Source of the DNA: Candidatus Cloacimonadota bacterium
GTDB taxonomy: Bacteria; Cloacimonadota; Cloacimonadia; Cloacimonadales; TCS61
DNA length: 32,373 bases
Assembly (NCBI GenBank): GCA_021734245.1
Contig: JAIPJH010000028.1
Location: 1-32,373 of the forward strand
Reading direction: 5' to 3'
Shown here: piece by piece, positions 1 through 32,373 of the stretch
Position numbering within the stretch: the first letter of the stretch is position 1
How the letters are laid out: each line of letters opens with the position of its first letter
Made by a program: the position numbers and the translations under genes
The notes under the pieces: generated by a model
Told to the model about the DNA's origin: nothing
Seen by the model: the letters and a program-made list of their open reading frames with translations, nothing else
Databases searched by the model: none

Positions 1-1
1 G

Positions 2-667
2 GATATTAACATTTGGGAACGTATCGGTTATAATTATCCCAGGTTGATAGATAATCCAGATCCCACATTACCTGTAACCTTATCAAGCTTTACAGGAAAT
101 ATTATTGATGGTTTTCCAACTTTGAATTGGATAACCGAATCTGAATTGGAAAACCTGGGTTGGAATATCTATCGCAGCCAAGATGAAAATGGTATCGATA
201 ACAATAATGTACTAAAATTAAATGATGACCTAATTCCCGGCATGGGAACGGTGACTACACCAACTGAATACAATTATATCGATGAGCAGCCGATTTTGCA
301 ACCAGGAGTTCACTATTACTGGCTGGAAAGTGTAAGCTACAGTGGAGAGTTGGAAGTCTTTGGTCCGGTTTCAATAAATCTGAACAGTTCAAACATTACT
401 CCAGGTGCTCCAGAAAAAAGCTTTGTAAATCAAAATCATCCAAATCCCTTCAATCCCACCACTACGATTCAATTCGGTATTGAAGAAGGAGAAACTGGGA
501 CACTGACAATTTATAATGTGCTTGGACAGAAAGTAATTTCCCAAAAATATGAAGCAGGATTCCATACATTTACCTGGAATGCTTCAAAGCAAGCTTCTGG
601 AGTGTATTTCTATCGTTTGCAGACGCCTTCTTATCACAAAACGATTAGAATGCTAATGTTGAAATAA
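2..667 (+). CDS. C-terminal part of a secreted protein with a type IX (T9SS) sorting domain
   Basis: The frame is open to the left window edge, so this is the 3' end of a longer gene; about 222 residues are visible. The first half, with motifs such as LNWITESELENLGWNIYR, resembles the fibronectin/Ig-like region that often precedes sorting signals in FCB surface proteins. The last ~75 residues are a classic 'type A' sorting domain. It has NHPNPFNPTTTIQF, then LGQKV, then ASGVYFYRL, and ends in a basic, hydrophobic tail (RMLMLK). In the family this domain takes the protein through the type IX machinery and is then cleaved off. The protein is therefore probably exported or surface-attached. The catalytic or binding part lies outside the window, so no function can be given. 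A palindrome (678-706) follows the stop without a T-tract. Confidence 0.9.
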   Translation, partial: DINIWERIGYNYPRLIDNPDPTLPVTLSSFTGNIIDGFPTLNWITESELENLGWNIYRSQDENGIDNNNVLKLNDDLIPGMGTVTTPTEYNYIDEQPILQPGVHYYWLESVSYSGELEVFGPVSINLNSSNITPGAPEKSFVNQNHPNPFNPTTTIQFGIEEGETGTLTIYNVLGQKVISQKYEAGFHTFTWNASKQASGVYFYRLQTPSYHKTIRMLMLK

Positions 668-677
668 TAAATCCAGA

Positions 678-1110
678 CTTGCCTCAATGCGCAGGCTTGA
701 GGTAAGAACGGATGTGATTTTGTTATTCTTAACCCAAACTTCGTTATTGGGTCAAGTCTAACAACACATATTCTTTCCGATAGCTTCATTCGCAGATTCT
801 TGCAGAAGCTGTCGGAAAGGTATTTCACTGTCGGAAAGGTTTTTAGGTAACCATTCACAAGGTTTCGCACAGCTCAACCATTCGAGAAGGTAAGAGTTTT
901 CCGGACTTAAGAACTAAGAACGAGAAACATTTTAAATTGTGTTCTGAACTCCAGTCAAGTCTGAAGTCCAGTGAATTAGCTTTTAGCCCTGACAATTTGT
1001 CGGGGCTTTTTATTTGGAGCAAATCAATTCTTTGATTTTTAAGCGACGAGGTCGCTTGCAAATAGAATTCATCATAGTTTTTGCCATATACTTCGATACG
1101 TCGTTTCACT
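678..1110. repeat. Cluster of imperfect palindromes in a gene-free gap
   Basis: This stretch holds no convincing gene but is dense in inverted repeats. There is a 10-bp stem with one G-T pair at 678-687/697-706. A 15-nt stem with one G-T pair lies at 773-787/805-819, with part of its right arm repeated directly 19 bp later (809-821 and 828-840). A perfect 7-bp stem with a 3-nt loop is at 1041-1057. The gap looks like stacked remains of small palindromic elements. Short ORFs crossing it have no recognisable protein features. Confidence 0.6.
985..1011 (+). terminator. Rho-independent terminator-like hairpin
   Basis: A 10-bp stem (985-994 with 998-1007, one G-T pair) and a 3-nt loop are followed by a short T-run (1007-1011). 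The orientation suits the plus-strand surface-protein gene, but it lies 318 bp past that stop. It may instead belong to the palindrome-rich repeat around it. Confidence 0.45.
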
Positions 1111-1136
1111 CCTACTCAGGATGACAAAATAATCTT

Positions 1137-1312
1137 TCCGTCATTCTGCCAGCCCTGTGGAATGCAGCTTTGCTGCTGGCTTTTTCAAATTCCACTGGGC
1201 CTGCCAAACCGACTTGTCATGCCGTAGCCAATGACGAAGGTAGAAGCTTAGCGAAGGCTGGACGTATCTTGTACGTTGTTCTTACGACTTCGTAAAACTT
1301 CGCCGTGACAGT
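1137..1312. repeat. Dispersed mosaic repeat, copy 1
   Basis: This copy contains the module starting GTCATTCTGCC, the ~50-bp palindromic unit CTGTGGAATGCAGC...AATTCCAC (1155-1205), and a distal module with GGCTGGACGTATCTTG. The same modules recur at 20171, 23002, 27437 and 28724. The ~50-bp unit folds into a hairpin: outer arms of the type CCCNGTGGAAT/ATTCCACNGGG around an inner GCAGC-TTT-GCTGC. Confidence 0.8.
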
Positions 1313-1318
1313 CTTCAT

Positions 1319-1345
1319 AAAAAAAAGCTCCGATAAGATCGGAGC
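1319..1345 (-). terminator. Rho-independent terminator behind the tRNA
   Basis: A perfect 9-bp core stem is written GCTCCGAT-AAG-ATCGGAGC on the plus strand (1327-1345). On the minus strand it is followed by eight T (1319-1326). It lies 66 nt past the tRNA 3' end. It is the first clear terminator after rpoD on this strand, so tRNA and rpoD transcripts may share it. Confidence 0.85.
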
Positions 1346-1411
1346 AAAATGTTGAACAGACCTGAAACTGGCCTGCCCGGGCGTAGTCCCGAAAGTTTTC
1401 GGGACGAAGAC

Positions 1412-1487
1412 TGGTGGGCCCAAGAGGAGTCGAACCTCTGACCGTCCGGTTATGAGCCGGAAGCTCTACCAACTGAGCTATAGGCCC
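1412..1487 (-). tRNA. tRNA with CAT anticodon (elongator Met or TilS-modified Ile)
   Basis: The minus strand folds as a full 76-nt cloverleaf. The acceptor stem is GGGCCTA/TGGGCCC with one G-U pair, and the D-arm is GCTC-AGTTGGTA-GAGC. The anticodon stem TCCGG/CCGGA carries loop CTCATAA, and the T-arm is AGAGG-TTCGACT-CCTCT. The discriminator is A and CCA is encoded. The CAT anticodon fits elongator Met or the Ile tRNA whose C34 is converted to lysidine. Consecutive C4-G69 and C5-G68 pairs, known TilS recognition elements in E. coli, are present and mildly favour Ile2; the call is left open. It sits 88 bp behind rpoD and is followed by a strong terminator. Confidence 0.95.
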
Positions 1488-1575
1488 CAAAATCTATTCT
1501 CTAATGATCACTTAAATTTCGAGTATGTAAAAACAAATTCACTCAAATTCGTGTCAAGAATTTCCTGATAACGAA

Positions 1576-3318
1576 TTACTTAACATTGAAGTTATCTATG
1601 AACTTCATTAAAATATTACTTCTGGTAGGATGTCGAAGTTTTCGCAGAGCTTTATCTTCGATCTGACGAATCCGCTCTCTGGTTACACCAAATATATTTC
1701 CTACTTCTTCCAGAGTTCTGTGATAACCATCGTCGATACCAAATCGTAATCGGATGACTCTTTCTTCTCGGGAAGTAAGAGTTCTCAAAATATCATCAAC
1801 CTGTTTTTTCAGCAGAGTTCTTTCCGCCATTCTTTCCGGTGAGATCGTTCCTTTATCTTCGATGAAGTCTCCCAACAGGCTGTCTTCATCTTCATGGCCG
1901 ATCGGTTTATCAAGGGAAACAGGTTCTTTGGTAATCGCTAAAATGCTTTTTATTTTTTCTACAGGTAATTCCAAGGCGTTTGAAATTTCTTCAGGATATG
2001 GTTCTCTGCCAAGTTCCTGCAATAGTTTTCTGCTGGCACGTTTCACTTTGTTAATCGATTCGATCATATGAACTGGAATACGGATCGTTCTGGCTTGATC
2101 GGCAATGGCACGAGTAATTGCCTGACGGATCCACCAGGTGGCGTATGTGCTGAATTTAAAACCCTTGCGATAATCGTATTTTTCCACAGCTCGCATCAGT
2201 CCCGTGTTTCCTTCCTGGATAAGATCAAGAAAATCTAAACCACGATTGTTGTAACGCTTGGCGATACTTACAACCAAACGCACATTTGCTTCTATCATTT
2301 CATTCTTGGAACGCTCTTTCATCTTTTCGCCGCGTTCCACTTCTGCCAGAAGATCGACCATTTCGTTAGCTGTCATCTTGGTTTCCAGCTCTACACGACG
2401 AATTTTACGACGGGCATTTTTTATCTTACGCAGAGTTTCGATAAAAACGTTCGGTTCGATATTTGTTTCTTTTTGAACTGCGTCATAATCTTCGGGAGAT
2501 TTGTTTGCTTTTCGTCCAAATGTACAAATTTCATCAATGCTGTATTTCCTGATTTTAGAAAGGTGCTTGATAGTTTTCTGGCTGTCTTTTATTCTATCAA
2601 CAAGGCTGCGAATTCTGTAAACCATCCTTTTCAGGAGCTTTTCATTGTAAGTAAGTTTGTCGAAGATTTCCATGATTTTGGCACGTTTTTTTTCAATGGT
2701 CTCCTGATCGACAAGATGTCCAATTTCATCGTATTCACTGTTATCGATAATATCACCGATCTCATCAAAAATAGCACTGGTTTCTTTTATCACCTGTTCA
2801 AATTCGTTGATAAGAGTAGCTTCCTGAGCTTTGTCCATCCAGGTTCCGTATTCGATCTTGAATATCTGATCCAGCTTTACACGTTTCTCACGATAGCGAT
2901 GCAGGAAATTCTCCATCTCCCGCAATGTAGATCCACTCATAAAAACATATTTATTAATATATTTTTGTCCGCTTTCGATCTTCTTGGCAATGCGAACTTC
3001 ACCTTCCCGATCCAAAAGAGGAACACGGCCCATTTCGCCCAGATACATACGAACCGGGTCGTCGTAATAGCGTTTATTCTGGAATTTCTTGGTTTTTTTG
3101 TTTTTCTTTACAGATACTTTTTTCTTGGTAACTCTTTTCTGTGTTTCATCGATCAGTTCGATACCTTCTTCCACAATATCATTAATAATATCATCAATTT
3201 TATCCAAAAATATCGGATTGCTGGGAAGGATGTTATTGATCTGTTTAAATGTTAACAGGTTATTATTCTTTCTGGCCAGATCTACAAGTTTTTTTATACA
3301 TTCATTGTAACTCAGCAT
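1576..3318 (-). CDS. rpoD: Primary RNA polymerase sigma factor (RpoD/SigA)
   Basis: Housekeeping sigma-70 factor, 580 residues, complete. Region 1.1 is a helical N-terminus (about 1-60) followed by a Lys-rich linker. Region 1.2 contains [13 protein letters not shown] non-conserved helical insert of ~200 residues follows. Regions 2.1-2.4 contain [38 protein letters not shown] and [17 protein letters not shown]. Region 3 follows, then region 4 with the -35-binding helix-turn-helix ([20 protein letters not shown]). The insert marks a primary sigma factor rather than an alternative one. AGGAG lies 7 nt before the ATG and is embedded in the end of dnaG, only 10 bp away. It is the last protein gene of the rpsU-to-rpoD operon. 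Confidence 0.98.
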
Positions 3319-3328
3319 TCAATCTCCT

Positions 3329-5032
3329 TTAGTAAAGGGTTTTAGTAACTTTTCTCTTATCGAGTGTCAGAACTTTCTTTTTCAGCTCATTTTTTTGGGA
3401 TAGAAGATCCCGGTCTTTTGGATTTTCACGAATCCTGGTATTAATATATTTGAGCTCTGTTTGAAACTTCCTCAACTTCAAATTATTTATATTTTCATCT
3501 ACAGAAGTATTGGGAACTGGCAGCATCATCAATTCGGTGATTGTACTTTTAATTATTTCATCATCAGTATAATCGACCAAACTCGATATTTGCCCCATAT
3601 CCTCTATATGCTCCTGCATAATTCCAAATATACTTTTATATGCGTCTGAAAAAAAATAAGTCGAATCTATCTCTTGTGCAACTTTTTTATATAATATTTT
3701 ATTATCTAATATTAAACATATAAGATTTTTTTCATCTTCAAATTTGTTCAAAAGAGTTTTTTGAGTTGTAACTTTTGTCCTATTTGGTTTGCGTTTTTTT
3801 ATTTTTGTTCGGATGGCGTGTTCACTGATTCCAAAGATCTCGGAAATATCTTTGATGAAAAGTTCCTGAGAAATTTCATCATTCATTTCATTCAGAATTT
3901 CTATCAGCGTATCCAGTTTTGCTCTTTCTTCCAGCTGCAGGCTTTTGTCTTGCTGCAGGAATTTGGGAAGTGATAAAGCATTTGAGATCAGGTCATTTAA
4001 TTTAGCTGCATCATTTTCCTGCAGATAACTGTCAGGATCAGTTTCGCTTGGAAGTTGAATTATGTATGCTTTATATCCATGTTCTATTACATTTCCAGCA
4101 GCACGCACAGCAGCTTTACGACCGGCTTTGTCACCATCGTAGATCATGTAGAAATTGTTTGTGTATCTGCCCAGAAGTTTTATCTGTCCGTCGGTGAGAG
4201 AAGTTCCCAGCGATGCAACGCAGTTGGTGAATCCCTTTTCGTATAAACGCAGGAAATCTGTGTAACCTTCGCAGATGAGAACCGTGTCTTTTTTCTGAAT
4301 TTCGTATTTTGTCAGGAAGAGCCCGTAAAGTTCATTGCCTTTCGTATAAATTTCTGTTGTGGGTGAATTTACATATTTCCCACCAGATTGATCATCATGT
4401 AGAATTCTACCACCAAAAGCAATTATCTTACCGGTATGATCATGAATAGGGAACATCAAACGATTGCGAAATAGATCACTTCCACCCTGAGTGAACAAAC
4501 CAGTATTTGGTAAAATTTTATCGTTGATGCTGTTTTTTATTAAATAATTTTTCAGTGAATTAAAGCCATCCAAAGCATACCCGATCTGAAATTTCTGGAT
4601 CGCATCGTTACTGAAACCACGCTCGGAAAGATAACGCAGAGCAAAATCTCCATGTTTAAAAAGATTATCACAGAAAAATTCACCAGCCAGTTTATAAATG
4701 GAATAGATCAGATCACGGCGGTTTTTTTTCTTGGTGTTTACAGGTGATTGCTGCAAAACGATGCCAGCTCTTTGAGCCAGTTTTTTCATCGCTTCCCAGA
4801 ACGAAAGTTTCTCGTATTCCTGAACGAAATGGATCACATTTCCACCTTTTCCGCAACCGAAACATTTGAAGATCTGCTTCTTTTCGCTCACCACAAAGGA
4901 AGCAGTTTTTTCGTCATGGAACGGGCAGCGTGCTTTAAAGTTACTTCCCGTCTTTTTGAGCGGAAAATAACTGCCGATCACATCGACGATGTTATTGTTA
5001 TCAATTACTTCTTCAATTATTCTTTGATCCAT
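3329..5032 (-). CDS. dnaG: DNA primase
   Basis: Makes RNA primers at the replication fork; 567 residues. The N-terminal CHC2 zinc finger is visible as CPFH (C36, H39) and CFGC (C57, C60). The catalytic core includes the TOPRIM motifs EGYTD (E255, D259) and DGDKAG (D299, D301), the metal-binding acidic residues of the family. The C-terminal ~150 residues are poorly conserved and should be the helicase (DnaB)-binding domain. The start at 5032 is supported by GGAG upstream. The order mutS2-dnaG-rpoD, with gaps of 31 and 10 bp, indicates one transcript, as in the macromolecular-synthesis operon of other bacteria. Confidence 0.98.
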   Translation of the reverse strand: MDQRIIEEVIDNNNIVDVIGSYFPLKKTGSNFKARCPFHDEKTASFVVSEKKQIFKCFGCGKGGNVIHFVQEYEKLSFWEAMKKLAQRAGIVLQQSPVNTKKKNRRDLIYSIYKLAGEFFCDNLFKHGDFALRYLSERGFSNDAIQKFQIGYALDGFNSLKNYLIKNSINDKILPNTGLFTQGGSDLFRNRLMFPIHDHTGKIIAFGGRILHDDQSGGKYVNSPTTEIYTKGNELYGLFLTKYEIQKKDTVLICEGYTDFLRLYEKGFTNCVASLGTSLTDGQIKLLGRYTNNFYMIYDGDKAGRKAAVRAAGNVIEHGYKAYIIQLPSETDPDSYLQENDAAKLNDLISNALSLPKFLQQDKSLQLEERAKLDTLIEILNEMNDEISQELFIKDISEIFGISEHAIRTKIKKRKPNRTKVTTQKTLLNKFEDEKNLICLILDNKILYKKVAQEIDSTYFFSDAYKSIFGIMQEHIEDMGQISSLVDYTDDEIIKSTITELMMLPVPNTSVDENINNLKLRKFQTELKYINTRIRENPKDRDLLSQKNELKKKVLTLDKRKVTKTLY

Positions 5033-5063
5033 TCATTCTCCAAAAAGATGACAAAAACCATAG

Positions 5064-7403
5064 TTATTTTTCTAAAACCACTACAGTTACACCATCTCCG
5101 CCAGCTTCGGGAGGGGGTGAAAAAAAGTCGACAACTTTTTTCTTTTTTCTAAGATATTGACGCACTTTTGCACGCAGAGCTCCGGTTCCTTTACCATGAA
5201 CAATTCTCAATCTTTCCAACCCGGAAAAGATAGCATTGTCTATAAAAGTCTCAATTTTTGGTTTTGCTTCATCAAAAGTATTTCCCAGGATCTTTAGTTC
5301 CATTTTTACTTCCGGTCGAGGTACAGAAACGCTTGGTTTTGTTTTCTTAACAGGTTTTTTAGTTGTTTTAAAAATATTAGAATTTGAGGTAGTGAAAAAT
5401 ATTCCACCCATATCCACTTTTATCTCTTTATCAAAAACTTCTATGATCTCAGCTTCTGTTTCCATATCCTTCAGCCAGATCAGTTTACCTGGCTTGGGAT
5501 TTGTTTCAAGTTCTCGCTGAAAATCCTGCAGCTGATCTTCTTGTTCCTTGAATTTTAAATTCTGTTCATTTATTTTGTTTAAAGAATTTTCCAGCAGCTC
5601 TTTTCTCCTCTTTTTGTCGGATTTCTTGATCGAGTCGATCTCGTTATTGAGTTCCTTCTGCAGAGTTGTCAAAAACTCCCGTGCTTCCCGCATCGATTTG
5701 CGTTTTATTGCTTTGGAATTTTCTTCCATTTCGTCGATCTTGTGCTGGTGTTCATCGATCTTTTTATTAAGCAGTGCAGTTTTCAATTCATATTGATAGA
5801 GCTGATGTGAAAGCGCTTGTTTTTCTTCCGTCATTCGAGTCAGGAGATCGGTCATTTCCACGCTTTGATTGCCGGTAAGTTCTTTGGCTCGATTGATCAA
5901 ATTCTCATTCATCCCCAGTCGGGAAGCTACTTCGATAGCGAAACTGTTCCCGGGAAGACCGAGTTTGAAATTATAAGTTGGAACATGTTTATCAGCATCG
6001 AATTGCATAGCTGCATTCATGCAGTTTTTGTGCTTTTCAGCAAAAATTTTAAGAGCTGTGTAGTGAGTTGTTATAACTCCCACACAATTGAGTTCTGCCA
6101 GTTTTTCCAGAATGGATTGTGCTAAAGCAGAACCCTGTTCAGGATCGGTGGCAGCTCCGATCTCATCTATAAGAACGAGAGAATTCTCTGTTCCCTTTTT
6201 TACCATTTCATCGATATTTTTGATGTGAGAAGAAAAAGTACTGAGTGCATTTTCCAAAGACTGATTATCTCCGATATCAGCAAAAACCTGTGGAAAAATT
6301 CCGATCTTACTGTCGAATCTGGCAGGAATAGGTAAACCGGAAAGTGCCATCAGAGTTAGAAGTCCAATGGTTTTTAGAGTAACTGTTTTTCCACCGGTAT
6401 TTGGCCCGGAAATCAGTAGCAGTTTAAATTCTCTTCCCAGTTCCAGATCAAATGGAATAACTTTTTTGAGGGAACCGTAGGAGTGGATAAGAAGTGGGTG
6501 ACGGGCATTGCTGAGTGAAATTATCGGCTTTTCCACGATCTCTGGTTTTTCAGCAGAAATGGAATGGGAAAATCTTCCTACAGCAAAATGAAAATCGAGT
6601 TCTTGCAGAATTTTTGTATTATCGATGATTTCAGTTTTATATTCTCGCAATTGTTTTGTATATTCTATGAAAATTCTGTGGATCTCTCTTTTTTCCTCGC
6701 TGCTGGTCATGTCAATCTCATTGTTGATGCCGACAGCTTCCTGAGGTTCCATGTAAACTGAGTTTTTGCTGCCGGAGCGTCCGTGAACAATTCCCTGAAC
6801 AAAGCTGGTAGAACTTTCTTTGAGCGGAATTACGAATCTTCCATCGCGCTGAGTTACGATCTTATCGTGGATATAATTCTTGTTTTCAAATTCATTTAGT
6901 TTCGTATTCAGAAGTCCGGTAATCGATCTTCTTAATTTGCGTTTTTTCTTCCTGATATTTGCCAGTTCAGTTGAAGCGGAATCTTTTACCAGGCCTTCAG
7001 TATCAAAGATCTGTTTAAATCTTTCAGCCAGTTCAGGAAGTTTAAATAATTTTTGAATCATATTAACAAATTTAGGATTATCTTCCTGGTTTTCTTCAGA
7101 ATAGTAAATGTTGTTAGCAGCTTCCAGATTGAAATAGATCTGCTGGAATTCTTCGTAATTGTAGGTGATATGCTTTATATTGTTAAGAAGTTCGTTGAGG
7201 TTGGAAATGCGGGAGAAATTGAATTGCAGGCCTGTTTTGATCAGGTTTCGGATCTCTTCATTCAAAACCAATAATTTATCAACTTCGGTTTTGGAACTTA
7301 GTGGTTTTAATTCCAATGCAAGCTGCCTTCCCAAACCGGAATGGCATTCCTCTGCCAGAATTTCCTTTATTTTATTGTATTCGAGTTGTGAATATACCTG
7401 CAT
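5064..7403 (-). CDS. mutS2: MutS2 family ATPase/Smr-domain protein
   Basis: A full-length MutS2, 779 residues. It lacks the mismatch-recognition domain of MutS. It has the core/clamp region, then an ABC-type ATPase with Walker A GPNTGGKT (333-340) and Walker B LVLIDEIG (about 410). A long charged coiled coil (about 515-640) follows, then a C-terminal Smr domain with HGKGTGALR. Family members suppress recombination and/or act on collided ribosomes. The Smr motif that normally reads LDLRG (or LDLHG) is LKILG here, so the Smr nuclease function may be altered. The gene lies between cvpA and dnaG in a tight minus-strand operon. Confidence 0.95.
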   Translation of the reverse strand: MQVYSQLEYNKIKEILAEECHSGLGRQLALELKPLSSKTEVDKLLVLNEEIRNLIKTGLQFNFSRISNLNELLNNIKHITYNYEEFQQIYFNLEAANNIYYSEENQEDNPKFVNMIQKLFKLPELAERFKQIFDTEGLVKDSASTELANIRKKKRKLRRSITGLLNTKLNEFENKNYIHDKIVTQRDGRFVIPLKESSTSFVQGIVHGRSGSKNSVYMEPQEAVGINNEIDMTSSEEKREIHRIFIEYTKQLREYKTEIIDNTKILQELDFHFAVGRFSHSISAEKPEIVEKPIISLSNARHPLLIHSYGSLKKVIPFDLELGREFKLLLISGPNTGGKTVTLKTIGLLTLMALSGLPIPARFDSKIGIFPQVFADIGDNQSLENALSTFSSHIKNIDEMVKKGTENSLVLIDEIGAATDPEQGSALAQSILEKLAELNCVGVITTHYTALKIFAEKHKNCMNAAMQFDADKHVPTYNFKLGLPGNSFAIEVASRLGMNENLINRAKELTGNQSVEMTDLLTRMTEEKQALSHQLYQYELKTALLNKKIDEHQHKIDEMEENSKAIKRKSMREAREFLTTLQKELNNEIDSIKKSDKKRRKELLENSLNKINEQNLKFKEQEDQLQDFQRELETNPKPGKLIWLKDMETEAEIIEVFDKEIKVDMGGIFFTTSNSNIFKTTKKPVKKTKPSVSVPRPEVKMELKILGNTFDEAKPKIETFIDNAIFSGLERLRIVHGKGTGALRAKVRQYLRKKKKVVDFFSPPPEAGGDGVTVVVLEK

Positions 7404-7462
7404 ATAAATTCCTCTGGGATTATACTTCTATCAAATAATATTTCCTGAATTATATTATGAAA

Positions 7463-8023
7463 TTATTTCTTGGTTTTTTCCTCAACTGCATCGGTTATTT
7501 TCTGATCTAAATCTTCGATGGTTTTTTCGATGGGAACCTTGAATTTATTTGCTTCGGGAAAGTTTTTATCTACAATCAAAGTGAATTTACGAATATATTG
7601 AACAGCAACTGAATCATTCGTAAATTTGCGAATACTTTTCCGCATGGGAGTTATATCGAGTAAAATTAGCACGATAGCAATTATGAGAACTCCGTTCAAA
7701 AAACCGAAAACCATTCCTAAAATGCGATCCAGACAGCCGGCATTCAGGATGTTCATGATTTTGCTGAGCATCCAACCTATGATTTTTACAACAATAGTGA
7801 TAAAGAATATGATGAGAATATATGCTAAGGCAACAGCCAGAATTTCATTTATTCCCAACTCTCGGATCAGCATGATCTTGACCGGATTTCCAATTTTGAT
7901 GATGAGAATAATAATGACGATAAGCCCTAAAAGCCCTAAAACGCTTTTGATAAAACCTTTTCGCAACCCGTTAAAAACGAATGCTAAAACAAATATTCCA
8001 ATAATTATATCCAATAAATGCAT
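7463..8023 (-). CDS. cvpA: CvpA family inner-membrane protein
   Basis: A 186-residue integral membrane protein with four hydrophobic segments in the first ~130 residues. It begins LLDIIIGIFVLAFVFNGLRKG, the typical CvpA opening (DxxI...G...GF), followed by a charged cytoplasmic tail. CvpA is named for colicin V production in E. coli. Its general role appears to be in envelope homeostasis and is not well defined. GAGGAT lies before the ATG. It is the first gene after the hairpin at 8059-8085 and is followed by mutS2 after 59 bp, an arrangement seen in several phyla. Confidence 0.85.
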   Translation of the reverse strand: MHLLDIIIGIFVLAFVFNGLRKGFIKSVLGLLGLIVIIILIIKIGNPVKIMLIRELGINEILAVALAYILIIFFITIVVKIIGWMLSKIMNILNAGCLDRILGMVFGFLNGVLIIAIVLILLDITPMRKSIRKFTNDSVAVQYIRKFTLIVDKNFPEANKFKVPIEKTIEDLDQKITDAVEEKTKK

Positions 8024-8058
8024 TTCATATCCTCACTTTCATTTTCTTTGCATTCAGC

Positions 8059-8085
8059 AAAAAATGGGGAGATTTTATCTCCCCA
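8059..8085 (-). terminator. Intra-operon terminator/attenuator between yqeY and cvpA
   Basis: A perfect 8-bp stem (TGGGGAGA/TCTCCCCA, 8065-8085, 5-nt loop) is followed on the minus strand by six T. It lies 53 bp past the yqeY stop and only 35 bp before the cvpA start. That leaves little room for a separate promoter, so partial readthrough into cvpA-mutS2-dnaG-rpoD is likely. The E. coli rpsU-dnaG-rpoD operon has a comparable terminator after rpsU. Confidence 0.85.
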
Positions 8086-8138
8086 CTTTCTTAAATATTT
8101 ATCCGAAATCAAATTCAGACACGATGATCAATTTAGAA

Positions 8139-8579
8139 TTATGCCTGTAATTTCTGTCTTACCAGCATGCTCAGAATTTTTCCATCTGCCTGGTTTCCCA
8201 GCTTTTCTTTCAAAGCTTTCATCACTTTGCCCATATCTTTCATGGAAGTGGCTTCCAGCTCTGCAATAAGATTATTTACTGCAGCAGCCAGTTCTTCTTC
8301 CGAAAGCGGTTCGGGTAAAAAGCTTTCGATAACTTCGATTTCGTATTGTTCATTGGCGGCAAGTTCAGGTCTGTTGCCTTGTTCATAAAGTTCAATCGCC
8401 TGTTTTCTACTCTTAATCTGACTTTGCAAAACAGAAATTGCATCATCTTCCGACAGCTTCTGTTTCTTTTCGATCTCTGCGTATTTAAGAGCAGCTTTTA
8501 CAGACCTGAGTACTTTCAGTCGCTTCTGATCTTTGCTGCGGAGAGCTATTAGAACAGCTTTTTCGATATCTTGAATCAT
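8139..8579 (-). CDS. yqeY: GatB/YqeY domain protein
   Basis: A 146-residue soluble protein of the YqeY family. It is all-helical with the C-terminal tRNA-binding-like domain shared with the GatB subunit of the tRNA amidotransferase. Recognisable stretches are VLRSVKAALKYAEIE, YEQGNRPELAANEQYEIEVIESFLP, and a C-terminal DMGKVMKALKEKLG that matches the 'GKVM..L' signature. Its exact role is unknown. It follows rpsU with an 18-bp gap, a pairing conserved from Firmicutes to Proteobacteria. The ribosome-binding site is weak (GGGATA), so translation may depend on rpsU. Confidence 0.92.
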   Translation of the reverse strand: MIQDIEKAVLIALRSKDQKRLKVLRSVKAALKYAEIEKKQKLSEDDAISVLQSQIKSRKQAIELYEQGNRPELAANEQYEIEVIESFLPEPLSEEELAAAVNNLIAELEATSMKDMGKVMKALKEKLGNQADGKILSMLVRQKLQA

Positions 8580-8597
8580 AACTATATCCCGGATTAA

Positions 8598-8807
8598 TTA
8601 AAATCTGTTATATCGTCTTTGCTTTCTAAGAAGTTTTAAAGCTTTTCTGCGTGCTTCTTTTTCTTTTCTGCGACGCTTCACAGATGGCTTTTCATAATAG
8701 TTATTCTTCTTAATATCAGAAAGCAATCCGGCTTTTTCGCAAGATTTTTTGAATTTTCTCAGTGTTACCTGGAAAGATTCACCTTCTCTGGCTACAACCT
8801 TTGGCAC
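8598..8807 (-). CDS. rpsU: 30S ribosomal protein S21
   Basis: A small basic ribosomal protein of 69 residues beginning MPKVVAREGESF. It has the S21 core FKKSCEKAGLL and an Arg/Lys-rich helical tail. I place the start at the GTG at 8807: a strong GGGAGG lies 8 nt upstream, and family members begin M-P-x-[IV]. An in-frame GTG nine bases further upstream overlaps that ribosome-binding site and is unlikely. S21 is the first gene of the operon leading through yqeY, cvpA, mutS2 and dnaG to rpoD. Confidence 0.97.
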   Translation of the reverse strand: MPKVVAREGESFQVTLRKFKKSCEKAGLLSDIKKNNYYEKPSVKRRRKEKEARRKALKLLRKQRRYNRF

Positions 8808-9081
8808 TAAATTCACCTCCCTTTTTTACAAGTGATTTACCAAACTTTTATATATCTATTTCTTGTCAAGTTTAGTGATAAAATTGTTATATTTAGTATA
8901 AAAATAAATTAATATTAAAATTTATCAAAAGTCTAAATGATATTTTAGCAGTGAATTAAAACTACCTGGAAAGAATTTTTTTGTAAAAAAAACTTGTATA
9001 AAAACAGGTGATTTTAGTTATTGTTCCAAATTATTAATTTATGAAATAGATAATATCGGGAAGATATTTGGAGGAGACTAA

Positions 9082-10866
9082 ATGTTAGAAGGAATGAGAA
9101 GAAATGCATCATGGATAATAATAATTATCGCAGCGCTTTTTATATTATCAATGGCTATCGGTGGGATTTCCAGTATTTTTACAAAAAATCCATATAAATA
9201 CGTTGGAATTATCGAAGGTGAGAAGATCACTTTTTCCCAATACCAGGAAATGTTGAAAGCTACTTATGCCAGCCACGCCGAACAAAATCCGGAAGCTGAA
9301 TTTGATGATCAGCTGACAAACCAATTGAATGAACAAACCTGGAATCAATTGAAGCAGCGCATATTATTCAATAAAGAGATTAAGAAGCGACGAGTTAAAG
9401 TTAGTGAAGATGATGTGATAGCAGCTTTGCAGGATCCGCCAGACGATGTAAAAGAAATTGAACAGATGCAGACTGATGGTGAATTTGACCAGGATAAATA
9501 CACCGATATGCTGCTGGAAAATCAGCAATTTGCTGCCTACATGGAAAATAGAGTTCGTGGAATGCTTCCCTATGAAAAACTTTATGAAGATGTAAAATCT
9601 GAAGTTGTTCTTACGGAAGAAGAGCTTCAAAAAGAATATATCAAAGAAAACGACAAAGCAGAAGCAGACATCATCTATTTTGATTCAAGTTTGATTCCAG
9701 AAGTAGACATAACAGATGAAGACATGCAAGAGTATTATGATGAGAATAAAGAAGAATACAAAAGAGGACCAGCCAGAAAACTGAAATACGTTCGCATGGA
9801 TCTTGCAGCCAGTGAAGCCGATAAAAAAGCTGCCAAAGAGAAAATAGATTCTCTTTATGTTGTAGTTTCAGAAGGTGCAGATTTTGCTGAAATAGCTCGC
9901 AAATATTCTCAAGATTCTTCCGCTCCCAAAGGGGGAGATCTTGGATATTTTGAAGAAGGAAGAATGGTTCCCGAATTCAGTGCTGCTGCTTTTTCTATGG
10001 ATATCGGACAGATCAGTGAACCGGTGGAAACTCAATATGGATGGCACATTATCAAAACTACAGGAAAAAAACAAAGTCCGGAAGGCAAACCGATGGTTCA
10101 AGCCAGTCATATTCTTATCAAATTTGAACCTTCTTTTGAAACTCGTGCCAATCAGGAAATCCTGGTGGATGACTTATTTGAGAATGCCGAGAAAGTTGGA
10201 CTGGAAAAAGCTGCTGAAGAGCTGGCTTACGAAGTAAAAGAAACCAGGGAATTTTACGAAGATGCTCAATATATTCCTGGTTTAGGAAAAGATGAAGGTC
10301 AAGTTGAGTTTGCTTTCAAACACAAAGAAGGAACCTTGCTCGATCCTTTCAATATCGGCGAAGATAGTTATGTTTTAGCAGAGATTTCTTATGTTGTTGG
10401 TGATCATTACATGCCGTTCGAAGATGTTGAATCCAGCATAAAAAGAAAAGTGGAACAAGAGAAGAAAGTGGAGAAGTTGTACGAAATGGCAGAAAAATTC
10501 ATTGCCGAAAATGATGTTGCTAATTACATAAAAGCAGCCAAAAGCCAGGACATTAAAGTTGTGGAAGCTAAAGATATTATTGCAGAAAAAGCTATACCAA
10601 GCATTCGGAAAGATGATATTCTAAACGAAACAATTTTAGAACATGAAGCGGGTGAAACTACAGATCTGATCAAAGGTGAATTTGGCGCTTATATCGCTAT
10701 CGTAAAATCGCGAACTAAACCAGATATGGAAAAATTTGAAGCAGAAAAAGAAGAGCTTTATGAAACAAAACTGGAAGAGAAGAAAGAAGAATATTTGAAC
10801 CAGTGGTATCGAGAACTTCTGGAAAATGCTGAGATTACAGACAATCGAAGCTTGTTTTTCGATTAA
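9082..10866 (+). CDS. ppiD: PpiD/SurA-like membrane-anchored peptidyl-prolyl isomerase
   Basis: A folding factor for exported proteins, 594 residues. One N-terminal transmembrane helix (about 11-31) anchors it in the inner membrane, with the rest in the periplasm. A SurA_N-like helical chaperone region (about 40-220) precedes a parvulin domain (about 231-330). That domain includes GADFAEIARKYSQDSSAPKGGDLG and the conserved YGWHIIKTTGK. A second, degenerate parvulin-like segment starts at QASHILIKF. GGAGGAG stands before the ATG. It is divergent from rpsU and monocistronic, ended by a strong terminator. The many outer-membrane barrels nearby fit a need for such a chaperone. Assignment to PpiD rather than SurA rests on the retained membrane anchor. 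Confidence 0.93.
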   Translation: MLEGMRRNASWIIIIIAALFILSMAIGGISSIFTKNPYKYVGIIEGEKITFSQYQEMLKATYASHAEQNPEAEFDDQLTNQLNEQTWNQLKQRILFNKEIKKRRVKVSEDDVIAALQDPPDDVKEIEQMQTDGEFDQDKYTDMLLENQQFAAYMENRVRGMLPYEKLYEDVKSEVVLTEEELQKEYIKENDKAEADIIYFDSSLIPEVDITDEDMQEYYDENKEEYKRGPARKLKYVRMDLAASEADKKAAKEKIDSLYVVVSEGADFAEIARKYSQDSSAPKGGDLGYFEEGRMVPEFSAAAFSMDIGQISEPVETQYGWHIIKTTGKKQSPEGKPMVQASHILIKFEPSFETRANQEILVDDLFENAEKVGLEKAAEELAYEVKETREFYEDAQYIPGLGKDEGQVEFAFKHKEGTLLDPFNIGEDSYVLAEISYVVGDHYMPFEDVESSIKRKVEQEKKVEKLYEMAEKFIAENDVANYIKAAKSQDIKVVEAKDIIAEKAIPSIRKDDILNETILEHEAGETTDLIKGEFGAYIAIVKSRTKPDMEKFEAEKEELYETKLEEKKEEYLNQWYRELLENAEITDNRSLFFD

Positions 10867-10885
10867 AGAAAATTAGATAGAAAAC

Positions 10886-10919
10886 TAAAAAAGCCCGACT
10901 TTTTGTCGGGCTTTTTTTT
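10886..10919. terminator. Bidirectional Rho-independent terminator
   Basis: A perfect 8-bp stem (AGCCCGAC/GTCGGGCT, 10892-10912) with a loop of five T is flanked by an A-rich stretch on the left and T-tract 10912-10919 on the right. It can therefore work on both strands. It lies between the convergent ppiD and thioredoxin genes. Confidence 0.95.
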
Positions 10920-10935
10920 GTAATTGATAAGCTAA

Positions 10936-11292
10936 TTATTTTTTTACTTTTAAAACATCAGAAATTATCTCTTCAAATGATCCTTTCGGTAAGGCTCCCA
11001 TCGCCATTTGCGGTTTTTCATCTACCGGTGCAAAAAGCAAAGATGGTATACTGCGAATTCCAAAAGCTGCTGCCAGCTCCTGCTGATCTTCAGTATCTAC
11101 CTTGTAAATATCAAGTTTGCCTTTGTATTCTTCTGCCAGTTCTTCCAAAACTGGAGTTACCATTTTACATGGTCCACACCAATCTGCATAAAAATCGATA
11201 ATTGCGGGCTTATCTCCCAGAAATTTCCAATCCTTATTCTGCTCAAAATCATGAATTTTCTGCTTAAAAGTTTCTTTCGTCAAATGTTCCAT
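10936..11292 (-). CDS. trxA: Thioredoxin
   Basis: A cytoplasmic disulfide reductase of 118 residues with the active site WCGPC (C39, C42) and the cis-proline motif SIPS in the second half. It has no signal peptide. The N-terminus (about 25 residues before the fold begins at KPAIIDFYADWCGPC) is slightly longer than in E. coli TrxA. AGGAG is placed 6-8 nt before the ATG. It stands alone and is convergent with ppiD. Electrons would come from a thioredoxin reductase outside the window. Confidence 0.95.
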   Translation of the reverse strand: MEHLTKETFKQKIHDFEQNKDWKFLGDKPAIIDFYADWCGPCKMVTPVLEELAEEYKGKLDIYKVDTEDQQELAAAFGIRSIPSLLFAPVDEKPQMAMGALPKGSFEEIISDVLKVKK

Positions 11293-11460
11293 TTTTTCAC
11301 TCCTAAATTATTTTCTTTAAATTTATAGAACAACTTAAGCGAATATTACACAATGTCAAATATTAGTTTTAATAAATTTTATTTTTTCTATACATTAAAA
11401 AAACTTGTCAGAATTTATAATTATTTAAATATTAGTACAAAATGTATGAATTGGTTTAAT

Positions 11461-14055
11461 ATGAAAAAAACGATCTTGATAATAGTACTATTTGTATTGA
11501 CGGTATTTTTAGCAGCAATTCCAACCAGAATTGACAGTTTAGAACATGCCGTGAACAATCTGAAAGGGATCGAAAAAGTAATCATGTTGAACCAGTTATC
11601 CGAGATTTATCTGGCATCATCTCCACGAAAAAGTAGTGAACTGAGTTCTGAAGCTTACGATCTTGCTTCCGATCTTCAGGATAGTTTTGCTAGTGCAAAA
11701 TCTCTTTTGATGATGGGAAAAGCAAATTATCGATTGGGAAATTATCAACCTGCCCTTAGTAATCTTATCAAATCGCAAAAGCTTTTTTCCACTTTGAACG
11801 ATAAACGGGGAATGGCAGATGTCCAATTAATTGCCGGTCTTACTCAATTACGTTTGAGCAATTTTGACAGAGCACTTTTCTATTTATTGAATACCTTGAA
11901 ACTTGAGCGTGAACTGGGCAGTAAAAAAGGAACTCTGAAAGCTCTTAATCATATCGCCGATCTTCACTATTATCTGCAAAATTACGATGAATCTCTAAAA
12001 TATTATAAAGATGCTTTGGCCCTGGAACAGCAAGTTGGAAGCTCTGAATCCATTTCGACGACGCTTTCCAATTTGGGAATGGTACACGCAGATCGAGGAG
12101 ATTTTGATAATGCTCTTCAATACTATATGCGATCTTTGCAGATAGAACAGAAAGCTGAGAATTCTGGTGGAGTTGCCAATGCCTATTACAATTTGGGATT
12201 GCTCTATTCCAAACTGGAAGATTATGACCGGGCTTTGGATTATCTCGATCAATCTTTGAATTTGAATCTTGAGATCGGAAGTAAATACGAGATATCCAAC
12301 ACTTTTCTTCATATAGGAAAGATATATACAAAACTTGGTGATAAAGATATGGCTTTCGCCAATCTTACTCAGGGAATTCAGATCGCTATCGATATAAATT
12401 CCCGAATTTTACTGCGCGATGGATATTACAATTTATACGAATATTACAACGAGCAAAATGACCTTCCACACGCTTTCCAATATTACAAACTTTATGCAAA
12501 TCAGAAAGAGCTGATCTTAACTGAAACCAACAAAAAACAGCTTCAGGAATTGCAGACTGGCTTGCAACATCTGGATAATGAAAAAGAGATAGAACTGAAA
12601 GAAAAAGAGGAAGTGATCGGTCGGCTGGTTTCCGATAAACGAAAACTTTTCAATTTGCTTCTCATCTTTGGCGTAGTTGCCGTAACTTCTGCTGCTGGAA
12701 TTCTTTACTACCGTTTCCGTCAGGAAAGTATCATCAATAAAAAGCTGAAAACCGAGATCGTAGAAAAAGAAGAAATTGAACATAAACTCAGCAACAGATT
12801 GGCTATCGAAAAGGTTGTTTCCAGCATTTCATCGAATTTTATTAAAATAAAAGATTTTAACAAAGTAATTAAATTATCATTGGAAAATATCGGTAAAGTT
12901 TGTAATGCCAGTAGAGCCAGTTTGTTTTTGATAAGTGAAAATAACAAAGCTTTGGAACGAACTCACGTGTGGCAGGAAAGTGGTTTGGGCATGTTGCCTC
13001 CCAGCATCAAAGAGATGGAAATTTCCAAAAACAAATGGTGGAATTCTAAACTGGAAAATGATGAAATTGTACATGTTGATGATGTTTCCATGATGCCGCA
13101 GGAAGCATTTCAGGAACAGAGATTTCTGGAACAACAAGGTGTGAAATCAGCTTTAGCTTTTGCCGTAAAATTCAAACAGAGATTGATTGGATTTGTTTCT
13201 TTCGAAAACTTTTCTAAAACTCATAAATGGCAGACAGAAGATTTTGCTCTTCTAAGTTTATTCTCAGAAACTATTGGACTTTTCTTTGAACGAAAGGAGA
13301 TGGAAGACCGTCTGCGAAATGCTAACAGCTTGCTCGAGCGCAGAGTAAGTGAGCGCACTCAGGAACTGGCAAATGCCAACCAGGAATTGCAGCTGGAAAT
13401 TGCGGAAAGAAAAAGAGCTCAGCAAGACCTTAATGATAGTTATCATCGTTTGAAAAAAGCAATGGAAGAAACAGTGAATGCTCTTATTTCAGCTGTAGAA
13501 ATCCGTGATCCTTATACTGCCGGACATCAGCTTCGTGTAGCTACTTTAAGCCGAGAGATCGGTCTGGCAATGGGGCTGGGAAAAGAACAGCTGGATAGCA
13601 TTCGTATTGCTGCCATTCTGCATGATATTGGAAAGATATATGTTCCAACCGAAATTCTAACTAAACCTGCCAGATTGACGGAAACAGAATACAGCATGAT
13701 CAAAAATCATCCTCTGGCTGGATATGATATTTTGAAAACTATCGACTTTGAACTTCCTGTGGCAAAAATAGTTTATCAACACCACGAAAAGATCAATGGT
13801 TCCGGCTATCCTCAGGGCTTGGCAGGAAACGAGATAATGCTGGAAGCCAAAATTGTGAATATAGCCGATGTGGTAGATGCTATGATCTCGCAAAGACCGT
13901 ACAGAAATTCTCAGGGAATCGATGAAGCACTAGCTGAATTGCGTCGGAATGCGGGTTTGCTTTACGATGAAGATATTGTGCAGGTTTGTATCGATCTTTT
14001 CAACAATAGAGGTTTCCAATTTGAGGAGATAAAAGTTCGCACATCACCCAGATAG
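11461..14055 (+). CDS. TPR-GAF-HD-GYP membrane signalling protein
   Basis: A predicted cyclic-di-GMP phosphodiesterase with a sensor half, 864 residues from the ATG I prefer. That start gives a signal peptide (MKKTILIIVLFVLTVFLAA). The frame is open 36 codons further upstream, but that stretch is AT-rich and leader-like. Order: signal peptide; about seven tetratricopeptide repeats (about 40-330, periplasmic); coiled coil; transmembrane helix (about 398-418); GAF domain (about 446-608); coiled coil; HD-GYP domain. The HD motif is HDIGK (H721, D722), then HH at 774-775 and GYP at 782-784, so metal ligands and substrate loop are intact. HD-GYP enzymes hydrolyse c-di-GMP. No diguanylate cyclase is in the window. 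No clear ribosome-binding site precedes the chosen ATG. Confidence 0.92.
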   Translation: MKKTILIIVLFVLTVFLAAIPTRIDSLEHAVNNLKGIEKVIMLNQLSEIYLASSPRKSSELSSEAYDLASDLQDSFASAKSLLMMGKANYRLGNYQPALSNLIKSQKLFSTLNDKRGMADVQLIAGLTQLRLSNFDRALFYLLNTLKLERELGSKKGTLKALNHIADLHYYLQNYDESLKYYKDALALEQQVGSSESISTTLSNLGMVHADRGDFDNALQYYMRSLQIEQKAENSGGVANAYYNLGLLYSKLEDYDRALDYLDQSLNLNLEIGSKYEISNTFLHIGKIYTKLGDKDMAFANLTQGIQIAIDINSRILLRDGYYNLYEYYNEQNDLPHAFQYYKLYANQKELILTETNKKQLQELQTGLQHLDNEKEIELKEKEEVIGRLVSDKRKLFNLLLIFGVVAVTSAAGILYYRFRQESIINKKLKTEIVEKEEIEHKLSNRLAIEKVVSSISSNFIKIKDFNKVIKLSLENIGKVCNASRASLFLISENNKALERTHVWQESGLGMLPPSIKEMEISKNKWWNSKLENDEIVHVDDVSMMPQEAFQEQRFLEQQGVKSALAFAVKFKQRLIGFVSFENFSKTHKWQTEDFALLSLFSETIGLFFERKEMEDRLRNANSLLERRVSERTQELANANQELQLEIAERKRAQQDLNDSYHRLKKAMEETVNALISAVEIRDPYTAGHQLRVATLSREIGLAMGLGKEQLDSIRIAAILHDIGKIYVPTEILTKPARLTETEYSMIKNHPLAGYDILKTIDFELPVAKIVYQHHEKINGSGYPQGLAGNEIMLEAKIVNIADVVDAMISQRPYRNSQGIDEALAELRRNAGLLYDEDIVQVCIDLFNNRGFQFEEIKVRTSPR

Positions 14056-14096
14056 ATCTTATTGATTTTACAAATTGAATTTAAGAAAGGATTGAA

Positions 14097-14747
14097 ATGG
14101 AAAAAATCGTAAAAGCTCTCACTGCTGCTATGGAAGTTTGGGATCCGTTTACTGCTCAGCATCAAAAAAGAGTAAATCAGCTGGCAATGGAAATTGCACG
14201 GGAGATGAACCTTTCTGAAAAGAGTAAAAAGATGCTCAATTATGCGTCACTGCTGCACGATATCGGAAAGATTAATCTACCATTGGAACTGCTCAGTAAA
14301 CCGGGAACTTTAGCTGATTCTGAATTGAACCTGATTAAAAGACATAGTGAAATTGGATTTGAGATTCTGAAGAAAATTGAATTTCCTCCCGAAATTTGCC
14401 AGATAGTTCTGCAGCATCATGAGAAAATGAATGGTAAAGGATATCCTCGAGGTCTTACCGGATCTGAGATTTTATTGGAAGCGCGAATTTTAATGGTTGC
14501 GAACACTGTAGAAGCAATTGCGTCCAATCGACCTTATCGTCCTGTGATTGGTTTGGGAGAAGCTCTTAATGAAGTCGAACAAAATATCGGTGGCAAATAT
14601 GATAATGCTGTTGTTGATGCCTGTCTGCGGATTTTTCGACAAGGTGAATTCGAATTGGATGAACTGATTATTCCTACTTACGATGATCCTGATCGCAGTG
14701 ATTTGATGTTCCATTTTAAAGATAATTACGAAACTGATATTTCCTGA
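14097..14747 (+). CDS. Stand-alone HD-GYP domain protein
   Basis: A 216-residue protein that is essentially one HD-GYP domain, with HDIGK (H54, D55), HH at 107-108 and the GYP loop GKGYPRGL (115-120). It parallels the C-terminal domain of the preceding protein motif by motif, so it looks like a tandem duplicate stripped of its sensor. It is cytoplasmic and predicted to hydrolyse cyclic-di-GMP. AAAGGA precedes the ATG. It lies 41 bp downstream of the TPR-GAF-HD-GYP gene and 2 bp before the cysteine desulfurase. Confidence 0.92.
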   Translation: MEKIVKALTAAMEVWDPFTAQHQKRVNQLAMEIAREMNLSEKSKKMLNYASLLHDIGKINLPLELLSKPGTLADSELNLIKRHSEIGFEILKKIEFPPEICQIVLQHHEKMNGKGYPRGLTGSEILLEARILMVANTVEAIASNRPYRPVIGLGEALNEVEQNIGGKYDNAVVDACLRIFRQGEFELDELIIPTYDDPDRSDLMFHFKDNYETDIS

Positions 14748-14749
14748 AT

Positions 14750-15895
14750 ATGAAAGATCAACTAAATTTATCTGATCCGATCTATCTGGATTACAATGCC
14801 ACAACTCCTATCGATCCGCAAGTTGCCGATGCGATGGAACCATTTTTAAGACAGAAATTTGGCAATCCTTCCAGTGGACATGTGTATGGAGTAAAAACAA
14901 AAATTGCTGTAAATAAGGCTCGCAAACAATTAGCAGAACTGATAAACTGCGAACCTGAAAATCTGATTTTTACCAGTGGAGGAACAGAATCCAATAATTA
15001 TGCAATCCGCGGATTTGCCTTTGCAAATCGAGCCAGGGGAAATCATATCATTACATCAGTGGTAGAACATCCGGCTGTTATCAATGTTTGTAAATATCTG
15101 GAAGTTCACGGATTTCAAGTTACTTATCTTCCTGTAGACCGATTTGGTACGGTCGATACCGATCACGTTTTGGAAGCTGTAAAAGAAGAAACGATCCTGA
15201 TCTCAATAATGCATGCAAATAATGAAGTGGGAACGATCCAACGCATAAAGCAAATAGCCGAAACTGCTCATAAAAATGAGATTATTCTGCATTGTGATGC
15301 GGCTCAATCTCTGGGAAAAATTGCTGTAGATATAAATGAATTGGGCGTTGATCTTCTGTCGATCGCCGGGCATAAGCTTTACGCACCAAAAGGTGTGGGA
15401 GCTTTGTACGTTAAGCCGGGAATCGAGCTGGAAAAATTCATGATCGGTGGAAACCAGGAAAATGACAAACGTGCTGGAACCGAAAATGTTTTAGAAATCG
15501 TGGGTTTGGGAAAAGCAGCCGAGATTGCCAAAGAAAATCTGCAGCAGGAGATGAAAAAAAATACGGAACTTCGTGACCTTTTGCAAGCAGAATTACAAAA
15601 AGCATTTCCCGATGCTAAACTGAATGGACATCCAACTCAACGCTTACCAAATACTTTGAATATCAGCTTTAAAGATGTTGATGAATTCGCAATTTTAGAG
15701 ATTTTTTCTGAAGTGGCTGCTTCGGCCGGAGCTGCCTGCCATTCCGATACTGTTTCCATTTCTCCGGTTTTGGAAGCGATGCAGGTTTCCCTGGAATATG
15801 CCAGAGGAACTATCAGATTTTCCGTGGGAAGATTCACGAAGAAATCTGATATTTTAACAACGTTAAAGATTGTTAAAGGAATTCTGAAGAAATAA
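14750..15895 (+). CDS. NifS/IscS-type cysteine desulfurase
   Basis: A PLP-dependent enzyme (381 residues) that takes sulfur from cysteine and passes it on as persulfide for Fe-S clusters or tRNA thiolation. It opens with YLDYNATTPIDPQVADAM. The PLP lysine is in SIAGHKLYAPKG (K209, after H208). The catalytic cysteine is in GAACHSD (C330), on a short NifS-like loop. No scaffold (IscU/NifU) or tRNA thiolase gene is adjacent, so the sulfur acceptor is unknown. It starts 2 bp after the HD-GYP stop without a visible ribosome-binding site. Its stop overlaps the next start (TAATG), which implies translational coupling at both ends. Confidence 0.95.
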   Translation: MKDQLNLSDPIYLDYNATTPIDPQVADAMEPFLRQKFGNPSSGHVYGVKTKIAVNKARKQLAELINCEPENLIFTSGGTESNNYAIRGFAFANRARGNHIITSVVEHPAVINVCKYLEVHGFQVTYLPVDRFGTVDTDHVLEAVKEETILISIMHANNEVGTIQRIKQIAETAHKNEIILHCDAAQSLGKIAVDINELGVDLLSIAGHKLYAPKGVGALYVKPGIELEKFMIGGNQENDKRAGTENVLEIVGLGKAAEIAKENLQQEMKKNTELRDLLQAELQKAFPDAKLNGHPTQRLPNTLNISFKDVDEFAILEIFSEVAASAGAACHSDTVSISPVLEAMQVSLEYARGTIRFSVGRFTKKSDILTTLKIVKGILKK

Positions 15896-18075
15896 TGAAG
15901 AAAACTTTCCTGATAATTATATTGCTGATTTGTGTGAACATTTTCGCCCAAACTGAAAGACTAAAGATAGGTTTAGTTCTAAGTGGCGGTGGAGCGCGGG
16001 GAATTGCTCACGTGGGTGTTCTAAAAGTTCTGCAGGAAGCTGGGCTGGAATTTGATTATATTACCGGAACCAGTATGGGCAGCATCGTGGGTGGATTGCA
16101 TGCAATCGGCTATTCTGCCGATGAATTGGAAGATCTTTTAAATGGAATTGATTGGGATGAAATACTTCTAGATAAAATTGCGCGCAGCAGCATTTCTCTG
16201 GAAGAAAAAGGTGATCGTGAAAAATATGTGGGATCATTTCCCATTCAAAACAGGAAAATAACTCTTCCAGTCGGAGTTGTATCCGGCCAGCAGGTTCAAG
16301 CGCTTCTTACCAAATTATGCCTGTCAGTTCATCATATCGAAGATTTTGATAATCTGCCGATTCCTTTCAGATGCATTGCCACAGATGTAGAATTTGGAAA
16401 AGTTGTTGTACTGAAAAGTGGTTTTCTTCCCGATGCAATTCGTGCCAGCATGTCGATTCCTTCACTTTTTGCACCTATCGAAATAGAAGGCCAATTGCTG
16501 GTTGATGGAGGAATTTTCGAGAATTTCCCAGTTCAGGATTGCCAGGATATGGGAGCAGATATCATTGTTGGTGTGGATGTGGGAACGCCGCTTTATTCCA
16601 AAAAAGAACTTAATTCTCTGGTGCGGATCATGAATCAGGCAATAGCATTTCAGGGTGTAGAATCTGTTCAAGAAGCCAGAAATCTTTGCGACATACTTAT
16701 AGAGCCGGAAGTGGATGATTATTCCATAATGGATTTTGACCAGGCAGAAAAATTGATGGAACTGGGAGAAGAAGCAGGTAGAAAAATGGTGCCCGAAATC
16801 CAGGCTTTGGTAGATTCTTTAAAAGCTTTTCCTTCCAAAGAAAAAATAATTCCTATAAAAGAAGTGGATAGGCTTCATATCAAGCAAGTTCATATCCAGG
16901 GTTTGCGAAATGTCTCGCGAAATCTGGTTTATGGAAAGCTGCAGATAAATGATGATAGTTGGATTTCCACAAAAAAATTACAAACTTCCATCGAACGGGT
17001 TTACGGCAGTCAATATTTTGAAAAAGTAACATATAAGCTGGTTCCCAGAGAAAATGGAGTGGATCTTTTTGTTCGTTGCGTGGAAAAGATTCAGGATAAT
17101 TTTAATTTTGCTTTTCATTATGATAGAAACACAAAAACATCAGTTCTTTTAAATACAACCTTCCGAAATAAACTGATACTGGGATCAAAATTGAGTTTGA
17201 ACTTGATTTTGGGTGAGAATTTTGGACAGGATGTAGCTTATTTTATCCACACGGGTTGGAAGCCGGGATTTGGTTTTGGCGCTCAGATATTAGCCAGAGA
17301 TTATGAAATCAAAGTTTATGAAGATGGTGAAAAAATAGCTCTCTACGATTATAATTTCGTCACAAACAGATTCGATCTGCAAACCATTGTTTCCAATTCA
17401 TCTTCTATCGGAGGAGCTGTGGAATATAAAGATACAGAATTGAAACCGGTGATAGCAAATCCTGGTTTGTTAGATTATGAGTATCGCAATTTCATCTACA
17501 AAGGCTATTTTTTGATCGATACTTACGATAGTATTATTTTTCCCACAAAAGGAGTGCGATTTTATACCGAAGTAGAAAGAACAATTCAATTATCCAATAA
17601 TATCGATCTGGATTATAATCCGATCACGACATTTAATTTCCTGTTTGCGATTACCGATAGATTTACCGATAAACTTTTCTATGAAGAAAAGCTAAGACTG
17701 GGAAATATCGATGGAGAACAGATGCCGGTGGAAAATGAATTTCAACTGGGAGGATACAAAACGCCTTTGGATATTACTGTTCCCTTCATTGGATATGATT
17801 TTTTGTCGCTCTCCACAAAAAGTTACATCGTGTTGTATTCTACTTTTCGTTACGAAATTTTCAATGGGATTTATGGAAAAATTTTAGGGAATTGGGGCTT
17901 GATAGGAACAGATAATGAAAATCTTCTGGGCAAAAGAGACTACATTTCCGGATATGGAATTTCGCTGGCCATCGATACACCGTTCGGTCCTATTGAAGGT
18001 ATTGCCATGCAGAATGGTGAAAACAAAAAGGAAAATATTTTTACTATTACCATAGGATACGATTTTTTAAAATGA
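15895..18075 (+). CDS. Patatin-like phospholipase with POTRA and outer-membrane barrel (PlpD/type Vd)
   Basis: A 726-residue predicted outer-membrane lipase. A signal peptide (1-18) leads into a patatin domain (about 23-270). It has oxyanion loop SGGGARG (30-36), nucleophile GTSMG (S60) and DGG (D204), so the Ser-Asp dyad is complete. A single POTRA-like domain follows (about 320-395, LHIKQVHIQGLRNVSRN onward). Then comes a ~330-residue beta-rich Omp85-like barrel ending in a C-terminal aromatic/hydrophobic strand (TITIGYDFLK). This order is that of PlpD and FplA, where barrel and POTRA carry the patatin domain to the surface (type Vd secretion). The start overlaps the nifS stop by one base. 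The stop overlaps the CYTH-GNAT start as ATGA. Confidence 0.92.
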   Translation: MKKTFLIIILLICVNIFAQTERLKIGLVLSGGGARGIAHVGVLKVLQEAGLEFDYITGTSMGSIVGGLHAIGYSADELEDLLNGIDWDEILLDKIARSSISLEEKGDREKYVGSFPIQNRKITLPVGVVSGQQVQALLTKLCLSVHHIEDFDNLPIPFRCIATDVEFGKVVVLKSGFLPDAIRASMSIPSLFAPIEIEGQLLVDGGIFENFPVQDCQDMGADIIVGVDVGTPLYSKKELNSLVRIMNQAIAFQGVESVQEARNLCDILIEPEVDDYSIMDFDQAEKLMELGEEAGRKMVPEIQALVDSLKAFPSKEKIIPIKEVDRLHIKQVHIQGLRNVSRNLVYGKLQINDDSWISTKKLQTSIERVYGSQYFEKVTYKLVPRENGVDLFVRCVEKIQDNFNFAFHYDRNTKTSVLLNTTFRNKLILGSKLSLNLILGENFGQDVAYFIHTGWKPGFGFGAQILARDYEIKVYEDGEKIALYDYNFVTNRFDLQTIVSNSSSIGGAVEYKDTELKPVIANPGLLDYEYRNFIYKGYFLIDTYDSIIFPTKGVRFYTEVERTIQLSNNIDLDYNPITTFNFLFAITDRFTDKLFYEEKLRLGNIDGEQMPVENEFQLGGYKTPLDITVPFIGYDFLSLSTKSYIVLYSTFRYEIFNGIYGKILGNWGLIGTDNENLLGKRDYISGYGISLAIDTPFGPIEGIAMQNGENKKENIFTITIGYDFLK

Positions 18076-19013
18076 GTTTTATGAATATTGAGATAAAAGC
18101 CAGATGTTCCGATCACGATAAAATCCGCAAAATTCTGAAAGGAAAAAAAGCTTTTTTCAAAGGAATCGATCACCAGATCGATACATATTTTGTAGTAAAA
18201 AATGGACGTCTGAAATTGCGTGAAGGAAATATTGAGAACAGTTTGATCTTCTACGAACGAAGTGATAAGCAAGGTCCCAAACAATCGGATGTGATCTTGT
18301 ACAAATCCAGGGATTTCAAACAATTAAAAAAAATGCTTCTGAAGTCTATCGGCAGCAAAGTTGTGGTCGAGAAGAAGCGCGAGATATATTTTGTGGAAAA
18401 TGTGAAGATTCATGTAGATGAAGTGAAAGCTCTGGGAAGTTTTGTCGAGATTGAAGCGATAGACAAAACTGGTGATATAGGAAAAAAGAAACTGCACAAA
18501 CAATGTAATGAATTCCTGGATTTATTTGAAATAGCTCAGGATCAGCTTATCACAAATTCCTACAGCGATATGCTGCTGGATAAAAAGATCGAGATCGAAG
18601 ATGGTTCAATTGATCAGGTCGTGGAATTGTCCAAGAAAATTCCTGAGTTCGAGCAGCCCTACGAAAAGTATGAATATGACCAGAGGCTGAGATTTACAAA
18701 ACATAAAATTCTGGTAGCAAAATTCAATGGAAAACCGGTTGGTTTTAAAGTTGGTTATCAGCAGGAAGATCATTTCTATAGCTGGATGGGAGCTGTATTG
18801 CCGGGATTTCGCCAGCTAAAGATTGCAAAGAAATTAGCCGAAAAACAGGAAGAATTCTGCCGTAAAAATTACTTCAAAAAAATTAGAATGAAAACCAGGA
18901 ATAAACACAAGATCATGCTGAGTTTTGCAATTAGAAGTGGTTTTGAAATTGTAGATATTATTCCTAAACAAGATTCGAAGGAGACCAGGATAATCCTGGA
19001 AAAAATATTATGA
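18072..19013 (+). CDS. CYTH domain fused to a GNAT-like domain
   Basis: A two-domain cytoplasmic protein of 313 residues. Residues ~4-175 resemble a CyaB-like CYTH domain: NIEIKARC at the N-terminus, then DTYFVV, GRLKLREG, VVVEKKREIYF and SFVEIEAID, giving the basic and acidic tunnel residues of triphosphate-binding enzymes. Residues ~176-313 look like a GNAT acyltransferase (VLPGFRQLKIAKKL, then MKTRNKHKIMLSFAIRSGFEIVD). In its acetyl-CoA loop the usual RxxGxG/A reads RQLKIA, with Lys for the key Gly. CYTH proteins cleave triphosphates or make cAMP; the substrate here cannot be told. It overlaps both neighbours by 4 nt (ATGA). Confidence 0.8.
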   Translation: MSFMNIEIKARCSDHDKIRKILKGKKAFFKGIDHQIDTYFVVKNGRLKLREGNIENSLIFYERSDKQGPKQSDVILYKSRDFKQLKKMLLKSIGSKVVVEKKREIYFVENVKIHVDEVKALGSFVEIEAIDKTGDIGKKKLHKQCNEFLDLFEIAQDQLITNSYSDMLLDKKIEIEDGSIDQVVELSKKIPEFEQPYEKYEYDQRLRFTKHKILVAKFNGKPVGFKVGYQQEDHFYSWMGAVLPGFRQLKIAKKLAEKQEEFCRKNYFKKIRMKTRNKHKIMLSFAIRSGFEIVDIIPKQDSKETRIILEKIL

Positions 19014-19615
19014 AAAAAATTTTAGTTTTAGTTTCAATAATCTTCATTTCAGCAGTTGCATCTGCAGAAAACATGACCTTCAAATTAACCTCTACAGCTA
19101 CGGGATATTTTCCTGAATATACAAATTATCATTACGATTCTCCGGTAATGGGAGTTCGCTTGAGTGGCGAAGTTTATAATTTACTGGAAAAATTTGGCGT
19201 TGGTGCTTCCGGACTTTTTCAGCTGAATAGTTTCGATGATCGGATAGATATGACAAAATTTTATGATGTCTATATCCATAATTTTTATAACTCAATGAAT
19301 GAAGATCGCTATTTTATCTACGGTTTTTATGGTGGGATGCGTTATTCCAAACTGGAATTTGAACACTACAAAACGGATGTAAATACAACTCTGGAAATGA
19401 CCAGACCGCTGTTTGGATTTGTCTTTGCAACAGAAGGCTGGGGTTTTGACGTCAGCTGGACACAATCGGAAAACCGCAAACCGATCCTGGGTTATGAGAT
19501 CAAATTCCGCAATTCCAACGGTGTTATTATCCAGTTCGGAAGAAGAAATAGAGGGCCCATGATCGGAGCCGATTCCGACTTTTATATTTACACGGGTTAT
19601 GAGTTTTTTATGTAG
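19010..19615 (+). CDS. Small predicted outer-membrane beta-barrel protein, family unknown
   Basis: A 201-residue protein I do not recognise. It has a clear signal peptide (MKKILVLVSIIFISAVASA, cut after A19). The mature part is Tyr/Phe/Gly-rich with alternating hydrophobic residues, and it ends in aromatic residues (IYTGYEFFM). These are typical of a short 8-10-strand outer-membrane barrel. Its ATG overlaps the stop of the CYTH-GNAT gene (ATGA), placing it in the nifS-patatin-CYTH operon and suggesting a shared envelope role. Confidence 0.75.
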   Translation: MKKILVLVSIIFISAVASAENMTFKLTSTATGYFPEYTNYHYDSPVMGVRLSGEVYNLLEKFGVGASGLFQLNSFDDRIDMTKFYDVYIHNFYNSMNEDRYFIYGFYGGMRYSKLEFEHYKTDVNTTLEMTRPLFGFVFATEGWGFDVSWTQSENRKPILGYEIKFRNSNGVIIQFGRRNRGPMIGADSDFYIYTGYEFFM

Positions 19616-19634
19616 CAGTTTGTAGAGTTTCTTC

Positions 19635-20162
19635 ATGAGACGAGAATGCACAGTATCTTCTTTAATGGCAAATCTTTATGCTATTCCCATCATTATTACA
19701 ATCACGGCATTTTATCTGATTTTATTCAAATTGTTCTGGAATGTAAACGATCTTAAATCGGTATTAGATTATAACCTGATCCTATATTTAATTGTAATTG
19801 CAGCTGGCTGTTTTCTGCATGAAATAATTCATTGGCTTACATTTAAAACTGCGGGTAAAATAAACAAAGCAGATTTGAAATTTGGCTTTCAATACAAAAC
19901 CCTTACACCTTATGTGCATTGCCACGTTCCAGTTACTATCAGGATTTATCGTCTTTCTCTATGGATGCCGTTTTTAATATTGGGTGGAATTTTAGTTGTT
20001 TTGAGTTTGCTGTTAAATGAGTTTGGTCTGTTTCTGCTCAGTTTTTTATTTTGCTGTTTATCGGGTGGCGATTTATTGATCCTGTTTATGCTGATGAATA
20101 CCGATAAAAGATCATTGATTATCGATCATTCATCTAAATGTGGTTGTATAGTTTTTCATTAA
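19635..20162 (+). CDS. DUF3267-type integral membrane putative metalloprotease
   Basis: A 175-residue hydrophobic protein with about four membrane segments. HEIIH (H62, E63, H66) lies in the second, and a C-terminal SGGDLLILFML could supply the third metal ligand (Asp). This layout matches the DUF3267 family, thought to be membrane-embedded zinc proteases related in design to site-2 proteases. The substrate is unknown. It starts 19 bp after the barrel protein and is the last gene of the operon. The upstream ribosome-binding site is weak, which suggests coupling. Confidence 0.75.
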   Translation: MRRECTVSSLMANLYAIPIIITITAFYLILFKLFWNVNDLKSVLDYNLILYLIVIAAGCFLHEIIHWLTFKTAGKINKADLKFGFQYKTLTPYVHCHVPVTIRIYRLSLWMPFLILGGILVVLSLLLNEFGLFLLSFLFCCLSGGDLLILFMLMNTDKRSLIIDHSSKCGCIVFH

Positions 20163-20170
20163 ATTAATAA

Positions 20171-20436
20171 TCCGTCATACTGCCAGCCCCGTGGAATGCA
20201 AAGCTATGAGATACCCCAATATGACTGCGCTTTTTCCGTCATTCTGAGGAATTCTTGCGAAGGTTGCTCTTACGGCTTCGTGCCATTTCGCCGGTACAGG
20301 TTGGAAGAAGCTCTATTGCCGCGGATAAACACGGATTGTTTGTTGGATTTCACGTCTCGTGGAGTCTAAGTGTTTATCTTTTCGTCTCGAAAATTATGTT
20401 TAAGATTCCCTCGTTCAGGAGTGAACGAGATACAAA
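20171..20436. repeat. Dispersed mosaic repeat, copy 2 (degenerate)
   Basis: The 20163-20490 gap holds no gene. It contains a decayed copy of the GTCATTCTGCC/CCGTGGAATGC module. Next is a distal module with TTACGGCTTCGTGCC and CGCCGGTACAGG, then AACACGGATT. At 20410-20436 there is a perfect 8-bp hairpin CTCGTTCA-GGAG-TGAACGAG followed by ATACAAA. The hairpin and the AACACGGATT module recur in the same order at 23128-23209, on the other side of the PHP-glycosyltransferase gene. Confidence 0.7.
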
Positions 20437-20490
20437 CCTTGCTGAAATCCTGAATTGCTGAAACGCTGATCTGCTGACCTGCTTTCCAAC

Positions 20491-20545
20491 CTTAACACTT
20501 TCTTAACCAATAGTTTAAACCAACCTAACAAATAAACTGTATAAT
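20491..20545 (+). promoter_or_regulatory. Predicted tandem Pho box and promoter of the PHP-glycosyltransferase
   Basis: Four 7-mers lie at an exact 11-bp period: CTTAACA (20491), CTTAACC (20502), GTTTAAA (20513) and CCTAACA (20524). Nine bases later comes TATAAT (20540-20545), and the gene starts 28 bp further on. There is no good -35 hexamer, as expected of an activator-dependent promoter. The same four-unit array with identical spacing precedes the porin/pst operon at 32024-31970. That link points to a PhoB/PhoP-type response regulator. Confidence 0.75.
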
Positions 20546-20573
20546 ATTTACAAAATGAATATTGGGAGAAAAA

Positions 20574-22925
20574 ATGGCTAAAGTTGATTTACACTGTCAT
20601 TCGTTTTATTCGGAACATCCATCGGAATGGTTTCTGCAAAGGTTGGGAGCCAAAGAATCTTACACAGAACCGGAAGTCGTTTATAAAGAACTGATCAAAA
20701 AAGGAATGGATTTTGTAACCATTACCGATCACAATCGCATCGAAGGTGCGCTGAAACTAAAAAAGAAACATCCCGGGAAAGTGATCGTCGGTTTGGAAGC
20801 TACTGCCTACTTTCCCGAAGATAACTGCAAAATTCATATTCTGGTTTATGGCTTAAATGAAATACAATTCGAAAAGATCCAACGCATCAGAACCAATATT
20901 TATGAATTACGAGATTATCTGAAAGCGGAAAATTTAGCTCATTCAGTTGCTCATGCCACATATTCTGTAAACGGAAAATTGAAGCAGGAACATGTGGAAA
21001 AACTGCTGCTGCTTTTCGATGTTTTTGAAGGCGTGAACGGTGGCAGGAACGATCTTCATAACAAATCATGGATTAAGATAATTTCCAACTTAACGAAAGA
21101 ACAGATACAAGAATTGCAGCAAAAATACGATATCGAGCCTTTCAGCGAATCTCCCTGGATAAAAGGAGTTACAGGCGGCTCGGATGATCATGCCGGAATA
21201 TTTCTGGGAATGACTTACACCGAATCGAAAGCAAAAACTCTCGCTGAATTTCTGGATGATATACGCAATAAAAAAACAACTTCTCATGGCAGACACAACA
21301 ACTATCAGGGCTTAGCATTTGCAGTTTACAAAATTGCCATGGATTTTGCCAAAACCAAAAGTACAGGTTTTTCCAGCTCAGTTTTTGGAAAGCTTAGTGA
21401 ATATATCTATTCTGATTCATCTCTCAGTTTGATCCACAAAATGAAAATAAAAAATATGAGCCGTTCTTCCAGAAATCAAGATGATCAGCTCAAACGATCA
21501 ATTGCCGAACTGGTTGAAACATTACAGAAAGGAAAATATAAAGATATCGACAGCAGATTGAATGTAGCTTATGAGAAGATCTCTGATTTTGTGGATAGTT
21601 TTTTCATGGTATTATTTGAATCTTTCGAAGAAAACATGGCGCAGGGAAATCTATTGAAAATAATCAGGAATCTGTCTTCATCACTGCCGGGAATTTTTAT
21701 GACGCTGCCTTTCTTTACTACGATCAGTCACATATTTGCCAATAGAGATCTGCTGAACAACTTGAATAAAAAATTCAATATTGAAACCACAAATGATGAC
21801 AAAAATGTGCTCTGGTTCACCGATACGATTGGAGATTTGAATGGAGTAGCTGCTACCTTGAGCAAAGTTCATGAGATTTCCAAAAACCATAAATATGGAA
21901 TTCGTGTTATCAGTTCCGACCTGAATAAAACTGAAGATTCAAACTATATCGATCTGCCCGTGATCTACGAATTCAAGCTTCCCTATTATGAACATCAAAG
22001 TATCAAATTTCCATCACTTCTATTGGCGATGAAAAAGATCTACGATGCAAATCCCAGCAGAATAATCGTATCTACTCCCGGCCCTTTTGGATTGCTGGCA
22101 TTATTGGCTTCAAAACTCTTTAATATAGAATGTGTCGGCGTTTATCACACCGATTTTACAGCGCAGGCAGAAGGCGTGAAAGGAGATGAATCTCTCATTT
22201 CATTTGTCGATAGTTTCACTCACTGGTTCTATCAGCAAATGGACATGAATTATGTTCCCTCTCAGGCTTATATCGATATTCTAGAAGATCGTGGTTTTGA
22301 CCGTACAAAAATGAAAATATTCCCACGTGGAATAGAATACGACAAATTTTATCCGGTTAAATATGGTCGAGAATTTTTGAAAGATCAATTCAATTTGCAG
22401 GATGGAAAATATTTCCTATATACAGGAAGAATCTCGCATGATAAAGATTTGGTGCTTGTTTTAGAAGCTTTCAAGAATATCCTGGAAACCCGAAATGATT
22501 TCTATCTGATCTTGATTGGAGATGGACCGCACAAAGAAGAATTGGAAAATCTTTATGCCAACGGAAACATAATATTTACCGGAAGATTGGATCGTAGTTT
22601 ATTACCAAACTATTATTCCGGTGCCGATCTTTTCTTGTTTCCCAGCCGAACAGATACATTCGGTATGTCGGTATTGGAAGCACAAGCCTGCTGCCTTCCG
22701 GCCTTGGTAAGTTCGGTGGGCGGACCAAAAGAGATCATCGTAGATGGCGAAACAGGCTACATAATAAAAGAAAACACAATAGAAAGCTGGCAGAATAAGA
22801 TGCAGGAATTGATCGAAAAAATGGATAATGATAGAGATTTTGCCCTCGATCTGCGAGAAAATTCCCGCAAGAATGTGGTTAACAAGTCAAATTGGAATTT
22901 GTTCTTTAAGGAATTTGTAAATTAG
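20574..22925 (+). CDS. PHP phosphoesterase-GT4 glycosyltransferase fusion
   Basis: A 783-residue two-enzyme protein; GGGAGA precedes the ATG. Residues 1-~250 are a PHP domain with metal-binding motifs DLHCHS (H7, H9), TDHN (D52, H53), GLE (E75) and GGSDDH. A helical linker (~250-405) contains a hydrophobic stretch. Residues ~410-783 are a GT4 (GT-B fold) glycosyltransferase with VYHTDF, TGRISHDKDL, the donor-site segment FPSRTDTFGMSVLEA (Asp as first acid of the EX7E pair) and GGPKEI. VYHTDF and DTFG recall the SqdX/Agt/MgtA group that glycosylates diacylglycerol or related lipids. No signal peptide is present, so it should act at the cytoplasmic membrane face. A Pho-type operator suggests induction at low phosphate. 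Lipid remodelling is inferred; the substrate is unknown. Confidence 0.85.
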   Translation: MAKVDLHCHSFYSEHPSEWFLQRLGAKESYTEPEVVYKELIKKGMDFVTITDHNRIEGALKLKKKHPGKVIVGLEATAYFPEDNCKIHILVYGLNEIQFEKIQRIRTNIYELRDYLKAENLAHSVAHATYSVNGKLKQEHVEKLLLLFDVFEGVNGGRNDLHNKSWIKIISNLTKEQIQELQQKYDIEPFSESPWIKGVTGGSDDHAGIFLGMTYTESKAKTLAEFLDDIRNKKTTSHGRHNNYQGLAFAVYKIAMDFAKTKSTGFSSSVFGKLSEYIYSDSSLSLIHKMKIKNMSRSSRNQDDQLKRSIAELVETLQKGKYKDIDSRLNVAYEKISDFVDSFFMVLFESFEENMAQGNLLKIIRNLSSSLPGIFMTLPFFTTISHIFANRDLLNNLNKKFNIETTNDDKNVLWFTDTIGDLNGVAATLSKVHEISKNHKYGIRVISSDLNKTEDSNYIDLPVIYEFKLPYYEHQSIKFPSLLLAMKKIYDANPSRIIVSTPGPFGLLALLASKLFNIECVGVYHTDFTAQAEGVKGDESLISFVDSFTHWFYQQMDMNYVPSQAYIDILEDRGFDRTKMKIFPRGIEYDKFYPVKYGREFLKDQFNLQDGKYFLYTGRISHDKDLVLVLEAFKNILETRNDFYLILIGDGPHKEELENLYANGNIIFTGRLDRSLLPNYYSGADLFLFPSRTDTFGMSVLEAQACCLPALVSSVGGPKEIIVDGETGYIIKENTIESWQNKMQELIEKMDNDRDFALDLRENSRKNVVNKSNWNLFFKEFVN

Positions 22926-22930
22926 CAAAA

Positions 22931-22983
22931 AACCTTGAAAAGGTTTAAAAGGAAGTTCCATTCTCATAACCCTTTTCAAGGTT
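22931..22983. repeat. 13-bp perfect inverted repeat behind the PHP-glycosyltransferase
   Basis: AACCTTGAAAAGG (22931-22943) and its exact complement (22971-22983) flank a 27-nt loop directly after the stop at 22925. No T-tract follows immediately, so it may be an mRNA 3'-end stabiliser or a remnant element rather than a standard terminator. Confidence 0.6.
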
Positions 22984-23001
22984 ACTGAAAAAAGAGTTTT
23001 T

Positions 23002-23209
23002 CCGTCATTCTGCCTGCCCTGTGGAATGCAGCTTTGCTGCTGGCTTTTCCAATTCCACCGGGCCAGCCATGTCGTAGTCGCGAAAGCTTTCGGGACGAAG
23101 ACAGGAAGAATCTCTTTACCGTTTATGAACACGGATTTCTGACAGGATCACAGGATTGGCGGGATTGTTAAGAAGGTTCTTTCTCGTTCAGGAGTGAACG
23201 AGATACAAA
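23002..23209. repeat. Dispersed mosaic repeat, copy 3
   Basis: Contains the GTCATTCTGCC module, the 50-bp palindromic unit (23019-23068), a GCGAAAGCTTTCGGGACGAAG segment like one beside the tRNA (1388-1409), AACACGGATT, and the hairpin CTCGTTCA-GGAG-TGAACGAG (23183-23202). The rest of the 22926-23412 gap, from 23210 to 23324, shows no gene. Confidence 0.75.
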
Positions 23210-23324
23210 TCGAAAAGAATAAGCCGCCAGCTAAGATTTTTTAAACAAATTACAACAGAAATTTCTTAGTGTTCTTAGTGGTTGGAGTCTTTGTGGCTGA
23301 TTTACCAATTTACAAGTTTACCAA

Positions 23325-23360
23325 TAATAAAATCCCTTTCCTGATGGGGAGGAAAGGGAT
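23325..23360 (-). terminator. Terminator of the pst/phoU operon
   Basis: A perfect 10-bp stem (ATCCCTTTCC at 23332-23341, complement at 23351-23360) with a 9-nt loop is followed on the minus strand by TTTTATTATT. It lies 53 bp past the last gene (phoU at 23413), so it marks the end of the phosphate operon. Confidence 0.85.
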
Positions 23361-23412
23361 GTAACCGGATTTCATTCAGAGGAGAATGTGATCATCCAGC
23401 CTTTTCATTATT

Positions 23413-24069
23413 TTATTCTTCAATATCGGTTTTGTGTTTTATCACGGTTCCTTCAGCCATATAAATAGTTTCTTCGGCAATATTGGTAGAAAGATCGGCA
23501 ATTCTTTCCAGGTTCTGAGAAATATTGTTGATATTGAAAGCTCTCTTGATATTTCCCGGATTATCCATCATATAAGTTATCAAAACTCGATAGATCTGCT
23601 CTTTCAAATCATCTACAATGTCGTCATCGATGCAGACCTGCTTAGCTAAAACTACATTTTCATCTACAAATGCGGTAATTGTATTTTTCAGCATTTTCAG
23701 AGTTTCTTCTGCCATGGATGGAATGTTGATAAGTTTTTTTATAAAAGGTTTTTGAATGAGATATTGAGCTCTTTTTGTGATGTTCACTGCCAGATCTCCC
23801 ATACGTTCCAAATCGTTGTTCATGGCAATTATCATCAAGATGATCCTTAAGTTTTTTGCTTCTGGTTTTTGCAGGGCAATCAGAGTTGTGGCTTCTTCTT
23901 CTATTTCCAGTTCTCGTTTGTTGATCTCATCTTCCAGATCAAAAACTTCTGCCAGTTTTTTTTCATCGCGTTCCAGCAAGCCTGCCATGGAAAGCTGGAT
24001 CATTTTTTCTACTTTGTTAGCTTGTTCGATTATAGATTTTTTGAGTTCCTGTATTTGTTTTAATAACAT
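23413..24069 (-). CDS. phoU: PhoU-family phosphate signalling regulator (copy A)
   Basis: A 218-residue all-helical protein with two PhoU repeats. Each carries the metal-binding ExxxDxxxN/D pattern: DLERMGDLAVNI and NLERIADLSTNIAEE. PhoU links the Pst transporter to the PhoR/PhoB two-component system, repressing the Pho regulon when phosphate is plentiful. GAGGTG lies before the ATG. It is the last gene of the operon, 14 bp behind a pstS. It is clearly paralogous to the phoU at 25074-25739 (both start ML...I..LKK..IEQ) and has diverged throughout. Confidence 0.94.
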   Translation of the reverse strand: MLLKQIQELKKSIIEQANKVEKMIQLSMAGLLERDEKKLAEVFDLEDEINKRELEIEEEATTLIALQKPEAKNLRIILMIIAMNNDLERMGDLAVNITKRAQYLIQKPFIKKLINIPSMAEETLKMLKNTITAFVDENVVLAKQVCIDDDIVDDLKEQIYRVLITYMMDNPGNIKRAFNINNISQNLERIADLSTNIAEETIYMAEGTVIKHKTDIEE

Positions 24070-24083
24070 TTTATCACCTCGAT

Positions 24084-25073
24084 TTAGTTATTTATCATTT
24101 CAATTATTTTTTGTGCTTTGAATACAGTTTCCGGTGGCATTGGAGCATAATTTAGAGCAGGAGCAAAAGCCTGTCCTTCCGATACCATCCAATTCAAAAG
24201 TTTCTTCAGCTTACCAATTTTTTCCTGGTCCAAATATTCAGGATTTCTGTGAACAATTATCCAGGTGAAACTACTTATGGGATAACCAAATTCAGCATTG
24301 GTATTTGTGATGTAGATCTTTGTATCTTCAGGAATTTCGGTTTCTGCCGCCACGCTTACACTTACCATGGAAGGCAATACAAAATTTCCGCTGGAATTCT
24401 GGATTTTTGCAAAAGACATTCTATTTTCGATGGCATAAGAAAGACTCAAGAATCCGATCGAACCGGACATGTCAGCTATAAAACTTGCCATTTCTTCATT
24501 ACTTCTGGTAGAAAAAGCAAAGAATTTCTTAAGAGGATTTTCTTTTCTGTTTTTCCATTCCGTACTAACTTTGCACAGGTAATCGTTAAATATTTTGGAG
24601 GTTCCGCTTTCATCGGCTCTGTTAATTATCAGAATTCTCTGGTTGGGAAGAACAACATCAGGATTCAATGTAGTGATCTCATCATCATTCCAATGTGTGA
24701 TCTTTCCCATGAAGATTTTTACCAGTAGTTCCGAAGTTAAATTCAACATCGGTTTGGCAGGAAGATTGTATACAACTGCAACAGCTCCCAAAGAGGTGGG
24801 AATGTATAAAATATTTTCTGAATCAGCTTTTTCCATGATGATGTCTGTGGCAGCAAAATCAACGCTTTTTTCTTTTAAACGGAAAATTCCACTACCCGAT
24901 CCAATTCCCTGATAACCGATTTTCTGGCCGGTTGCTTTTTCATATTCCAGGAACATTTTCTTATAAAGTGGTTCTGGGAATGTAGCGCCTGCTCCGCTCA
25001 GATCTTTTTCAAAATTGGAGCAGCCAATTACGATAAGAATAACAGTAACAATTATAAATAGAATTTTTTTCAT
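24084..25073 (-). CDS. pstS: Phosphate-binding lipoprotein PstS, classical type (copy 3)
   Basis: Periplasmic phosphate receptor of the Pst ABC transporter, 329 residues. A lipobox VIGC (C18) predicts a lipid-anchored protein. The mature part opens with LSGAGATFPEPLYKKMF and has YQGIGSGSGI and ADESGTSKIF. These are phosphate-contacting motifs of the E. coli-like PstS group. The other two PstS of this operon belong to a shorter, different subgroup (GSTT[VI]LPI). Its ATG directly abuts the upstream phoU stop. Position between two phoU genes, far from pstCAB, is unusual. A receptor with different affinity or a sensory role is possible. Confidence 0.93.
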   Translation of the reverse strand: MKKILFIIVTVILIVIGCSNFEKDLSGAGATFPEPLYKKMFLEYEKATGQKIGYQGIGSGSGIFRLKEKSVDFAATDIIMEKADSENILYIPTSLGAVAVVYNLPAKPMLNLTSELLVKIFMGKITHWNDDEITTLNPDVVLPNQRILIINRADESGTSKIFNDYLCKVSTEWKNRKENPLKKFFAFSTRSNEEMASFIADMSGSIGFLSLSYAIENRMSFAKIQNSSGNFVLPSMVSVSVAAETEIPEDTKIYITNTNAEFGYPISSFTWIIVHRNPEYLDQEKIGKLKKLLNWMVSEGQAFAPALNYAPMPPETVFKAQKIIEMINN

Positions 25074-25739
25074 TTATCCCTCATTAGATTGAACAGGAAG
25101 GCATTTTGGCACATGCTTCACGATATCTCCCTGACAAATGTAAATTGTATTTTCAGCTATATTTGTAGAAAGATCTGCAATTCTTTCATAATTCTTGGAG
25201 ATCCTGTTCATATGAAGTGCGATCTCCACAGATATTTTCATATTATTAATAAGCAGTTTAAATATCCGATCATGAAGTCTGTCAATAGAATCATCTTGTT
25301 TTCTCACGTCCAATGCCAGTTCATTGTCTTCGTATATGAATGCACTCATAGCATTCTGCAGCATTTTCTTGGCATCTTTGGCCAGTTTTGCCAATTCGAT
25401 GATAGGCTTGTAGAATGGTTTTTGCAGTAAGAATTTGTAGCTTCTGGCAATGTTCACCGTAAGATCACCCATTCTTTCTAATTCGATATTAATCTTCATT
25501 ATTGCCAGTATCATTCGCAAGTTGCGGCATTCCGGTGTGTGCAAAGCTATCAGATTCATGCATAGTTCATCGATATCGTTATCCATTTTGTTCACGACAG
25601 TTTCCAATGCTAAAACCTGATTCAGATTCTCAGGTTTCTTCTCGATGTAACCCTTGAAACAAAGCTCCATCATGTTTTCGATCAGCATAGACTGCTCGAT
25701 CAGCATTTTCTTTAGTTTTCCGATTCTTTCTGATAACAT
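25074..25739 (-). CDS. phoU: PhoU-family phosphate signalling regulator (copy B)
   Basis: A two-repeat PhoU protein, 221 residues from the ATG at 25739, with NIELERMGDLTVNIA and NYERIADLSTNIAEN. I prefer this ATG over the in-frame GTG at 25748. GGGTG would then serve as ribosome-binding site, and the N-terminus (MLSERIGKLKKMLIEQ) matches that of phoU copy A. It lies 53 bp downstream of pstB and abuts the third pstS. It ends in a short extra tail (PKCLPVQSNEG). Two PhoU paralogs could divide transporter control and histidine-kinase control, but this is a guess. Confidence 0.93.
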   Translation of the reverse strand: MLSERIGKLKKMLIEQSMLIENMMELCFKGYIEKKPENLNQVLALETVVNKMDNDIDELCMNLIALHTPECRNLRMILAIMKINIELERMGDLTVNIARSYKFLLQKPFYKPIIELAKLAKDAKKMLQNAMSAFIYEDNELALDVRKQDDSIDRLHDRIFKLLINNMKISVEIALHMNRISKNYERIADLSTNIAENTIYICQGDIVKHVPKCLPVQSNEG

Positions 25740-25792
25740 TTCAATCACCCGAATTTAAAATTTTATCCAAAAACACCTCTGTGATCAGGTTT

Positions 25793-26569
25793 TTAACCAA
25801 ACACACCTGATAGATAAGCTTCCGTACGTTTATCTTTGGGAACTGTAAACATCTTCTTGGTTTCGCCAAATTCCACCATTTCTCCCAGATACATAAAAGC
25901 TGTGAAATCGGAAATTCTACCTGCTTGAGCGATATTGTGGGTTACGATCAGGATGGTAACCTTAGTTTTCAAATCCAGACAGAGTTCTTCGATCTTGGCT
26001 GTAGATTGCGGATCCAGAGCCGAAGTCGGTTCGTCCAATAATAGAATATCGGGATTATTTGCCAATGCCCGGGCAATACACAAACGCTGCTGCTGACCGC
26101 CCGATAAAGAGAATGCAGATGCAGAAAGTCGATCTTTAACTTCATCCCAGAGCCAGGCATTTTTCAAACTTGTTTCCACCACTTCATCGATGTAAGATTT
26201 ATTTTCGCCGCGTATTTTTAAGCCATAAGCGATGTTGTTATAGATTGTTTTTGGAAAGGGATTCGGTCGTTGAAATACCATTCCTACTTTTGTACGAACC
26301 CTGGTTACATCTGTTTTAGGTTCATAAATATTATGTTTATTCAGAAGAACTTTGCCTTTGATCTTAGCTTCCGGAATTAGATCATTCATTCTGTTAAAAC
26401 AGCGCAGCAGAGTAGATTTTCCGCAGCCGGAAGGTCCGATTAAGGCGGTAACTTTTCTATCGTAAATCGGTATGTTCACATCTTTCAGCACATGCTTTTC
26501 GCTGAACCAGAGATTCAAATCTTCGGTGCGAATATGAGCTGTAATTTGATTTTTGTTTTCGTTTACCAT
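25793..26569 (-). CDS. pstB: Phosphate ABC transporter ATPase
   Basis: The 258-residue ATP-binding subunit that powers phosphate import. Walker A is GPSGCGKS (45-52), the Q-loop is in [11 protein letters not shown], signature LSGGQQQR is near 155, Walker B is [13 protein letters not shown] and the H-loop is VTHN. The FQ(R/K)PNPFP stretch and the FGETKKMF segment are typical of PstB rather than other ABC ATPases. Its start overlaps the pstA stop by 7 nt (ATGGTAA), so translation is coupled and 1:1 stoichiometry is plausible. Confidence 0.97.
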
Positions 26570-27417
26570 TTTCTCTTTTTCCTTATATTATATCGAATTA
26601 TTATTGCTACAGTACTAACCAGTAAGACCAATGCCAGAAGTACAACTGCAGTTCCATAAGCTATTGGAACTTGTTTATCGGCATGAGCACCTTCCGTCAT
26701 CAATGCATAAATATGATAGGGAAGAGCCATCACTTCATCCATTACGCTGGTGGGAAGGTGACGAGTATAAAAAGTAGCTGCAGTGAACAGGATCGGAGCA
26801 GTTTCTCCTGCTACGCGACCAATGCTGATGATTGCACCGGTTAATATATTGGGTAGTGCGGTTGGCAGTATGACCCTTAAAATTGTCTGTCTTTCTGTAG
26901 CTCCCAGAGCCAGAGATGCTTCTCTGAAATCATGAGGAACACTACGCAGAGCTTCTTCACTGGCGTTTATCATCACAGGAAGTGCCAGAATTGCCAAAGT
27001 AAGCGATCCTGCCAGCATCGATACATCCATCTGGAAAAGCTGCACGAATACTGCCATCCCAAATAAACCGTAAATAATGGAAGGAACACCAGCCAGAGTG
27101 TTTACTGCAATTCTAACCAGCTTTACGAACCAGGCCGGTTTTGCATAACTTACCATATAAATCGCTGTGAAAACGCCTAGCGGGAGTGCGATCAAAATTG
27201 AAAGAATCGTTAAATAGAAAGTTCCCATTATTGCCGGAAAAATTCCACCTTCGGTCATAAATCTGCGGGGAGATTCTGTAAGGAATGACCAGGTGACCAC
27301 TTTCCCGCCTTTACTGAAAATAACATAAAGGAACATGATCAGGAAAATAGCTGTGATCGCAATAAAAAGACGAAGCGCATTTACACCTAAAAACTGTTTT
27401 AATTCTCTTTTGTTCAT
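26563..27417 (-). CDS. pstA: Phosphate ABC transporter permease PstA
   Basis: A 284-residue inner-membrane permease with six predicted membrane helices and the ATPase-coupling EAA loop [21 protein letters not shown]. PstA forms the translocation pore with PstC. GAAGG lies 8 nt before the ATG. That ATG overlaps the stop of the repeat-derived ORF at 27414-27845 (ATGA). In most genomes pstA follows pstC directly; here 424 bp separate them. Confidence 0.96.
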
Positions 27418-27845
27418 AAATAAACCTTCACTAAATCGTCATTCTGCCTGCCAAGCCGAAGCCGAGCAAAGGCTGGACGTTTCTTGCACGTTGTTGTTAT
27501 TTCTTCGTGCCGCTTTGCCGGTACAGGTGGGAAGATTCTCGTCATCAAGGAATCCAGGTCAGTTTCCCTTTTATGTGTCGCTTTTGAAAGCAGAACGTCA
27601 CTTTCCTCAGTTTTTTCTAGGGGGGAAGTCCCGAGGTCATCCTGAGTGATTCGGCTTCTGCCGAATTGTATCGAAGGATCGGGACAGAGGGGTTTTGTTA
27701 GTTCAATAATAAATGATTTAAATTTAATCGAACCCCCTCCCAGTGGAATATCCATAGGATTCCACGGGATAAATTTTATTCCCCCTTCTAAGGGGGACAT
27801 TGCATAAGACTCTCCAAAAATAAATAATTTTTTATCGATCATCAT
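27414..27845 (-). CDS. Repeat-derived ORF joining pstC and pstA
   Basis: A 143-codon frame that fills the pstC-pstA gap exactly. Its ATG overlaps the pstC stop (ATGA) and its TGA overlaps the pstA start (ATGA). The DNA consists of modules of the dispersed repeat family. The peptide shares SPLEGGIKFIPW, MDIPLGGGS, IELT.P and FPPV.AK...E with the ORF between pstS and pstC. It has no signal peptide, membrane helix or recognised domain. It may be a non-functional filler kept open because ribosome passage protects the operon from polarity, or a real small protein. I lean to the former. Confidence 0.35.
   Translation of the reverse strand: MMIDKKLFIFGESYAMSPLEGGIKFIPWNPMDIPLGGGSIKFKSFIIELTKPLCPDPSIQFGRSRITQDDLGTSPLEKTEESDVLLSKATHKRETDLDSLMTRIFPPVPAKRHEEITTTCKKRPAFARLRLGRQNDDLVKVYL
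27437..27540. repeat. Dispersed mosaic repeat, copy 4 (inside the pst operon)
   Basis: The GTCATTCTGCCTGCC module is joined to AAGCCG...GGCTGGACGTTTCTTG and GCCGGTACAGGTGGGAAG. The 50-bp palindromic unit is missing from this copy. Confidence 0.75.
27628..27685. repeat. Nested cruciform-like palindrome
   Basis: Three nested stems share one axis: GTCCCGA/TCGGGAC (27628-27634 with 27679-27685), ATCCT/AGGAT (27639 and 27675) and ATTCGGC/GCCGAAT (27649-27655 with 27660-27666). It lies within the repeat-filled pstC-pstA spacer. Confidence 0.7.
27687..27800. repeat. Second repeat module, copy A
   Basis: Begins GTTTTGTTAGTTCAATA and carries CGAACCCCCTCCCAGTGG, a hairpin GTGGAAT/ATTCCAC (27743-27765) and a perfect hairpin CCCCCTT-CT-AAGGGGG (27781-27796). 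It closely matches 28989-29100 in the neighbouring spacer, in the same orientation. Confidence 0.85.
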
Positions 27846-28714
27846 GTCTGATTCCTTTTCTTTTGGAAAACAAACTCTGTTATCAGGTTTGTGATAAACG
27901 TAATAATAAATAATACTACTGCAATTCCAAACAGTGCATGAAAATGCGGACTGCCAAAAACAGTCTCGCCCATTTCGGCGGCAATTGTAGCTGTCATTGG
28001 TCGTACAGGATCGAACATGCTGGTTGGAATCTGAGCTGCGCCACCGGCAACCATGATTACTACCATTGTTTCTCCGATCGCTCTACCAAATCCTAAAATG
28101 ATACTTCCCAAAACTCCTGAACGAGCTGCTGGAAGCACAACGCGCACTATAGTTTCCCAACGATTTGCACCCAAAGCAAGCGAGGCTTCTCTCAAACTTT
28201 TGGGTACCGTAGAAAGTGCATCTTCGCTCATGCTGGAAACTATCGGTACAACCATAATCCCCAGGATTATAGAAGCAGAAAGTGCATTCAAACCTGTGGG
28301 AATTCCAAAAACTTTTATTAAAAATGGTGATAGGAATGCCATTCCAAAAAGGCCATAAACCACAGAAGGAATTCCAGCCAGAAGTTCGATGATCGGTTTT
28401 ATTATTTCTTTTGTTCTCGGACCGGCAATTTCTGAAATATAAATGGCAGAACCAAGACCGAGAGGTATGGAAATAACCAAAGCTCCGGCAGTTACAACCA
28501 GCGATCCCACAATCAGAGAAAGAATTCCAAAATCCGGCGGATACATGGTGGGATGCCATTTTGTGCTTCCTATAAAATCTTTTAATTTTATAAGATTGAG
28601 GATCGGAATACCTTCGGTAAACAGACTGAAAATGATTCCAAAAAGTGCAACTATGGTGAATAAGGAAGCGATGTAGGTGATGCTTTTAAATATTTTTTCT
28701 TTATAATTATTCAT
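27842..28714 (-). CDS. pstC: Phosphate ABC transporter permease PstC
   Basis: A 290-residue inner-membrane permease with six predicted helices. It has the periplasmic W-H-P region after the first helix and the EAA loop [21 protein letters not shown] that docks PstB. AIGETMVV in the fifth helix region is typical of PstC. GGGAG lies 7 nt before the ATG. Both neighbouring spacers are filled with repeat modules (431 bp before, 424 bp after). Confidence 0.96.
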   Translation of the reverse strand: MNNYKEKIFKSITYIASLFTIVALFGIIFSLFTEGIPILNLIKLKDFIGSTKWHPTMYPPDFGILSLIVGSLVVTAGALVISIPLGLGSAIYISEIAGPRTKEIIKPIIELLAGIPSVVYGLFGMAFLSPFLIKVFGIPTGLNALSASIILGIMVVPIVSSMSEDALSTVPKSLREASLALGANRWETIVRVVLPAARSGVLGSIILGFGRAIGETMVVIMVAGGAAQIPTSMFDPVRPMTATIAAEMGETVFGSPHFHALFGIAVVLFIITFITNLITEFVFQKKRNQT

Positions 28715-28723
28715 GAGTTACTC

Positions 28724-28922
28724 CCGTCATTCTGCCTGCCCTGTGGAATGCAGCTTTGCTGCTGGTTTTTCCAATTCCACCGGGCCTGCCCTGTGGAATG
28801 CAGCTTTGCTGCTGATTTTTCCAATTCCACCGGGCCTGCCAAGTCGTAGCAGAGCAAAGGCTGGACGTATCTTGCACGATGTTCTAACGGCTTCGTAATA
28901 CTTTGCCGTAACAGGTGGGAAG
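28724..28922. repeat. Dispersed mosaic repeat, copy 5, with tandem 50-bp unit
   Basis: The most complete copy. The 50-bp palindromic unit occurs twice in direct tandem (28741-28790 and 28791-28840) with a single base difference. The GGCTGGACGTATCTTG module and TTTGCCGTAACAGGTGGGAAG follow. Confidence 0.9.
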
Positions 28923-29149
28923 AATTTATTTATCAAAAAATCCTGTTTAGCTCCCCTTCGTAAGGGGAGAAGTCGACGCAGTCGACAGATGGGTTCTGTT
29001 AGTTCAATAGTTAATGTTTTAATATTAAACGAACCCCCTCCCAGTGGAATATCCATATGATTCCACGGGATAAATTTTATTCCACCTTCTAAAGGGGACT
29101 TATCATTGGGAACCTCAGAAAGACGATTATGATAAATATTATTCATCAC
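28727..29149 (-). CDS. Repeat-derived ORF joining pstS and pstC
   Basis: A 140-codon frame whose GTG overlaps the pstS stop (GTGA) and which ends 12 bp before pstC. It consists of the same repeat modules as the 27414-27845 ORF, read in the same frame. Shared blocks are SPLEGGIKFIPW, MDIPLGGGS, IELT.P and FPPVTAKYYEAVRT followed by RPAFA. There is no domain or signal. As with its sibling, it may only serve to keep ribosomes moving through the spacer. Probability of a functional protein is low. Confidence 0.3.
   Translation of the reverse strand: MMNNIYHNRLSEVPNDKSPLEGGIKFIPWNHMDIPLGGGSFNIKTLTIELTEPICRLRRLLPLRRGAKQDFLINKFFPPVTAKYYEAVRTSCKIRPAFALLRLGRPGGIGKISSKAAFHRAGPVELEKPAAKLHSTGQAE
28989..29100. 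repeat. Second repeat module, copy B
   Basis: Matches 27687-27800: GGGTTCTGTTAGTTCAATAG, CGAACCCCCTCCCAGTGG, the GTGGAAT/ATTCCAC hairpin, then GGATAAATTTTATTCC. Its final hairpin has decayed (CCACCTTCTAAAGGGG). Confidence 0.85.
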
Positions 29150-29970
29150 TTAATCCTTACATAACCTTGTTCTTCCACGCTTTTCTGTCCTTCTTCCGAC
29201 AAAATATAATCGATGAATTCCAAAGCGGGTTTGCGAGGTTGGGAAGATGTGTACATATATAATAATCTGGTTAATCTGTATTCATTTGATTGAGCTGTTT
29301 CGTTGTTGGGAAAAACACCATCGATGGAAAGAGTTTTCAATTCATCATTCACATATCCCAATCCAATATATCCGATAGCTCCCGGCGTGTAACTTACGGT
29401 TGTAGCAACAGCATTATTCGAAGCTAATCGCATGGAATTTTCTTTAACCTGGGAACTGTCTAAAACCACTTCATTGAAAACCAGGAAAGAACCGGAAGAA
29501 ACATCTCGAGAAATAACAATGATCTCCATGTCTTTTCCTCCAATTTCTTTCCAGTTGTTTATTTTTCCGGAATAGATGGATTTCAATTCTTGCATGCTAA
29601 GATTTGTTAAGGGATTATTTTTGTGAACTACAATTGAAATAGCATCTTTGGCGATAGCAGTTTCGATGAGATCGGAGTCCTTTTCCTCCACCAGATCAGC
29701 TTCTTTATTGGTTATTCTTCTCGAAGCATTTCCGATATCAATGGTTTGATTGATGGCAGATTTGATGCCAATACTGCTGCCGCCGCCACGTACTGAAATA
29801 TTGATCTCGGGATTTTTATCCATATAAGCTTCTGCTGCAGCCTGAACGATCGGTAAAATAGTAGTAGAACCGGCAGTATTAATTGTTGTGGATTTCTGGG
29901 AACAAGCCAGAACCAAAACCAAAACTGCCACTCCGGCCAGTATCAGGATGAGCAACTTTTTTAATATCAT
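29146..29970 (-). CDS. pstS: Phosphate-binding lipoprotein PstS (copy 2)
   Basis: A 274-residue periplasmic phosphate receptor, lipid-anchored through VLAC (C23). It has the short-PstS motifs INTAGSTTILPIVQA, SVRGGGSSIGI, SRDVSSGSF (phosphate-contacting Ser/Arg/Asp loop) and GAIGYIGLGYV. It is a close paralog of the next upstream gene (30038-30850), which carries an ordinary cleavable signal instead of a lipobox. The pair may be a membrane-bound and a free receptor for the same permease. It lies behind the hairpin at 29988-30018. Confidence 0.95.
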   Translation of the reverse strand: MILKKLLILILAGVAVLVLVLACSQKSTTINTAGSTTILPIVQAAAEAYMDKNPEINISVRGGGSSIGIKSAINQTIDIGNASRRITNKEADLVEEKDSDLIETAIAKDAISIVVHKNNPLTNLSMQELKSIYSGKINNWKEIGGKDMEIIVISRDVSSGSFLVFNEVVLDSSQVKENSMRLASNNAVATTVSYTPGAIGYIGLGYVNDELKTLSIDGVFPNNETAQSNEYRLTRLLYMYTSSQPRKPALEFIDYILSEEGQKSVEEQGYVRIK

Positions 29971-29987
29971 AATATCTTCCTAAATTT

Positions 29988-30018
29988 AAAAAAACGGGGA
30001 GACGGGAAAAGCCTCCCC
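29988..30018 (-). terminator. Intercistronic terminator-like hairpin between two pstS genes
   Basis: GGGGAG (29996-30001) pairs with CTCCCC (30013-30018), followed on the minus strand by seven T (29988-29994). It lies 19 bp past the pstS copy 1 stop and 18 bp before the pstS copy 2 start. Partial termination or 3'-end protection here would make porin and first-PstS message more abundant than permease message. Confidence 0.75.
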
Positions 30019-30037
30019 ATTTCGTTAGTTGTTATTT

Positions 30038-30850
30038 TTAGTTTACGCTGATGAATCCTTGTTCTTCAACGAGTTTCTGTCCTTCGGGGGAAAGGATGAA
30101 ATCAATGTATTCTTTTACCAGTCCTTTAGGTTTTCCATTTGTGTACATGTGCAATGTTCGAGCTATAGGATAGGATTTATCTTGAATAGTAATTTTTGTA
30201 GGCATCACGTTGTTCACTTTCACTACATTCACAGAATTGGTGATATAACCGAGTCCGGCATATCCGATAGCACCTGGTGTGCTTTCTACTGTAGAAACAA
30301 CAGCATTATTGGAAGCAAGCATCAAAGCACTACTGATTTGGGTAGAACCACTTAGAACCAGAGAGTTGAAAACTTCAAATGTACCGGAAGATACATCACG
30401 GCTGATAATAACAATAGGCATAGAAGGTCCGCCAATGTCTTTCCAGTTGCTGATCTTGCCCATATAAATATCTTTAATTTGCTCAACAGTAAGATTTTTT
30501 ACAAGGTTATCTCTGTGAACAACCATGGCGATTCCGTCGTTTGCCACAACGTTTTCATAAGGATTGATACCGCTTTCACGAGCAGCTGCAATTTCTTTGG
30601 CTTTGATATGACGGGAAGCATCACCGATATCTACTGTGCCAGCCATGATGGAAGCGATACCAACGCTTGATCCGCCACCACGAACTGAGATGTTTACATC
30701 AGGATTTTGATCCATGAAAATCTCGGCTGTAGCTTGAGCGATTGGAAGTACAGTTGTAGACCCGGAAATTGTGATCTGTTTGCCTTTTTTTGCAAAAACC
30801 GGAAAAGCTACCAGGGCTAAAAGGGCTATAATAAGTATAGTTTTTTTCAT
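30038..30850 (-). CDS. pstS: Soluble periplasmic phosphate-binding protein PstS (copy 1)
   Basis: A 270-residue receptor with a type I signal peptide (cut after A20, PVFA), so it is free in the periplasm. Motifs are ISGSTTVLPIAQA, SVRGGGSSVGI, SRDVSSGTF and GAIGYAGLGYI. High overall similarity to the lipoprotein PstS encoded next shows a tandem duplication followed by anchor change. It follows the porin after 15 bp and is followed by an attenuator-like hairpin. It is expected to be the most highly expressed uptake protein here, fed by the porin. Confidence 0.96.
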   Translation of the reverse strand: MKKTILIIALLALVAFPVFAKKGKQITISGSTTVLPIAQATAEIFMDQNPDVNISVRGGGSSVGIASIMAGTVDIGDASRHIKAKEIAAARESGINPYENVVANDGIAMVVHRDNLVKNLTVEQIKDIYMGKISNWKDIGGPSMPIVIISRDVSSGTFEVFNSLVLSGSTQISSALMLASNNAVVSTVESTPGAIGYAGLGYITNSVNVVKVNNVMPTKITIQDKSYPIARTLHMYTNGKPKGLVKEYIDFILSPEGQKLVEEQGFISVN

Positions 30851-30865
30851 TTTAATTACCTCAAT

Positions 30866-31918
30866 TTATTTCTTGTTAATTGTTTCGGAGAAGATCCAGC
30901 GCAGCTGAACCAGAATCTGGTTTACGGCATCAGATTCATCTTCGAAGGTCGTGGTTTCATAGTTGGCCTGAACAAAAAGTACAGGCTTGTTTTTGCTGTC
31001 GCGCAGCATATTGTAATTCACACCGGCGATCAGAGTGTTTTTTCCATCATCATCTGTATCTGTATCAGGATCGTAGATGTCGTAACGAGCAATAATATCG
31101 AACGAATTATTAACTTTAAATACAGGCATTACAGAAATCACAGAAGAAGTTACATCGTCCACTGCATCATCGTTTGGCATGGCTTTTACTTTATTCAAAT
31201 ACTGGCCTAAAACGCTGAACGGACCATAAGCAAACTTGGCAACGCCAGCCATCATGTTGTATTCTTCACGAGCTGGATTGTCGATCATATTTCCGGTTCC
31301 ATCATCTACTTCCTTGTCTTTGACAGTTTTGATCATATAAGAACCGCCGAGAGTAAGACCAACGATCGGAGTTACACGGATGTTTCCCAGGAAGTTCATG
31401 TCTTTGTTGATATCACCTGCTGTTTTCTTGTAGCCTTCACCGTTGTAAACTGCCAGAGCATAAGTTCCCAAGCCGTTTGGAAGATAACCGCTGAATCCCA
31501 TACCATAATCTGTGGAGCTGACAAATTTGTACTTGTCAGATGGATCTTTTTCGATGGTTGTGTAGTTCCAATCATAGATCGTTCCAAAATAAGTTTTCAT
31601 CAAGCCAACAGTAACTTTACTGTTTTTTACGGGAATAAGTTCGCTGAAATCAAGATAAGCATACTTCAGCTTCATACCAACACCGTCGCCCACATCGTCG
31701 CTGAAAAAATCCAGATTGAAGCGTCCCTTGATTTTTCCCGTGAATTTAGGTTCTAAACGCAAATAACCTCTTTTCAGTGCCATCTCATTTTTCTGAACTT
31801 CACCGTCGATTGTTTCATAACTCCAACGATTCCAAAGTTCCATTTTAAGTTTGGTTTCTGCATTCAAAATACCAAAAGCAACAATTGCCAAAATAACGAT
31901 AAAAAGTGTTTTTTTCAC
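30866..31918 (-). CDS. Phosphate-selective porin (OprP/OprO-like)
   Basis: An outer-membrane barrel of 350 residues. I place the start at the GTG at 31918: AGGAGG lies 5 nt upstream and the resulting protein begins with a clean signal peptide (cut after A20, ILNA). The longer ORF would add twelve charged residues before it. The mature part shows alternating strands and LKMELWNRWSYE and RGYLRLEPKF, like the phosphate-selective porin O/P family. It ends QILVQLRWIFSETINKK. Being first in the pst operon and behind the predicted Pho operator supports phosphate or polyphosphate passage. Specificity is inferred from context and weak family resemblance. Confidence 0.85.
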   Translation of the reverse strand: MKKTLFIVILAIVAFGILNAETKLKMELWNRWSYETIDGEVQKNEMALKRGYLRLEPKFTGKIKGRFNLDFFSDDVGDGVGMKLKYAYLDFSELIPVKNSKVTVGLMKTYFGTIYDWNYTTIEKDPSDKYKFVSSTDYGMGFSGYLPNGLGTYALAVYNGEGYKKTAGDINKDMNFLGNIRVTPIVGLTLGGSYMIKTVKDKEVDDGTGNMIDNPAREEYNMMAGVAKFAYGPFSVLGQYLNKVKAMPNDDAVDDVTSSVISVMPVFKVNNSFDIIARYDIYDPDTDTDDDGKNTLIAGVNYNMLRDSKNKPVLFVQANYETTTFEDESDAVNQILVQLRWIFSETINKK

Positions 31919-31969
31919 TCTTTCCTCCTTTTTTTTAAGATGCTGTTGCATCATTTTTTTTCACACCCT

Positions 31970-32024
31970 GTTGTACGATGCGAAAGTTAAAGAAGTATAA
32001 ACGAATTGTTAAGATTGTGTTAAG
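31970..32024 (-). promoter_or_regulatory. Predicted tandem Pho box and promoter of the porin/pst operon
   Basis: On the minus strand four 7-mers repeat every 11 bp: CTTAACA (32024-32018), CTTAACA (32013-32007), GTTTATA (32002-31996) and TTTAACT (31991-31985). Nine bases later comes TACAAC (31975-31970) as a -10. The porin GTG lies 51 bp beyond. The order and kind of repeat (two good, one GTTTANA, one variant) and the 9-nt spacing equal those of the array at 20491-20545. Confidence 0.75.
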
Positions 32025-32140
32025 AAGGATGCTAACATACTGCAATATAGATCATTAGTCTTTGGAAAATATAATATTTAAAATTACATATTTTTTTCAA
32101 CATCATAAAATATTTGACACATTACTCTTTTATCAGAATT

Positions 32141-32169
32141 TTCCGATATTAGCCCAAATCGGAATTTTT
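32141..32169 (+). promoter_or_regulatory. Terminator-like hairpin in a leader region
   Basis: TTCCGAT (32141-32147) pairs perfectly with ATCGGAA (32158-32164) and is followed by five T, then directly by GGAGG of the small ORF at 32181. It could be a leader attenuator or a terminator of upstream antisense transcripts. TTGACA at 32114-32119 may be part of its promoter. Confidence 0.45.
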
Positions 32170-32180
32170 GGAGGTAGCTT

Positions 32181-32279
32181 GTGAATAAAAGGAATTTGAT
32201 ATTATTTTTTCTATTTATAATTATTTTTTATAACATTGAGCTCCCTCTAAAAAGTATCAAAAAAAAACCTTTTCAATAA
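32181..32279 (+). CDS. Short signal-peptide ORF, probably interrupted
   Basis: A 32-residue frame with an excellent ribosome-binding site (GGAGG, 6 nt before GTG). It begins MNKRNLILFFLFIIIFYNIE, a textbook signal peptide or membrane anchor. It then turns into the low-complexity LPLKSIKKKPFQ and stops. This is what a secreted-protein gene cut by an insertion soon after the signal would look like. A genuine small membrane protein is the alternative. Confidence 0.4.
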   Translation: MNKRNLILFFLFIIIFYNIELPLKSIKKKPFQ

Positions 32280-32331
32280 ATATGAATTTTTTCATATTGA
32301 ATCCATAAATAAGTGAAAAAAGGTATTGGTA

Positions 32332-32373
32332 ATGTTTCGAAAAAATAGCGACCATAAACAAATGGATATATTT
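32332..32373 (+). CDS. N-terminus of a gene running off the window, possibly a transposase
   Basis: An ATG preceded by AAAGG opens a frame that is still open at the window end (14 codons, MFRKNSDHKQMDIF). Short polar starts of this kind (MFRKN.xHxQ) recall some insertion-sequence transposases, but 14 residues cannot settle it. An 8-bp palindrome (AATATGAA/TTCATATT, 32279-32298) lies between it and the interrupted small ORF. Confidence 0.3.
   Translation, partial: MFRKNSDHKQMDIF

Follow-up and report, generated by a model that had tools for sequence, protein, structure and literature searches.

The genes plcP and agt serve as genomic markers of lipid remodeling during phosphate stress. In the closest described systems, the PlcP-Agt pairs of Pseudomonas aeruginosa (PA3219-PA3218, PA0842), Phaeobacter and Sinorhizobium, a Pho-controlled phosphoesterase is combined with a GT4 glycosyltransferase that converts diacylglycerol to MGDG or GADG (PMC8528852, PMC4796936), with both Agt1 and Agt2 reported to produce MGDG and GADG from this acceptor (PMC8528852). 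An anaerobe, Desulfovibrio alaskensis, requires the glycosyltransferase Dde_3613, presented as an "Agt homolog," to form MGDG and GADG when phosphate is limiting (PMC5193443). We analyzed a 32,373-nucleotide stretch (hereafter the window) of the 3.1-Mb draft genome of a Candidatus Cloacimonadota bacterium, in which one gene encodes a predicted PHP-type phosphoesterase joined to a GT4 glycosyltransferase whose sister clade contains the PlcP-Agt transferases. PlcP is a separate calcineurin-type enzyme, whereas the phosphoesterase of PHP-GT4 adopts an unrelated PHP fold and is fused N-terminally to the glycosyltransferase.

The initial annotation had proposed that a single 783-residue ORF joins a PHP domain to a GT4 domain with a DTFG-type donor site, behind a Pho-box-like array, and each of these elements was borne out. 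The ORF is intact, the model of the full-length protein is confident (pLDDT 87.9, pTM 0.82), the donor site reads D694-T-F-G...E702 within the PF00534 region, and the array consists of four repeats followed by a -10 hexamer, with a twin at the pst operon (Table 1). According to hydropathy and the model, the mostly helical linker includes a hydrophobic helix at residues of about 359-388, which is conserved and is a possible membrane-docking element.

Table 1. Features of the fusion gene and of the neighbouring phosphate cluster, in window coordinates
Feature	Position	Strand	Basis or remark
Pho-box-like operator, four 11-bp direct repeats (20492, 20503, 20514, 20525)	20492..20535	+	direct reading, ortholog periodicity
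-10 hexamer TATAAT, 4 bp past last repeat	20540..20545	+	direct reading; spacing as at pst promoter
Ribosome-binding site GGGAGA	20564..20569	+	direct reading
PHP-GT4 fusion gene	20574..22925	+	783 aa plus stop; ATG start; full-length orthologs
Predicted PHP phosphoesterase domain, residues 1-242	20574..21299	+	ligands, fold model, PDB matches
Linker, mostly helical, residues 243-404	21300..21785	+	model, hydropathy, conservation
GT4 (GT-B) glycosyltransferase domain, residues 405-783	21786..22922	+	Pfam, HMM, tree, model
pstS, pstS, pstC, pstA, pstB, phoU, pstS, phoU and two unassigned ORFs	23413..30850	-	phosphate uptake/signaling
Phosphate-selective porin (OprO/P-like)	30866..31918	-	PF07396; direct reading
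-10 hexamer TACAAC, porin-pst promoter	31970..31975	-	direct reading
Second Pho-box-like array, four 11-bp repeats, 5' of porin-pst-phoU operon	31980..32023	-	

The fusion is not confined to the window. We retrieved 80 related loci from over ten phyla, the closest carrying relatives of the host genome being Cloacimonadota, and the PHP ligands and GT4 residues are essentially invariant across the family. An assembly artefact or accidental fusion was rejected, the protein being full-length in most of the 80 loci and in Desulfobacterota genomes. In the latter phylum, PHP-GT4 was detected at E<=1e-60 in 40 of 297 genomes. Named carriers include Desulfuromusa kysingii DSM 7343, Malonomonas rubra DSM 5091, Alkalispirochaeta alkalica DSM 8900 and Pelovirga terrestris M08fum. 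We found no description of a PHP-GT fusion in the open-access literature. Dde_3613 is a proven phosphate-dependent glycolipid synthase, but no PHP domain is mentioned for it in PMC5193443; given how common the PHP-GT4 family is in Desulfobacterota, it could be an unrecognized member. Loci L019 (1363-3906, -) and L020 (190-2745, -) represent a second PHP-GT4 subfamily, whose proteins (about 850-890 aa, 27-30% identity) have an extended linker. No obvious Pho-like array was found upstream of either gene; similarly long PHP-GT4 frames also occur in Desulfobacterota.

The N-terminal half falls short of the gathering cut-off of the Pfam PHP model PF02811 (26.4), with 16.5 bits for the full-length protein and 19.8 bits for the N terminus alone, and a sequence-profile search of the PDB with this half gave no match. 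We nevertheless assign it, on the model and its ligands, to a divergent PHP subfamily, because both the fold and the metal ligands fit. The motifs HxH, TDH, E, H, H and SDDH are all present, each of the predicted ligands (H7, H9, D52/H53, E75, H88, H127, D204, H206) is shared by 70 to 72 of the 72 homologs, and the AlphaFold model of this half (pLDDT 91.8) finds PHP proteins exclusively among its significant PDB matches, namely RNase AM, BAD_1165, TM0559, the C. violaceum AMP phosphatase and PHP-containing bacterial DNA polymerases. The sub-threshold Pfam score would also fit a degenerate or regulatory PHP domain that leaves the glycosyltransferase as the sole catalyst; this is very improbable, since the metal ligands are essentially invariant in the 72 sequences and the PHP domain is the most conserved part of the protein (mean pairwise identity of 57%, vs. 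40-43% for the glycosyltransferase).

RNase AM (YciV/TrpH), TM0559 and the C. violaceum AMP phosphatase share the PHP fold and metal-ligand motifs with the fusion but, unlike it, carry no glycosyltransferase, and their substrates, where known, are nucleotides or RNA. Nucleotides or RNA/DNA are also what the nearest PHP proteins of solved structure act on, and we know of no PHP protein that acts on lipids. One could thus imagine, the best structural neighbors (RNase AM, the AMP phosphatase) being nucleotide- or RNA-directed, that the GT4 domain makes the glycolipid from diacylglycerol supplied elsewhere and that the PHP domain clears the nucleotide by-product (UDP, UMP or other), which would pull the reaction and recover phosphate. 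We regard this as unlikely: the structural matches are moderate (identity of 16% or less, TM of about 0.5 for the best), and other glycosyltransferases of the clade are paired with lipid-type phosphoesterases.

As for the C-terminal half, its assignment to GT4 is straightforward: PF00534 matches residues 600-765 above cut-off (2e-38), the donor motif E/D-x7-E is present, D694, E702, R619 and K624 are invariant, and the fold is GT-B. The substrates of GT4 enzymes are hard to assign from sequence; a full-length Foldseek search returned generic GT4 enzymes, and many GT4 models of Pfam and NCBIfam score alike on this half. A family HMM ranks Agt2 types highest (183-185 bits), followed by LafA (149) and then by background GT4s of relatives (about 110 or less), with Escherichia coli WcaL and WaaG at 64 and 42. 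Among 34 records from a plasmid collection, the top score (131 bits) went to the P. aeruginosa plcH-plcR-GT locus, which corresponds, by locus order, to PA0842 (Agt2). In a maximum-likelihood tree, whose references were partly picked by similarity and which leaves out TuaC and SqdX, the PHP-GT4 clade (100/99) and the second, longer subfamily (100/94) are sister to Agt1/Agt2 (97/92) and stand apart from the tested capsule/LPS GT4s. Clustering with capsule or protein glycosyltransferases, which would have spoken against the initial annotation, was therefore not seen with the capsule/LPS enzymes tested, and a capsule/LPS identity was rejected on the HMM ranking and the tree. By its position in the tree, we class this half as related to Agt without being its ortholog, because its clade is separate from Agt1/Agt2. 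These relationships indicate that it very probably puts sugars on membrane lipids. A Listeria diacylglycerol glucosyltransferase, which we take to be of the LafA type from its locus and background knowledge, also lies near this half in both the HMM ranking and the tree; unlike PHP-GT4, it is a stand-alone lipoteichoic-acid anchor enzyme with no phosphoesterase.

Two other assignments of the glycosyltransferase step were weighed. The teichuronic acid system of Bacillus is Pho-induced and its TuaC is a GT4 enzyme, so that PHP-GT4 might be a Pho-regulon protein glycosylating a phosphate-free cell-envelope polymer, and the TuaC model scores 70 bits on the window protein, on a par with the 67 bits of the MGlcDAG synthase model. 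We consider this quite improbable, in that the HMM and the tree (from which TuaC is absent) place this half with Agt, and the recurrent neighbors of the fusion are Pho and ornithine-lipid genes, with no polysaccharide cluster standing out. The order of the two reactions might also be reversed, the GT4 domain first glycosylating an acceptor that bears phosphate, be it lysophosphatidic or phosphatidic acid, glycerol phosphate or a PGP-like lipid, with the PHP domain then stripping the phosphate. Glycosyltransferase-phosphatase fusions of such logic are classical, as in the trehalose-6-phosphate and sucrose-phosphate synthase-phosphatase pairs, both active sites are intact, and the net products would still be a phosphate-free glycolipid plus phosphate. 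This order nonetheless appears unlikely to us, as Agt1 and Agt2, the closest relatives of the glycosyltransferase half in our tree, use free diacylglycerol (PMC8528852).

A separate plcP/agt pair elsewhere in the genome, a further finding that would have spoken against the initial annotation, was not seen either. No true PlcP was found in any of 51 carrier genomes, the best match (69 bits) lying in the LpxH-like identity range, when true PlcP proteins used as positive controls score 138-265 bits. The host genome has neither a PlcP (best match of 53 bits, 26% identity) nor a separate Agt, the window gene being its only Agt2 match at E<=1e-18, and a reciprocal Agt2 search of 28 carrier genomes returned, in each, an open frame of about 790-890 aa as best match. 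Among the 297 Desulfobacterota genomes, PlcP is encoded in 7 (138-265 bits), none of which is among the PHP-GT4 carriers; since chance would leave the two sets without overlap in roughly one case out of three, this is weak evidence by itself.

Time and again, glycosyltransferases of the Agt-related clade occur together with a phosphoesterase whose fold is not PHP (PlcP, PAP2, calcineurin-type). By analogy with these partners, and given the conservation of its active site, the PHP domain may well generate the diacylglycerol acceptor, a reading that we favor by a modest degree. Two further arrangements were observed. In Acinetobacter baumannii (L129, 3818-5692), an Agt2-like glycosyltransferase gene lies directly 5' of a PAP2-family phosphatase gene. 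Sulfitobacter faviae plasmid NZ_CP116426.1 (L147, 1469-3697) encodes a 742-aa fusion of a calcineurin-type phosphoesterase to a LafA/Agt-like GT4, of which we know no characterization. As in PHP-GT4, a phosphoesterase and an Agt/LafA-like GT4 share a single polypeptide, but the phosphoesterase fold is different, there is an N-terminal membrane segment and the glycosyltransferase sits on another branch of the tree; the protein represents an independent fusion.

Upstream of the fusion gene, the operator units read, in order, TTAACACTTTC TTAACCAATAG TTTAAACCAAC CTAACAAATAA, followed by ACTG and then TATAAT, and the fusion and porin-pst promoters have the same geometry of four 11-bp units, 4 bp and a -10 hexamer. 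A two-unit core match within the AT-rich window is not by itself statistically improbable, hence the operator is argued from its genome-wide frequency and from comparison. In the 3.1-Mb genome, there are 6 exact matches to the core TTAACN6TTAAC, two of which are full arrays, both in the window; the remaining four are not arrays. Upstream of the 80 related genes, identical 5-mers are in excess at lags 11 and 22 only, with 10.2 and 9.2 pairs per 1000 positions vs. about 2 at other lags, and no comparable peak was seen in 392 upstreams of other genes from the same loci. For the 69 non-Cloacimonadota orthologs, we counted 117 lag-11/22 pairs vs. 24 +/- 7 in 500 shuffles (maximum of 48). A chance origin of the array was rejected on the genome-wide count and this ortholog periodicity. 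Loss of the operator in orthologs, which would also have counted against the initial annotation, was not what we saw, the 11-bp spacing being kept across phyla.

Additional features of these loci bear on regulation. Although many of the 80 loci are short contigs, 10 of them have a whole or incomplete pst cluster no more than about 10 kb away; PHP-GT4 has phoB- and phoR-like neighbors in L051, L108 and L114, directly beside it (the L114 neighbor proteins were checked and are PhoB-like and PhoR-like); and in L037, L039, L057 and L114 the pst operon is preceded by the same type of array. A PhoB-like regulator is encoded in the host genome, although its 252 bits fall short of the curated cut-off. 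Pho control of the fusion gene is, from these comparisons, well supported. It may not be universal across the PHP-GT4 family, because under the strict 5-mer test each lag is seen in about 40% of upstreams, and repeats at a given lag are absent from more than half of the distant orthologs.

In the window, the porin gene beside the phosphate cluster likely starts not with the ATG at 31954 but with the GTG at 31918, which follows AGGAGG, and the two unassigned ORFs of the pst cluster (27414-27845 and 28727-29149, -; about 140 aa each) have no Pfam or NCBIfam match. OlsB and OlsA make ornithine lipid, which is phosphorus-free, and relatives of olsB-olsA, scoring below equivalog cut-offs, lie beside PHP-GT4 in six Deferribacterota loci. 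Other neighbors recur. A radical SAM protein of about 420 aa is encoded directly downstream in L058, L059, L060, L061, L065, L072, L074 and L093, in Deferribacterota and Desulfuromonadia. Members of a 590-640 aa family adjoin the fusion in L063 (53-1831, -), L107 (12226-14157, +), L076, L079 and L111; those of L063 and L107 have no Pfam match, and that of L063 no NCBIfam match either. A 404-aa protein near PHP-GT4 in L047 (8640-9854, -), with relatives in L045, L053 and L090, has no Pfam match, but toward its C terminus it displays the PHP-like motifs HPEQF and GDDTH.

Taken as a whole, we favor, with some reservation, a Pho-regulated lipid switch in one polypeptide, in which the PHP domain would supply diacylglycerol and the GT4 domain would glycosylate it. 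When phosphate is scarce, a PhoB-type regulator would bind the 11-bp repeats and drive transcription; the PHP domain would then remove the phosphate or phospho-headgroup from phosphatidic acid or a phospholipid, and the GT4 domain would move a hexose or hexuronic acid from a nucleotide-sugar onto the resulting diacylglycerol, yielding a phosphorus-free glycolipid. The best-supported part of this scheme, that PHP-GT4 is a Pho-regulated glycolipid synthase, appears highly likely, whereas what the PHP domain acts on, which sugar is moved, which step comes first and the docking to the membrane are what we infer. For the broader proposal, an undescribed, Pho-controlled bifunctional family in more than ten phyla whose members make phosphorus-free glycolipids as a single protein, we see the balance as even.

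If this reading is true, PHP-GT4 would be an alternative to PlcP-Agt in mainly anaerobic or little-studied bacteria, and lipid remodeling would be present in many anaerobes and candidate phyla to which it is currently denied. PHP-GT4 would also bring a lipid-directed activity to the PHP superfamily, the first lipid-acting PHP phosphoesterase to our knowledge, and offer a genetic origin for the MGDG that has been reported as abundant in anoxic waters. The named carriers, with their strain designations, make this reading directly testable. Anaerobes would probably swap phospholipids for glycolipids with a single protein.
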